Positions 1 through 64,000 of a stretch of 64,000 bases of DNA are shown one piece after another. Position 1 is the first letter of the stretch. Each line of letters opens with the position of its first letter. A program made the position numbers and the translations under genes. This DNA comes from Luidia sarsii (Eukaryota; Echinodermata; Asteroidea; Paxillosida; Luidiidae). The stretch spans positions 16,652,359 to 16,716,358 of the forward strand of contig OX465111.1 in the NCBI GenBank assembly GCA_949987565.1, written 5' to 3'. The notes beneath the pieces are model-generated. The model did no database searches, was not told where the DNA came from, and worked only from the letters and a program-made list of their open reading frames with translations.

Positions 1-888
1 CAGGAGGGTCGAATCGAAACCCATCTTTGATGAAAAATGCAACTGCATGAACCTCTGATATCGTTATGCTTTAATTAACAGTTAAGGGAGCTTTGTAATT
101 GCATAGCCTGTCTTGATTCATCAGAAATTTGCGATTCTGGTTTAGGTCAAACAAATGTATAGGGAAAAACGTACTGGGAACCTTCGAACGTTTTTCGAAA
201 AAGAGCAAGAGCAAGAGATGGGCTTCATAGATTAGGATACGATGCTGGTGTACCGTAGAAAGGGTCTTTATTGAGTTGAACTTTGCACAGTTTTGATATT
301 CACCAGTCGCCCGCTGTATGGAATAGCATATAATTAAAATAATAGGCCTACATAAACACTGAACAGCAACATAAGTCTTGTTGTCGGTGTCGGGGAACTG
401 TGCATGTAGACATTAACTGATGGTAACTTCATTAACTCGTTATGGTTAATGTACGGTATGTCATGCATTATCATTCTGGGATGTTTTTCTATGCATTGGC
501 CATGTCTAAACCTGTGTTTCATTGCAAGATCATTTTATCATCTTCTTGCAATGCAACAGGACCTACTTTAAGGCATCATAGATTCAGCTCTTATTGCATC
601 GAACTCACGATTGCTACCGGTATACTATAGGCATACTGGCTTGGATTGATCAAAGTCAAAGCCATCCGCATGCAATCAACGAGGAAAAGCAATTTGTGGT
701 ACATTTTTTGGATAGGCCCCTATATATAAATGTACGCCATCAAGAGTAGGCCTAAGACTGGGCATTTCAAACTTTCCAAAATCAAGCGATATTGTTCTTC
801 AGATCGAAGTTATAATTCAGACACACATTTTCCCCAAGATTTGTTATACGATGCTTGCGTCAAGGAGAATGTAATTCAATGAGGGTTT
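1..888. other. Gene-free stretch
   Basis: No reading frame here resembles a known protein and no exon with convincing splice borders was found. The AT-rich sequence contains several TAGGCCTA-type palindromes. It may be part of intron 1 of the minus-strand homeobox gene whose first exon is at 5437-5722. Confidence 0.5.
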
Positions 889-1060
889 GCCCTACTGGAC
901 GGAATAAGCACTGCATGTGTGCTCAGTGCTTTGTCCCATTGGCTGCTGAAAAATACTGGAAACTCGGGCAGGATTAGAACCCGCAACTCCTGCTTTCTAG
1001 TGAAGACGTCTTAACCACTGGACCACCGAGCTGGTCGAGGTCGTGTGACGGACTCGCCAC
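889..1060 (-). repeat. SINE-B, tRNA-derived retroposon
   Basis: On the minus strand this reads like a tRNA head: an A-box-like GGTCCAGTGGTTAAGACG, then a B-box-like GGTTCTAATCC about 35 bases later. It is followed by a body with GCACTGAGCACA and TAATTGAATTACATTC-like sequence. Related copies lie at 3980-4100, 22255-22430 and 22480-22640. The mismatched acceptor region and the dispersed body argue for a SINE rather than a functional tRNA gene. Confidence 0.65.
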
Positions 1061-3283
1061 ACGACGGGTACCGGTACAAAGCGGAGGATACCGCGTTGTA
1101 TCATCGATATAAAACGATGGTACGATGTTATAGATCAGTTTTCTTTGTGAAGCGCTAGCAAGCTCTGCAGAGTGGAACCAATCCGATCAGGTTTAGGTCA
1201 ATAAGAAAAGGGTTTAATATCTGTAATGACTAATGACACAGTTGTTGTGCAGTACCTCTACACCAGAACTCTTTTGTATCTTGAACAAATTAAATTTCAT
1301 TCTCATCCTTACAAAATTTTCTAAAAGTGAAACTATAGGCCTATCCAAACCCTTCAAGAAAATCCTTAAAATATAAGGTCTTTAAAAGCCTCAATCTATA
1401 CAGTTTTTGGGGGACGTTTTCTTTGTGCATTCCCATAATCTATAAATGATTTCAGTGTCCATAAGGGTCCCAAAGTCCATAATAATTGAAGTATAGGCCT
1501 AGGCCTACCTATACTAGGTCTATGAGGAATTGAGTGCACATTGCACTGATATAAATCGTCATCGTCGTCAACATCATCACGATTATCGCGTCTTGTGAGC
1601 GCTGCATGTGGTGGTCCCCTTTGCCGTTCAGTTTCGATGAAAACCAGTTGGACGATTTCTGTTTTTTCTTCACCGCGGTCTCTCTGACACAAAGCAGGAG
1701 TGGGCGGTGCCGCTCCGGCTCCCCGGGCCAGAAGCGCCCGTGGCCCCCGCGGATCTGGCCGTGCAGACGCGGTGAACTCTCCCGCGGTAGGCTACTGTAT
1801 AACATTACACAGACCGCGCGCATGCTAAGATAGGGCCGGGACTCGCGTTTGAAAACGACCCGTCGGACTTCCGTTCCAAGCCGGTCGTCTTTTGCTTACA
1901 TGCGCAATTCGACTCGTGTTGCGTTATGGGGAAACGATCACGATGGTGGAATGTTTATTAGGACCATCCAGCCCACAAACATAATTACCCCGTGTACTTA
2001 AGCAGCTGTTGTTTGCTTGGAGCTCTCCTTTCGTCTCGGTTGTTTTTACGCTCTGGATCTGACGCACGGTTACACTTTATTTTACCATGGCGCATTACTT
2101 GTACTAGGGCTCTTGTTTACCGAATGAAAACTGACACTTTTTATGAGGAGGACAGTCTATTCCCATCTATCAAGATGAACTATCAAAACTTCAACCTGGA
2201 TTGAAACCGTTTCTCTTCTTTTCAATTGCTTAAGATAATCTTTCATTTAAAATTCAAAGCGATTTTTGTTTTGCACACGCATTAAAGCATAGGCTTATAG
2301 GCCTAAACATTGACAGGCATGAAAGTTCCCCATTATTAATGATTCTTACATTCATTCACTGAGTTTTCTAAGCATTTTCAATGTGGTTGGTGTTTTATTT
2401 GCCGCCAATTTTTAATTTTTCATTCTGCCTTTGAGTTTGAGAAAGGTCCTGCTAGGATCGAAATGGAAAAGGCCCAAAGTTCCTCCCATGCATCTTCCAC
2501 ATCAGTTATGGTCTTTATTCACCGTACTTTGGATGTACCGGTACGACATTGTACTTCTTTCATCTTGCTACATCGTCTATGGGGTTTAGTTTACAACGGA
2601 GGCAGCTCCTTAAAAAGACCTACAGTCCTTTTAGAAGTCCTTGGGCGAAGGTCAGTGCACTTAGAGCTCTTCCATAATTCCACGAGACCTGATTTACAAA
2701 CCGGCCCAACGAAAGCCAGACACCCACCACCGCTGGCCCAGTTCCCGGGGAGAAGAACTCCACCGAGAGAGAGAGCCATGTGGCTCCCCCGCACTCGTGC
2801 TCAGTATGCCCACCGGCGGTATACTAGCATGCCGGCGTTACTTTGAACCCATTTTTCGTTGGCGACAACTGTCCAATATAGGCAGAGAGGTACCGGTAGC
2901 TACCTGAAGATACGGTATTTGCTAATCAAGCGTATTCTTGGGAACGTTTGGTTACCATCAAAGTTGCAAACTGCTCACAATACCCCTTAAACGGGCAAGG
3001 AGTATAAAGTCAAAGTTTGTGAAAATGATGGTGTAATCCTAGAGCTGAATTGACAAATGGACACCCCTCCTCCTCAATTTTAAAAAGATGCGAAATACCC
3101 CACTTCCTTCGGACATCCAATTGCTATGGTAACCAATCCAGTTCGTGCAGTACAGAATTTCACGGAAATTCATTTCAAACAAGCAAAGGAAAAAGTGACT
3201 GGGAGTTAATGGTTGATTTGCTTCTGACTGGCGCCCCACCCCGGCAAAGACTAATTGACTGTTTAAGGCTATCATCTTACATC
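1061..3283. other. Gene-free stretch with a short GC-rich patch
   Basis: Nothing recognisable as coding. A GC- and CpG-rich patch at about 1680-1880 contrasts with its AT-rich surroundings and could be regulatory. A fragment of Rep-C (GAAAGGTCCTGCTAGGATCG) sits at 2440-2465. Confidence 0.45.
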
Positions 3284-3372
3284 ATCTTATAGCTCAGATG
3301 GTAGAACACTGGTACGTTAATCCAGAGGGGTCGGGTTCAAGTCTAGACAAAGTTTTCTTTACCATTTTTTTC
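3284..3372 (+). repeat. SINE-A, degenerate copy
   Basis: SINE-A is a tRNA-derived retroposon with an A box (TAGCTCAGATGG), a B box (GGGTTCAAGTCC) and a body starting GTTTTCTTTGCC. This copy keeps the A box at 3289-3300 and the B box near 3333-3343. Better copies lie at 11456, 15527 and 55612. Confidence 0.65.
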
Positions 3373-3399
3373 TGAGAATTTCATTTCAAGTAAAGTATC

Positions 3400-3480
3400 A
3401 AAAAATAGGAAGGCCTGACGTTTTGATCCTAGCAGGACTTTTCTCAAAGGCAGATCATACGGTCCTGCTATAGGATCGAA
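3400..3480. repeat. Rep-C element, hairpin form
   Basis: Rep-C is a dispersed element with the core AGGTCCTGCTAGGATCGAAA and an outer arm GCAAACTGCTTACTGAC. Here the core appears first in reverse (GATCCTAGCAGGAC) and then forward (GTCCTGCTATAGGATCGAAA), so the element folds back on itself. Confidence 0.6.
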
Positions 3481-3979
3481 AATGTCGGGTCCTCCTGTTT
3501 GATATTCGCTTTTTAGTAATTTGTACTGTAACACTCGGATTGTTGCGAGGTCTCTTGGGAGATGGACAGGTGGGGGGAACTCTACTGTGTGATTGGTGAC
3601 CAGAGAAAACTAGGCGAAGAGTGACCAGAGAAAATGCACTACGAAATTTGGGGCTCACAGTAGTTAGTAAGCAGTTTGCAACATTTTTGCATAATCTTTA
3701 CTGTACTAAGTAAAGTATTCCATCCATCAACTTAAACGCTTTTAGGTTTTTTTTTAGGGGTGGACATTACAAAAGTGTGTTTTTTGTGGCTAAACAGAGT
3801 CGGGTACTTTGACAAGGATGTATGAATGTAACAACACCGTACCGGTATAGTGCTCGTAGATAGTTAAATTTTGGAGCGTTGAAATCGGAAGGTTTTGTTT
3901 TCTTCTTGCTGATTATTGCTAACGAATGGTCGTCTTTGAACAGTCTTACGCCACAGCCTTGCGAGACGAGTGCTTTCCA

Positions 3980-4100
3980 TTCATTGAGGGTTTGCCCCGC
4001 TCGACCTAATAAGCACTGAATGCTCAGTGCTTTGCCCGGAGCCTGATGAAACCAAATTCAGGCAGCTCGGGTAATCCTGTCTATACATTCTCCTCGACGC
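3980..4100 (-). repeat. SINE-B fragment
   Basis: It shares the GTTTGCCC...CGACCTAATAAGCACTGA and GCTCAGTGCTTTGCCC blocks with the copies at 22255-22640, but lacks most of the tRNA-like head. Confidence 0.5.
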
Positions 4101-4867
4101 AAACATCATGTTATAATAATATTATATATGAGTGTGTTCCAATTTCTTTGGCCGGAACCGGGCGCAGTGAATTTCATTTATGATTCTGATCAAGCTCATC
4201 AGCGCTGCCAGTATACGAATCCACAATTGTTTTTTTTATTAGCCCCTGTAACAACTCTCCCTACATTCGTGATCGCATTCCACTTTCGTAGTGGAAAAGT
4301 TTGTGGCGACACTGTGTGAGTCACCTCGTTCGAGATGGACTATAAATGGCTCTGAAAGCCTTGAAATCTTATCTGCGTTCGATTCAAGGGTGCTCCGAAG
4401 AATTTCCTCGCACTGGGACCACGATGTGCTAGATCTGTCTGCGGTAATTGTTTCCTTCTACTTACAACGACATTCACGTCCACTCTGGGTGACTTTTACG
4501 CCCGAATAAACCCGGCTTTCCATAGTTGTATAGCCTTGTTATATGTCAATGCAATGCAAATGCAACGAGAGGTGGTTCTGAGTTTTGGGGTGTCTACAAA
4601 ATACGACTCTTTTTCAGAATGTCCTTTTTTCGGAAGGGACCCTCTTGAATCTGTGACTGCGAACCATAATTATCTTGCCATGTTGGAGCGTCTGTTGCGA
4701 TAATTATGCCCCCCATGCTGCATTTCGAGGCCTTTCTCATCGGCTAAAGACCTATGAGAAAGGTTCTGCTGGGATCGAAACATCAGACCCTCTCAATATT
4801 TGAGATTAGTGTATTTGTTGCCACTCGAGTCTGCGAGCATGCTCACAGGTTTTTGTTTCAATTACAT
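4101..4867. other. Gene-free stretch with a Rep-C fragment
   Basis: No exon-like sequence was recognised. A Rep-C fragment (GAGAAAGGTTCTGCTGGGATCG) lies at about 4757-4795. Confidence 0.45.
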
Positions 4868-5375
4868 GTACTCTGATTCATAAAGCGATCATAGTTATGG
4901 ACTGCCGGGTCCTAGAAAAAATACCCTGATTCATAAAGCGATCATAGTTATGGACTGCCGGGTCCTAGAAAAAATACCCTGATTCATAAAACGATCATAA
5001 TTATGGAGTGCCGGTTCCTAGAAAAATACTCTTATTCACAAAACGATCATAATCATTATTATGGAGTGCCGGGTCCTAGAAAAATACTCTGATTCATAAA
5101 ACGATCTTAATTGTGGAGTGCCGGTTCCTAGAAAAATACTCTGTTTCATAAAACGATCATAATTATGGAGTGCCGGTTCCTAGAAAAATACTTTGATTCA
5201 TAAAACGCCCTAAATTGTTATGGAGTGCCGGGTCTTCAAGAAATACTTTGATTCATAAAACGATCTTAATTATATGAAGTGCCTGATGTAAACCCTTTGA
5301 TTGATAAAACTATCTTTATCATTGAGCTGCCGGGTCTACAAAATCACTTTGATTCATGATACAACGATCTTAATT
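4868..5375. repeat. Minisatellite, about 52-58 bp unit
   Basis: About nine head-to-tail copies of a unit built from TGATTCATAAARCGATCATA, then TTATGGAGTGCCGGGTCCTA and GAAAAATAC. The first two copies are almost identical, while later copies diverge in length and sequence toward the homeobox exon. The array probably lies inside intron 1 of the minus-strand gene, starting about 60 bp past its splice donor. Confidence 0.85.
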
Positions 5376-5436
5376 ATTCAGAGCCGGGTTTCGGAAAAAA
5401 ACAAAAACCGAAGATTCTGGAGACGGTCATAATCAC

Positions 5437-5722
5437 CTTCGTAGCAGCCTGACGAGGCGTCGTCCCCGCCGTCCAGCGTGCCGTTCTGCCCCGTGGTGTC
5501 GCCCAGCGAGGACGCCTCGGAAAAGTCCACGTCCCCTAAGTCCAGCAGGTGCGAGACGGAGAAGCTGCGCGCCTGCTGCTGCTGCTGGTGCTGGCCGTGG
5601 TGGTGCTGGTGGTGCTGCGGGTGCTGGTGCTGATGGTGGTGGTGGTGGTGGTGGTGCGAGACCAGCTCCTCGGCGAGCACCGTCTGCCGCACCGAGTCGT
5701 CGTACTCGGCCACCGTGGCCAT
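5437..5722 (-). CDS. First coding exon of a paired-related homeobox (Prrx-like) gene
   Basis: Prrx proteins are nuclear paired-class homeodomain factors of mesenchyme and skeletal precursors. On the minus strand, ATG at 5722 opens 95 codons. They include a His-rich run (about residues 23-45), a Gln run (46-50) and the motif SFSVSHLLDL (53-62), which closely matches the conserved N-terminal motif of vertebrate PRRX1/2. An acidic Gly/Ser stretch follows. The exon ends with donor GAAG/GTGATT (GT at 5436-5435), phase 1. An alternative in-frame ATG is at 5746. The frame stays open to 6079 through a tetranucleotide repeat, but that part is more likely 5' UTR. The homeodomain is absent from 1-5436, so the next exons must lie further left. 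The family call rests on one short motif plus exon architecture; no homeodomain is in view. Confidence 0.7.
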
Positions 5723-5841
5723 CAGGCTCTGGTCCCTCTGTTCCATGCTGCGCTGGCGCGTCGGGCTGCCCCTAGCTGAGCTCGGCGTGCCTGGCGACCG
5801 AGTTGCGGTGCTTTGCAGTCGGCGGGACTCCCGGACCGTAG

Positions 5842-5863
5842 ATGGCTGGCTGGCTGGCTGGTA

Positions 5864-5902
<39 letters not shown>

Positions 5903-5913
5903 GCTGGCTGGCA

Positions 5914-5962
<49 letters not shown>

Positions 5963-5973
5963 GCTGGCTGGCA

Positions 5974-6039
<66 letters not shown>

Positions 6040-6062
6040 TTTGCTGGCTGGCTGGCTGGCTA
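5842..6062. repeat. (GGCT)n tetranucleotide microsatellite
   Basis: About 55 tandem GGCT units (AGCC on the minus strand) with a few AGGCT interruptions. It lies 120 bp upstream of the Prrx-like start codon, so it probably falls in that gene's 5' UTR or proximal promoter. All three frames are open on the plus strand and it adds an apparent Ser-Gln-Pro-Ala repeat on the minus strand. That follows from the repeat unit and is not evidence of coding. Confidence 0.9.
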
Positions 6063-7020
6063 GCGGCTCTCTCCCCCAAGATCGCCCGGTTTGTATAAAG
6101 GATCCACGCGCCTGTTCGGTCTCCGGCTGACTGCGGCTGCAGCGATGCGGTAAGCGAAAAGTCTGTGTCTTTTTAAACCCGTTGTAGTCTAGGGCCTATA
6201 ACTCGAGCTTTTATAGATGGTCCCTAACCTTGAAACTACGTCCAACCGCTGTGAGTACGAGCTGTCTAAAAGCCTTCCCCTTTTTTCGACCTTATTGCGA
6301 TTTCGTCTTCCTGTGCCGCTTTTTTGGTCTCAGAGAACGCGGTTTTTGAAAAAAGATGTTCTTTGAAAGATCACACAACCCGTGGATATCGCGAGCAGAA
6401 TGTCACTTTGTTTCAAACGGAGGGATATTTTTTTAGCTGATTGAGATTGAGAGCATGCCCTCCCAGATTCAAGATCTGAACAAAAATAGGAACGATTGTT
6501 CAAACAAATTATAAAGAGATGCTATACCCTTGCTTGTTGTGATCTCCCCGCCAGTCATCAAAGAGAAGCGAGTTGCGCAACCATCCTTCCTGGCTCAGTG
6601 ACTGACCTCCTTCCAACGCGATGCGAGCGAGTGATTTGTGCAGCGCAGTCTGGCAGTATACGGCAAAAAATGAGCGGCCAATGTCACGAGCAGCACGCGC
6701 TCAATCACCGATGGTCGCCCCAAAACCAGGCTCCCTAGCCTATATAAGCGATGACCCCATCAGACCCGTGGTCGTCAGCGGACTCAGTATAACACGAACC
6801 GGGTCTTCTTCGTGTCGGAGAGGGAGGGGGGGTTGCTTGCGTATAAGTTTGCACTTTGCGGCACTGTGGCGCTCACGGCGCATGCGCCCTTCTAGCGGCC
6901 TCCTGATTGCTCGGCTCCATGCTATTATGCTAATGATCTCCCACCAGTCACGCCCCTCCCTCCCTGCCTCCAGCCAGCGCGGATTAGGCCAGATTTGAGA
7001 CGACACGCGCCGTGAGCTGC
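6063..7020 (-). promoter_or_regulatory. Candidate upstream region of the Prrx-like gene
   Basis: No exon is seen. The stretch is GC-richer than the flanks, and a TATA-like TATATAAG at 6739-6746 reads TTATATAGG on the other strand. Either direction is possible. Position upstream of the homeobox exon is the main reason for the call. Confidence 0.25.
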
Positions 7021-8112
7021 AGACTGACTAAACGCATTACGAGGCAGACACCTCAATAGCCGCCTAATTAAATTACAAGGTTTTAACCAACTGCCCTAAC
7101 CTCCCCACCCCCCCTAAAAAAAACGAGCCTGTTGAGCGAGTTGGCAGCAAATTTCCCCAGCTTATAGAGCAGAATATGTAATAATAGCACACAAGAAGGA
7201 TAGCACACAATACTGATCAGTTTGGAAGAGTGTATTTTATTATTAGCTTTCGTGGCGACAACTATACTTCATCAGATACAATGAAGCATGGAGAAACAAG
7301 AAGCGATTCCTCCATGAATAAAGTACTGAAAGTACTGAAAAAAAATGCTGTTTTTGCTGGGAACGCTTACGCACTCTTCCCAACCGCTTATTATTTGAGT
7401 GCTTTCCTTTAAGACGTTATTACTCATCCGCTAAACAAACACTGCCGTCTTTACACATTTTCGGGAACTACGAAGCTTACGGGTCCATCCGTTGCTGCAA
7501 CTTAACTAATTGTCGAATTCGCCTTTTGAAAATTCCTGCTCAGAGTAAATGTACTTTTGTGAAGTGACTACACTGTACCAACTGTTTGCTCGGTTTGGAA
7601 ATTTCAGGCGCGTCGTCTTCATTATCTTGCACCTGCTGCAACTTTAACACCGTACTTTCCTTACTGGCCAAGGTTAATCGGTCGGTCCCAGCTCGATCGT
7701 CCGATACCTTTTAACACACAGTACCAATACGTCCGTTTAAAGGAACACTTCCGGGACGAGAAACATTCTCTCTTCTCGTCTATAATAGTAACCCCCAAGT
7801 TCATGAGATATAAGACTGGCTTCTTAACAACCGAGTCAGTTTGTCGTTTAAATTAAAACTGGGACCGGTGTAATGCAGTCAACAAAGCACCCTGGTTAAG
7901 CACATTAATGCCTCGCCAAGATTACAAGTTTATTATGCAAACGACCAACACTACAGATTAAGCGTTTAATTTAACGACAACAGTTACTGGACTTTAAGGC
8001 ATGTGGTTTGCGATCCTGCTTTTTTCAGAGAAAGATTTTTCTCACGTTTCTGATGTTCCGATCCAAGCAGGATCTTTCCTTAAAGGATGATTCTGCTCTT
8101 GAGGAAAGTCCA
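7021..8112. other. Gene-free stretch
   Basis: No gene or complete repeat was recognised. A Rep-C fragment (inverted TTTCTCAC...GATCCAAGCAGGATC then GGAAAGTCCAGCAGGG) starts near 8030 and runs into the next element. Confidence 0.4.
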
Positions 8113-8460
8113 GCAGGGTGGATTTCAGAAAGCCTCACGGTGCGTCGTAACTCAACTTACGATGGATACTGACAGGAGTTATGAGAATTGGCGGTTTGGC
8201 ACTCATTCATTTGATGTAAGCCCTCCAAGTAAAATAGCGCACTAAGCAACTAACCCATTGTAAATAGTGATATACCGTATATGGTGTCTGTGCATTGCCT
8301 TGCAATGGATCGTCAATAAATATTGCAATGAGTTTGGTGAAATCAACTCCTGCTATAGGATCGAAACGCCAGGCTCTCTGAAACTAGTGGATTGGCATTC
8401 GGGTCATTTTAGTCAGTTAGCAGTTTGCAGCATTTTTGTATAATAATAATTATCATTATT
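8113..8460. repeat. Pal-D element next to Rep-C
   Basis: Pal-D is a short palindromic element with ends GTGGATTTCACAAAGCC and GGTTTGGTGAAATCGAC and internal TTACGATGCATCGTAACT. This diverged copy spans about 8113-8345 and is followed by a Rep-C arm (CTATAGGATCGAAACGCCAG to CAGTTAGCAGTTTGCAGC). An internal segment (GATACTGACAGGAGTTATG, then CACTCATTCATTTGA) recurs at about 9075-9145, so part of the locus was duplicated. Confidence 0.6.
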
Positions 8461-9060
8461 ACAATAATGTTTTCCCCTTGCTATTCAACTTTCCTCACTT
8501 GATCAGGGAATGGGACTAGTCCTTGATACATTGATGGTAGTGAGCTTAAACACTATTGCGACGATAGATTTCCACAAAGTGCCGCAGCGAACACCAATGG
8601 CGCCGCCGACGCTCAAGCCTAACGACCTTGTCCCGCCGAATCCACTTTACCAAGCGGCGTTGACGTCACACGCCACGCCGCAGTGCCACGCAGTGCTTGA
8701 GCTCCGCACCGCGTACAGCGGGGCCCGGTACAGCGTGCATTGCGCACACCATCATGACACACCGCGGTGACGCAGGTACGTGCCCCGCGAATTCGGGGGG
8801 TGTCACTGTACACATAATCTCCCTCCGAAGCGCCCGAACGCCTAAAAGCCCCGCTCAACAGCAATTGGGTGTCCTCACCGGAAATCGGCAACATGGAAGG
8901 CGACACTTCAGGATGACCCACCCTCACCCGCCCTGCGCATTCCTAAACCCATCCCATTTCCACAGCGCGTCCGGCTGTCGTGCACGGAGACAGAACGAAC
9001 CTCTGCGCGTGGGTTCAGTATTTTATTGTGTGTGACGGAGCAGCGAATCACCCGGTCTGC
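8461..9060. other. GC/CpG-rich island-like stretch with a CRE palindrome
   Basis: From about 8580 to 9060 the sequence is rich in CpG, unlike its neighbours. It contains one perfect cAMP-response-type palindrome, TGACGTCA, at 8661-8668. Open frames on both strands resemble no known protein. It could be an unannotated promoter or an old GC-rich repeat. Confidence 0.35.
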
Positions 9061-10322
9061 ACCGCGGCGGAAGGATACTGCCAGTAGTTATGGAAATTGG
9101 TGTTGGACACTCATTCATTTGAGTAAAATAGTGCCCTAAACAACTTTAATTCAGCCACGGGCGGGGGCAGTTTCGGGCGAGAACTAGAAGAAAATGCGGA
9201 GTGTTGATTCTGAGTAAAGATTTCAGACTAAGATGTCCCACAGCCGATTTGAACGATGAAGTGTCCAAAGAATTGTTCGGTGTACGGCTACGCCAGTCAA
9301 AACAGCTGTATACAGCACACTGCTTAAAGCAATTATATACAAAGACATCGAATCCCGATCTACACTCATTATACCTACATGTAATTTAGGCCTAGTCATG
9401 ACACCACCAACCACGCACACGGGTATGTGATAAGGAAGTACGACTGAGCTCATCACTGATCGTGAAAAGCGTATAATATAGGGATGTCACCGACTTCCTA
9501 TCTCACACAGCGCCCTTGGCCGTAGACGAACTATCAACCAGGAAGGCGTGAATTTCTCAAGACGTCTCGAGTCAGTCCCAGCCCGTGTCAGAATAACAGA
9601 ATATGAATAATAAAATCCGAAGGAGTATAGCACGCTGCGGCTAAATTTAGCAGGATTTTTAACTTGAAACTTTAGCACACAATAGAGTTGATAATAATTA
9701 TGCCAAAGACTTACCAGTCCGGAAGAGTGCACGTACTTTCATAGCAACAACTTCATCAGATGCAATTTAAAATAAACCAAGTAGTAAAATAAAGTAATTT
9801 ACAAAATTGTTGCAAACCGCTTCCAAAATATAACGCCTTCGAGAGAGCTCACGGTACGATCGAAACGTCAAGCCCTCTAATTTGTAGAAAAATAATAATG
9901 AAGACAATGAAAAAAATTGCAAATTGCTCACTGACTATAATTGACCTGCAATTCATAAAATCTCAAAAGTTAGGGCGGCTGATGTTTCGATGCGTGCTAG
10001 CAGGACATTTCTCAAAGGCAAAGGCCTTTGGTGGGGTATGGTCTTCGATGTCATAAACACGTCTTGGATTTGATTATGAAGAAAACCAGCTTTTCCACAG
10101 TTTTGAGTGCGTTGGTTTCTCTTTCGTGTTAGCGCTGACAATGTCCCGAAGACTGGAGAGCGCCGCTTCAGTGGCCCGTCACTTGTGTGCAATTTAATGT
10201 TCACTAGAGGGCGCCCAACTAACTTTGTTACGCAGAACTTTGCCGCGAGGTAAACTAGCGACTTGTAATGAGGCTACGCAGCCATGTGCTGGTGCCTCTG
10301 ACCTCTGCTGATCTCTAGTACA
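9061..10322. other. Gene-free stretch with Rep-C pair
   Basis: Nothing coding recognised. Rep-C sequence occurs near 9840-10020: CGATCGAAACGTCAAGCCC, then the opposite arm CAAATTGCTCACTGACTATAATTGACC, and a reversed core GCTAGCAGGACATTTCTCAAAGGC. Confidence 0.45.
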
Positions 10323-10412
10323 CAATGTACACCTGTACTAGTCTATAGTACATGTACATGTACTGTACTAATACAGTGTGTGTACATGTACATGTACATT
10401 GTACATGTACTA
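10323..10412. repeat. ACATGT-rich microsatellite
   Basis: Runs of TACATGTACATG, themselves palindromic, with TACTAG interruptions. Similar runs occur at 12722-12765, 34190-34310, 35412-35540, 52428-52655 and 53694-53745. Confidence 0.8.
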
Positions 10413-10722
10413 ATGTAACTACAGTAGAACTACCACTCCATGCACGTGCTTAATGAAGTTGATGGTTGATCTTTGATTTGCTCACACAGTTACATTGATC
10501 TCGACCGACATCAGCGGGTACATGTAGCTTCTAAACTGGTCCTCAATACCACTAGCGCATATTGACAGGAGACAATTCCGGATACCAGTGAACACATGTG
10601 GTTGGTTTTTGTGGTTGACCCTGCGAAACACACACACACCCGCCCATGCTTATCGCAATGAGGCAATGAGATTGTTTTCCTCTTGAATAGAGACTAGCAC
10701 TGTTCGTGAAGTTTACCTAAAA

Positions 10723-13170
10723 ATGGAGGACTCGTTCGAGGAAACCGTCTCCGAATGTGAGGCTTTCACTTCGTCTCGGGAGTTTTGTCCACGATGTGGC
10801 TCAATTTTACCGTTTCCCAAGAGGGGGACGGTGCTCATGAAGTGCAGCTCGTGCCCGTACGAAGTAGACGCAAGAAGTAAGTTGAAAGGAACGGCCAGCA
10901 CTCGGCAGTGTCAGCATTACCATTACATCAGTCCGAGTAACTTGGACCCGACAAGTCACCTTTTTTTCGCAAAAAAGGCTGACTTGTCGGGTCCAAGTTA
11001 TTCGGACCCTGTCAGCATGCAGCTGTGTACAAAACATTCCCTTCACTATTCCTGCATACGCACCACTACACTAGTCTGAGTAACTTGGACCTTACAATCG
11101 CCCTTACTATCGCCCGACCCCCTCACAAATAAAAAAAAAAGGCGATTGTAACTTGTACAATCGGACTTCATACGCACCACACATACACGTTATAAAATGA
11201 CGATTTTTAGGAAAACTGTATGTCCATTTTTTTCGGCCAGTAGGGCCGACATATACTGATATAGTTGTACCGGACAGTGTCTACTTTCTACGTACATGTG
11301 TGAATCTACGTTCCTTTTCCCACCCTTTTACGGTGAGGGCATTAAACTAAATCTTGTCCCAGTTGCCGTTTACTTAATGGTTAAATCAAATACTTCTGAC
11401 TGGGGTCCCCACCTCGACATAGACCAATTGATTTGGGAAGGACACCATAAAGCGCGGGATGGCTCAGTCAGATGTTAAGAGCGCTGGTGCACAAAATCAG
11501 AGGTCTCGGGTTCAAATCCCAGTCCAGTTGAAGTTTTCTTTGCCATTTTACAATTTGTTCAAAAGTTCCCAGTCCGTTTTTCCTTTATTTGCTTGAATCA
11601 GTTTGATTTGTCTATTTTTATTCCCTACCAACAGCTGCTCTCCACGGAGTTGTCTACCATTCGCACCTTCGTCTGAACACACGCAAGAAGGACAGGGCTC
11701 AGGCGGAGGTCCACATAGAGAAGGACCTTGGACCCCTCGTGAGTGAAATGACCAGAGGAAAATTGGAGGCCTGACTTGAACTGTGAACAGGGGTCAATTT
11801 CAATTCAGCGGCAAAATTTGCTTAAAAGCACAGAAAGTCATGTTTTATAGGATCACTTTGCCAACCCAAACTTCACTGATGCTTCATGCTAAGTAAAGAA
11901 GAGTTGAATACAAGTCCAATGCAACTGGCTTGTAATCCTGTTTACGTAGGGAAGACTTTCCTGCTGAGCAGATTTTCACACTTAAGCAGCTCTATGAAAT
12001 TGGGACTGGTGCTTTTCGAAAGGGCCTCCCCTCCGCATTTTGTGCATTTTTGTCGTTAAAGTCAGTAAGCAGTGCTAAGCACTTTTTGCAATATTTTTGT
12101 AATACACTGGTGCTGCAGGGTTTGTTTGAATTTGAATTGCAGACCAGACTTCCAGAGTGACACGTCTCGTGGTGCACATTTCTTTCCCCCTTTCCCCATC
12201 TGTTGCAGATTGACCGGGCCTGCGCCAAGTGCGGTCACGATGGTCTCCACTTTCACACCAGACAGACGAGGTCGGCGGACGAGGGTCAGACGGTCTTCTA
12301 CTTCTGCCCTTCCTGCAAGTGAGTGTCAATTCTAGTGGAGCGAGCCACAGGCCAAGCCAGTGCCCTATATCACAGAGCCTATGGAGTATGGCCGTTTACA
12401 AAATGAAGGCTAAAGCCGCGTCCGCACTGGACTTAAAATGGGTAAACTAACCGAGCAAATGGGTAAATTTACCATTTTAAGTCCAGTGCGGACAGCCCAG
12501 GAAGTTTTCCTCCCAGGTAACTTACCCGACTCCAGTGGGTAGTTTAACCGACCACCTTCTGCCCGGTTAAATTGACCAGGTCAGTTTAACCGAGTCGATA
12601 AGTCCAATCCGGACACGACGTCTCGGTAAACGACTCGGTAAAAAACCACATCCGGCGCCCCGCACGTTACGTTACTGTATGCAACACTCGTGCGGGCGCA
12701 GGGTAACAACGTGTTTGTGTACTACCTACATGTACATGTACAGTACATGCACATGTACATGAGTCGGTTAGTTTAACCCATCGTCTCGGTTAGTTTACCC
12801 GAGTCGAAAAGTCCAAGTGCGGACGCCGGGAAGATTTACCCATTGGAATGTTACCCACGGGCTCGGTAAAAAATAAGTCCAATGCGGACACGGCTTTAGT
12901 CTCGGGCTCAGGCCTCAGTCACATCTCTCTCACCCGTTATAATGTCACAGACATGTAGAACCATGCGTTTGTCCACAGTTTCTTGGTAATACTCTGCACT
13001 TATCAAGCAGAGGTCTCAGGTTCAAGTCTGGCCCAGTCAAATTTTCTTTGCTGTTTTCACAAACGCTTTAATGTTTTATTGAAAACTGAATGAGAATAGC
13101 AAAAGAATAACGAATTTATCATTTTTGTTTCAATTCTCTTCCCAGACACCAAGAAATTGAGTATTCGTGA
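10723..13170 (+). CDS. POLR1H: DNA-directed RNA polymerase I subunit RPA12
   Basis: RPA12 is the small zinc-ribbon subunit of nucleolar RNA polymerase I. Its TFIIS-like C-terminal ribbon enters the active site to stimulate transcript cleavage and proofreading. Exons: 10723-10876, 11635-11738, 12209-12318 and 13146-13170, all with GT-AG borders (donors GTAAGT, GTGAGT, GTGAGT) and consistent phases. They give 130 residues, close to the human 126. The N-terminal ribbon has Cys22-x2-Cys25 and Cys41-x2-Cys44. The C-terminal ribbon has Cys91-x2-Cys94 and Cys119-x2-Cys122, with the catalytic acidic hairpin RSADEGQT (Asp110-Glu111). The tail CKHQEIEYS matches the family ending. The start lies in a good context (AAAAATGG). 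Introns 1 and 3 have been invaded by TIR-E, SINE-A and Rep-F elements. A possible polyadenylation signal AATAAA is at 14290-14295. It looks intact. Confidence 0.96.
10931..11008. mobile_element. TIR-E palindromic element in POLR1H intron 1
   Basis: TIR-E elements have terminal inverted repeats starting GTCCGAGTAACTTGGACCC and a short AT-rich loop. This minimal copy is almost a pure hairpin: left arm ending AAGTCACC, right arm GACTTGTCGGGTCCAAGTTA. Other copies are at 32612, 33545, 36381 and 41906. Confidence 0.85.
11072..11166. repeat. Diverged TIR-E relative
   Basis: The ends GTCTGAGTAACTTGGACC and GTACAATCGGAC, with CAATCGCC/GGCGATTG arms and a CGCCCGACCCC core, match the TIR-E plan but are mutated. 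Similar CGCCCGACCCC palindromes occur at 15696-15731 and 33010-33050. Confidence 0.55.
11456..11550 (+). repeat. SINE-A in POLR1H intron 1
   Basis: A tRNA-like head with GATGGCTCAG and GATGTTAAGAGCGCTGG, B box GGGTTCAAATCCC at about 11508-11520, then the SINE-A body GTTTTCTTTGCCATTTT. It lies in the sense orientation, between exons 1 and 2. Confidence 0.8.
12405..12900. mobile_element. Rep-F element with inverted ends in POLR1H intron 3
   Basis: The ends are inverted: GCCGCGTCCGCACTGGACTT on the left and AAGTCCAATGCGGACACGGC on the right. Internal blocks repeat GGTAAACTAACCGAGCAAATGGG and its complement. It contains an ACATGT run. No transposase frame is visible, so it would be non-autonomous. 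Confidence 0.75.
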
Positions 13171-13530
13171 GATACATCATCGATTCATGTCAACATTGAT
13201 GAAGTTAGTCTGCTCATTGTCTACAAGTCTACTACTGTCTGCTTTTTGAACCAGCCTCAAGCACCATGAATTCTTCTCCCATTTTCTTCAGAGGTCTTTG
13301 TTTTTTATTCACTGGCTATGGCTACGGCTGGGACTTACGAAACAAAATCTATGGCGAATGCAGCTACTACCAAGCAGCTTTCATAGACTGGTGTGTAATT
13401 TGAAGCCGTAGCCACTGAATTCAGACGGCTAGCTAGCATTGGAGTCATTTGAGCATGTATTTGACTGCTCATTGGGCGCCAGCTATTCAGAGTTATTGTA
13501 GGGCATTTGCCATCTACCACTGTGACTTAA

Positions 13531-14015
13531 ACCCTGTCCGCACTGGACTTTTTCGGTTAAACTAACAGATGATGGGAACATTTTCCTGGTTTAAGTACAG
13601 TGTGGACAGCCTGGGATGATTTCCTCTTGGTTACTTCTCCTGAGTCCAGCTGTTACTTATACTGGCCAACTTCTGCCCAGGAAAAGTTACCTGGTCACTT
13701 ATCTCGAGGCGATAAGTCAAGTGTGGACAGTTCAGTGAGTCGGTAAAAGCGGCTCACGGGAAAGTGTACATCCGGCCCTGCATCCGGCCGTGGGAGTGAG
13801 ATCATGCTCCACAGGCCACCACGCATGCGTTTTGCATTGAGTCATTATACTGCTAGCTTGGTTACTTCTACCATGGTCTCTGTAAATCTTTCCCGTGTTG
13901 AAAGTCCAAGTGCGAACAGTGGTTACACTTGACCATATTTCATTTTAGCATTGTCTCGGTGAAACATTCCCCCCCCCTCCCCCCCCCAAAAAAAAGTGCA
14001 GTGGAGACATGGCTT
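13531..14015. repeat. Diverged Rep-F element downstream of POLR1H
   Basis: Starts CCCTGTCCGCACTGGACTTT and ends near GTGCAGTGGAGACATGGC, with internal AGTGTGGACAGCCTGGGA and GATAAGTCAAGTGTGGACAG blocks like the element at 12405. An 18-base C/A homopolymer stretch lies near 13969-13995. Confidence 0.65.
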
Positions 14016-15214
14016 TTGATTCCTTTTGGATACAGGTACAGTATCTTTGTTACCACTTCACACTGGGTGACTCTTCAGTGCCCATGACTGCCACATGGAG
14101 CCTGGAGGTTTATGAGTGGTGTGCCATCTTCAAAACTCGCTAAGCTACCTGGAACAATAAGAGTGCACCATGTTTACAAGCGAGTCAAGCCTGGCACAAT
14201 TGGAAGTCTGATTATGTTTTTGTTGAAAGTGTACAATTACCGGTAACTATGGATGGAAGGATTTGAGTTGTTTTGTTTTGTAAAAAGTAAATAAAAACTG
14301 ATAGACTTCTTTGGTTTTATGAACAGTTTTATGAAAATGTTTTGTTTGGTTAGTGGTTATACTATTTCTCATAGTTGTAGAAGCTGTTGTCATTTTTCGC
14401 TCACAAAAGTTTACAGAAATAGAATGCAACAAACCATTTGGGCTTTGAATTTCAGTCTTCGGGCTTAGAACTTCAGTCAGTAGTAGGTTAGAATTTGGAA
14501 AATTATGTAAGTTGTAACCATTAGAAAAACTCCCTCTTTAAACCTGCTTATTGATAGCAGTGTGTACAGGAGATGTATTTTTAGGCAAAGCTCTAACCTT
14601 GCTTTTGCCATGCTGTAGCCGAAGGGTGCATCACACATTCCATCCAAGATGGCTCCGCTGAGCTGACTATCATAAAGTGTGGACCCCACAACTTCTTTTT
14701 AATAAGGGTTTTGGAGGCTAATTGACTGATATAATTTGATTTACTCTTCACTCTTTCATTTGGCATGTAATTGGAACCATATCTGGATGTACATGTAGAA
14801 GTGGAGGGGTCCATCCCAAAATCCTGGGGGTAATTAGCAAAAAAAGCGGCTAAGGGCACTAGAATTAAAAAGAATCTGAGAGATGAAGGTCCAAACTACA
14901 ATTTCCAGAACGGCTACAAGAACTGAGAAACTTCTGGGTGTGGAATAATTGGCTTTGAAAGTGAGTGTTTTTGTACAGTGTTCAATAGGAGCTTGATTTA
15001 GTGTTCTGCACCGTCTTTGATGTTTGCTGCCCTCAAGAGTTCAACTCGGCCGGCTTGCGTAACATGATGTAATAATTGTTTATAATGTACTTTTAAATGC
15101 TGTGTCACCCTCAGCCTGTTGCTCAGCAAAGCAGGCGTCTTGTTTTGTTGGCTTTCCTGTCGTGTCCAAGTCATGTCCGGTTGATCTTTTTGAGGCTAAA
15201 TCAGGTATCGTAGC
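14016..15214. other. POLR1H to SELENOJ intergenic region
   Basis: No further gene was recognised. It holds the candidate POLR1H polyadenylation signal at 14290-14295 and presumably the SELENOJ promoter and 5' UTR, for which no clear core element stands out. Confidence 0.45.
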
Positions 15215-18200
15215 ATGTCTCCAGTGGCGGACAGAGCTGTGGCGGCCATCGTGGGCGGAGTTGTGAGCGATGCTGCAGGTTTGTGTACAAACTAAAGTTA
15301 ACAAGTTAATACAAAAACTGTTGCAAACTGCTCACTGACTAAAATGACCATAAATCTCAAAAATTAGAGGGCCTGACGTTTCGAACCAAGCAGGACCTTT
15401 CTCAAAGGCAGGTGTGATCCCTGGAGATAAACGGCAGTTAATGGTTGAAATGCTTCTGACTGGCGCCCCCATCTTGGCTAAGACAAGTTGATTATTTCGG
15501 GAGGCCACCATTTAATTAACTTTAAGGGCTGGATAGCTCAGATGGGAAGAGTGCTGGTACATTAATCCAGAGGTCTCGGGTTCAAGTCCCAGTCCAGTCA
15601 GAGTTTTCTTTGCCACTTCTTCAAAATAAAATGTTATGTAAGTTGTATTGTACTTTGTACTTTGTTCTTTGTACTTTGTACTTTGTTCAAACATGGAGGG
15701 GGTCGGGCGATAATATCGCCCGACCCCCTAAAATCTTTCCTAAAAATAGTTCATGTATGTAATTCTCCCTATTGTTCCCCTCAGCCCAGCCACTTCACTG
15801 GATCTACAATCTGCAGAAATTGGACAACATCGTCGCAGACAAGCAGGGATCCCTGGAGTTCTGGGAACCATCCCAGAACCCGTACTACTGCATTGAGACA
15901 GGGCGGGGAACCGCCTATGCCGATCAACTCCTGGCGTTGCTAGAATCGCTGGTGGAATACGAGGGTAAACATGGGCTTCGGCCGTTTTTGTGAACTTCCA
16001 GCTCGTGGGTCCAGTTCCCAGGCATCAGTTGATATGCATGCAGAGCAGTCGTCCCTGTCATTCCCCTGGTTGCCTGTATACCGGCCAAAGGGACATGGGG
16101 AGATAGAGTCTCAATAATACAGAGAGTACTGACAACTTTATTAATTTGGATGCCATTTTGTTTCCATTGTTCGGTACAACGTGGGGTTCGCAAACAACTT
16201 GTTGCAGATAAGGGCCCTTTTTGAAAACCCGGCTTAGGCTTCGGCTCCGGCTTCGTCGCTGTTATCCCAAAGCTGAAAACACAGGTTGGAGTTCTTTCTG
16301 TTAAAGTTAAGCTTTGGATTCCTTTTCAATTCGGAGTAAAACATTAAAAAATTATGTCAAATGCTTCCTGCTTTCATGTCTTCTATTTGAAATGGATGAA
16401 AGAACTAGAGACAAAGCCGGAGCCTGAGCCTAAGCCGGGCTTTGGAAAAGGGCCCATGTTTGACCTAAACAATTATTTTCCTGAAGCAGATCACCTGTTG
16501 GTGACAACTCAGTGGGCATGCCGCGAAGCCCACGCTGTACCGAACATAACCAAACAGGAGTGTGGCTCTGAAAAGAGCTGGTAACTCAACGATTCGGTCT
16601 GTACTCTGCCCGAAACGTTGAGTTACCGGCTGTTTTCAGAGATGCACTCCTTTTCGAACGAGAAGTGTGACATGGTGTCACCGCAAACCTTCCACTTGGA
16701 AAGTTATTTTTCCTTAGAATTGACCGATTGTGCGACCACTTTGAGTCTTTTCTTTTCATTTATGCACAGGCTATGATGGAACTAAGTATATGGAGAAACT
16801 TCAGGCCAGGATGGGAGCGGGCACGGAGTACGACAATCAGCTGAACAGCCGCTTTGTGTTGAAGAGTGGCGTGAAGAAGACCTACCCCATCCAGGGACCC
16901 TGGAGGCCAAAGGTCATCAAAGACTTCCTGGCCAATCGGGCCAAAGGACTGGAGAGGACAGGTGAGGGTCTCACCTTCCCTCCTCAGCATCCTCAACCTC
17001 ATCTTCCTTATCATCCCCAACCTCATCAGCCTCCTCACCCTCACCATTGCCCTCATTGCCTTCATCCTCCTCATCCTCATCACCCTCAACCTGTACTCCA
17101 CATCTTCTTTATCCTCAATCTCATCAGCCTCATCTTCCTTATCATCCTCAACCTCATCAGCCTCATCTTCCTTATCATCCTCAACCTCATCAGCCTCCTC
17201 ACCCTCGCCATTGCCCTCATTGCCTTCATCCTCCTCATCCTCATCACCCTCAACCTGTACTCCACATCTTCTTTATCCTCAATCTCATCAGCCTCATCTT
17301 CCTTATCATCCTCAACCTCATCAGCCTCATCTTCCTTATCATCCTCAACCTCATCAGCCTCCTCACCCTCGCCATTGCCCTCATTGCCTTCATCCTCCTC
17401 ATCCTCATCACCCTCAACCTGTACTCCACATCTTCTTTATCCTCAATCTCATCAGCCTCATCTTCCTTATCATCCTCAACCTCATCAGCCTCCTCACCCT
17501 CGCCATTGCCCTCATTGCCTTCATCCTCCTCATCCTCATCACCCTCAACCTGTACTCCACATCTTCTTTATCCTCAATCTCATCAGCCTCATCTTCCTTA
17601 TCATCCTCAACCTCATCAGCCTCCTCACCCTCGCCATTGCCCTCATTGCCTTCATCCTCCTCATCCTCATCACCCTCAACCTGTACTCCACATCTTCTTT
17701 ATCCTCAATCTCATCAGCCTCATCTTCCTTATCATCCTCAACCTCATCAGCCTCCTCACCCTCGCCATTGCCCTCATTGCCTTCATCCTCCTCATCCTCA
17801 TCACCCTCAACCTGTACTCCACATCTTCTTCATCCTCAATCTCATCAGCCTCATCTTCCTTATCATCCTCAACCTCATCAGCCTCCTCACCCTCGCCATT
17901 GCCCTCATTGCCTTCATCCTCCTCATCCTCATCACCCTCAACCTGTACTCCACATCTTCTTCATCCTCAATCTCATCAGCCTCATCTTCCTTATCATCCT
18001 CAACCTCATCAGCCTCCTCACCCTCGCCATTGCCCTCATTGCCTTCATCCTCCTCATCCTCATCACCCTCAACCTGTACTCCACATCTTCTTTATCCTCA
18101 ATCTCATCAGCCTCATCTTCCTTATCATCCTCAACCTCATCAGCCTCCTCACCCTCGCCATTGCCCTCATTGCCTTCATCCTCCTCATCCTCATCACCCT

Positions 18201-21200
18201 CAACCTGTACTCCACATCTTCTTTATCCTCAATCTCATCAGCCTCATCTTCCTTATCATCCTCAACCTCATCAGCCTCCTCACCCTCGCCATTGCCCTCA
18301 TTGCCTTCATCCTCCTCATCCTCATCACCCTCAACCTGTACTCCACATCTTCTTTATCCTCAATCTCATCAGCCTCATCTTCCTTATCATCCTCAACCTC
18401 ATCAGCCTCCTCACCCTCGCCATTGCCCTCATTGCCTTCATCCTCCTCATCCTCATCACCCTCAACCTGTACTCCACATCTTCTTTATCCTCAATCTCAT
18501 CAGCCTCATCTTCCTTATCATCCTCAACCTCATCAGCCTCATCTTCCTTATCATCCTCAACCTCATCAGCCTCCTCACCCTCGCCATTGCCCTCATTGCC
18601 TTCATCCTCCTCATCCTCATCACCCTCAACCTGTACTCCACATCTTCTTTATCCTCAATCTCATCAGCCTCATCTTCCTTATCATCCTCAACCTCATCAG
18701 CCTCATCTTCCTTATCATCCTCAACCTCATCAGCCTCCTCACCCTCGCCATTGCCCTCATTGCCTTCATCCTCCTCATCCTCATCACCCTCAACCTGTAC
18801 TCCACATCTTCTTTATCCTCAATCTCATCAGCCTCATCTTCCTTATCATCCTCAACCTCATCAGCCTCCTCACCCTCGCCATTGCCCTCATTGCCTTCAT
18901 CCTCCTCATCCTCATCACCCTCAACCTGTACTCCACATCTTCTTTATCCTCAATCTCATCAGCCTCATCTTCCTTATCATCCTCAACCTCATCAGCCTCC
19001 TCACCCTCGCCATTGCCCTCATTGCCTTCATCCTCCTCATCCTCATCACCCTCAACCTGTACTCCACATCTTCTTTATCCTCAATCTCATCAGCCTCATC
19101 TTCCTTATCATCCTCAACCTCATCAGCCTCCTCACCCTCGCCATTGCCCTCATTGCCTTCATCCTCCTCATCCTCATCACCCTCAACCTGTACTCCACAT
19201 CTTCTTCATCCTCAATCTCATCAGCCTCATCTTCCTTATCATCCTCAACCTCATCAGCCTCCTCACCCTCGCCATTGCCCTCATTGCCTTCATCCTCCTC
19301 ATCCTCATCACCCTCAACCTGTACTCCACATCTTCTTTATCCTCAATCTCATCAGCCTCATCTTCCTTATCATCCTCAACCTCATCAGCCTCCTCACCCT
19401 CGCCATTGCCCTCATTGCCTTCATCCTCCTCATCCTCATCACCCTCAACCTGTACTCCACATCTTCTTCATCCTCAATCTCATCAGCCTCATCTTCCTTA
19501 TCATCCTCAACCTCATCAGCCTCCTCACCCTCGCCATTGCCCTCATTGCCTTCATCCTCCTCATCCTCATCACCCTCAACCTGTACTCCACATCTTCTTC
19601 ATCCTCAATCTCATCAGCCTCATCTTCCTTATCATCCTCAACCTCATCAGCCTCCTCACCCTCGCCATTGCCCTCATTGTCTTCATCCTCCTCATCCTCA
19701 TCACCCTCAACCTGTACTCCACATCTTCTTTATCCTCAATCTCATCAGCCTCATCTTCCTTATCATCCTCAACCTCATCAGCCTCATCTTCCTTATCATC
19801 CTCAACCTCATCAGCCTCATCTTCCTTATCATCCTCAACCTCATCAGCCTCCTCACCCTCGCCATTGCCCTCAATGCCTTCATCCTCCTCATCCTCATCA
19901 CCCTCAACCTGTACTCCACATCTTCTTTATCCTCAATCTCATCAGCCTCATCTTCCTTATCATCCTCAACCTCATCAGCCTCATCTTCCTTATCATCCTC
20001 AACCTCATCAGCCTCATCTTCCTTATCATCCTCAACCTCATCAGCCTCCTCACCCTCGCCATTGCCCTCATTGCCTTCATCCTCCTCATCCTCATCACCC
20101 TCAACCTGTACTCCACATCTTCTTTATCCTCAACCTCATCAGCCTCCTCACCCTCGCCATTGCCCTCATTGCCTTCATCCTCCTCATCCTCATCACCCTC
20201 AACCTGTACTCCACATCTTCTTTATCCTCAATCTCATCAGCCTCATCTTCCTTATCATCCTCAACCTCATCAGCCTCATCTTCCTTATCATCCCCAACCT
20301 CATCAGCCTCCTCACCCTCGCCATTGCCCTCATTGCCTTCATCCTCCTCATCCTCATCACCCTCAACCTGTACTCCACATCTTCTTTATCCTCAATCTCA
20401 TCAGCCTCATCTTCCTTATCATCCTCAACCTCATCAGCCTCATCTTCCTTATCATCCCCAACCTCATCAGCCTCCTCACCCTCGCCATTGCCCTCATTGC
20501 CTTCATCCTCCTCATCCTCATCACCCTCAACCTGTACTCCACATCTTCTTTATCCTCAATCTCATCAGCCTCATCTTCCTTATCATCCTCAACCTCATCA
20601 GCCTCATCTTCCTTATCATCCCCAACCTCATCAGCCTCCTCACCCTCGCCATTGCCCTCATTGCCTTCATCCTCCTCATCCTCATTGCCCTCAACCTCAT
20701 CATCCTCATCACGAACAGCCGAGAATGCACGCGCCCGAACTCGACCAGTGAGTCTTATTTCATTGTTTTCTCTGCAGGTTCCCAGGTATCAGCTGATATG
20801 CATGCAGTCATCCCTGTCATTCCCCTGGTTGCCTTGTACGCCGGCCAAAGGGATATGCTGGAGATAGTGGAGAGCGCCATCGCTGTAGTCACGGACACCG
20901 AGGAGGGGATTGCCGTGGGTCTTGCTGCAGCCAGGTACTGGCTTCTCAGATGGTTGAATAATGGTCCTAAATGATGCAAAGTAGGCCAATTATTAGGGCA
21001 CTAAGGCCAATTGGTAGGGCACTGAGGCCAGTTGGTAGGGCACTGAGGCCAGTTAGCAGGGCATTGAGGCCAGTTGGTAGGGCACTGAGGCCAGTTGGCA
21101 GGGCACTGAGGCCAGTTGGCAGGGCACTGAGGCCAATTGGCAGGGCATCCAGGCCAGTTGGTAGGGCACCCAGGCCAATTGGCAGGGCACCCAGGGCAGT

Positions 21201-23296
21201 TGGCAGGGCACCCAGGGCAGTTGGCAGGGCATCCAGGCCAGTTGGCAGGGCATCCAGGCCAGTTGGCAGGGCACTGAGGCCAGTTGGCAGGGCATCCAGG
21301 CCAGTTGGTAGGGCACCCAGGCCAATTGGCAGGGCACCCAGGGCAGTTGGCAGGGCACCCAGGGCAGTTGGCAGGGCACCCAGGCCAATTGGCAGGGCAC
21401 CCAGGGCAGTTGGCAGGGCACCCAGGGCAGTTGGCAGGGCATCCAGGCCAGTTGGTAGGGCACCCAGGCCAGTTGGCAGGGCATCCAGGCCAGTTGGCAG
21501 GGCACTGAGGCCAGTTGGCAGGGCACCCAGGCCAGTTTGCAGGGCACCCAGGCCAGTTGGCAGGGCACTGAGGCCAGTTGGCAGGGCACCCAGGCCAGTT
21601 TGCAGGGCACCCAGGCCAGTTGGCAGGGCAGCCAGGCCAGTTGGCAGGGCACTGAGGCCAGTTGGCAGGGCATCAAGGCCAGTTGGCCCATGATAGTATC
21701 AGTTCACAACATTACTAGGCAGTGTCAGTAGTTTACAGTCAGAGGGACTCATGACCACGGTGCAATTTCATAGTCTCTTAAGTGTAAAAATCTTCTAAGT
21801 TAGAAAAGTCTCCCTTGTGTTCACAGGATTACAAACTGCACTGTGATGAGATGTCAATTGCTTTTGGCTTGTATTTCACTCTTCTTTACTTTGCTTGAAG
21901 CAAAGGTGAAGTTTGGGTTGGCAAGGTGATCCTATGAATTGTGACTTTGTTTTTATTTTCCTCCGTGTTCTCAATCTAGGATCCTGGAGCAGTTCATCCT
22001 GAAGCCTGGCATGGATGGAGTCACGGCCCTGCAGGCTGTCATTGCTGAGCTTGGCAATCCTGACCGAAACAACCCCAACGACTTGGACCGTGCCGTGATG
22101 GGCCAGCTGAAAGAGGTGCTCGCCAGACAGGTCTTTGACCACCGCGGTGCGGCCAAGAAATTCTTCAAGAACAGCTGAGGTGAGGAGTGCTGCTTGGAGC
22201 TCGCATGTCAGTGTTATGGGCGTGAGATTTGGGGTGGCTTGTGTCTTACTCTGAGACCTGGAAAGTTAATGAAAGTCACAGTGTCCTCAGTGCTTTGCCC
22301 GATTGCCTACTGAAAAAATCCAGGCAACTTGGGCAGGAATCAAATCCGTAACTTCTGCTTTCCAGTGCACAGTCTTAACCACTTGATTGACTTGACCACC
22401 GAGCTAGTTAAGGTTGTGTGGTGGATTCAAATATGTATCATAGATATTATACGATGTTTGCATCAATGAGATTGTAATTTATTGACTGTTTGCCATACTC
22501 GATGTAATAAGCACTGTGTGCTCAGTGCTTTGCCCGATTGCCTGATGAAAAAAATCCAGGCTGTTCGTGTAGGATTCAAATCTATGACTCCTGCTTTCTG
22601 GTGCAGACTTCTGAACCACTTGACCACCAAGCTTGTTTTTTCCCCCTGATCTCTTTACAGACATACCGGGGGCCTTTCAGTCGGCCCTCCACTGTCTGCT
22701 CAGCCACACTGAGCTGGCCCCTGCCGTCCGGAAAACCATTCTGGCCGGCGGTTGCAACTCCAGTCGCTCAGGGTTCATCGGTGCCTGCCTAGGAGCAAGG
22801 GTGAGCTTCTGATAAAGATTTCTGCCAAATTACCCCCCAGGACACTTTTCTTACCCTAGCAACGATAGTCAACCAATTGGAAATGACCCCCCCCCCCCAA
22901 CGGGCTACAACTACCTAAGGGCTGGATAGGACAGGTGGTTAAGCCCTGGAACATTCTCAGGTCTTGGGCTTGAATGCCTTTCCTGTTAAATTGTCTATGC
23001 TGTTCAATCAAGTCCTAAAGGAGGAACTTTGTAGGAACTTTTTATGATCTATTTTTTAAGTTGAACAGTTACATTGTAATATAGTTACTGTTAGTTCAAC
23101 CCCAGCAGGACCTTTGATAGCTCTAGGCAGAAGGATTAGAAGTGTCCACCCGGCTAACTTTGGTGATTTCATACTTTTTATCATTCTGCAACAGAATGGT
23201 CTTCAAGGCATCCCAGAGATGTGGAAGGCCAAGACCCTGGCTTTTCCCACAGTCCTCGATCTCTCCCAGCGATTGGCCACACTCCAGAAGGCTTAG
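15215..23296 (+). CDS. SELENOJ: Selenoprotein J (J1-crystallin/ADP-ribosylglycohydrolase family)
   Basis: SelJ belongs with jellyfish J1-crystallins inside the ADP-ribosylglycohydrolase fold family; its function is uncertain and a lens role was proposed in fish. Exons: 15215-15278, 15785-15964, 16770-16961, 20778-20934, 21980-22179, 22661-22800 and 23195-23296. All have GT-AG borders and compatible phases. The product is 344 residues if TGA at 22176-22178 is read as selenocysteine (residue 264). Family landmarks: IVGGVVSDAAAQPLHWIYN at the N-terminus, YCIETGRGTAYADQ, GPWRP, and near the C-terminus GGCNSSRSGFIGACLGAR, then NGLQGIPEMW. The last region replaces the metal-binding GGDTD of active hydrolases with GGCNS, so classical ADP-ribose hydrolysis may be lost (inference). 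Intron 3 is nearly all minisatellite. Without readthrough the protein would stop 80 residues early, inside the conserved fold. Confidence 0.95.
15313..15415. repeat. Rep-C in SELENOJ intron 1
   Basis: A good single-arm copy: AAACTGTTGCAAACTGCTCA, ACTAAAATGACC, GAGGGCCTGACGTTTCGA and CAGGACCTTTCTCAAAGGCA in order. This order recurs at 48133, 54795 and 55770. Confidence 0.75.
15527..15625 (+). repeat. SINE-A in SELENOJ intron 1
   Basis: One of the best copies: GGCTGGATAGCTCAGATGGG, A box at about 15533-15545, B box GGGTTCAAGTCCC at 15578-15590, then AGTTTTCTTTGCC. It is followed by a TTTGTACTTTG repeat at 15645-15690 and a CGCCCGACCCCC palindrome. Confidence 0.85.
16500..16702. mobile_element. 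Pal-G palindromic element in SELENOJ intron 2
   Basis: Pal-G has ends AAGGTTTGCGGTGACACCATG and a hairpin around GAGTGTGGCTCTGAAAAGAG. Here the inner hairpin (GTAACTCAACG against CGTTGAGTTACC) is clear, and the right end CATGGTGTCACCGCAAACCTT is at about 16674-16694. The left end is replaced by other sequence. Other copies are at 37135, 59345, 59895 and 63904. Confidence 0.7.
16965..20725 (+). repeat. Nested minisatellite filling SELENOJ intron 3
   Basis: A C/T-rich array of about 25 copies of a 131-bp unit, each marked by CTGTACTCCACATCTTC. Spacing between markers is 131, 164, 197 or 98 bp, because an inner 33-bp block (CCTCATCTTCCTTATCATCC...) is gained or lost within units. As 131 is not a multiple of three and the unit has no stop, all three plus-strand frames stay open for over 1,200 codons. 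That is a property of the repeat, not coding evidence. It starts just after the exon 3 donor and ends about 50 bp before the exon 4 acceptor. Confidence 0.95.
20988..21692. repeat. 21-bp minisatellite in SELENOJ intron 4
   Basis: About 34 tandem copies of GCCAGTTGGCAGGGCAC followed by 4 variable bases (TGAG, CCAG and similar). Variant types (ACTGAGG, ATCCAGG, ACCCAGG) occur in blocks, suggesting higher-order duplication. The period is a multiple of three, so long repetitive frames exist on both strands. The array sits between exons 4 and 5 with intact splice sites on each side. Confidence 0.95.
22176..22178 (+). other. SELENOJ: In-frame TGA predicted to encode selenocysteine
   Basis: The TGA is followed by one G and then the exon 5 donor (G/GTGAGG). 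The next exon restores the family sequence immediately (DIPGAFQSALHCLL). Only this donor keeps the phase to exon 6. Seven intact exons with strong family conservation after the TGA argue against a simple stop or a pseudogene. Confidence 0.9.
22255..22640 (-). repeat. Two SINE-B copies in SELENOJ intron 5
   Basis: Two head-to-tail copies (about 22255-22430 and 22480-22640). Each holds GTGCTCAGTGCTTTGCCCGA, a reversed B box (GGATTCAAATC) and a reversed A-box end (CTTGACCACCGAGCT). The second copy ends about 20 bp before the exon 6 acceptor, and its tail may contribute to the branch region. Confidence 0.7.
22918..23000 (+). repeat. Degenerate SINE-A in SELENOJ intron 6
   Basis: GGGCTGGATAGGACAGGTGG, TTAAGCCCTGGAACATT, GGTCTTGGGCTTGAATGCC and TGTCTATGCTGTT follow the SINE-A order with many substitutions. 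Confidence 0.55.
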
Positions 23297-23591
23297 GATC
23301 GGGCTTAGGCTTCGGTCATATTTCTCTCATAGACATCTAGAAACAAGCATTTGGCCCCAGTTTCTTGGTGAATACTGTGTACTTAACAAGCCAACAAACA
23401 AATTCAGCAACAAATCACAGCTGGGATTTTCATGTTTTTTCAGACGTAGACGAAGCCTAAGCCCGAGCCTGATCCATGGATTCGTAAAGGGCCAAAGTTG
23501 TCTGTTATTTTAGTAGATTTCTCATTTCTACATTCCTGGATTGCTGACAACTGCTTGCGTCAAAATTAGTTTCTGTGCAGCATTTCCTTTA

Positions 23592-23676
23592 AAGGCATGC
23601 GGAATCGATGAAGGAACGAGAGAAAATGTAACACAAGTTACAACTCTGGTTCCGGAAGGCCCTGGTCCACTGTCTT
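23592..23676 (+). promoter_or_regulatory. SELENOJ: Type II SECIS-like element in SELENOJ 3' UTR
   Basis: A SECIS hairpin in the 3' UTR recruits SBP2/EFSec so that UGA is read as selenocysteine. About 310 nt after the TAG stop, ATGA (23608-23611) is followed by an 11-nt helix strand (AGGAACGAGAG), then AAAA containing the apical AA. A second perfect helix follows (TGTAAC with GTTACA around ACAA), and then the return strand CTCTGGTTCC. GGAA at 23654-23657 supplies the opposing GA of the non-Watson-Crick quartet. The spacing of 11 nt from ATGA to AA is standard, and the extra top helix makes it type II. A weak lower helix may pair AAGGC (23592-23596) with GTCTT (23672-23676). Confidence 0.87.
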
Positions 23677-24041
23677 GAGGAAAACGCTCAGTACTAATGG
23701 AGATGATAGCAGTTGTTTTAGACCAAATTTAGACCAGTATTTTCGATTGTTTTTGTGTGGAATTAGTATGTGTTTTGGTGAAACACTTGAAAGAGCTTTA
23801 ATAGTGGAAAGTGATTTTCTGATCTTCTGATTTATGGATGTAGATATTCCTGTACATTCAAAAGCTGTTTTATCTTTCTTATCGATTTGTCATCAGGCAT
23901 TTCAATTTAATTCATTCAAACATAAATGATACCCTCAGTATTTTTAAATCTCAGGCCATCACGTTGGTCCACTTGTATGCATGTGTATAAAGTTTGATAC
24001 ACATTTCAGATCTATCTGTCTATTGTAAAATCCTCTGTGAA

Positions 24042-24125
24042 AGGTCCTGCTAGGATCGAAATGTCAAAATTTTCAATGTCAAGATTTGCATTTTAGTTAT
24101 TTTAGTCAGTAGGCAGTTTGCATAT
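24042..24125. repeat. Rep-C, forward arm
   Basis: GAAAGGTCCTGCTAGGATCGAAATGTC, then TTTAGTCAGTAGGCAGTTTGC. It lies directly before a SINE-A-type tail (GTTCCAACTCAGTTTTTCATTTATTTG), which adjoins the truncated 5' end of the gypsy-type element. Confidence 0.7.
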
Positions 24126-24193
24126 CACGTAAACAATTTTACAATTTTTTTCTAAAGTTCCAACTCAGTTTTTCATTTATTTGTTTGACTTGA

Positions 24194-26285
24194 ACAATCA
24201 CACCTGTATTGGGAGCTTGTCTGTCTCAATATGATGTTGAGGGTAACCTCCATCCAGTTGCTTACGCAAGTAGAGGGTTACGTGGACCTGAACGGAATTA
24301 TAGCGATCTTTCCAGCTTTAAACTTGAATTGCTAGCACTTAAGTGGGCTGTAGCGGACAAATTTAAAGAATACCTGATAGGAGGAAAAACTACTGTGTGG
24401 ACTGATAACAACCCAGTCGCACATATCCAGACCGCCAAGTTGGGTGCCACCGAGCAACGTTGGGTCGCCCAACTTGCACCATTTAACCTTGAAATAAAGT
24501 ATCGCAGTGGCCGAACGAATAAATGCGCGGATGCTTTAAGCCTAAATCCTAGTAATGACAGTGCTCCTACCGTACATGTGTCTACATTGACTGCCTCTGT
24601 AGCCCAATGTACTGAACTACCGGCATGTGTGCAGGCAGCGCAACAAGTCGTGTCCTCTACCGAGACAGGTGTTGTTGAAAGGAAACCAATTGATTTACCC
24701 GGTGTTACTCCCTCGGTGTTGCCTTCCTTCTCTTTTGATGAGTTGTCATCCTTGCAGAAGGAGGATCCCATCCTGTGTAGAGTTTGGTTTCTATGGAGTA
24801 GTCGATGGAAACCTGGTGAGGAAGTCGCGGACCCTGATCTTTTGTCGGCTGAGACTAAAGGTTGGATTAAGGAGTGGGCCCGATTGGTGGAGTGTAATAG
24901 TGTTTTATACCGTTCTGTTGAAGAACCGGGTTTGGGGCCTGTCCACCAGCGGCTCATTCCAAAATCACTGCGATTGACAATGATCGAGGCATCTCACGAC
25001 CATTGGGGTCATCAGTGAGTTGGCAGGACGCTGATGTTTATCAAGAGACGTTGTTTCTGGCCGGGCATGAATGTACATATCAAAGAGCATATACACAGTT
25101 GCTACCATTGTGCTCTAACTAAAACCCCAGTACCCGTTGTACGTCCTGCTACGAGACACTTGCTATCTTTCCAACCCCTTGAGCGATTAGCCATCGACTT
25201 TCTGAAACTTGAACCTGGTCGAGGCAATATTGAGGACGTCCTCGTCATGACTGACTCCTTCACAAAATTTGCGGTCGCTGTTCCGTGTAAAGACCAAAAG
25301 GCGCCCACTGTAGCTAAGGCCTTGCGAGACCATTGGTTCTGTTATTACGGGATTCCAATGCAGTTACACTCGGACCGTGGAAGGAATTTTGAGGGCGGCA
25401 TCGTAAAAGAGTTGTGCAAGTTGTACGACATCCGGAAAACGAGGACGACCCCATATCACGCGCAAGGAAACGCCCAGACTGAGCGGTTCAATAAGACGCT
25501 CTGTGGCTAATTAATCAAATCACTAAATCAGAAGAGTCGGAAGCAATGGCCTGAATTACTACCTCATTTTAGTGTTCATATACAATTCTACACCACACAG
25601 TGTTACCGGTTTTACCCCATACTTTTTGATGTTTGGTCGCCAACCAACGGTCCCATTGGATCAGTTGATTAACAACACCCGCGGAGACTGGAATGAAGAT
25701 AGGCTCACTAAGGCGGCAGCTGCTAATAAACGTCGCTACGATAAACGTGCGCATGCGTGTCCGCTTCCAGTTGGTAGCAGGGTACTCCTTAAGCGTTGTG
25801 CGTTCAAAGAGCGGCATAAGTTGAGCGACAACTACGGTGACCTTCAGTACGTAGTAGTTGAACGCAACAAAGAAGGCGACCTTTACGCATTACGACCCGT
25901 GACTGGTGGCGCAGAGCGTTGGGTAAATCGGAAGATGCTCATTCTCGATCCGAGAGGAGAGACAGTTCATTATAGTTGTGACGATCCTCCCCTTGGCCTT
26001 CCACTGGTATCGGAAAACAATGACCCGGATCCGTCTGATGACTCTGACGAAAGTTCAGAATGTGAAATCCTGGTACCCACGTTTCATGGTATAAGTCCAG
26101 ACGAGCCAGAGCTTAAGACTCCCGGAGTGTCACAGACGCGTGAACAATCAATACCGGATAGACCAACGAAATCAAGTGAAAGCCTCGCTGACAACCCGGG
26201 CGACGGTGCTCTAGGTCCTAGCGCATGCGCTGCGCATGAGCCTGAGCAGAATACACCGCGCAGGTCTGAGCGCATTCGTCCGTAA
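24194..26285 (+). pseudogene. Broken gypsy-type pol: RNase H and integrase
   Basis: RNase H landmarks run from 24209 (GACLSQYD, LELLALKWAV, VWTDNNPV, NKCADALS). After an Ala/Thr-rich linker the integrase begins with a zinc-binding region (SHDHWGHQ, then CYHCALTK). Its core carries three acidic positions in [21 protein letters not shown] and [15 protein letters not shown]. The C-terminal part (MFGRQPTVPLDQL to RSERIRP) follows. Breaks: an in-frame TGA at 25016-25018 between zinc region and core, a TAA at 25508-25510 just after the core, and a frame change near 25565-25572 before the final frame (25572-26285). The frame upstream is closed by TGA at 24191-24193, where the conserved start of RNase H is also damaged. 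Confidence 0.9.
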
Positions 26286-26545
26286 GTGGCTGTTCGGTTG
26301 GCCCAATGTCATCACTTAATGTTTAGGCGAAATAATTTATCAGTGCTTTACCAGACTGATTATGCCATTTTCTTGTTCATTGTGCATAGATGTTGACAGA
26401 TTGGCGGCATTGAGGATGCTCGTAAGAGTGTAGGTGATAACCACCTCTGGACCGCCAAGCCTCGTTATCATCATCTTTTTCTTGTTGGTCACTTGTTGTA
26501 TTTCTATATAGTTATTGTATTTTGTAGCTTGATTACATTTTTGAC

Positions 26546-27143
26546 ATGTCGGGTCAGACTAAAGTGTTCCTATTTGGTCATTCTTTTCCAGCGAGATTGC
26601 TGAGGCGATCACGCGAAGAGAGAATCGAAGTCTCAGGGTTAATGAACCTTAACGATCACTTTAATATTTTTGTTGAAGGTCATCCAGGCCTCACATATGC
26701 TCGAGTCTTCAGTAACATACATCATTACGTTGCTAAAATGAGATCCAAATCGATAGATGTCTTGATTCTTGATCTATATAGGAACTAATGATTTATGCAA
26801 TGTAGATGACAATCCCGAAGTCGTGGTTGAACAAGCTCTGAGATTTCTGAGTGTCTTGGAAACAAATCGTATTGTTCCAAAGCAAACAATCTTTTTGTCA
26901 GTCATTAAGCGATCGATAATTGCTAGGCGTGGGCAAGTGAGCATCTCAACATTTAATCATAGAGTGAAAGACTTTAATCGTCTTCTCAGTGAACGGTTGG
27001 ACAAGCTGGAAGCAGTAAAAATGTACTCACAAAGAAGAATCAATAATCCAAAATATTTGATTGATGGTTGCCACCTAACGGCTGATGGAATGATCAAGTA
27101 TTGTCGAGGAATCCGGGAAGCTATCTATAATTGTAAGTTGTAA
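26546..27143 (+). pseudogene. SGNH-hydrolase-like third frame of the retroelement
   Basis: Two overlapping frames (26546-26788 and 26769-27143) form one SGNH/GDSL-type domain split by a frameshift near 26779. Block I is FLFGHSFPARLL, with Ser in the nucleophile place. The GTND block III follows the break, and near the end DGCHLTADGM supplies the Asp-x-x-His of block V. It lies 260 bp after the integrase frame, where other elements may carry env. I infer that it belongs to the element; it could also be a separately captured frame. Substrate unknown. Confidence 0.65.
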
Positions 27144-27554
27144 TTCTGTGTAATGGAACCACTGAGAGTTTATCCTTAGTTATCCTGTATAAATGATAGT
27201 ATGTAATAATGTACGTTTGTGCAGGGGTTGTGCATCATGTTGTGTATTGCTTGACTACTTTTTGTATTGACTCAAACAGATGAGCATAGTGGTTGAGGGT
27301 CTTGCTTCCATGTGTATACCTTTTACTTGTTTAGAAATATTTCCTCAAAATCGCGTGTGATTTTGTGTTGATTGAAATTGATAATTACTGCACCTCTTGA
27401 CTGTTGTAGTCTGTGGGATTGTGCTTTCAGCCTCATTGTATTGTGTAACCCATACTGGTGTGTATTGGTGTGATAAATGTGACTCTCCTTGAAGACTTTT
27501 TTAATAAGAACTGTTACTGCTCTTGACCTACACATGTAGTTGAGCCAGTATTAG

Positions 27555-28315
27555 TGTTATGAGCGGGGCGATCTTGACCACGTCACACAAACGTAAACAG
27601 AAGAGGCAACGCGGGACCATCAACTGAACTTCCTTTATTTTATTAGTTCCATGTTGTGTCGGTGCGTCTACCTGTCTGTTCTCAGATATTCGATCATCAA
27701 TCACTGATCTCGGACTTTGGATCTTCGATCATTGATTTTGGACCTTGGATCTTCGATCGTGACTATACGTAAAGAGAAATACAATTACAGTTTTACAAAG
27801 GTGTACAATATGATGCATAATAAGTGAATTATGAGGAGATAATTAACAGTCATGAAGATCTGAACCTAAATACATGCAGCTGTGGGTTCGTTAAATGAAT
27901 AAGTTCTCTTGAGTTCTCTGAAAAGCAGTACAATCGATTTATAAGCAAAACAAACAATGCTCACGTGAATGTGGCCGCTCTGAGCCTCAAACTCCTATAT
28001 AGCTCATGAACGAACGCTTCCTAGCATATCAGGACTGCAAGCAATAATCAATTTGATGTAATTAAGAATCAGATGATACAGGACTTATAACGGCTACATA
28101 CAGTATATATTGTATACAACTTACAAGATGTCAGATTAATTTGTGTAGGCTATACGTTTGAATGACGGACTAGGTTTTATCTCACGCATCAATATTATTA
28201 TTAGAGGGGGCAATTTCCTATTGGTCGTAGCTCACGAGTGTGGGTTCGACGTCCCTTTAAAGATATCTATATATTGCAATAACTCTTATACAATTAAACT
28301 CCTATGACTGTAACA
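27555..28315 (+). repeat. Possible 3' LTR
   Basis: A 761-bp segment that begins TGTTATG and ends CTGTAACA, so it has TG...CA ends and a 5-bp inverted terminus (TGTTA/TAACA). A TATA-like TCTATATATTG lies at about 28266-28276. Against it, no polypurine tract precedes 27555; a purine run (AGAGGGGGC) occurs instead inside at about 28204-28212. No second LTR is in the window for comparison. Confidence 0.3.
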
Positions 28316-30614
28316 GTCGAGAAAGTAGGCCCTACGGTTTACGGGGCAAGAAATCACAGGTTCAAAATGGCGTTATTTGCGTTTTCCAACATGACAAGTT
28401 TCGTTGGGAAAATACCAAAACTTTAACTATTACATTTATAAGAACAACTTTATAAAGGCTCGAACGTTTGGCTAAAAATCAACCTGAAACTCGCCGGTTA
28501 ATTGCCTTACCTGAAAGGACATATTTCTCTTTCGATTCTTTACACAAAAGAGGCGAACTCTTTCGGGGAAGCTTGAGTTTGGTCAACTGGCGTGACGTGC
28601 GCTCGATCGTTAAAATCGTATGCTCGTATGCACGCGCGCGCGTGCGTGCGTCGCATGTGTGCATGTGTCCGGCGCGCGTCGCCATTGCATAATACATTAT
28701 CTGCTGGCAATTGTTTATGAAATAATCTAACATGAACCATTCGAGGGCGAAGGTTCAAAAGCAGGGAACCTGTAACAGCGAGACTTGAGCGAGTCTAGGG
28801 TTGTTTTGGTAGCGTGCCCTATCACGCATTTCCCCACAGTAACTAGTGTTCCGACGTACTGAACATAGTCCCAAGATTTTTGTGTAATTCCCCTATTCGA
28901 AGTAATTTTAGCCACCCCTGTAATCCTCCATGAATATGATAATTTTTGATAGTAGTAATATTTTGAACAACCTAGCCTTCGATTCAGTTCATGCCAGATG
29001 TGCGATAATTCAATATCGTTCCGCAATGTTATTCGTTGTGGCGTACGTGACAATCTGCCTCAGCTCTCCAGCAGGAGTTCATCCCAATACTACAATAGTC
29101 AATAGAACGTGAGTTCACTTTGTTCCGAAACGTTTCACATTTTTAATATCTCTTTATCCTAATTTACCGTTTTGACCTGGTTATCTGGACAAATTGAGGT
29201 TATAGAACCCATAGACCTAGTGTGGGCTGTAGCTCCAGTCAAAAAGCCGTAAAATCAAGTGGTTTCATTCCACGTATTGAGTGAAAGTTTTCTGAAAGTT
29301 GTCGTGTGCCTTCGCACACCAGGTTGACGGCTGTTTTATGCGTATACTCTACGGTTGTTTCATTTATTATTTTATTCTGTGTTGCATACACAGGGACGGA
29401 CTGTTGAGAGAGAGCGGGTTTGCACAGTGCTCCTTTTCCTTCTTTTTGTTTATCTTCATATAACCCCTAGGCCCTACTATCCATTTGCCCTTTTTGGTTG
29501 TCTTCACGTAACCCTACTATCCTTTTGCCTAGTCATTAGTTGTATCGCTGTGGCTATTGTTACGGCAGCCGTAACGCAACTTCCATTTTCTATAGTTACG
29601 GCACTGCAACTGCGCAAGCGCGAGGACACGCCAGATCGAACGTGTACACTGCATGCACTGACTACTTTGGAAGCGCGATGTTACATGTAGCTGGCAAGGC
29701 TGCCGCCCGGCCGCCGTGCTTGATCTTGATTTGTTGCATTTGCATGATACATTCAATAATTTCATCATTATTTTCTGCCACTGTTTGATTAAAGAAAATA
29801 CAACGTTGATTTATAGGTACAATACTTTTATGATTTGTATAGTGGTCTTTTAAACCTCCCTAAAATTGAATGACTTCTCGATCAACTGAGGGTATTTTTT
29901 CCCCTTTTTTCCAAAACGTGAGTAATACTAGTAATAGTACTAATAGGCGGTCGGATGAAAAATCTATCTTTCAATCTCGTTCCAGTAAATGGGATCTAAA
30001 TGAACTTCACGCTGTGATTTTGCTAAAAATATACAAAAGTGCATTTCGAAGAGTTCAACTCAAAAAATCTGCACAAAAGCGAGATATAAACCCGATAAAA
30101 ATTTAACGTTAATAATTCTTTCGATGAGAAGAGGATCCCCACGTGATACGTTTCGACCAATCACTGCTCAGCTTTCACCTCCATGCACATGTAAACAACA
30201 TGGCGTCCCAAGCAACGATATCCTCCAATAACCGGTTTTCGACGATATAAGGACTTTTTTTCAAACTGAACAATGTGGACGAAAGTATCACACTAAAAGA
30301 GGTCTCAGTCACTTTCTCCACACCACAGACTATTAGAATAATTATAGAGAAGGTTGATCAAGCCTGTCACTTCCGTAAGATTACCCGGTTTTGTTGACGT
30401 CCGCGGCGCACCGCGCAGTAAGCATTGTCACCTATTTTCGTCAGTGGTGATTAGTAAGGTGTCCCAGTGCAGCCAAACGCAAAATAAATTCTTAAAATAA
30501 CTCAAAATGCTGTGTGGCACTGTAAAATTCTTCCCTGTATGTTTTTTTGTGTTCATCTTTGTTTTTGTTTTTCCACACAGCTTCTAACACTTTCCTCAAA
30601 TCATTCATAATTTT
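28316..30614. other. Gene-free stretch
   Basis: No exon recognised. A CpG/alternating purine-pyrimidine patch (GCGCGCGCGTGCGTGCG) is at about 28632-28652. A segment at 29866-29925 (CTTCTCGATCAACTGA, CCAAAACGTGAGTAA) matches the interior of the TIR-E foldback at 36770-36820. Confidence 0.45.
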
Positions 30615-31483
30615 AGTTGCGGTAACCGTAACCCTCATCCTCCCGAAGGTCGGAGACCTGAGGGTTACGGGAACGTATGTACAAAATTATAGCGAGGTTT
30701 TTGTTTTTACCATTTTGGAAACACCACTGTCCCGATCGCCCCCTTTTTCGACCCTTTTGAAAATCGCCACACACAATCTAAGGACATGCACTTGATCCCA
30801 AATGTATACTGAATGTGATCAGATAACTCAAAACATCGTGGGTAAAATACTTTTCCGAAAAACGGGCAGAAACTCACCAAAATACTGTCTGTAAATGTCC
30901 CGTCAACGTCTCCGCCAGGTTCGGAATCCGAACCTGGCGCCTCGACCAATCAGCGCTTAGTCTCGTGACGTATATCCCGCACGACGGCTATTTGCTGTTT
31001 CGCAATAACAGTCCACACTCGTGGTGCGCGCGCAGGTCATCGTCCTGTATACAACCATGGATATGCGCGCGCACCACGAGTGTGGACTGTTATTGCGAAA
31101 CAGCAAATAACCGTCGTGCGGGATATACGTCACGAGAATAAGCGCTGATTGGTCGAGGCGCCAGGTTCGGATTCCGAACGTGGCGGAGACGTTGACGGGA
31201 CATTTACAGACAGTATTTTGGTGAGTTTCTGCCCGTTTTTCGGAAAAGTATTTTACCCACGATGTTTTGAGTTATCTGCTCACATTCAGTATACATTTGG
31301 GATCAAGTGCATGTCCTTAGATTGTGTGTGGCGATTTTCAAAAGGGTGGAAAAAGGGGGCGATCGGGACAGTGGTGTTTCCAAAATGGTAAAAACAAAAA
31401 CCTCGCTATAATTTTGTACATACGTTCCCGTAACCCTCAGGTCTCCGACCTTCGGGAGGATGAGGGTTACGGTTACCGCAACT
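30615..31483. mobile_element. 869-bp near-perfect foldback element
   Basis: Left arm 30615-31034 and right arm 31064-31483, about 420 bp each, are inverted copies differing at only a few positions, around a 29-bp loop. The ends are AGTTGCGGTAACCGTAACCC and its complement. Inside each arm is a second small palindrome (CAGGTTCGGAATCCGAACCTG in the left arm). Similar short frames on opposite strands are simply the two arms. No transposase is encoded. Confidence 0.95.
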
Positions 31484-32611
31484 ATCATAATTTATGCTTA
31501 AAACGTATTGGTCTTGTTGATGTCTTCTTTTATGACGTTTAAAAAAAAATCCACAATCCTCTTTCTCGCTGCTTCTTCAGTTATGACCTTTCCCAATGTC
31601 ACTCCAGAGACACATTTCCTCCTTCTTGGTACTTTCTCTAGCTGCCCTTTTATTTTTTTTCATTTTTTTTAAAAGCCTATTGGGCCATGTTACTTTTTGT
31701 CTTTGAATAATAATAAACAAAATATAAAAAAAATTATATAAGCGAGACGCTCTATAGGAGCCTCCATAGTTTTTACCCAGAACGGACTGCCTCAAGTTGC
31801 GTGATATGTATTTTTTCTACGGATGTTGGGGTTTGTTATGGTACACTCAGATTTTTTTTAGGACCAACAATAAAGAAAACTGGAGCTTCGAAGCAACTGC
31901 CAATTTTGTACCTAGGAAAATAGACCCCAAAAGAGCAACTTTTTAAATCACACGAGTTTGGCCTAGTGGAAAAGCCTTAACTTTCCACATTTTCGGTGAC
32001 GGACAAGAGCAGGAAACCAACTGTAAGATACGAAGTCTGAGATCGTTATACGGAGTTGTTTTCATAGTGCGATGTGAGTTAGAAGGCTAAGCGTCGAAAA
32101 CGTGTAGCGTCGAAAACGGGGGTTCCCACGATACACATCGCGCACGACTCGCTGACCGAAGAAAAGATCAATGAAATGCCTTTTCCACCTTGAATCCGGA
32201 CGAAATGAGAGGTCCAGCCCTGTAACAGCAGGGAGGTGGATACAGACTCTCCATTTCTGTGAGTCATGGCGGAATTTAGACGACCGTAGCCAAACAATTG
32301 CCAAGGACATTGAAGCGCAAGGCACGCTCGATGCCGCGGCCGACTACACGGAGGAAAGGGACTTTTGATTTTCGACCTGAAGAAAATCGCATTATTGATT
32401 ATTTCGTGGTTTCATCCGACATGTTATCGTCGATTCACCGACATAAATTTGAATGCCAAGGTATAATATTAGGTTAAATCGTTATAGTTTAGGGGAAATT
32501 ATCCTCCGAGTCTGAGATTTCATGTTTGCAGTGGATCATGGAGGAAAACATTACTCATTTAGTCATTAGTCTTTTACTTTTTTAGTACTCTTTGACTAGC
32601 CTAGGATCTAG
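31484..32611. other. Gene-free stretch
   Basis: AT-rich with poly-T tracts and no recognised gene. A small imperfect duplication, GTCGAAAACGTGTAGCGTCGAAAACG, lies near 32093-32117 (two GTCGAAAACG copies). Confidence 0.4.
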
Positions 32612-32711
32612 TACGAGTAACTTGGACCCGACAAGTCACCCTTTTTTTATACTCAAAATTTCAAAATTCGATAAAAAAAGTGTGACTTGTCGGGTCCAAG
32701 TTACTCGGACT
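32612..32711. mobile_element. TIR-E element, 100-bp hairpin
   Basis: Left end GAGTAACTTGGACCCGACAA, AT-rich loop, right end TTGTCGGGTCCAAGTTACTC followed by GGAC. It is a minimal copy of the family defined at 10931. Confidence 0.85.
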
Positions 32712-32796
32712 ACCTACTAGAGGATCATGGATGAGGGGCAAAACAAAACCTACGTGCCGATGCAGCTAATAAAATTAACCCTGGCCTTAGCCCACT

Positions 32797-32905
32797 TTAC
32801 TACTCTAGTAGTACTACTACTAGTATTAGTACTAGTAACTAGTTTTATTACTAGTTACTAGTGCCAGTGGTAGTACTAGTAGTACTACTACTAGTACTAG
32901 TAGCA
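32797..32905. repeat. CTAGTA palindromic microsatellite
   Basis: Repeated AGTACTAGTAG and TACTACTACTAG units with an inverted centre around AACTAGTTTTATTACTAGTT. It could extrude a cruciform. Confidence 0.85.
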
Positions 32906-32999
32906 CAGTAGTAATAAATTGCAAGTAATTTATACTAAATGTACTGATGTATTACCAATATTATTAGTTTGCTAGTCCGAGTACGTGTACAGTAACTTG

Positions 33000-33095
33000 G
33001 ACCTAGTTTTTTGAGGGGTCGGCCTACAGTCACCCGACCCCTCCAAAATTTCAAAAAGGGCGACTTTAACTAGATCGAAGTTACTCGAACTTCTC
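33000..33095. repeat. Diverged TIR-E relative
   Basis: CAGTAACTTGGACC, a GAGGGGTCGGC/CACCCGACCCCTC hairpin and TCGAAGTTACTCGAAC at the right end. It is the same plan as 11072-11166. Confidence 0.55.
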
Positions 33096-33180
33096 AGGGA
33101 AATTCAGGGAAATTTAAAAGTGGTATCCGACTATCCGTCTCTGTTTGACTTGGAATTCTTTTCCCTCGGTTTCAGGTCAA

Positions 33181-33482
33181 CTCAGTCTGTTACAAACTCA
33201 AGCTGACTGGGAACTTTTGAACAAATTGAAAAATTGGCAAAGAATATTTTTACTGGACCAGGGGTGGATTTCACAAAGCCTTACGATGCATCGTAACTCA
33301 ACTTACGATGGATAACCCATCGTAAGTTGTGATAGGCCGTATGGTTTGTGCATAACTCATCGTCTTGCGATTGATCGTAAGTTACGATGGGTTTGGTGAA
33401 ATCGGCTTCAGAACTTGGACCCGAGACCTCTGGATTAACGTACCAGTGCTTTTCTATCTGAGCTATCCAGCCTGCTTTCATT
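33181..33482 (-). mobile_element. SINE-A interrupted by a Pal-D element
   Basis: On the minus strand the SINE-A head (GGCTGGATAGCTCAGATAG, B box near 33415-33428) and its body (33181-33262, with GGCAAAGAATATTTTTACTGG) are separated by a Pal-D copy at about 33263-33410. Pal-D ends are GGTGGATTTCACAAAGCCTT and GGTTTGGTGAAATCGGC. The nesting shows that Pal-D was mobile after SINE-A inserted. Confidence 0.85.
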
Positions 33483-33544
33483 CAGGCAGATTCAGGCCAC
33501 CATCTAACTCTAGTCTAAGGCCAAGGGTGGTCGGGTGCCTGTCC

Positions 33545-33838
33545 TGGTGCCTTTTCAAAAACGTGAGTAAAGCAAATGACCAGTATTAGAATCCTTGATT
33601 CTCACTGAATCCAAAAATGGGCACGTAGGACGGTGATACGGGTGTTTTCGGTTGTAAATCTGGGGGTTTGTGTCGGGTAGTTTGTTTCGGTCGACATGGT
33701 TTTTGGCGGTTTGTACTTTGTACATATAATCAGCTTTAGGACACTGATGGACTTGGACCCTACAGGAACCCGAAACTCAAAATTTCAAAATTCGATAAAA
33801 AAAGGGTGACTTGTCGGGTCCAAGTTACTCGGACTAAT
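33545..33838. mobile_element. Single arm of the long TIR-E foldback
   Basis: It starts CCTTTTCAAAAACGTGAGTAA and runs through GACCAGTATTAGAATCC, GATACGGGTGTTTTCGG and TGTCGGGTAGTTTGTTTCGG to the end GTCCAAGTTACTCGGACTAA. This matches the right half of 36381-37084. The left arm is absent. Confidence 0.85.
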
Positions 33839-34189
33839 GTGGTCCAATTAGTCCAGTCCATTCTCCAATTAGCCTACCCTAACCTATTTTCCCACTTTCC
33901 TAGAGTCTATCAACTAAATTTTGTCCATCCCCACTTCAACCACTCCATCATCTTAATTGTCTGCCCTTTTCAGTTGGAATTTGAGAGTACAAACATAAAT
34001 AAATCAATTCGAATCCAAATCATGAAGATCATTTGCTAGGCTCATCCTTGTCTCCTTTTTGTTGTGTCGATTGCCAGAGAAATCAATCCCTAACTTTAAA
34101 TTTAGGCTTACCCACCAACACAGGGTAACATCACCCTACACGTAACCGTGACACTTATACTACAAAACCTATAGAACAGCAAACTATGC

Positions 34190-34310
34190 ATACATGTACG
34201 GTATGTACAGTTTTGTACACATGTACATGTAAACGTGAACATTCATGTGTGTATTGCCATGCACATGAACATGTACAGTACGTGTACACTGTACAGTACA
34301 TGTAACTTGT
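34190..34310. repeat. ACATGT-rich microsatellite
   Basis: Runs of TACATGTAC and GTACACATGTACATG just upstream of the PA-TM gene start. Confidence 0.75.
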
Positions 34311-34420
34311 AAGTCTTGGAGATTTGTGTTACAGTTACTGAAGTCAGTAATCACTTTTCGACAATTTGACATGGCTTTATTTCCATCTCATATTCATTTA
34401 TTCAATAAGAAACTGAAATC

Positions 34421-37400
34421 ATGAAGCCCGGATGGTTTGCGCTCAACTGGACCCTGCTTTGGCTGCCCAGCCTGATTGGAACGCTGCTGCCTACCTTCGT
34501 TCTTGCAGATGTGATCGCAGTAAGTACTTTATGTTTCTCTGCCCAAGCTGGGCCCAAATTGTGTGGAATCTGCTTTGGCTAGCCGCCCCCCCCTCCCTAA
34601 CAGTATCTGCTTATCAGAACCTTTTCACAACCAGAAGCAGGAAAGGGAACAATCTTCATTGAGTCAAGAAAAGTTTGCGTTGGCACCGTTCACAAATGAT
34701 CATTTTTGCGAGTTTGCATGGTTCTCAAAAGGGGGAGTCTAAGTTTTGGAATTGCTGTGTTTTGATACTTTGGATTCATTCAAATGCAATGTTATTTCGT
34801 GAAATGTGTAACCCGGTGTTTAGCCTACCCCTGGATTTTTGGGAGTCTGAGGTCAGTGAGGTGGTGACTGATCATGGTGATACTGAGTGCCTATGGTTGC
34901 TCTTGTGGTGGTTCTGAAAAGAAGTTGGGGACGGCGGGACACATTGTTTCGGAGACAATGACGTACCCTGACTGAAGTCACAACTCTAGACCGGTATAGC
35001 GATTCCAATGGGGAAGTATTCTTCTTGTAGGCTTACTATGCAAGGCTAGTATGAATGTGAGAAGACATGACAGATTGAGGACGGGCTCCTGCTTGGGTCA
35101 CTGCTGTGGGCAACTCACAGCGAGTAGGCCTACTTGTACACATGCACATGTTGTCACCGCAAACTGTTCCCGAATACATGTAACTATGTACAGTAACCCT
35201 ACTTTGAGTACTGTAGCCTGTCTCAAATGAAAATTCAGATAAACAGTAAATTAACACGCATATGTTAAAAGGCATGTCGTATAAAGATGAATGAATTTCA
35301 ATCGCAAATTTCCAGAGCTTACATCTTAATTCCTTAAATATTGCATGCAATTTCAAGCAGATATGGACAGTTTAGTGTGTCCATATGCCCTTTATGAATA
35401 CACTGTAACTGTAGGTACATGTACACGTGTATTCAACATATCAGGGTACAGTCTACAGTGTAGATTTATCACATGTACATTGTACATATCATCAGCATGC
35501 AGCACACATGTACCAGTGATTGTACATGTACACTGTATTCTGGGGGGGGGGAGTTGTGTTTGGTTTTAGAATAAAAAACCCAATGATTTGATTGACAGGG
35601 TGTCTTCTGTTCAATTTTTAACTAAAGTTTAGCGGGGTTGACATCAGCCCTACTGTGATAGGACCTTTTCTGAAATATCAGGCCCTCTAAAAAATTATTT
35701 TCACACTGAATTCATGAATCAGTGAGCAGTGGTGACCTACACATGCACATGAACATTTATTCTTATTGTTCATTAGTAAGATTATCTTGACCCCTCGGCG
35801 CGGCGCTGTACATGTACCGCTACATCTTTTGCTAATGCATAACATGATAATCTATACTTTCTTCAGGTGACACGCAGGAATGTCGGCTTCACCTTCCCAT
35901 CCATGCCATCCAACTTTGGAGACAGACTCTCCCTGACGGGCTTTGAGGTATGTAGGTTGGCAGACTCAATTTTCCAGTGCATCTGTGCTCTATATATTGT
36001 ATGCGAAATGAAGTGCCTTTCACCAGTGGTCCTCAGTTCCACTTCACTCTGATCCGCAACTTCAAATCCTACTCATTTGATGAGGGAGTCACTGCATAGA
36101 GGTGCTATAAATGTAGTTCAAATTGCTTTCATGTGGTTTACCTAAGTCTATTGACGGACACTCTGTACTTTAGTACCCTAAAGTTACATTACCCTCTAAA
36201 TGTAAATATTGCCTTGGCTCTATCAAGCCTGATACAAGTATATGTACCCTTCTGCAGTAGTTTGTGAGTAAGTTTGTTCACTCCTAGAGGTCATAAACCT
36301 ACATGTACATCATATTTGAAAGGGTATACACAAGTTAAGCATATAGTTGGTAGGCCAGATTGCCAGTGCCTCAGCCTTAGTCAGAGTAACTTGGACCCGA
36401 CAAGTCACCCTTTTTTTATCTAATTTTGAAATTTTGAGTTTCGGGTGACTGTAGGGTCCAAGTCCAGCAGTATCCTAAACCTGATTTTATGTACACGCCG
36501 CCAAAAACCATTTCGACCGAAACAAACTACCCGACACAAACCCCCAGATTTACCGCCGAAAACAGCCGTATCACCGTCCTACGTGCCCATTTTTGGATTC
36601 AGTGAGAATCAAGGATTCTAATACTGGTCATTCGCAACGATACATTCAGGAAACAGTCGTGGGCTCAACGGTTGCAGACTCACTGCGCACACGGAACTGT
36701 CAGAATGCTATTTATAGAAAAAAAATGGCCGCCTCCTTGTTTTGGCTGTCGCACGGGCGAAACGAAACACCTTCTCGATCAACTGATGGTATTTTTTGCC
36801 TTTTTTCCAAAACGTGAGTAAAGCAAATGACCAGTATTAGAATCCTTGATTCTCACTGAATCAAAAAATGGGCACGTAGGACGGTGATACGGGTGTTTTC
36901 GGCGGTAAATCTGGGGGTTTGTGTCGGGTAGTTTGTTTCGGTCGAAATGGTTTTTGGCGGCGTGTACATATAATCAGGTTTAGGATACTGCTGGACTTGG
37001 ATCCTACAGTTACCCGAAACTCAAAATTTCAAAATTCGATAAAAAAAAAAAGGGTGACTTGTCGGGTCCAAGTTACTCGGACTACCTCAGCCTTAGGCTT
37101 CATTTCAGAAAGGGCTTTGATAAAACTGTTACAATTTCCCAGATTAAACAGAAGGTTTGCGGTGACACCATGCTACACTAGATCTGTTTTGAGACAGAGT
37201 GTGTTTCAGAGCCACACTCCGTCTCGAAAGGTGTCACTGCAAACCCTCAAGCATGCAAACCTTCAAATCTCATCTCTCCCAGTTTTCTTGCCTGAAATGT
37301 TTCTCTTTGGCTGTTTTTCTTGTCACCACTAGGGAAAACTTGTGGTAGCTGACCCTCTGAATGGCTGTAGTCCTATGCAGCGCCCACCCAGAGTCAATTC

Positions 37401-40400
37401 GTCAGGCTTGATGAGCTACAACTTCTTTGCCCTCATACGTCGCGATGACTGCAACTTTGACATCAAAGTAAGTTGCTCTTCCATTATACAGTCGGTATTC
37501 AGACTGCCTGTGTTTTGTTTTTTTCAAACTGGTCAGCTGGTCCAGTCACGGACGGCCATCAACTTGCCTGAGATGATTTGTTTTACATTTCTGAGAGACT
37601 TGTTTTACCGATCCGCTGTGCTTCTCATTAAAGTGTTGTCCTTCAAGTCTTGAATGTTTTCTTGAACATTCGTGGGAAAAAACGATTGCTGTACCACCCA
37701 AAAATAGTGTTGAGGCTTGTTTTCTTTCTAACTGGCCAGGAAGGTTTTGAACTGGTCAGAGACAATTTCAGTTATCATTCAGCCACTGCTAGATTCCAAC
37801 CCTGACAATGCTGTTGCAAATTGGCCACAGTGACACTGTGACTCTTGTTTTGTGTTGTCGTCGTCATTTTACAGGTCTGGAATGCCCAGAAAGTTGGTTA
37901 CTCTGGAGCCATTGTCTATAACACTTGGGGCGATGATGGCGTCCTGTCTATGACTGGGGATACCTGTAAGTATTGGCTTCACTAAAACATAATTGAAGGC
38001 TTACATGGTGGAAGCACAAAGTGGACAGTCATCTCTTTTGAGATGGCACATGAGTTTGAAAAGTGTATGTAGCTGTAGCTGTGAAAGATCATTCCTCATT
38101 TTTGATTGGTTACTAGCTAGTCTGATAAAGGATTTTGATGCTTCTTGTACCGTACATGTACATTATTTAAAACATCTGGGGTGGATTAATCAAAGCCTTA
38201 CGATGCATCGTATCACAACTTGCAATGAATAACGTATCGTAAGTTGTGATACACCGTAAAGTTTCTGTGTATCACTCACCGTCTTGCACTTGATCGTAAG
38301 TTATGATGGGTTCGGTGCAATCGACAGCCGGCAACACAACATTTCGGGCAGTGTGTGCTCTGCCCGTTATCAGGAGACTCCACATTGACCACACTATGCA
38401 TGTGCATGTATTTGAGATGAAAGATGGAAGATTTTGCATTCACAGATCAAAGTCCTTGCCTGTACTAACTCCTGTGTCGTTTGGAGTAGCAGTAAATGTA
38501 GCTCTTGATTACCCCCATTGCTTTTGCAGTTGGGCAGGATGTGTACATTCCTTCAGTCTTTGTCGGTGCATCTTCGGGGGCTGCTCTGAAGAAGCTGAAC
38601 TACACAACTGGGTAAGTCAGCAGAGAAATGAATTGTTGTATCTGAAATGTCCCCGTACATTGCGGCCTCGGATCGATCCAACGCAAGTTGATCGCACACA
38701 GCCGTTCCAAAAAGACGTTCCCAATACTTGTTAGAGAATCATTTCGATAACGCCCCTTTCGTCAAACTTTCCAGTGTGTCCATGTTGACAATTGAGATTC
38801 ATAGTGTGTATTTAAAAAGGTTTTCAAAAGCTCTCAAGGAAATGAATAGCTCAGATGCATGCATGTTGTCTTGCATGGCTGCGATGGTCAATTGATGGAT
38901 CAGTTACCGGCCTTATCATGGGGAGATTGACAACTTGAGGCCCTTTACCTCACTTAACTTCAAGTAGGGCAAATCCCCATTGAATAACATGCAGTAGACC
39001 TAACTGTCAAAAATGATGTACATATACTTAATGAAGGGAAAATCCTTTGCAATCTGAGATACTTGAAATGTTGGTGTCCATTATTGTTCACTACAATCTC
39101 TAATCGACTTCTTTCTTTTTCTCGTTTTTTTCCCCCCTTCGCATGTACGGCCATCCTAATGAACGCAGATTTCTCGTTCTCTTATAACATATACCTCATC
39201 CCCTTCATCAGTATTGTAGGCATTTGTTTCTTGCTCATGCTATGCTTTATGGTAAGTGAAGTAGGCGTTTTGGTGGAGACCGTGTTTGTGTGTGTTGCAC
39301 TGGCTAGACTTGCGCACGAGCCCCACTGCCAATGCGATCGCAGTCAGATTTCCGCCACGAGTGCAGAAATTCCTGGCCGTCATACTGTCGAATGCCATGG
39401 GGAGTTCCAAAAGCTTTCTCCTGGGTCTACCCCGGTCGATCCCCCCTGGTGGGCTCTGATGCCGTAATCCCTTGCTAGCTCACATTGCCTGGCATCGAAA
39501 TCAGGGTCACTTGCGGGGTAACCCAGGTCTACCCAAGAAAGCTCATTGAATACAACCATATAATGTGTGGTGACTGTGGTCATTCACACTGGCATGAATG
39601 CATGCCCTATGCATCAAATGACTGACTCAAAGGTACCGGTACATGAACAAATTATTGCACACTGCTGCTCACAGACTTAAAATATGTCCAAAATTTCAGA
39701 TCTCATACATAGTGACATTTCTCATTCTTTCTCCAAGGCATTGGCAAATGACAGACCCATATGCTTACCTCACTATGAAACACGTATGCAGCCTTCCTGA
39801 GTCCCTCTCTATCTCCTTCCTTCTTTAGCCCTTAACCTTGAGTGGCTTTTCAGCCTTGTTTTGGGCGATTTTGAACACACAAAAAACCCCAGAAAATTAT
39901 AAAAAAAAAGTAGAGTACCTTTGAAGTCTTCATCTGCAATCTAATGCATGTGGAATTTCACTGTGTTCTCATTGGCACATTGGTCAGCCTGTGCACTTAG
40001 CCAGTGCTGGCACGTTGTGACAGTGATGTATGTTGAATATGGCAGGATGTAGCACTGGTTTCAGGTGGTTCACCTCTGGCTGAGAAAGTTGTTGCATTTT
40101 GGCATTCTCTTTACTGCTCGTGCAATGCTGTACAGATTTGAATTATTCTAAGGAACCATTGATGAGATGGTTTGCCAAAATCCGGAGCCGAACATCTCTG
40201 TGTTGTGCAGCCTGGGACCAATTTCATAAGCAGCTTAAGTGCGAACATTTGCGAAGCAAGATATGTCTTCCCTGGTTCGAACGAGATTGCCCAGCGTATT
40301 TCACCTGATGCTTCTTGTACTCGACTTGTATTCTAATATTGGTTACTCCGCATGAGAAGTAAGTTCAACTTTGGCTGCCAACCTGGTTATTTTTGATATT

Positions 40401-40586
40401 TCTAGCTTTAGCCAATTTTTTGTGCTGAACCGGCTCTATGAAATTACCCCCTGGACCCTGGTACACCCAATGAACTGCTCAACCACTACAGCATACCTTA
40501 TTCAAGATACACCGCTTCACCTCCTTGAGTCCTTGTTAGAGTAGCTCACATCACTGTGTGATTTTTTTTGTCTTTCTTTCTCTCTT

Positions 40587-40637
<51 letters not shown>

Positions 40638-40779
40638 CTGTATATTTGTCATCGACATTTCTGTGTATGTGTGTGTCTTTGTGTCTGGTGACTATGTGCA
40701 GGACCAATGTGACTCTTACCATGGAGGTAGGAAGAGGTCCTCCGCGATACGGAATCGAGGACAACACGGAATTCCATAA
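34421..40779 (+). CDS. RNF13-like PA-TM protein, RING exons not found
   Basis: RNF13-type proteins are endosomal/lysosomal membrane E3 ligases with a signal peptide, a luminal protease-associated domain, one membrane span and a cytosolic RING. Exons: 34421-34519 (signal peptide, residues 1 to about 29), 35867-35947, 37333-37467, 37875-37965, 38530-38611 (PA domain, with LIRRDDCNFDIK, AIVYN and IPSVFVG) and 39149-39251. The last encodes the span YNIYLIPFISIVGICFLLML. To align with RNF13, exon 6 must start after AC at 39147-39148, not AG; a nearby AG at 39167-39168 gives a frameshift and quick stop. No RING (Cys/His pattern) was found before ATAT1. A phase-compatible terminal exon at 40702-40779 adds a basic 25-residue tail ending GQHGIP, followed by AATAAA. 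The family call is strong through exon 6; the end is tentative. Confidence 0.8.
35412..35540. repeat. ACATGT-rich microsatellite in intron 1
   Basis: TACATGTACACGTG and ACATGTACATTGTACAT runs within intron 1 of the PA-TM gene, followed by a nine-G run at about 35542-35550. Confidence 0.7.
36381..37084. mobile_element. Long TIR-E foldback with 12-bp flanking repeats
   Basis: Arms of about 250 bp are inverted (CAGAGTAACTTGGACCCGAC at left, GGTCCAAGTTACTCGGAC at right), with about 200 bp of unique interior. An identical 12-bp direct repeat, CCTCAGCCTTAG, flanks it (36369-36380 and 37085-37096), consistent with a target-site duplication. It sits in intron 2 of the PA-TM gene. No transposase frame is present. 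Confidence 0.92.
37135..37245. repeat. Pal-G palindromic element
   Basis: AGAAGGTTTGCGGTGACACC at left and GGTGTCACTGCAAACC at right, with an inner hairpin around GAGACAGAGTGTG/CACACTCCGTCTC. It lies in intron 2 of the PA-TM gene, about 90 bp before exon 3. Confidence 0.8.
38170..38330. repeat. Pal-D element in intron 4 of the PA-TM gene
   Basis: GGGGTGGATTAATCAAAGCC, TTACGATGCATCGTATC, CGTATCGTAAGTTGTGATA and TTCGGTGCAATCGAC follow the Pal-D order. A Pal-G remnant (ACATTTCGGGCAGTGTGTGC) follows at about 38340-38370. Confidence 0.75.
40573..40640. repeat. (CT)n microsatellite
   Basis: About 30 CT dinucleotides with CTTT interruptions. The pyrimidine tract lies 60-130 bp upstream of the candidate terminal exon of the PA-TM gene. 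Confidence 0.9.
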
Positions 40780-40874
40780 TAACTGCCCAGAAATGCATAA
40801 AACCACTGAAAATATGTTTGTTTTTTCATTGTGTTGTCCAATTATTCTGTCTTACAGTCTTACCGGTTTACTGA

Positions 40875-40880
40875 AATAAA
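40875..40880 (+). terminator. Polyadenylation signal AATAAA, candidate for the PA-TM gene
   Basis: A canonical AATAAA about 95 bases after the TAA of the candidate terminal exon. It supports, but does not prove, that the transcript ends here. Confidence 0.45.
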
Positions 40881-40895
40881 CACGATTAAAAGCGG

Positions 40896-41905
40896 TCAGT
40901 GATGACCAAACGCACGCACGTACACGACTGTACATTTACATGTACTGTACATACATGCACACTGTACACTACATCGTACATTTGATGCATCGTACAGACA
41001 CTACACATGCTGCGGACCCGATTTCCGACACCAATGAACCCGTACACAGCCCTACTGCACAATAAAGCTGTGCGCAAATCCACCAAAACGTGGTTCTTGA
41101 ACAATACGAACCCGATTTCCGACACCATTGGACCCCTACACAATACACGGAGGAATACACTGGGAACCAGCTGAGGTCGTGTCAAAATGCAAATTGAGTC
41201 TTTGGTTCAAGCAGTGTGATTCATGTGACAGCGAGTGGTATTATAAAGCTGACGCACGAGGAACGACCGCAAGGAACGTCTTGAAAGCTAGACTACTACA
41301 TCGGAGTGTGCATGTGGTCCTGAATAATACATGCATGTACAGTAATATTGTGTGTGCAGGTCAGTAACTGTGATATTGTATTAGTGGTACCAAGTGCGTG
41401 CGATTTTTGACAGCGAAACTTCTATCATACTATAGATGTATTAATTAAATTTAGTGATCGTTGTTTTGCAGACTTGGACAGTTGATTACATTGATTACTA
41501 TAGTAAAAGGTATGTTGAAACTGAAGAATCGTTTAGAAAAACGAAGAACACGGAATTTTCAATTTTAAGAAAACGAAATTTTGATTTTAGAAAACGGGAA
41601 ACTTTGGACGTTACCGAAACCTCTAGCCTATCGTAGGACGGTGGCCACCACGAGTCTCCTCTATCCAGTTGATATACTTTTTAATTTGATCGATAACATG
41701 TGTCCTGGCATGCTAAGAATTATTTCAACTCAATTATTTCACTCTGCCTTTGAGAAAGGTCCTGTTAGGATCGAAACATCGGGCCCACTAAATTTTAAAA
41801 TTATTTCAACTGTTATCAAGATTAAACTATGCAGTCAGAAAGATGACGAACTGATGACGAACTGACTCATTTATTGCCATCCACGTCTAAATCTGTGTAC
41901 CTGTA
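40896..41905. other. Gene-free stretch with Rep-C
   Basis: Nothing coding recognised. A direct repeat of GAACCCGATTTCCGACACCA-like sequence occurs at about 41020 and 41108. A Rep-C forward arm (CTGCCTTTGAGAAAGGTCCT, ATCGAAACATCGGGCCC) is at 41744-41800. Confidence 0.5.
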
Positions 41906-42048
41906 TAGTCCGAGTAACTTGGACCCGACAAGTTACCCTTTTTAAACGAAATTTTAAATTTGGAGGGTCGGGTGATTGTCACCCGACCCTCCAAATTCCA
42001 AATTTCGTTAAAAAAGGGTGACTTGTCGGGTCCAAGTTACTCGGACTA
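41906..42048. mobile_element. TIR-E element with 9-bp target-site duplication
   Basis: Ends TAGTCCGAGTAACTTGGACC and GGTCCAAGTTACTCGGACTA are perfect inverted repeats. The inner hairpin is GGAGGGTCGGGTGA/TCACCCGACCCTCC. GTACCTGTA flanks both sides (41897-41905 and 42049-42057). It is the cleanest insertion of this family in the window. Confidence 0.93.
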
Positions 42049-42985
42049 GTACCTGTAATACGTCCGATGGGAAAAATCGGCATGAGAGTCGCACATGACG
42101 ACGCCATTTGGCCCAGGTGAAGAAACTTTGAGACGCTTTTAGAAACGGTTACAGACCACGAAGATACATCTACCAAGTCAGTGCCGTCACTTCACAGTTC
42201 TGAAACTACATCATCCAATTCTGTAACCGCAGAGAAAGAGTTGTAAATTAAACGGATATTATCATTCTACATGCATGTTATAATAGATGCCAAAAATGAC
42301 GTGACTTATAGTAGGTATTTTTTTGCATCTCATTTGGTGCAGAACAGGAGTGAAAATGAACAAAGAAGAGTCCACATTCTTCTTTGTACATTTCCATCGC
42401 TGCTCTGTGCCAAATGAGACGAACAAAGGCCCACTATAAGTCACGTGATGAATGTAAACATTGGTCGCGCAATCGGTCTATTATTAAATTGTGGTGTATA
42501 GCTGCAAAGAATTGTACTGTACACCGATTAATAAATCATAATGTACAATATACACCGATTGCCAATTAGTTTCTTGCTGCCACCAGCTAATTAAGTTCGA
42601 GCTTTTTTTTTTTAATTTCCCGTTGCATTTAGGCTGGCGGTTCAGTTCGTCGGTGTAGGTTGATCTTCGTGTTTTGCACTTATATAAGGCAGTTCACACT
42701 AAATTTAATGGAAGCATCAATTTTATTCAAAGTGATTTCACATGAAAAGGTACCTATACAGTAACTTTAGCCCTTTTACTCCTTATTAAACTTCGATCTT
42801 CGTAATCAAAAAATGTTAAAAAGGGCTAAAGTTAGTTACTGTTGCTAATGAAAAGGTAGACTCTGACCAACGACATACAATCAAATCAAATTAAATATAT
42901 ACTAAATAGGCCTACCTTCTCTTTATCCCATTTCAATGTGTTACTTTATTTATATAGGCTTAAGTTCCAAGAAAGCGTATTCCAA
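42049..42985. other. Gene-free stretch
   Basis: No gene recognised. A loose hairpin pairs TCTCATTTGG with CCAAATGAGA (42327-42421), within longer inverted arms running from TGACGTGACTTATAGTAGG (about 42297) to CCACTATAAGTCACGTGATG (about 42450). A second pairs GTAACTTTAGCCC (about 42760) with GGGCTAAAGTTAGTTAC (about 42825). Confidence 0.5.
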
Positions 42986-42989
42986 GAAA

Positions 42990-45391
42990 GGTATTGTTGG
43001 TGTAGCGGATACACTCTCCAACTTCCAACTTTGTGGCCCGCGTTCGAGTCTTGGTCTTGCCAAGGTCTTCGATAAGTCTTTCTTATTTTTTCTCGAAGTC
43101 TATTTCTAGCTTTAAAATACCCAATGTGATAGCTTATATATTAGTTCCAATTTAAGTTATCAAGAAGGTCTTGTTGGTGTAGCGGATACACTCTCTAACT
43201 TCCAACTTTGTGGCCCGTGTTCGAGTCTTGGTCTTGCAAAGGTCCTTGGATGATTCTTTCTTATTTTTTCTCGAACTCTATCACCCAATGCGATAGTTTA
43301 TATATTAGTTCCAAATTATTTAAGCAAGAAGGACGTGTTGGTGTAGCGGATACACTCTCCGACTTCAAACTTGGAGGCTCGAGTTCGAGTCGTGGTCTTG
43401 CCATGATTCCTGTTCGAGTCTCGGATGCGAAAAAGAAGCAATTTTATTATTTTTTTCGCTGTCTAATTAATATTAAAAAGAGTAAAATTCCGATTTTTTT
43501 TAATTTCATCTAGTGGGGTAGAGGTTGGGGTGGGTTGGGGTGGGTTGGGGTGGGTTGGGGTGGGTTGGGGTGGGTTGGGGTGGGTTGGGGTGGGTTGGGG
43601 TGGGTTGGGGTGGGTTGGGGTGGGTTGGGGTGGGTTGGGGTGGGTTGGGGTGGGTTGGGGTGGGTTGGGGTGGGTTGGGGTGGGTTGGGGTGGGTTGGGG
43701 TGGGTTGGGGTGGGTTGGGGTGGGTTGGGGTGGGTTGGGGTGGGTTGGGGTGGGTTGGGGTGGGTTGGGGTGGGTTGGGGAGGGTTGGGGAGGGTTGGGG
43801 AGGGTTGGGGAGGGTTGGGGTGGGTTGGGGTGGGTTGGGGTGGGTTGGGGTGGGTTGGGGTGGGTTGGGGTGGGTTGGGGTGGGTTGGGGAGGGTTGGGG
43901 TGGGTTGGGGAGGGTTGGGGTGGGTTGGGGAGGGTTGGGGTGGGTTGGGGTGGGTTGGGGTGGGTTGGGGTGGGTTGGGGTGGGTTGGGGTGGGTTGGGG
44001 AGGGTTGGGGAGGGTTGGGGAGGGTTGGGGAGGGTTGGGGAGGGTTGGGGAGGGTTGGGGAGGGTTGGGGTGGGTTGGGGTGGGTTGGGGTGGGTTGGGG
44101 TGGGTTGGGGTGGGTTGGGGAGGGTTGGGGTGGGTTGGGGAGGGTTGGGGTGGGTTGGGGAGGGTTGGGGTGGGTTGGGGTGGGTTGGGGAGGGTTGGGG
44201 TGGGTTGGGGAGGGTTGGGGAGGGTTGGGGAGGGTTGGGGTGGGTTGGGGAGGGTTGGGGTGGGTTGGGGAGGGTTGGGGTGGGTTGGGGTGGGTTGGGG
44301 TGGGTTGGGGTGGGTTGGGGTGGGTTGGGGTGGGTTGGGGAGGGTTGCACCCACCGCGGTTCGAACCACCAACCTTGAGTTCCCCAGGCGAACCATCAAC
44401 CCACTCCACTCTTGGCTCCCCCCACCCACCCCTCATTTTATCTTATATTTAAACCTTCGGTTGCCTTAATCGAACTTAAAACGAAAAACTACAAAACGCA
44501 GGATCGAACCACCAACCTTCGCATTGGTAGTCGAGAGACTAACCACGAGGCTACCAGTGATTCTTGGAGTTGTGTTGAGATTTCAAATACTAGATCATTC
44601 GGTTTGTACTTGTTAATTAAACAAAAAACAGCTTAGCGTCTCTCAGCTCCTGGCTTCGAACTCGGGAGTTTTGGTTAATGGTTCTAGGTATGCCGACTAC
44701 GCTACCGGCACCCACTGGTTTGTTTTCGAATTTCTTGATAATTATATAGACGTTCTATTTGTACTTTATATAATTGGAGATCAAAAAGGTTTCATCTCGG
44801 ATTGGAACCCAGACGTTGGTAATGGTTGTTACAGGAGCTTCGCACTATACGCCATGGGCACCACATCGAAATTGGGCAATTTTTTTTAGATACTTAAATA
44901 CTCATTCCAAATTAGAAGGGTTAAACAGAAAAAAAGCCATATAGGCCTATTAGCGTCTCCGCCAGGATTCGAACCGGAATGTTGGCGATTGGCAGTTCAA
45001 GACGCATCACGCAACGCCACGGAACCGCTTGGAATTTGGCGAAATTTTCAGATATATACTTAAAGACTCATCCCATAATTAGACTTAAATAATTAGTGTT
45101 AAACAGACAAAAAGTGTCGCCGCCAGGATTCGAACCATAGTGCTGGCGATTGACATGCAGTTCACGGGCACTTCACGATGTATATAGCCTATAGTATAGG
45201 CCACTATAGGGGATGAGCGGTTCCTTTTCTTCCTATCTATTTATGATTTTAAAATGCCCAATTACATTGTTTATATACATGTATTAGTCCAATTGGCCTT
45301 ATAAAGAAGGATTTGTTCCAGTACTAGGTACAGCGGATACACTCTCTGACTTCCATCTTGATGATGGAAAGATCCTTGTTCGACTCTCAGA
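42990..45391. repeat. Cluster of about ten tRNA-like modules
   Basis: Plus strand: 42991-43062, 43169-43243, 43333-43401 and 45312-45391. They share GTGTAGCGGATACACTCTC (A-box-like) and CGTTCGAGTCTTGG (B-box-like). The first three are about 165-175 bp apart. Minus strand: 44347-44418, 44497-44556, 44641-44715, 44790-44865, 44951-45032 and 45116-45180. Each has a B-box-like sequence (GGTTCGAACC, GGTTCGATCC, GAGTTCGAAGCC, GGGTTCCAATCC, GGTTCGAATCC) about 35-50 bases after an A-box-like one. The minus-strand modules are not all copies of one sequence. I infer tRNA-derived retroposons or decayed tRNA genes; I did not find a convincing complete cloverleaf. Confidence 0.6.
43519..44346. repeat. G-rich decamer satellite (GGGTTGGGGT)n
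   Basis: About 83 copies of a 10-bp unit with two point variants (TGGGTTGGGG and AGGGTTGGGG). The first 26 units are all T type; A types then appear in irregular runs. Every ten bases carries GGG and GGGG runs, so the strand can form G-quadruplexes. Frames are open in all directions because of the unit only. Confidence 0.97.
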
Positions 45392-47558
45392 GATGTAAAG
45401 AGAACAATTTAATTCTTTTTCTCGACGAGCAAATCATTATTATATTACAAAAGGGTAAAACTTTTATTTTAGTTTGGGGGTAGAGTAACCTTGAGGGTGT
45501 CAGGCGAGCTACCAACCCACTGCACCCTTGGATTTTTTTTTTCGGTGGGGGGGGGGTGGAGGTTAATTGCGTTCATGATCAATATAAATAATAAGTAGCT
45601 AACACTGAACGATTTCCAAATTTCTGTTGAAATTGCTCTGTTAGGCCCACGGGATGCCCATGGTTCCAGGATGACGATGTAACAGGTTTTTTTTTTCTTC
45701 AGAATAAACGGTTCCGTAGTGGCTTCCGAGTTCCGACTCAGACTCGACCCGGGACACAGCGGCACAAGTAAGACAACTGACAAATAATATGGTGCATTGA
45801 ACTTATAAACGATTTTATTGAACCAAACTTAGGCCCTAATAGACATCAAAACATGATTTGTCTCGAGGATAGGCTGGCAACTATACCGGTCTGTGTGGCC
45901 ACGCCCGTCGGTCTTAAAATGAACAACCACAGGTAAGCGGATGAAATAGGACTGACGACTTGGCTTGGAGATTTGCATGGAGGAGTCACAATGTGGGACT
46001 AAATGTGCACTGAGTTACCGGCGGTACACCATGGAACTCATCTCAACCGAGAATGAATGTGGCTCTGTGTATATAGAGCCGATTAGTCAACCATGGAGAA
46101 ACCATGATTCAACGTTTCGGACAGTGCATGATACTCTGCCAGATTAAGCCCTACACAACAAAAACATCAACATCAAAGCCGAACGATTCTGAATCAATGA
46201 AATGCCTTTCACCAGAACTTCGTTTTAACAAATTTATTTGCATGAACAAATTTGCAGTATTTGAAAAAGAAATTCGTAGGCCCTCCTTTTCATTAGACCC
46301 GTAAGACGGAGCCCTTTTATAACCCCTTTGAAAGGCCCAGTACAACATTGGGAAGATCAGAAAACATCGATGTCCACAGACTTAGTGTTTATTTATAGAG
46401 CTCTATGCTTAAAGGGCATACTATATAATATGGGCGTCGACATTACATTAATAATTATTATTAGCCTAACTTTCTTGTCAGTAGACTTGTGCGGGCTACA
46501 GTGCAGCTAACAGCTAAAGTAAACTGTACCCCTATACTAAGATTTTTTTGACGTTTCATTGTCGTATGTGATATTAAATCAATAATTGAACCAATTAATA
46601 TGAATTACTCTAGTAAAGTATTAAAACACTTTACCTGTTTTGTATATATTCGGTACGTCCCTTGCGCAAAGCGAATGCCACATACAATGAAGATTCGTCG
46701 GGTATAATTTCAACATGACTCCAATAAATAATTCAGACGAGTGCTGAGATCAAGAAATGTACATGACAATAATTATAATATATGACGGCGATAATTATTT
46801 AGAGAGCGGCTCCATTATGGTCTCACTCTCGATCTCAGGTTCACTGTGCATAGAGCAAGGAAAGTGAGTCGAGTGGGAAGGCGGGGTGCCTGTGAAATTG
46901 TTATAAGTTACATGTAAAAAAAACCAAAAAATCTTTGAATAGCAGTTTTCACAATCTCCCCTACGACCACGAACGTGGTCAAGTGGTTGCGGTTGAAATT
47001 GGTCCCGGTTTATTTCAGGGATAGAACTTTGAGCCCGTAATTCTAATGTGAGAGTTGCCTACGATACGCCGGATTGAAAAAGCCTAAACATTGACCGGCC
47101 ATCTTTAATGCGCTGGTATCTGTTTTGGCGTAGACAATGTACACGGGGTTTGGTGCTGCTGATTACCAGCGGAACGGCGTAGACTATTCCATTAAGTTTT
47201 GAGGGTATTTTTTGCGATGTGAAGAGTATCAACATGAATAAAAAGTGGAAAATTATCCCATCGTTGGAAAGCAAAATGTTTTAATTTAAAGCATAGTAAT
47301 ACAATTTAATGTGTAAAGTTTATCTTTACCGTTTAATCTGTCTGTGATATTGTCGGCTTGGTCGTACTCTGTAGAATGCAGACCCAAAAAAATCTTAGAC
47401 TAGTCTTATGGCAATTAGCCGGTCTTGTGTACTGATACGATGTACATGCCAATTCAATTGCTAGCCTGGAAAATCAGAATGTCATCGATGAGTAAGGTTT
47501 GAAATGGGCGAATTTGACAGATGCTGACTGTAAAATTGGCTATCATCACCGCAGAAAG
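45392..47558. other. Gene-free stretch before ATAT1
   Basis: No gene recognised. A Pal-G relative (GAGTTACCGGCGGTACACCATGG, GAATGTGGCTCTGTG, CAACGTTTCGGACAGTGC) is at 46010-46145. A long G run lies at 45543-45555. The ATAT1 promoter should be near the right end, but no core motif is obvious. Confidence 0.45.
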
Positions 47559-50500
47559 ATGGAATTTAAGTTCAGTATCAACAGCCTGTTCGGGGAGAGC
47601 GTGACGATCGTCGATCACCGCCTGGAGCCTCACGGATCAACAGGGTAAACTGCCAAACTTTTAATTTGGAACGAACGGAGTCTGATTCAAACATCACCTT
47701 CCCTGATCTGGCCTATGGCCACAGGTTCAAAGAGTGTGGACCGAAACTAAGTTATGCTGCTCTCCGATCATGTTGATCTTGGAGTGGATCGAGTAAAGAC
47801 ACTAGATCAGTTAAAGAATACAAACACCCCTTCAAACTACAAGGGTAATTCGTAACGTGCAGAACTCGGTATTCGGTAGTAATAATATTATTGTCTATTG
47901 AATGAAACTCAGCCTTTTTATGACCACCTTCCCCTTCCTCATTACCCTCTTCATAGTTCCTTGCTCTATCCATGCTCTATCATGACTCAATGCCCTCTTC
48001 ATCCTCCTCGTCCTCCTTCCGAGTATTTCCTAATAAACATTTGGTGGCTTAGTACTACTAGTACTACTACTGCTTCCCCCAAAGTGTTTATTTTGGTTTC
48101 ATTTAACTAGTCCATTATTGTGATATACAAAAATGTTGCAAACTGCTTACTGACTAAAATTACCAAAATGTAAATCTAAAATTGAGTGGGCCTGATGTTT
48201 CGATCCTAGCAGGACCTTGCTCAAAGGCAGAGTGACAATTTTAGTCCATTATTGAATATTTTATTGAATAATTATAGTTTGTGTGTGTGGTTTCAATTTC
48301 TGAATTTGAATGTCAGATCCCTCCTCTATCTCCATGGTCAGATGTAATGTTTGTAATTACCGTAGAATGTCGATTGAAAACTTCTGCTTTCTGAGCAGGG
48401 GTGGATTTCACAAACCAGAAAGCCTTACAAATTAATAGTACAATGCATCGTAACTCAAGTTGCGATGGGTTTGGTGAAATCGACTGCAGAACATGCATCT
48501 TCACGAATCACAGCAGTTGCATTAATTGCCATTCCTGTAAATTCTTGTCCATTTTACACTACAGTGAAAACTTGAGAGCACATATGGAACAAGTCATTGA
48601 TGAGATGGGACAAGCATCAGCTAAGGTATGTGGACATTTTCAAGACGGAGCCATTTATTTTGGGGGGCAGGTTATATTCACCCAGCATTCTTCTCCCAAA
48701 TGCTATTCAGCCGGTCCCTTACTTTGATTGGCCAATTGTCATCACTTGTTGTCGGCTCTCTTGCTCGAAAGGTTATTCTGCCGTAGGTCATTCCTAAGTA
48801 AACTTTCGGGCAAGAGAGCCGGCATGACGTAAATGACAGTTTGCCAATCAGAGTATGTGACGGGCAGAATAGTGTTTGCGGGAAGAATGCCGTTGCCGGG
48901 TCAAAATACATTGCCTTTTTTTTTCACTTGAACTAATGATTACTATTTAATTATGTTTGATTTTCAGTCCATAGATGGACTGATCTATTTCAAACTTTTC
49001 AAAGGCTAACTTTCCCTACATAAATCCTGTGTGAACTTGTGAAGAGGTGGAAATAGTCTTGCTGTATCATAAGTTTATATTCATTTGTAGCCTTTCTCTG
49101 TTGTTGCCTCTGTCGTTCATTTAAGGCTCAAGGACTTCATGGCCCCATCACGTCAGCGCACAAACTCCGCTTCTCCAATCACCACCTCTACGTAATGAAG
49201 GACACACCAGCCAACGGGTAGGCACTTGTACAAAACAAACCTAAACATTGTTTGAATTTCATTGAAAGTGAAGGTAAATCTGACCAGGAAAATTTGTAAA
49301 CAATTCAAAATTTGGCAAAGAATATGTAACGTTCCAGTGCTCCTACCACCTGAAATACCGGTACCCAGCCCTTAGTCTCCAATCACCACCTCTACGTAAT
49401 GAAGGACACACCAGCCAACGGGTAGGCACTTGTAAAAAACCAACCTTAAAATTGTTTGAATTTCATTGAAAGTGAAGGTAAAACTGGAAATTTGTAAACA
49501 ATTCAAAAATTGGCAAAGAATATGTAACGTTCCAGTGCTCCTACCACCTGAGATACCGGTACCCAGTCCTTAGACTGCAGCCTTCCCAGATAGTCAACTA
49601 GTCTTTGCGGGGTTGGGGCGCCAGTTAGAAGCATTAACCATTAACTGCACTACATAGTATCCAGGTATCAATTCCTTGTTTTTCATTCAGATGCCACTTT
49701 AAAAAAAAAAGTGGCACAGTGCCCTGACTCCCTCATGTGTTATCCCAATGGACAGGGGTCTTGGTGCTGCAGTGGGCATCCTGAAGGTGGGCCGGAAGAA
49801 GCTCTTTGTCCTGGATGCCCACGGCAAGCAGACGGAGATGGAGCCGCTGTGCGTGCTGGACTTCTACGTCCACGAGTCCTGCCAGAGGAGGGGATGCGGG
49901 AAGACGCTGTTCCAGGCCATGCTTACGGTGAGTCCTCCGTTCCAGTGCAGCTTGGATTTGTGGCGGAGTCTGCTCTGTAAGTCCACCATCACTTCCTGCC
50001 AAGGTCACACTGGTTTCCTCTGTGCTGGTTCACGCAACTTTCCATGCGAGCCCAATCATTTAAAGTGTGAGTGTCGTGCACGTAAACACCTTGTTTTCAT
50101 CTTAACATCATCAAAATGAAAGGGAGACGGTAATAACGAAGGCTTGGTTACTTTGCTCCATAATGTACAGTAGTGAGAGCGAGTCATTGGAGTTATGTTC
50201 GTTTTCCAAACCCTAAATCTGATAACTTTTTTATCACTCTGCCTTTGAGAAAGGTCCTGCTAGGATCGAAATGTCAGGCCCACTAAATTTTTGAAACTTT
50301 TTATCAAGACGATTTGTGGCAAAGCGTGAGCCAGTTAGTCTTGCCCAGTCGACCTCAACATGACGTAATGAAGTCTTCTTGGTTCATTTGTCCGCTGTGC
50401 AAAAGGACAAGAGCCAAGTCACTGCAGTTATATTCCATTGTCTTCTCTCCTCTTGCAGCATGAGGGACTACAGGCCCAGCATCTGCCCATAGACAGACCG

Positions 50501-53500
50501 TCACACAAGTTCACATCCTTCCTGGCCAAGCATTACAACCTGCGGGCGACAATCCATCAGGTCAGGAGACGTGCTGCTTACATTCCGTCGGTGTTTTCAC
50601 ACACTGGCAAATCCCAACAAACTAACAATGCAAAAATGTTGCAAACTGCTCACAGACCATTGACCTGAATGTAAATCCCAAAAGATGTAGACGGCCTGAT
50701 GTATCGATCCTTGCAGGACATTTCTGCCTTTGAAAAAGGACCAAAACATCACACCCATCCCAGGAGGACGTTTCTCAAAGACAGAATCATTCTGCATTTG
50801 ATAAGACGAAGTGTGAGAATGACTCTCAAATTTCTTAAAGGCAGAATGGATCATTCTGCCTTTGAGAAAGGTCCTGCTAGCACCAAAACAACACACCCAA
50901 GCAAACAATACTTAACCACTTCGCGCCGGTTTTTTTTTTAGCGCCGATGACCGCCATACGGGGGTTTTTGAACAATGCATCATTTTAAAATCTTGCTAAA
51001 ACAAGCGGAACAATATATTTCTGTGAAATAAATCGATAAGGGTATACTATGGGTACAAGAGAGTAAAACCTGGCACAATTCGAACGTCGTTGTGGCCTTT
51101 GTCAAGAGATTATCCGTTCGAAAAAGGGCCCTTTGTGCGTCGTCAATTGACCGTAACGGACGTGTGTGTGTGGGTGCGTGTACGCTGCTGACAATCCCTG
51201 ACCGCAGACTCCAGCCTCCACTCCAGGCAGTCAAATCTTCGAGTTGGTCGGCCACAAACGAGCGTACAGATTACGGTAAAGAATGTGGGGGGAATTCCAA
51301 TGCCAGACCGACGACCGTTGGGCTGTGTGGCATGCAAAGACAATGTCCCCCGCGTGCTTTCAGCTGCAGCGCGGTATCCCTCGATCCTCCACAGTAAAAG
51401 TCCCACAATTGCACAATTACTGCTGCTAATCTTGCAATTCATGTGGCAACTTGCGTCAAAAAGGGTCTTTGTACTGATTCATATTGCTTTGTTCTAAGCT
51501 GAAAAGAGTCTTTGTTTAAAATGTGGACAATAGTGGTGCCCGGATTTGGAGGGCCCCGTTGCAAAGGCAATCCAATTGACCTCCGGATTCGGAGGTCCCG
51601 GCGCGAAGTGGTTAAAGAAGGGTTGGCCTTGAAAGGGTTTGCCCTACTCGACGTGTAATTAAACACTGTATGCTAAGTACTGATTGAGTACAGTAAACCC
51701 TTCTTGATGTACACAAAATCATCTATCAAGCAAAAATACATGTTCTGATCAGGCCCTGTTTTGTACATTGTCTTCATATGTCGTATTCTTATTAAACCTT
51801 TACAGTTTTTGATATGAAGTGTATGATTTGCTTATTAAAACGAAACACAAAATATGTTTCAAAAATCGTTGCTAACCATCAAAAGCTATTTTCCCTGAAT
51901 TGTTGAACGAATGTAGGAAAGGACTTTTGAATTGAACATTTGGCAAATAAAACTTTGACTGAACCGGGACTTGTATCCCAGACCTCATGGTTTTGCATAC
52001 CAGCACTCTTACCATCTGAGCTATTCAGCCCTCAGATAATGGCCTTCCCAAATAGTCAACTAGTCTTTGCCCTGATTTGTGTTGGTTTGATGTCTTGTCT
52101 TTGGGGTTTCACGACAGGTCAACAACTTTGTCATCTTTGACGGCTTCTTTCGCGGTCAGCCCGAAGACAGCTATGTCAAGAGGCGTTCAGCAGCAGCCCA
52201 CAGGAAACCTCCACCAGCCCCCAATAAGAGAGACAGTAAGTGGTGACTTAGGAGTTGAAGTGAATGAGACATCATTTTTTTAAGATTTAAGAATTTAGTT
52301 TAATACCTACACTAGTGCTGGGCGACTATTGATTTTCAAGAGTCGATTAGTCGTTGGCGTAATAGTCGCGAAAAGTCGACTAGTCGACCATTGTTTAGTA
52401 CACACGTTTTTATTGTATAACTATACACGTGTACATGTACATGTACAGTACATGTACTGTACAGTACATGTACAGTACATGTACACTTATTGCAGCCTAT
52501 TGTGCATGTAGTACGTGTACTAGTGTACGTATATTAGTACTGTACATCTACTGTACATGTACATGTACAATGTACATTACGTGTTCATGTACATGCCATC
52601 TACACACGTGCACACGTGTATGTAAATGTACATGTACATGTACAGTACATGTGTGTTACCAGCTCTGCAGCGAACACAACAAGACCAGACGGACACTTCC
52701 ATTTTCATTGTAGGGGACAAATTAAATTGTGGTTGTGGAATGAATTAAATTTCATTGGTTTACAGGACTTACATGCATAGCTTTGTGTCATGCGCGCATT
52801 GTGATGTTTTGTAAGCCATTTATTCTGAAATGGTTTCAGAACTTTGGTAAAATGTGTGTCTATTTTGTTTACCTTAAGAACTTGACTCTATTAACCCCCC
52901 TTTCCATTTTTGGAATGGGCCGGTGAAACTGTGGACTCATCATGGTCATGGCGGCCGTTTTTACAGCGCACGTGTTAGTGTTACAATTTTGCTTCCGTGC
53001 AAAGCCTCCCAGAAATGTGGACCTCTAACAGGGAGTTGTTTCGTCTCTAGGCATTTCAGAATATTATGGAGAAACAGCAACTCCAACCTTTCACCAACCA
53101 GTTAATTATCCTCTGGAAGAAATAATACAATCTGGTCGTGCTTTCGGTGAGGTTGATAATTTTCCGTGAAGGGTGAACGGATTAGTCCGCAACTTAATTC
53201 GCACGGGGAAAATTAACTTCGCTGCTAATATTTAATAATCACGGCACGGCGTGAGTTCGTAAAATAAACAAACTGAACTGTCGCAAGGAAAAATGATTTT
53301 GATCCCCGTGTTTTGATCCCAGGGCTTGGCTAGCGGGACCTTTCTCAAATTAATGACAACGAAAGTGAGGAGTCGAGGGTCTGTATTCTTTTATTTGGTA
53401 AATTGGGACATTTATATTCAGAAAGCAGTCTTCAATAGTGTCATGTTTCATTTCAGATTATCTTAAGTAGAAGTCCAGCGCAAACAGTCTTTAAGTCTGT

Positions 53501-56500
53501 ATACATTTTTTTTATCAAAATAAAAGTTTGCGTGAAAAGAAGGAAATGAAACATTATTTTTCAACAGAAAAAAAACATTACGAGGTGATTACATTCTGGT
53601 GAAAACTATATCAGTACAATGTCCATGTATATGATTTTTACACGAGCCCAGAAAGGTTTGCCGATCTCTGGATTTGTTCATGCCTAAAAAGTACAGCACA
53701 TGTACAATGTACATGTACATGTGCATGTGTACATGTACATGTAACAATCCTCAAATCCTGCATGAGTTAGCTGGCACGTGGTGCGCAAGTGGGAAAGGTC
53801 ATCGCACTTGTGTTCCCAGACCTCCGTTAGTACAGTGAGGACGGTAGTGTCCGAAACGAATTCGGATGAATATGTATCACCAAAATAGAACCAATGGTAG
53901 ACCGGGAAGGCCTATGAATAATACATTTCCGTCTGTTGGCGTGGAAACGGTAGTCTGATTGGACAACGAAACAGCACGTACATAATTATGCTCCCCTAAA
54001 ATAAAATGGAACAGTCCGATGACCAACTCCCCTTTGCTGCACTGAAGACAGTGCTGTGTTAGTACTGCACGCGATGCATGGGCCGATGGCGATTGCACTG
54101 TGTTTCGCGGCATGTTGTGCCGTGCCGTGGGATTTCGACTGTCGAAATTTCGTGCCGTGCCGTGGGATTTCGACTGTCGAAATTTCGTGCCGTGCCGTGG
54201 GATTTCGACTGTCGAAAATTCGTGGCGTGCCGTGGGAGTTCGACTTGTCGCGGGGGTCGACTTGTCGCGGGGGTCGACTTGTCGCGGGGGTCGACTTGTC
54301 GTGGGGGTCGACTTGTCGCCGACAAGTCGCCACCGCGACAAGTCGACTTTCGTGAAAACGAATGTCGACTGTCGGCATGTCTTTGCCGGTCGCGAAATGT
54401 CGGTTAGTCGACATTTTGTCCCAGGCCTAACCTACACTGTGGGGAGGCATGTTGGTCGAATAGGTTAGAGCATTAGTCTGCAGTGCTGAAGGTTGCTGGT
54501 TCGAATCCCACTCAAACCCAAAGCTGCGAAACTCTTCTGCCCACCTAGCAGTAAATAGGTATCTGGCTCTCTTCAGAGCTGGCGTAAGGTTGGAAGGTGC
54601 TGAGGAAAGGAACTGGCCACCCTACCTCATCATACTGTGACCTTGTCAATGGGCTTTTCTAATAAGGCTCTTCCACTACGCTACAATGATAGTATGGGAC
54701 ATACTGTATCCCTATGTCTACGTCGTAAAAGGGTGGGAAAAAACCCTTAATGCACAATAGACCACCTATTGTTATGTAGACATGAAGTAAATACAAAAAC
54801 TGTTTCAAACTGCTCACTGGCTAAAATTTACATGCTGTACATAAATCTCAAAAGTTAGAGGGCCTGACATTTTGATCCTACGAGGTCCTTTCTCAAAGAC
54901 AAAGTGACAAGGACACTTTGCCTTTGAGAAAGGTCCTGCTGGGATCAAAACGTCAGGTCCTTTAACTTTTGAGAGTTTTGAGAGTCAAAGGCAAAGTGAC
55001 AAGTAACTTTTGAGAGTTATGTAGACATAAAAAACAGGTGTAGAACAGGAAAAAAAATGACTTGCAGCTTTTCTCAAAATTATGATTGTAGGTATTATTG
55101 AACTGAAATCTTTCCAAGAGTGGATTTGCGTTTTTCAGATTTTGTATTTTCCCTCGGGTCAGTCTCCCATTCAGGATACCGCAACACCTCCAGCGCCGCG
55201 CTGTGGTCGGACGGCAGCATGTCCGCCCGCCGCAACTCGCTGGACAATCCCACCACGGCGCGCATGATGGAGACCAAGAAGGAGTCCGTGCCGGGCCTGG
55301 GCCGGTCCGGCTCGGCCGGGTCTATCAGCTCACAGGCTGGCAGCGGGAGCCCTCTGCTGCCTGGACACACACAAGAGTAGGTTGCACCTCAACAAACCTC
55401 TAATCCCCTAACAAAAACACCATAGAATCATTTGGTCATCGTAAGGGCCGTAAAGGTAATCGCGATTCAAGAACCAGGTTTTTTTTTTTCGTGTTCACAC
55501 AATCCAAATAATCGCGTCGCAAATAAACGCGAGCCGATTGCGGTTAGCATGTGGTCGTGCTGCGCAAGTGGGAATGGCGAGACCAGTTGACTATTAAAAA
55601 AGGCTGCTCATCTGAGGGCTGGATAGCTCAGATGGTAAGAGCGTAAGAGATGGTAAACCAGAGGTCTCTGGTTCAAAAGTCCCAGTCCAGTCAATATTTT
55701 CTTTGCTATTTTTCAAAACTGTTTACAAGTTCTGTCAGTTTTTCATTTATTACAAAAGTGATATACAAAACTGTTGCAAACTGCTTACTGACCAAAATTA
55801 CCAAAATGCAAATCTCAAAATTTAGTGGGCCTGAAGTTTCGATCCTAGCAGGACCTTTCTCAAAGGCAGGTATTACAAAAGTAACACAAAAAACTGCAAC
55901 TGCATTTCTGCCTATGACATCCATCCGAAAATATGTGCGCTTAGAGTGTGCCTTGTTCATAGATTTGCAAGACATTTTAGCTGATCAACTGCGCATCAGA
56001 TAGAGAAAATCTTCGTTGATTACGGCTCAAATTCTTGGCTCATAAAGTGACATGGATAGGACACTGCAATAGATATCACGGTCAGTAATCAGCTACTGTG
56101 TCTTTAATTCGTCGTTATTGATTTGTTTCAGACCCTCAAATAGAGCCTTTGGAGCTCAAGCGTCCAGCTACAGTAGACACAATCGTCTCACCGGAACACC
56201 CCCATCACCGAATAGAATGGCCAACAGAATGAGGAGCACATCTGATGCAGCCAATTCTGCCTACAGTACGTACCATCATATGAAGAGGGGTGTTTTGCAT
56301 ATTACATGATTGAGTAACTTCGGGAAAAAAGTTTAACTCTCAGTCTTATCAAGCTTATTCATGTAATGTGCATCAGGCACAATTTTAAAAAGTGTAGTTT
56401 TTATTCTTTCTGGTTTTAGGGCCTTTGCAGTTTAGGTAGAAGGTTCTTATCAAGGAAGCTTGTCCTTTCTGTTCTGTGGCTGTACATGCACTGCACTAGG

Positions 56501-57628
56501 CCATTAAATACAACAGCTTCCTTGCAATAAGGATAGTGCCTACTGAGCCACTACGTAGGTTGTGCCTCGACAGACAAATTCTTCATGGATAAAACCATCA
56601 AAATCATTAATAATGTACAGAATACATTAGTATTCCCCCAGGCAATGAACCTAGGTATTGTAGAGAAATTTTGCAAACTGCTTACTGACTAAAATGACCA
56701 AAAAGCGGAATATCAAAAATTAGTACGGCCTGACGTTTTGATCCTTTCGGGATCCTTTCGGGAAAGGTCCTGATAGGATCGAAATGTCAGGCCCTCCTTA
56801 TTATTGATAGTCGCGTTTTGGTCATTTTAGTCAGGAAGCAGTTTGTAACAGTTTTGCATATAACTGTAAAAATAGACATGTTTTGATCATAGCAGGATCT
56901 TTCTCGGAGGCAGAAAGATTCAGTAAGTCAGTAAGCAGTTTGCAACAGAATATTTCATTTCTACTCACCTCTAGTGCCGAATGGATCACCATTTGGGAGT
57001 GCCTCATCAGGTGGGCGTGGTCAACCCAGGGAGGCCACGCCCCCCTTTGGTCGGCCGACGGCATTGGGTCAGGCCCCACCTTTGGCCTCGCCCGTTCGCA
57101 ATGGCCAGTCCAAGATGTCCCCCATTGCCACGTCCGCGGTGCCCGGCGGAAACCTGGGTCAAAGGTGAGTTGGAAATCGGGATTTCAGACTTTTTTCACA
57201 AATAGGACTGAAGGCTACGTTTCGACCAGTATGCTCTGGCCATCATCAGGAGAATGCCATGGACTCGGTGGTGGATCTACTTATAATTATGCCAAATTTA
57301 ATTTCATATGGTTTGGATTATCAGTCTAATCCTACATCTTAGTTGAATCGACCCAAATCTTGTTTATCGAGTCAACCCAAGTCTGTCCTGATTTTGTCTC
57401 TGATTTCGCAGCCCGGTTCTTCCCGGCATTGGAGCCACCTCCCAGCAGGCGTCCCTGGAAAAGAACCCCTCTGGGGGCTACGGCTACTCCCCCGGGTCTC
57501 TGACCAAGGAGGGCAACTACTGCTTGACGCCCCAGGCCAAGACCATGCACTCCTCCTGGAATGTCATGGGCATCCCACCCAGCTACCCGCAGCGCAGCCC
57601 GCAGGGGGGCTCCAACAGGCCCTGGTGA
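47559..57628 (+). CDS. ATAT1: Alpha-tubulin N-acetyltransferase 1 (MEC-17)
   Basis: ATAT1 acetylates Lys40 of alpha-tubulin inside the microtubule lumen, marking stable axonal and ciliary microtubules. Exons: 47559-47644, 48565-48625, 49126-49217, 49756-49927, 50459-50560, 52118-52235, 55139-55376, 56132-56265, 56975-57164 and 57412-57628, all GT-AG and in phase, giving 469 residues. The catalytic domain covers about 1-200: start MEFKFSINSLFGE, Gln51 in SAKAQ (human Gln58), LFVLD (96-100), acetyl-CoA loop QRRGCGK (123-129), Asp149-Arg150 in IDRPS (human Asp157) and NNFVIFDGFF. The tail is Ser/Pro/Gly-rich and low-complexity, ending SNRPW like mammalian forms. Exon 7 uses a GTAGGT donor; reading past it would hit an in-frame TAG at once, a possible short isoform. 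Exon 3 has a partial copy in intron 3. Confidence 0.96.
48133..48240. repeat. Rep-C in ATAT1 intron 1
   Basis: AAATGTTGCAAACTGCTTAC, TGGGCCTGATGTTTCGATCC and AGCAGGACCTTGCTCAAAGG in order: a single-arm copy. Confidence 0.75.
48399..48490. repeat. Shortened Pal-D in ATAT1 intron 1
   Basis: GGGTGGATTTCACAAACC at left, TGCATCGTAACTCAAGTTGC inside and GGGTTTGGTGAAATCGAC at right. The inner section is largely deleted. It lies about 75 bp before exon 2. Confidence 0.7.
49172..49579 (+). repeat. 204-bp tandem duplication including part of ATAT1 exon 3
   Basis: Copy 1 (49172-49375) begins inside exon 3 at CTCCAATCACC, crosses its donor and includes 158 bp of intron. Copy 2 (49376-49579) repeats this with small changes. 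So intron 3 carries a second copy of the last 46 bp of exon 3 (49376-49421) with its donor GGTAGGC but no acceptor. Both copies carry a SINE-A-type tail (GGCAAAGAATATGTAACG). Confidence 0.93.
50230..50310. repeat. Rep-C forward arm in ATAT1 intron 4
   Basis: CTCTGCCTTTGAGAAAGGTC, CTGCTAGGATCGAAATGTCA and GGCCCACTAAATTTTTG. Confidence 0.75.
50636..50900. repeat. Rep-C, expanded inverted copy in ATAT1 intron 5
   Basis: The left arm (AAATGTTGCAAACTGCTCAC, GCCTGATGTATCGATCC) is followed by three repeats of a TCAAAGRCAGAAT...TTCTGCCTTTGA hairpin, then the core GAGAAAGGTCCTGCTAGCACC. The centre of the element appears to have duplicated. Confidence 0.65.
51925..52065 (-). repeat. SINE-A in ATAT1 intron 5, ending just before exon 6
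   Basis: The minus-strand head is CTGAATAGCTCAGATGGTAA with B box GGGATACAAGTCCC near 51967-51980; the body is at 51925-51960. It lies about 50 bp upstream of the exon 6 acceptor. Confidence 0.75.
52428..52655. repeat. ACATGT/AGTACATGT microsatellite in ATAT1 intron 6
   Basis: Long runs of GTACATGTACAGTACATG, the largest such tract in the window. A smaller one follows at 53694-53745. Confidence 0.85.
54115..54345. repeat. Two adjoining minisatellites rich in TCGAC
   Basis: First, about 3.5 copies of a 36-bp unit with GTGCCGTGGGATTTCGACTG and TCGAAATTTCGTGCC (54117-54238). Then about five copies of an 18-bp unit, GTCGACTTGTCGCGGGGG (54239-54315). The flanks (52318-52392 and 54316-54412) carry scattered GTCGAC and AGTCGACTAGTCGAC motifs, so both arrays probably expanded from one GTCGA-rich element. 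Confidence 0.88.
54448..54570 (+). repeat. tRNA-derived SINE of a third type
   Basis: A-box-like GAATAGGTTAGAGCATTAGT and B box TGGTTCGAATCCC at about 54497-54509, followed by CTCTTCTGCCCACCTAGCAG. The head is closer to a real tRNA than SINE-A or SINE-B, but the 3' body marks it as a retroposon. Confidence 0.65.
54795..54985. mobile_element. Rep-C, complete two-arm palindromic copy
   Basis: The left arm AAACTGTTTCAAACTGCTCA...GAGGGCCTGACATTTTGATC reaches a centre at TCAAAGACAAAGTGAC. The right arm is CCTTTGAGAAAGGTCCTGCT...CGTCAGGTCC. The inverted structure suggests that Rep-C is a foldback element and that the many single arms are partial copies. Confidence 0.75.
55612..55870 (+). repeat. 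SINE-A followed by Rep-C in ATAT1 intron 7
   Basis: SINE-A: GGGCTGGATAGCTCAGATGG at 55616-55635, B box GGTTCAAAAGTCCC, tail to about 55750. Rep-C follows at 55765-55868 (CTGTTGCAAACTGCTTACTG to GCAGGACCTTTCTCAAAGGC). Confidence 0.8.
56665..56945. repeat. Rep-C cluster in ATAT1 intron 8
   Basis: A two-arm copy (TTTTGCAAACTGCTTACTGA to GTCAGGAAGCAGTTTGTAAC, 56670-56850) is followed by a further fragment ending TCAGTAAGCAGTTTGCAACA, which lies about 15 bp before the pyrimidine tract of exon 9. Confidence 0.7.
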
Positions 57629-57667
57629 CAGCGGGCGAGCGGGGCGGGCTGAGGGTCAAGGCCCTGA

Positions 57668-57905
57668 CGGATGATTGTACCCAGCACCCAGACAGAATGG
57701 GGGTACGCCCCGGTGCCAGTGGGCAAATGGGGTGGGCTATTAAGGGACAAGTATATGTACCTCTAAGAGAAATTGTACCCAACAACCAGCCAGAATGGGG
57801 GTATGCCCTGGTGCCAGTGGGCAAATGGGGTGGGCTACGGGACAACTACATATATCTTTAAGAGCAATTGTATATGTACCCCTGAGGGTGACTGTACCCA
57901 GCACC
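57668..57905 (+). repeat. Tandem repeat of about 112 bp in the ATAT1 3' UTR
   Basis: ATTGTACCCAGCACCCAG, AGAATGGGGGTACGCCCCGG and CAGTGGGCAAATGGGGTGGG occur twice (57675 and 57770), with a shortened third copy (GACTGTACCCAGCACCCAGC) at 57889. Confidence 0.85.
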
Positions 57906-58289
57906 CAGCTGGAAAGTGGTATGGGGGAGGGGAGGGGGTGACCCTAGCTAGCCCCTGACGGGCTTCAGCTTGCCCCTGCTAACATTGGGCAATCATGTTG
58001 GGCTGAAGTCGAGGGTCTACCCACTGACATGTGAGCATGCAGGGTATTGCACTCAACTTCAGAAACTACAGGATATGAGAAGTTCAGAAAAGTATTATGT
58101 GGGCATCAAACATATGTGGGTAATTGCATTGGCTAATAGAGGCATGGAATGGTTCTGGGATGCTCTCAGCCAAGACAGGGTAGTCCATTGCAGGTGGCCT
58201 AAACAGCCCCTCGAGACAGTCAGTGACTGAGGTGGCCTCAGGCTTGCTTAAGACCGTATTTGTGTGAGTCTTGCTGTTGCGGTGCTCAG

Positions 58290-58440
58290 ACTGGATTTCA
58301 CCAAGCCTTAGGGCGCATGGTAGCTCAACTTATAAAAGGTAACCCATTGTGAGTCGTGATGGGCCATACGGTTTCTGCGCATCACTCGTCCTGTCGCGAT
58401 TTGGTTGGAAGTAACAAGGATTTGGATGAGATCAATTACT
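58290..58440. repeat. Pal-D element in the ATAT1 3' region
   Basis: CTGGATTTCACCAAGCCTTA, AACTTATAAAAGGTAACCC, GGGCCATACGGTTTCTGCGC and GGATTTGGATGAGATCAA follow the Pal-D order with substitutions. Confidence 0.65.
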
Positions 58441-58938
58441 GGGACTTGAGCAGAGATGAGCCAATTGTGGTGTCTAGAGCAATTCCACAGTTAGCTGTAG
58501 TACTGCCATCCAATAATTAAGGCTTTGCAATAGACACCTGATTCCCATTGGCAGGTTTCTGGTATTTTATGACAAAACGATAACTACTTTCACAACTTAG
58601 CATCTATGCAGTAGTAAATGCCTCCAACAAGGTGCTCTTTATTTTTGGTTTTTACTTTTCATGTACCGGTACATATTCTGCATGAGAACACGTATTGTTA
58701 AGAAGGAAACTTAGGACTTTTTATGGTACGACCCAAATTCATTATTGGATCCAATGAAATACTTTGTACATTGAATACCTCCATCCATATGGAATAATCC
58801 CCCAAATGAAACGTATGCATTTTGAATGGACCATGGAGTTCATGTTTGTAACCCTTTATATGGATTTGTTTTTTAATTTGATTTTTTGGATTTTTTATTT
58901 TTTTTTACAAATGATTGATAAACTACAAAAATGAATAC

Positions 58939-58944
58939 AATAAA
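58939..58944 (+). terminator. ATAT1: Polyadenylation signal AATAAA, candidate for ATAT1
   Basis: The first canonical AATAAA in a suitable AT-rich setting, about 1.3 kb after the ATAT1 stop. An earlier variant signal could also be used. Confidence 0.35.
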
Positions 58945-59340
58945 TTATCTTGGCATTTACAGCCGTGATCTTCTTAAGCTGTCAATGGAATGCCTTGATC
59001 GAGGCACAGGTTGTATACAGTATGTGATTGACAAGGAGCACATATTTTTGTAGTTTTTTAGCTGAGGAATTCCTTACATCAGGTGCATCGTTCTGTGCCT
59101 TTCAGTGGGCACGGCCTTCACGAGACCAGTCGCCTCTAAATACTGCTGCCAGGGAAAGACTCAACATGCCAAGCTGAAAGGCTACGGATTGGATTGGATG
59201 GGGGGGGGGGGGGTTGAGAGTTGAGACTCGAGGGCCCTTTACAATGTTGATGGCTTAGGCTCGGGCTGTGGCTTTTTGCCTGAGATTATGTCCCAGGTAT
59301 TAAAGGGAGGCTACACCATTTACAAAGTGCCCAATTTAGT
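58945..59340. other. Gene-free stretch
   Basis: No gene recognised. A G14-16 homopolymer lies at about 59200-59215. Confidence 0.4.
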
Positions 59341-59530
59341 GGAAGGTTTGCGGTGACACCGTGTAACACTTCCCCTTTCGAGGAGTGTGGCTCTGAAAAG
59401 AGCCGGTAACTCAACACTTTGGGCAGAGAACACACTACGCAAAATGTTGAATTACCGGCTCTTTTCAGAGCCACACTCCTTCTCAAAAGAGAAGTGTTTC
59501 ATGGTGTCACTGCAAACCTTCCACTTAGTA
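59341..59530. mobile_element. Pal-G, nearly complete palindrome
   Basis: Left end GGAAGGTTTGCGGTGACACC, inner arms GTGTGGCTCTGAAAAGAGCC and GGCTCTTTTCAGAGCCACAC, right end ATGGTGTCACTGCAAACCTTCC. The two halves pair over most of the 185 bp. Confidence 0.88.
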
Positions 59531-59857
59531 TTCAATCATGAAAACCTTCATGAAAACCCTCAAGTGCCCATTTTCCAGACATTCAAAATTTGAGAAATTA
59601 CTTACTTATCAGGTTTGCAATGGTTTCTGATATTTAGTGCTCGAAAGTCTGCTGTCATGAGTGACATGGTTGACGGATTGATTGGATTATTTTTTTGTAC
59701 ACTTTGAGTTTGAGAAAGTATGGAAGTGATTCTTTGACTTTTGCAAATGGTGTACCCTACCTTTAGAGAACATAGCTTTGACCAAAGTCTCTGAGTGAAT
59801 AAACCTGTACTGGACAGGACAACAAATCTTCCGAATTCAGAGAAAAACTACAGCCTG

Positions 59858-60045
59858 AGATTTGAAGGTTTGCATGGTGAGAATAGCAGGATAATAAGGT
59901 TTGCGGTGACACCATGTAAATTCTCTTTTGTGAGTAAGTGTGGTTCTGAAAAGAACCGGAGGACCAGAGTTCCTCCGGTTCTTTTCAGATCCACACTTAC
60001 TCACAAAAGAGACTTTACATGGTGTCACCGCAAACCTATTTATCC
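59858..60045. mobile_element. Pal-G, second nearly complete palindrome
   Basis: Preceded by GAGATTTGAAGGTTTGCATGG. Left arm GGTTTGCGGTGACACCATG...TTCTGAAAAGAACCGG, right arm CCGGTTCTTTTCAGATCC...ACATGGTGTCACCGCAAACC. The first 98 bp recur at 63904-64000. Confidence 0.88.
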
Positions 60046-61885
60046 AAACTACAGCCTAGATTGTCAGGTTTTTCGTGTGGTGGGGACGAAGCCTGAGCCA
60101 GAGCCCGAGAGTCATAGGTTCTGAATTCATTGGCTACCACTGTAAATATCACACAAATCTCAGAAAGAATCGGCTACAGCAGCTATATACATGCACTAGC
60201 TTGCAGATTCCACTGATTCCTAGTCATTTCTAAGCCATGAATTTAGACAGGGCCTCACCTTGTACAAAGCATGGGCCTTACAAATATGAGTGTATTTTTC
60301 AATAAGGATTCTGAGAACTCATAAACATAAGAGATAAAGATGGCTGATGATTTAGACAGTTAATTGTGCTGTTGAATGTTCTGAGATTCCAATAGTTAAA
60401 ATAGACTGTGCATACAAGTCTACATTACAGTACGATTTTCAGGTACATGCACACTGTTTGGCAAGATGCATGTGCACTGTGTATCATTTGTATGGGGGTG
60501 ACATGTATTATTTGTCATTCAGGGACTTTTTTTAAAGGAAAAATGGCCCACTTGTACTTTGTAGTGGCAGGCATTTACTGAGGTTATGTGTTGCAGGATG
60601 TTGGCATATGTTGGCAGAATATTTGGATGCCAAAATACTTAATTTAAGATGCAGCCTTTGGAACATAATCATTTTAAGGGAATTCAAGATAAACATGATG
60701 TACATGCCAGATAACTTTTTTGTCTTCCACAGTAAACCTCTGGCAGCTATTGGACTTCTAGAGCTCATTTTGTAATTTCAGTCTTTCATTAACCATGTAA
60801 GTTTGCATTGAATTTGCACTGTAATTATCATCAAGTTGGGTTTAAATAATTATAATCTATCACTACTGTACTTACTATGTTGTAGAGAAGACTGTTGACT
60901 TGTGTGTCCTGTGTCAGTTCATGGAGGAATGGATGAGTTCCTCTATGGTCAGTTGAGTAAAGGTGTGAGCATTGGAAGAGTCCGGGTGCTAGCATTGGAC
61001 AAGGCACCAGACTATTATCTCACAGATATACATTGTGTAGATGGGCATGCACTCTCTGCCTGCCTGTTCTTCCAGCATTGGCATAGTAATGTATCTGATG
61101 AAGTTTGACCAAAATCAGAGTAAAATTTACTTTTCACATTGTGTATAAAAAGACATAAGTAAGAATCTCATGAAAACTTGATTTTTGAATTATCGATAGT
61201 TTTAATTGTGATGTCTGATATATATATATACACGCTGTTGTAGATATTAGGGAAAATAAATGCCTGTGAAAACCGTCCAATCCCAGGGAGATAAGACAAA
61301 GGTTTGCATGGTGGAAACAAAATTAGTGGAAAGTCCCTGGGAGGTCGGTGAAGATGGAACGTGATGAATGGAAAAATGAAATTGTGCAATAGTTTGATAA
61401 CAATCATTGTGTTAACAGTGAATATATGCATTAAAATGAGTGGACTTTATGAAAGTGTGAACTATCATTATGTGCAGGAGTTGGGATTGTAAACTGTTAA
61501 TTTTTGGGTGATTTCTTAAAAATCAGAATTTGACAAACTCTAAGGAAAGCAATATCTGTTGCACCATTTGTTGCAAAAAAATCACTAAAAATAACACTTA
61601 TATAAAAAACAAAAACAAAACAGCAACCAAAATGAAACAAAACAATGAGTACATATAAATTATTTCTTAAATAATTATGTAGCTTTTATTGAACTCATTT
61701 TCAAATATCACAAGGCTCTTATGTTGTTTATTTGTGGCATTGAATCACCTTTTGGCCATGGTATCAGACTTGAAGGTTAGCTTGGTGGAAGCACAACGGG
61801 GAAAGGTTTGTGGTGACACCATGCATATAGTCATCCCTTCTCAAGGAATGCAGCTTTGAGGAAAGCCAGTAATTCTTCTCGCAAA
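60046..61885. other. Gene-free stretch
   Basis: A short frame at 60902-61108 has no recognised homology and no clear exon structure. A Pal-G fragment (AAAGGTTTGTGGTGACACCATGC) is at about 61803-61825. Confidence 0.4.
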
Positions 61886-62281
61886 GGCGCACTGGACTTT
61901 TTTGGAGGAAACTAACCGAGCAAATGGGTAACTTGACCATTTTAAGTCCATTGCAGACAGCCCAGGAAGTTACCCCCAGTAAAAAGAAGTCCAGTGCGAA
62001 CACGGCTCAAGAACAAATGAAACACCAAACAATGGCCTCACATTCTTAATTGAATAACCAAGATGCAAGTAAACAATGGCTTAGGCGCACTGGACTTTTT
62101 TGGTGGAAACTAACCGAGCAAATGGGTAACTTGACCATTTTGAGTCCATTGCAGACAGCCCAGGAAGTTACCCCCAGTAAAAAGAAGTCCAGTGCGAACA
62201 CGGCTTAAGAACAAATGAAACACCAAACAATGGCCTCAAATTCTTAATCGAATAACCAAGACGCAACTAAACAATGGCTTA
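61886..62281. repeat. 198-bp tandem duplication carrying a Rep-F element
   Basis: 61886-62083 and 62084-62281 are near-identical. Each begins with a short Rep-F (GGCGCACTGGACTTTTTTGG to AGTCCAGTGCGAACACGGCT, about 124 bp) followed by AAGAACAAATGAAACACC and flanking sequence. Confidence 0.93.
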
Positions 62282-63160
62282 GAAGAATCATCTCAGTACG
62301 GCATATCACCTACTGCCCCCAATCTAATGGTGGTAGGTGGTATAGTCATTTTTGGGGAAAACATGATGAAAAAGCACCAACAATGAGACTGAAAAATCAT
62401 TATAATTAAAGAAAATTTTGTTTGTACAATACAGACCAGCTGTGGGTTAGGGAGAAACATTGCAATATGTGCAAAACAAAATCAAATAAAGTATAACTGA
62501 AAATGCATGTGTTTGGTATCCAGCGATAATAAAAAAATAAAAAAAAATCGTACAATCCCCTGAAGAAACTCTCCTAGCAACTTTGGCATGGTATATATTG
62601 TGTGCTTGGAAACTTTGAACTTAAAAGGGAAGGGATGGTAAACTGGATGGAAGGTTTGCGGAGACACTATGAACACCATCTCTGAACTATTTTGATGGGC
62701 ACTACACTTTCTAAGTGCATCTATCAGGACAAGGTTTTCTAGTCTCTTTGGTGCCAATATGGTAATTCCTCTTCAGATTGCATGGCCCCAAGTTCCAATT
62801 TTTGCTACACACGGGCCTTCCTTCCATAACAAGATTATCATTTCAAAAGGGCAACAAAAACTTACATTTCCCTCTTTTATATCAGAAGCATCCCATGCGA
62901 ATACAAAACAATTCAAAGTTTTCACAATCCAATTTTGCGTGCCTTCACTTCTGTGATTATGACATCCCCAAAGGAAAAATTTCATTTGTTTATAACTGAA
63001 AAAAATTGCAACAATCCTAGAACTTCAAAGGAAATGTTTTAACATTATCCTGGGAAGAAACGTTTGGCTAGGCCACTATTTAAAATCCGCATTCTGAAAA
63101 CTCCAGAATCAATGGTAGATTTGTATTGGGCTGGTATTAAATCAATGTGTGTCGTTCACA
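62282..63160. other. Gene-free stretch
   Basis: No gene recognised. A Pal-G fragment (GGAAGGTTTGCGGAGACAC) is at 62650-62668. Confidence 0.4.
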
Positions 63161-63164
63161 AAAT

Positions 63165-63300
63165 GTTGCAAACTGTTAGGGGGTCTGAAATTTCAAACCT
63201 ACTGTAGTAGGTCTTCCTCAAAGGCATTTTTAATTTATCCCAGCAGGACCTTTCTGCCTTTGAGAAAGGTCCTGCAAAGATAGAAAGGCCAGGTCCTTAT
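63165..63300. repeat. Rep-C, diverged two-arm copy
   Basis: AAATGTTGCAAACTGTTAGG, CAGCAGGACCTTTCTGCC and TTTGAGAAAGGTCCTGCAAA in order. Confidence 0.7.
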
Positions 63301-63424
63301 AAATTATTTGCCTTTATAGAATGATTCCATAGACCTAATCAAGTACTGTTTTGGGCAGCATTTCAGGGCTTCACTAGGCACCAGTTATAGCAGACCAATC
63401 TGACCAGGTCAACAAAGGCTGTCA

Positions 63425-63900
63425 AGACTGGGGAGAAAATGCACACTATAACCCTCTGTCTACCCTCACAAGGTGACTTAATGGCAATTGGTAGACAGGG
63501 CCATCGCACACCAACCCTTTGTCTCCCCACACAAGGTGGCTGGATACAATTGGTAGACAGGGTCATCGCAAACATTTCTTTTGTCTACCCACACCAGGTG
63601 TGGATTTCACAAAGCCTTACGATGCATCACAACTCAATTTATGATGGATAACCCTGTGTAAATTGTGATAGGCTGTGTGGTTTCTGTACATCTCTCATCA
63701 TCTTGCAATTGATCATTAGGGTTTGGTGAAATCGACCACAGGTGACTGAATTTGATTGGCAGACAGAGTCACTGTGCATCAACTGTTTGTGTCTACCCAC
63801 ACCAGGTGACCGAATGCAGTAGGTAGACAGGGTCATTGCACACCAACCCTTTGTCTACCCATACAAGGTGGCTGAACTCAATTGGTAGACAGGGTCATGC
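63425..63900. repeat. Minisatellite interrupted by Pal-D
   Basis: About five units of roughly 65-70 bp with AATTGGTAGACAGGGTCAT, CACACCAACCCTTTGTCTAC and CCACACAAGGTGGCTGAA. A Pal-D copy is inserted at 63601-63738, between two CAGGTG hexamers (63595-63600 and 63739-63744) that look like a target-site duplication. Confidence 0.88.
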
Positions 63901-63903
63901 ACA

Positions 63904-64000
63904 TGAGATTTGAAGGTTTGCATGGTGAGAATAGCAGGAGTAATAGGTTTGCGATGACACCATGTAAATTCTCTTTTGTGAGTATGTGTGGTTCTGAAAA
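63904..64000. repeat. Pal-G copy cut by the window end
   Basis: Nearly identical to 59858-59956, including the lead GAGATTTGAAGGTTTGCATGG. The palindrome's right half should follow beyond 64000. Confidence 0.85.

What the first reader, a model, noticed from the sequence alone, without database searches (positions are those of the whole stretch)
15215..23676. Complete selenoprotein J gene with in-frame TGA and matching SECIS
Seven exons encode a J1-crystallin/ADP-ribosylglycohydrolase relative. One in-frame TGA (22176-22178) interrupts it, and conserved family sequence continues in phase for 80 residues beyond it. About 310 nt after the true stop is a hairpin with ATGA, an 11-nt helix, an apical AA bulge, an extra top helix and an opposing GGAA, the type II SECIS layout. 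The TGA and the SECIS were recognised independently and support each other. The family is known from fishes and sea urchin; automatic annotation would truncate this gene or call it a pseudogene.
Basis: partly seen in the sequence, partly recalled or inferred. Interest (0 to 1): 0.95.

Follow-up and report, generated by a model that had tools for sequence, protein, structure and literature searches.

The report
Starfish selenoprotein J gene
A starfish gene appears to read one stop codon (UGA) as selenocysteine to make selenoprotein J, a protein already known from fishes and some invertebrates; it is a clean new example of a known kind.

Summary
Seven GT-AG exons (15215-23296) encode 344 residues with one in-frame TGA, residue 264. 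The 80 residues after it match PF03747 on their own and are as conserved against Acanthaster as the part before (73% v. 66%). A type II SECIS-like hairpin lies 311 nt after the stop and is the only hit of a consensus scan of the window; Rfam's SECIS model gave no hit. The genome encodes tRNA-Sec, anticodon TCA. Of 137 relatives, 53 end 0-1 residue before this site and 35 carry Cys there by script rule (55 and 36 after checking). A paralogue in the same genome has TGT for TGA before the same phase-1 intron. COX1 places the host among starfish. SelJ is in print for lancelet, fishes and algae, so this is a new member of a known family. Sec insertion is not shown; other selenoproteins, SBP2 and eEFSec could not be checked because the genome search was mostly unavailable.

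The parts
15215..15278 (+). exon 1 (start codon 15215)
   Evidence: GT donor; phase 1 after it
15785..15964 (+). exon 2
   Evidence: AG/GT, phase 1
16770..16961 (+). exon 3
   Evidence: AG/GT, phase 1
20778..20934 (+). exon 4
   Evidence: AG/GT, phase 2
21980..22179 (+). exon 5, carries the Sec codon one base before its end
   Evidence: donor score 10.31 bits, best in 22100-22185 (matrix recalled)
22176..22178 (+). in-frame TGA, proposed Sec264
   Evidence: site at which many relatives end or carry Cys; the genome's paralogue has TGT there
22661..22800 (+). exon 6, first residues after Sec (DIPGAFQSALHC...)
23195..23296 (+). exon 7 with stop TAG 23294-23296
23608..23657 (+). type II SECIS-like element: ATGA 23608-23611, helix II 23613-23622/23644-23653, AAAA 23623-23626, top helix 23627-23632/23637-23642, GGAA 23654-23657

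Best explanation
This is an intact selenoprotein J (SELENOJ) gene of a starfish. Its mRNA is spliced from seven exons. In the 3' UTR a type II SECIS hairpin is expected to recruit the SECIS-binding protein and eEFSec with tRNA-Sec(UCA), so that the UGA at codon 264 is read as selenocysteine and translation runs on 80 residues to the TAG. The product should have the ADP-ribosylglycohydrolase fold but has lost the Asp pairs of two motifs of active members; Sec264 stands where many relatives have Cys, so a redox or structural role for that residue is more likely than classic ADP-ribose hydrolysis. Shown here: gene structure, conservation, position, hairpin, tRNA-Sec gene. Inferred: SBP2/eEFSec recruitment, Sec insertion, function of the protein.
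Against: Rfam's SECIS model did not hit. No record that visibly bears U was aligned; the tools write U as C. No expression, ribosome or mass-spectrometry data. PF10262 (Rdx) was not found in the genome by exon-wise search; the GPx search did not complete and SBP2 and eEFSec were not searched. One relative, P0130, reads straight through the site with Trp: either a gene caller that reads TGA as Trp or a true Trp codon; not resolved. A weaker donor at 22146 (4.96 bits) would skip the TGA in frame, losing 11 residues (frame from the sequence).
Confidence: 0.95

Rival explanations
1. The TGA is an ordinary stop and the protein is a 263-residue truncated J1-crystallin relative, as the gene models of Patiria, Asterias and sea urchins have it.
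For: 53 of 137 proteins end 0-1 residue before the site by script rule.
Against: The 80 residues beyond it keep phase and splice sites and are 73% identical to Acanthaster, against 66% upstream; they hold the C-terminal end of the PF03747 domain; the residue is Cys in 35 of 137 and in the genome's own paralogue; a SECIS-like hairpin follows.
Confidence: 0.02
2. A nonsense mutation has made this a pseudogene or a broken allele.
For: The single in-frame TGA; minisatellites in introns 3 and 4 and an inverted repeat at the stop codon show a fluid locus.
Against: The rest of the reading frame and the splice sites are intact; models of other starfish and sea urchins end at the same position, which a private mutation would not give; short end branch of the window gene in the tree (0.046).
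Confidence: 0.01
3. Splicing removes the TGA, for instance by a donor at 22146, and the protein contains no Sec.
For: A donor at 22146 scores 4.96 bits and keeps frame; the Acanthaster model P0001 and other models read past the site without Sec or Cys.
Against: The donor right after TGA-G scores 10.31 (matrix recalled). P0002, 85% identical, comes from a 1132-bp contig too short for the introns of an 8-kb gene and ends at the site, so it is probably a transcript that keeps a stop there.
Confidence: 0.02

Closest known systems
Selenoprotein J (SELENOJ) of fishes, sea urchin, lancelet
   Same: PF03747 domain, Sec site, following xxPGxFQ motif, SECIS-like element in the 3' UTR, tree position
   Different: A starfish sequence: 68% identical to Acanthaster, 48-51% to sea urchins, about 42-45% to most fish members. 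Sea urchin models end at the Sec site. Lancelet SelJ is listed in Table 1 of PMC3473315 (passages).
Crystallin J1A-like Cys paralogues of starfish (P0064, P0069, P0122 and this genome's C2 gene)
   Same: Same family, same residue site; in this genome's C2 gene the same phase-1 intron after the codon
   Different: Cys (TGT in the C2 gene) in place of Sec; separate group of these four, 100/99
ADP-ribosylglycohydrolases (DraG, ARH1, ARH3, MJ1187)
   Different: TDD and GGDTD of MJ1187 are TAYAD and GGCNSS here

Membership tests
Selenoprotein J | ADP-ribosylglycohydrolase-like (J1-crystallin) domain | tested here: met
   PF03747 E 7.3e-28, residues 10-319
Selenoprotein J | in-frame TGA at the family's Sec site, with Cys in homologues | tested here: met
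   sea urchin models end at the same residue
Selenoprotein J | Sec aligned directly on a record that shows U | tested here: inconclusive
   U is written as C by the tools; records named selenoprotein J have C at the site, skip it or end at it
[quoted passage not shown]
   consensus scan and fold; Rfam's SECIS model gave no hit
Selenoprotein J | groups with SelJ in a gene tree rather than with the Cys paralogues | tested here: met
   the 23 SelJ-side rows are set apart with 93/90, the six Cys-side rows with 94/87, neither starred; window gene inside the starfish group with 100/98
Selenoprotein J | host decodes Sec: tRNA-Sec | tested here: met
   control: the model is over its cut-off in 5 of 14 control genomes
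Selenoprotein J | host decodes Sec: SBP2, eEFSec, SPS2, SecS | not tested
   not searched; genome search tool mostly unavailable
Selenoprotein J | Sec present in the protein | not testable with these tools
   needs 75Se or mass spectrometry
Active ADP-ribosyl hydrolases (DraG/ARH) | fold | tested here: met
   on the Glandiceps homologue
Active ADP-ribosyl hydrolases (DraG/ARH) | metal-binding Asp motifs TDD and GGDTD | tested here: not met
   TAYAD and GGCNSS in the window protein against TDD and GGDTD in MJ1187; the role of these Asp residues is recalled

The most novel reading that the evidence does not exclude
The Sec form of SelJ is an old bilaterian gene rather than a fish and sea-urchin oddity: proteins from starfish, sea urchins, lancelets, fishes, molluscs, an annelid and a brachiopod end at this one codon. 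Starfish keep side by side a Sec copy and a Cys copy that in this genome differ by one base of the codon (TGA/TGT) before a conserved intron, a natural test of what selenium adds to an ARH-fold protein that has probably lost hydrolysis.
Probability: 0.65. Interest if true: 0.4.

Novelty: new member of a known kind. Interest (0 to 1): 0.27.

Why it matters
It adds a complete, well-supported starfish SelJ gene, shows how current models lose its last 80 residues, and points to a Sec/Cys paralogue pair in one genome. As far as I know (recalled) the function of SelJ remains open, and the pair would allow a direct comparison. The Sec form seems wider among bilaterians than the finding assumed.

Tried and rejected
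Host: a lancelet was suspected at first; the tree puts lancelets elsewhere and COX1 pointed to starfish. Species not identified. Rfam SECIS: no hit. PF10262 exon-wise search in the genome: no hit; short exons make this weak evidence. Search for the 85% relative in viral contigs: nothing. A SECIS covariance model from other selenoproteins of this genome was planned but dropped, as the GPx search did not complete. The first SelJ paper (10.1073/pnas.0505146102) is not held; statements about it are recalled. Literature: searches showed no title on starfish SelJ, but three listings were capped (25 of 876, 30 of 49, 15 of 489), and only passages of PMC3473315, PMC3316567, PMC2375036, PMC2397514, PMC7539508 and PMC12822975 were seen, so 'not in print' is not claimed.

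The SECIS scan pattern is my own, recalled from the consensus and written with the candidate in view. The Sec-site tally uses pairwise alignments and a CxxP/CxxA rule; it misplaced P0098, P0108 and P0095, found on checking. The multiple alignment of the first 77 hits plus the query gave 25 and 4 ending 0 and 1 residue before the site, 15 C (one being the query itself), 30 gap, 2 S, 1 F and 1 ending 25 residues before; among the 30 gaps are Cys rows shifted by one column. Both homologue searches scored only the candidates sharing most words (7999 and 7996), so the lists are not complete. One search failed and was corrected.

Full report
What is there. The window is G000:C13:16652359-16716358 of a 471-Mb genome in 227 contigs. 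Seven exons, with GT-AG introns throughout, join to a 1035-nt reading frame of 344 residues with a single in-frame TGA at 22176-22178, codon 264, and a TAG at 23294-23296. The TGA is the last full codon of exon 5, one base before a strong donor. The spliced protein matches Pfam PF03747 (ADP_ribosyl_GH) at 98.5 bits; the 80 residues after the TGA alone match its C-terminal end at 40.6 bits.

Is the TGA read as Sec? Two homologue searches gave 137 different family members (77; one listed at E<=1e-40, 60 of them new). Aligned pairwise to the window protein, 53 of 137 end 0-1 residue before the site, 35 have a Cys at it, 45 read past it with the site missing or replaced, 4 end elsewhere. Reading those 45, P0098 and P0108 in fact end at the site and P0095 has Cys there, which makes 55, 36, 42 and 4; one of the 42, P0130, reads straight through with Trp. 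The Trp could be a TGA read as Trp by a gene caller or a true Trp codon; the DNA was not seen. Proteins that end at the site include starfish (Patiria P0003, Asterias P0004), sea urchins (S. purpuratus P0123, Lytechinus P0119), lancelets (P0036, P0038), a ratfish (P0111), abalones, a chiton, an annelid (Owenia) and a brachiopod (Lingula). That these stops are TGA was not seen, as only proteins were available. Salmonid members carry Cys; the same sequence in P0006 and P0011, known only from the source lgn, which I take to be raw-read assemblies, argues that this is a true Cys codon. Identity to Acanthaster is 58/79 after the site and 174/263 before it; of 11 relatives compared, P0034 and P0064 were less alike after the site than before, the other nine more alike.

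A Cys copy in the same genome. Besides this gene, a search of the genome found two exons of a paralogue on contig C2; further exons lie between them. Its exon corresponding to exon 5 ends AGC TGT G|gtgagt, where the window gene has AGC TGA G|gtgagg: the Sec codon is a Cys codon and the intron phase is the same. In the tree this paralogue groups with three Cys-bearing starfish proteins (100/99), apart from the SelJ side (93/90).

SECIS. The hairpin runs from ATGA (23608) to GGAA (23657), 311 nt after the stop. It has GGAACGAGAG/CTCTGGTTCC (9 pairs and one G.G over 10 steps), AAAA, TGTAAC/GTTACA with loop ACAA, and a single A. The 51-nt core folds at -18.3 kcal/mol, z -5.56, none of 200 shuffles as stable; the 68-nt and 106-nt stretches have z -2.62 and -2.79. 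A consensus scan finds it as the only hit on both strands of the window and none in L010-L013, 36 kb. Markov sequence gives 36 hits in 6.4 Mb, 0 with a 6-bp top helix; of 5000 resamples of the 3' flank 50 have a hit and 2 one with such a helix (an earlier run gave 15 of 1000 with a hit). Rfam's model did not report it, which I weigh lightly because the layout is complete, but it is a result against.

Decoding in this genome. A tRNA-Sec lies at C2:26271609-26271694, 74.2 bits against a cut-off of 47, called tRNA-SeC with anticodon TCA by ARAGORN. The 27 further matches fall under the cut-off, and matches at E<=0.001 occur in 14 of 14 control genomes (over the cut-off in 5), so only the top match counts. 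SBP2 and eEFSec were not searched, the GPx search did not complete, and PF10262 gave no hit.

Host. COX1 sits on contig C227, is a full 517-aa frame under the echinoderm mitochondrial code, and its six best matches, all named, are starfish genera at 94-95% (that the six genera are starfish is recalled). In the SelJ tree the window gene pairs with an unnamed jgi sequence (85% identical) and sits beside Asterias, Acanthaster and Patiria; crinoid, sea urchins and acorn worm follow.

Known or new. SelJ is listed for lancelet (PMC3473315), fishes (PMC3316567) and algae (PMC7539508), each seen as passages; sea urchin is recalled from the 2005 paper, which is not held. The window gene is a new member of a known kind. 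The wider distribution and the Sec/Cys pair are the more interesting points and need DNA from the relatives.

Noticed in passing
16014-16106: A decayed partial copy of exon 4 (20778-20867) with indels lies in intron 2.
   Followed up: partly
16993-20712 and 20995-21687: Intron 3 is mostly a minisatellite (periods called 24 to 393 bp) and intron 4 holds a 21-bp minisatellite of 33 copies.
   Followed up: no
23290-23475: Inverted repeat (25-nt arms, 88%) whose first arm spans the TAG stop codon; similar-looking arms occur at 16205-16462. A small inverted-repeat element may have supplied or displaced the stop.
   Followed up: no
16557-16579, 59382-59479, 59918-59962: Rfam histone 3' stem-loop hits (59452-59497, 59918-59962) fall in palindromic sequence, with a copy of the motif in intron 2 of SelJ; probably a repeat that resembles or captured the histone stem-loop, not histone genes.
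   Followed up: partly
24209-25510: Retroelement pieces: RNase H-like domain and integrase core. Described only.
   Followed up: no
49748-50119: Exon of an alpha-tubulin N-acetyltransferase (Mec-17, PF05301, 89 bits).
   Followed up: no
15527-15600: tRNA-like Asn sequence (anticodon ATT) inside intron 1.
   Followed up: no
P0130 (a relative, 204 aa): A SelJ relative from an unnamed source reads through the Sec site with Trp: perhaps TGA translated as Trp by a gene caller.
   Followed up: partly
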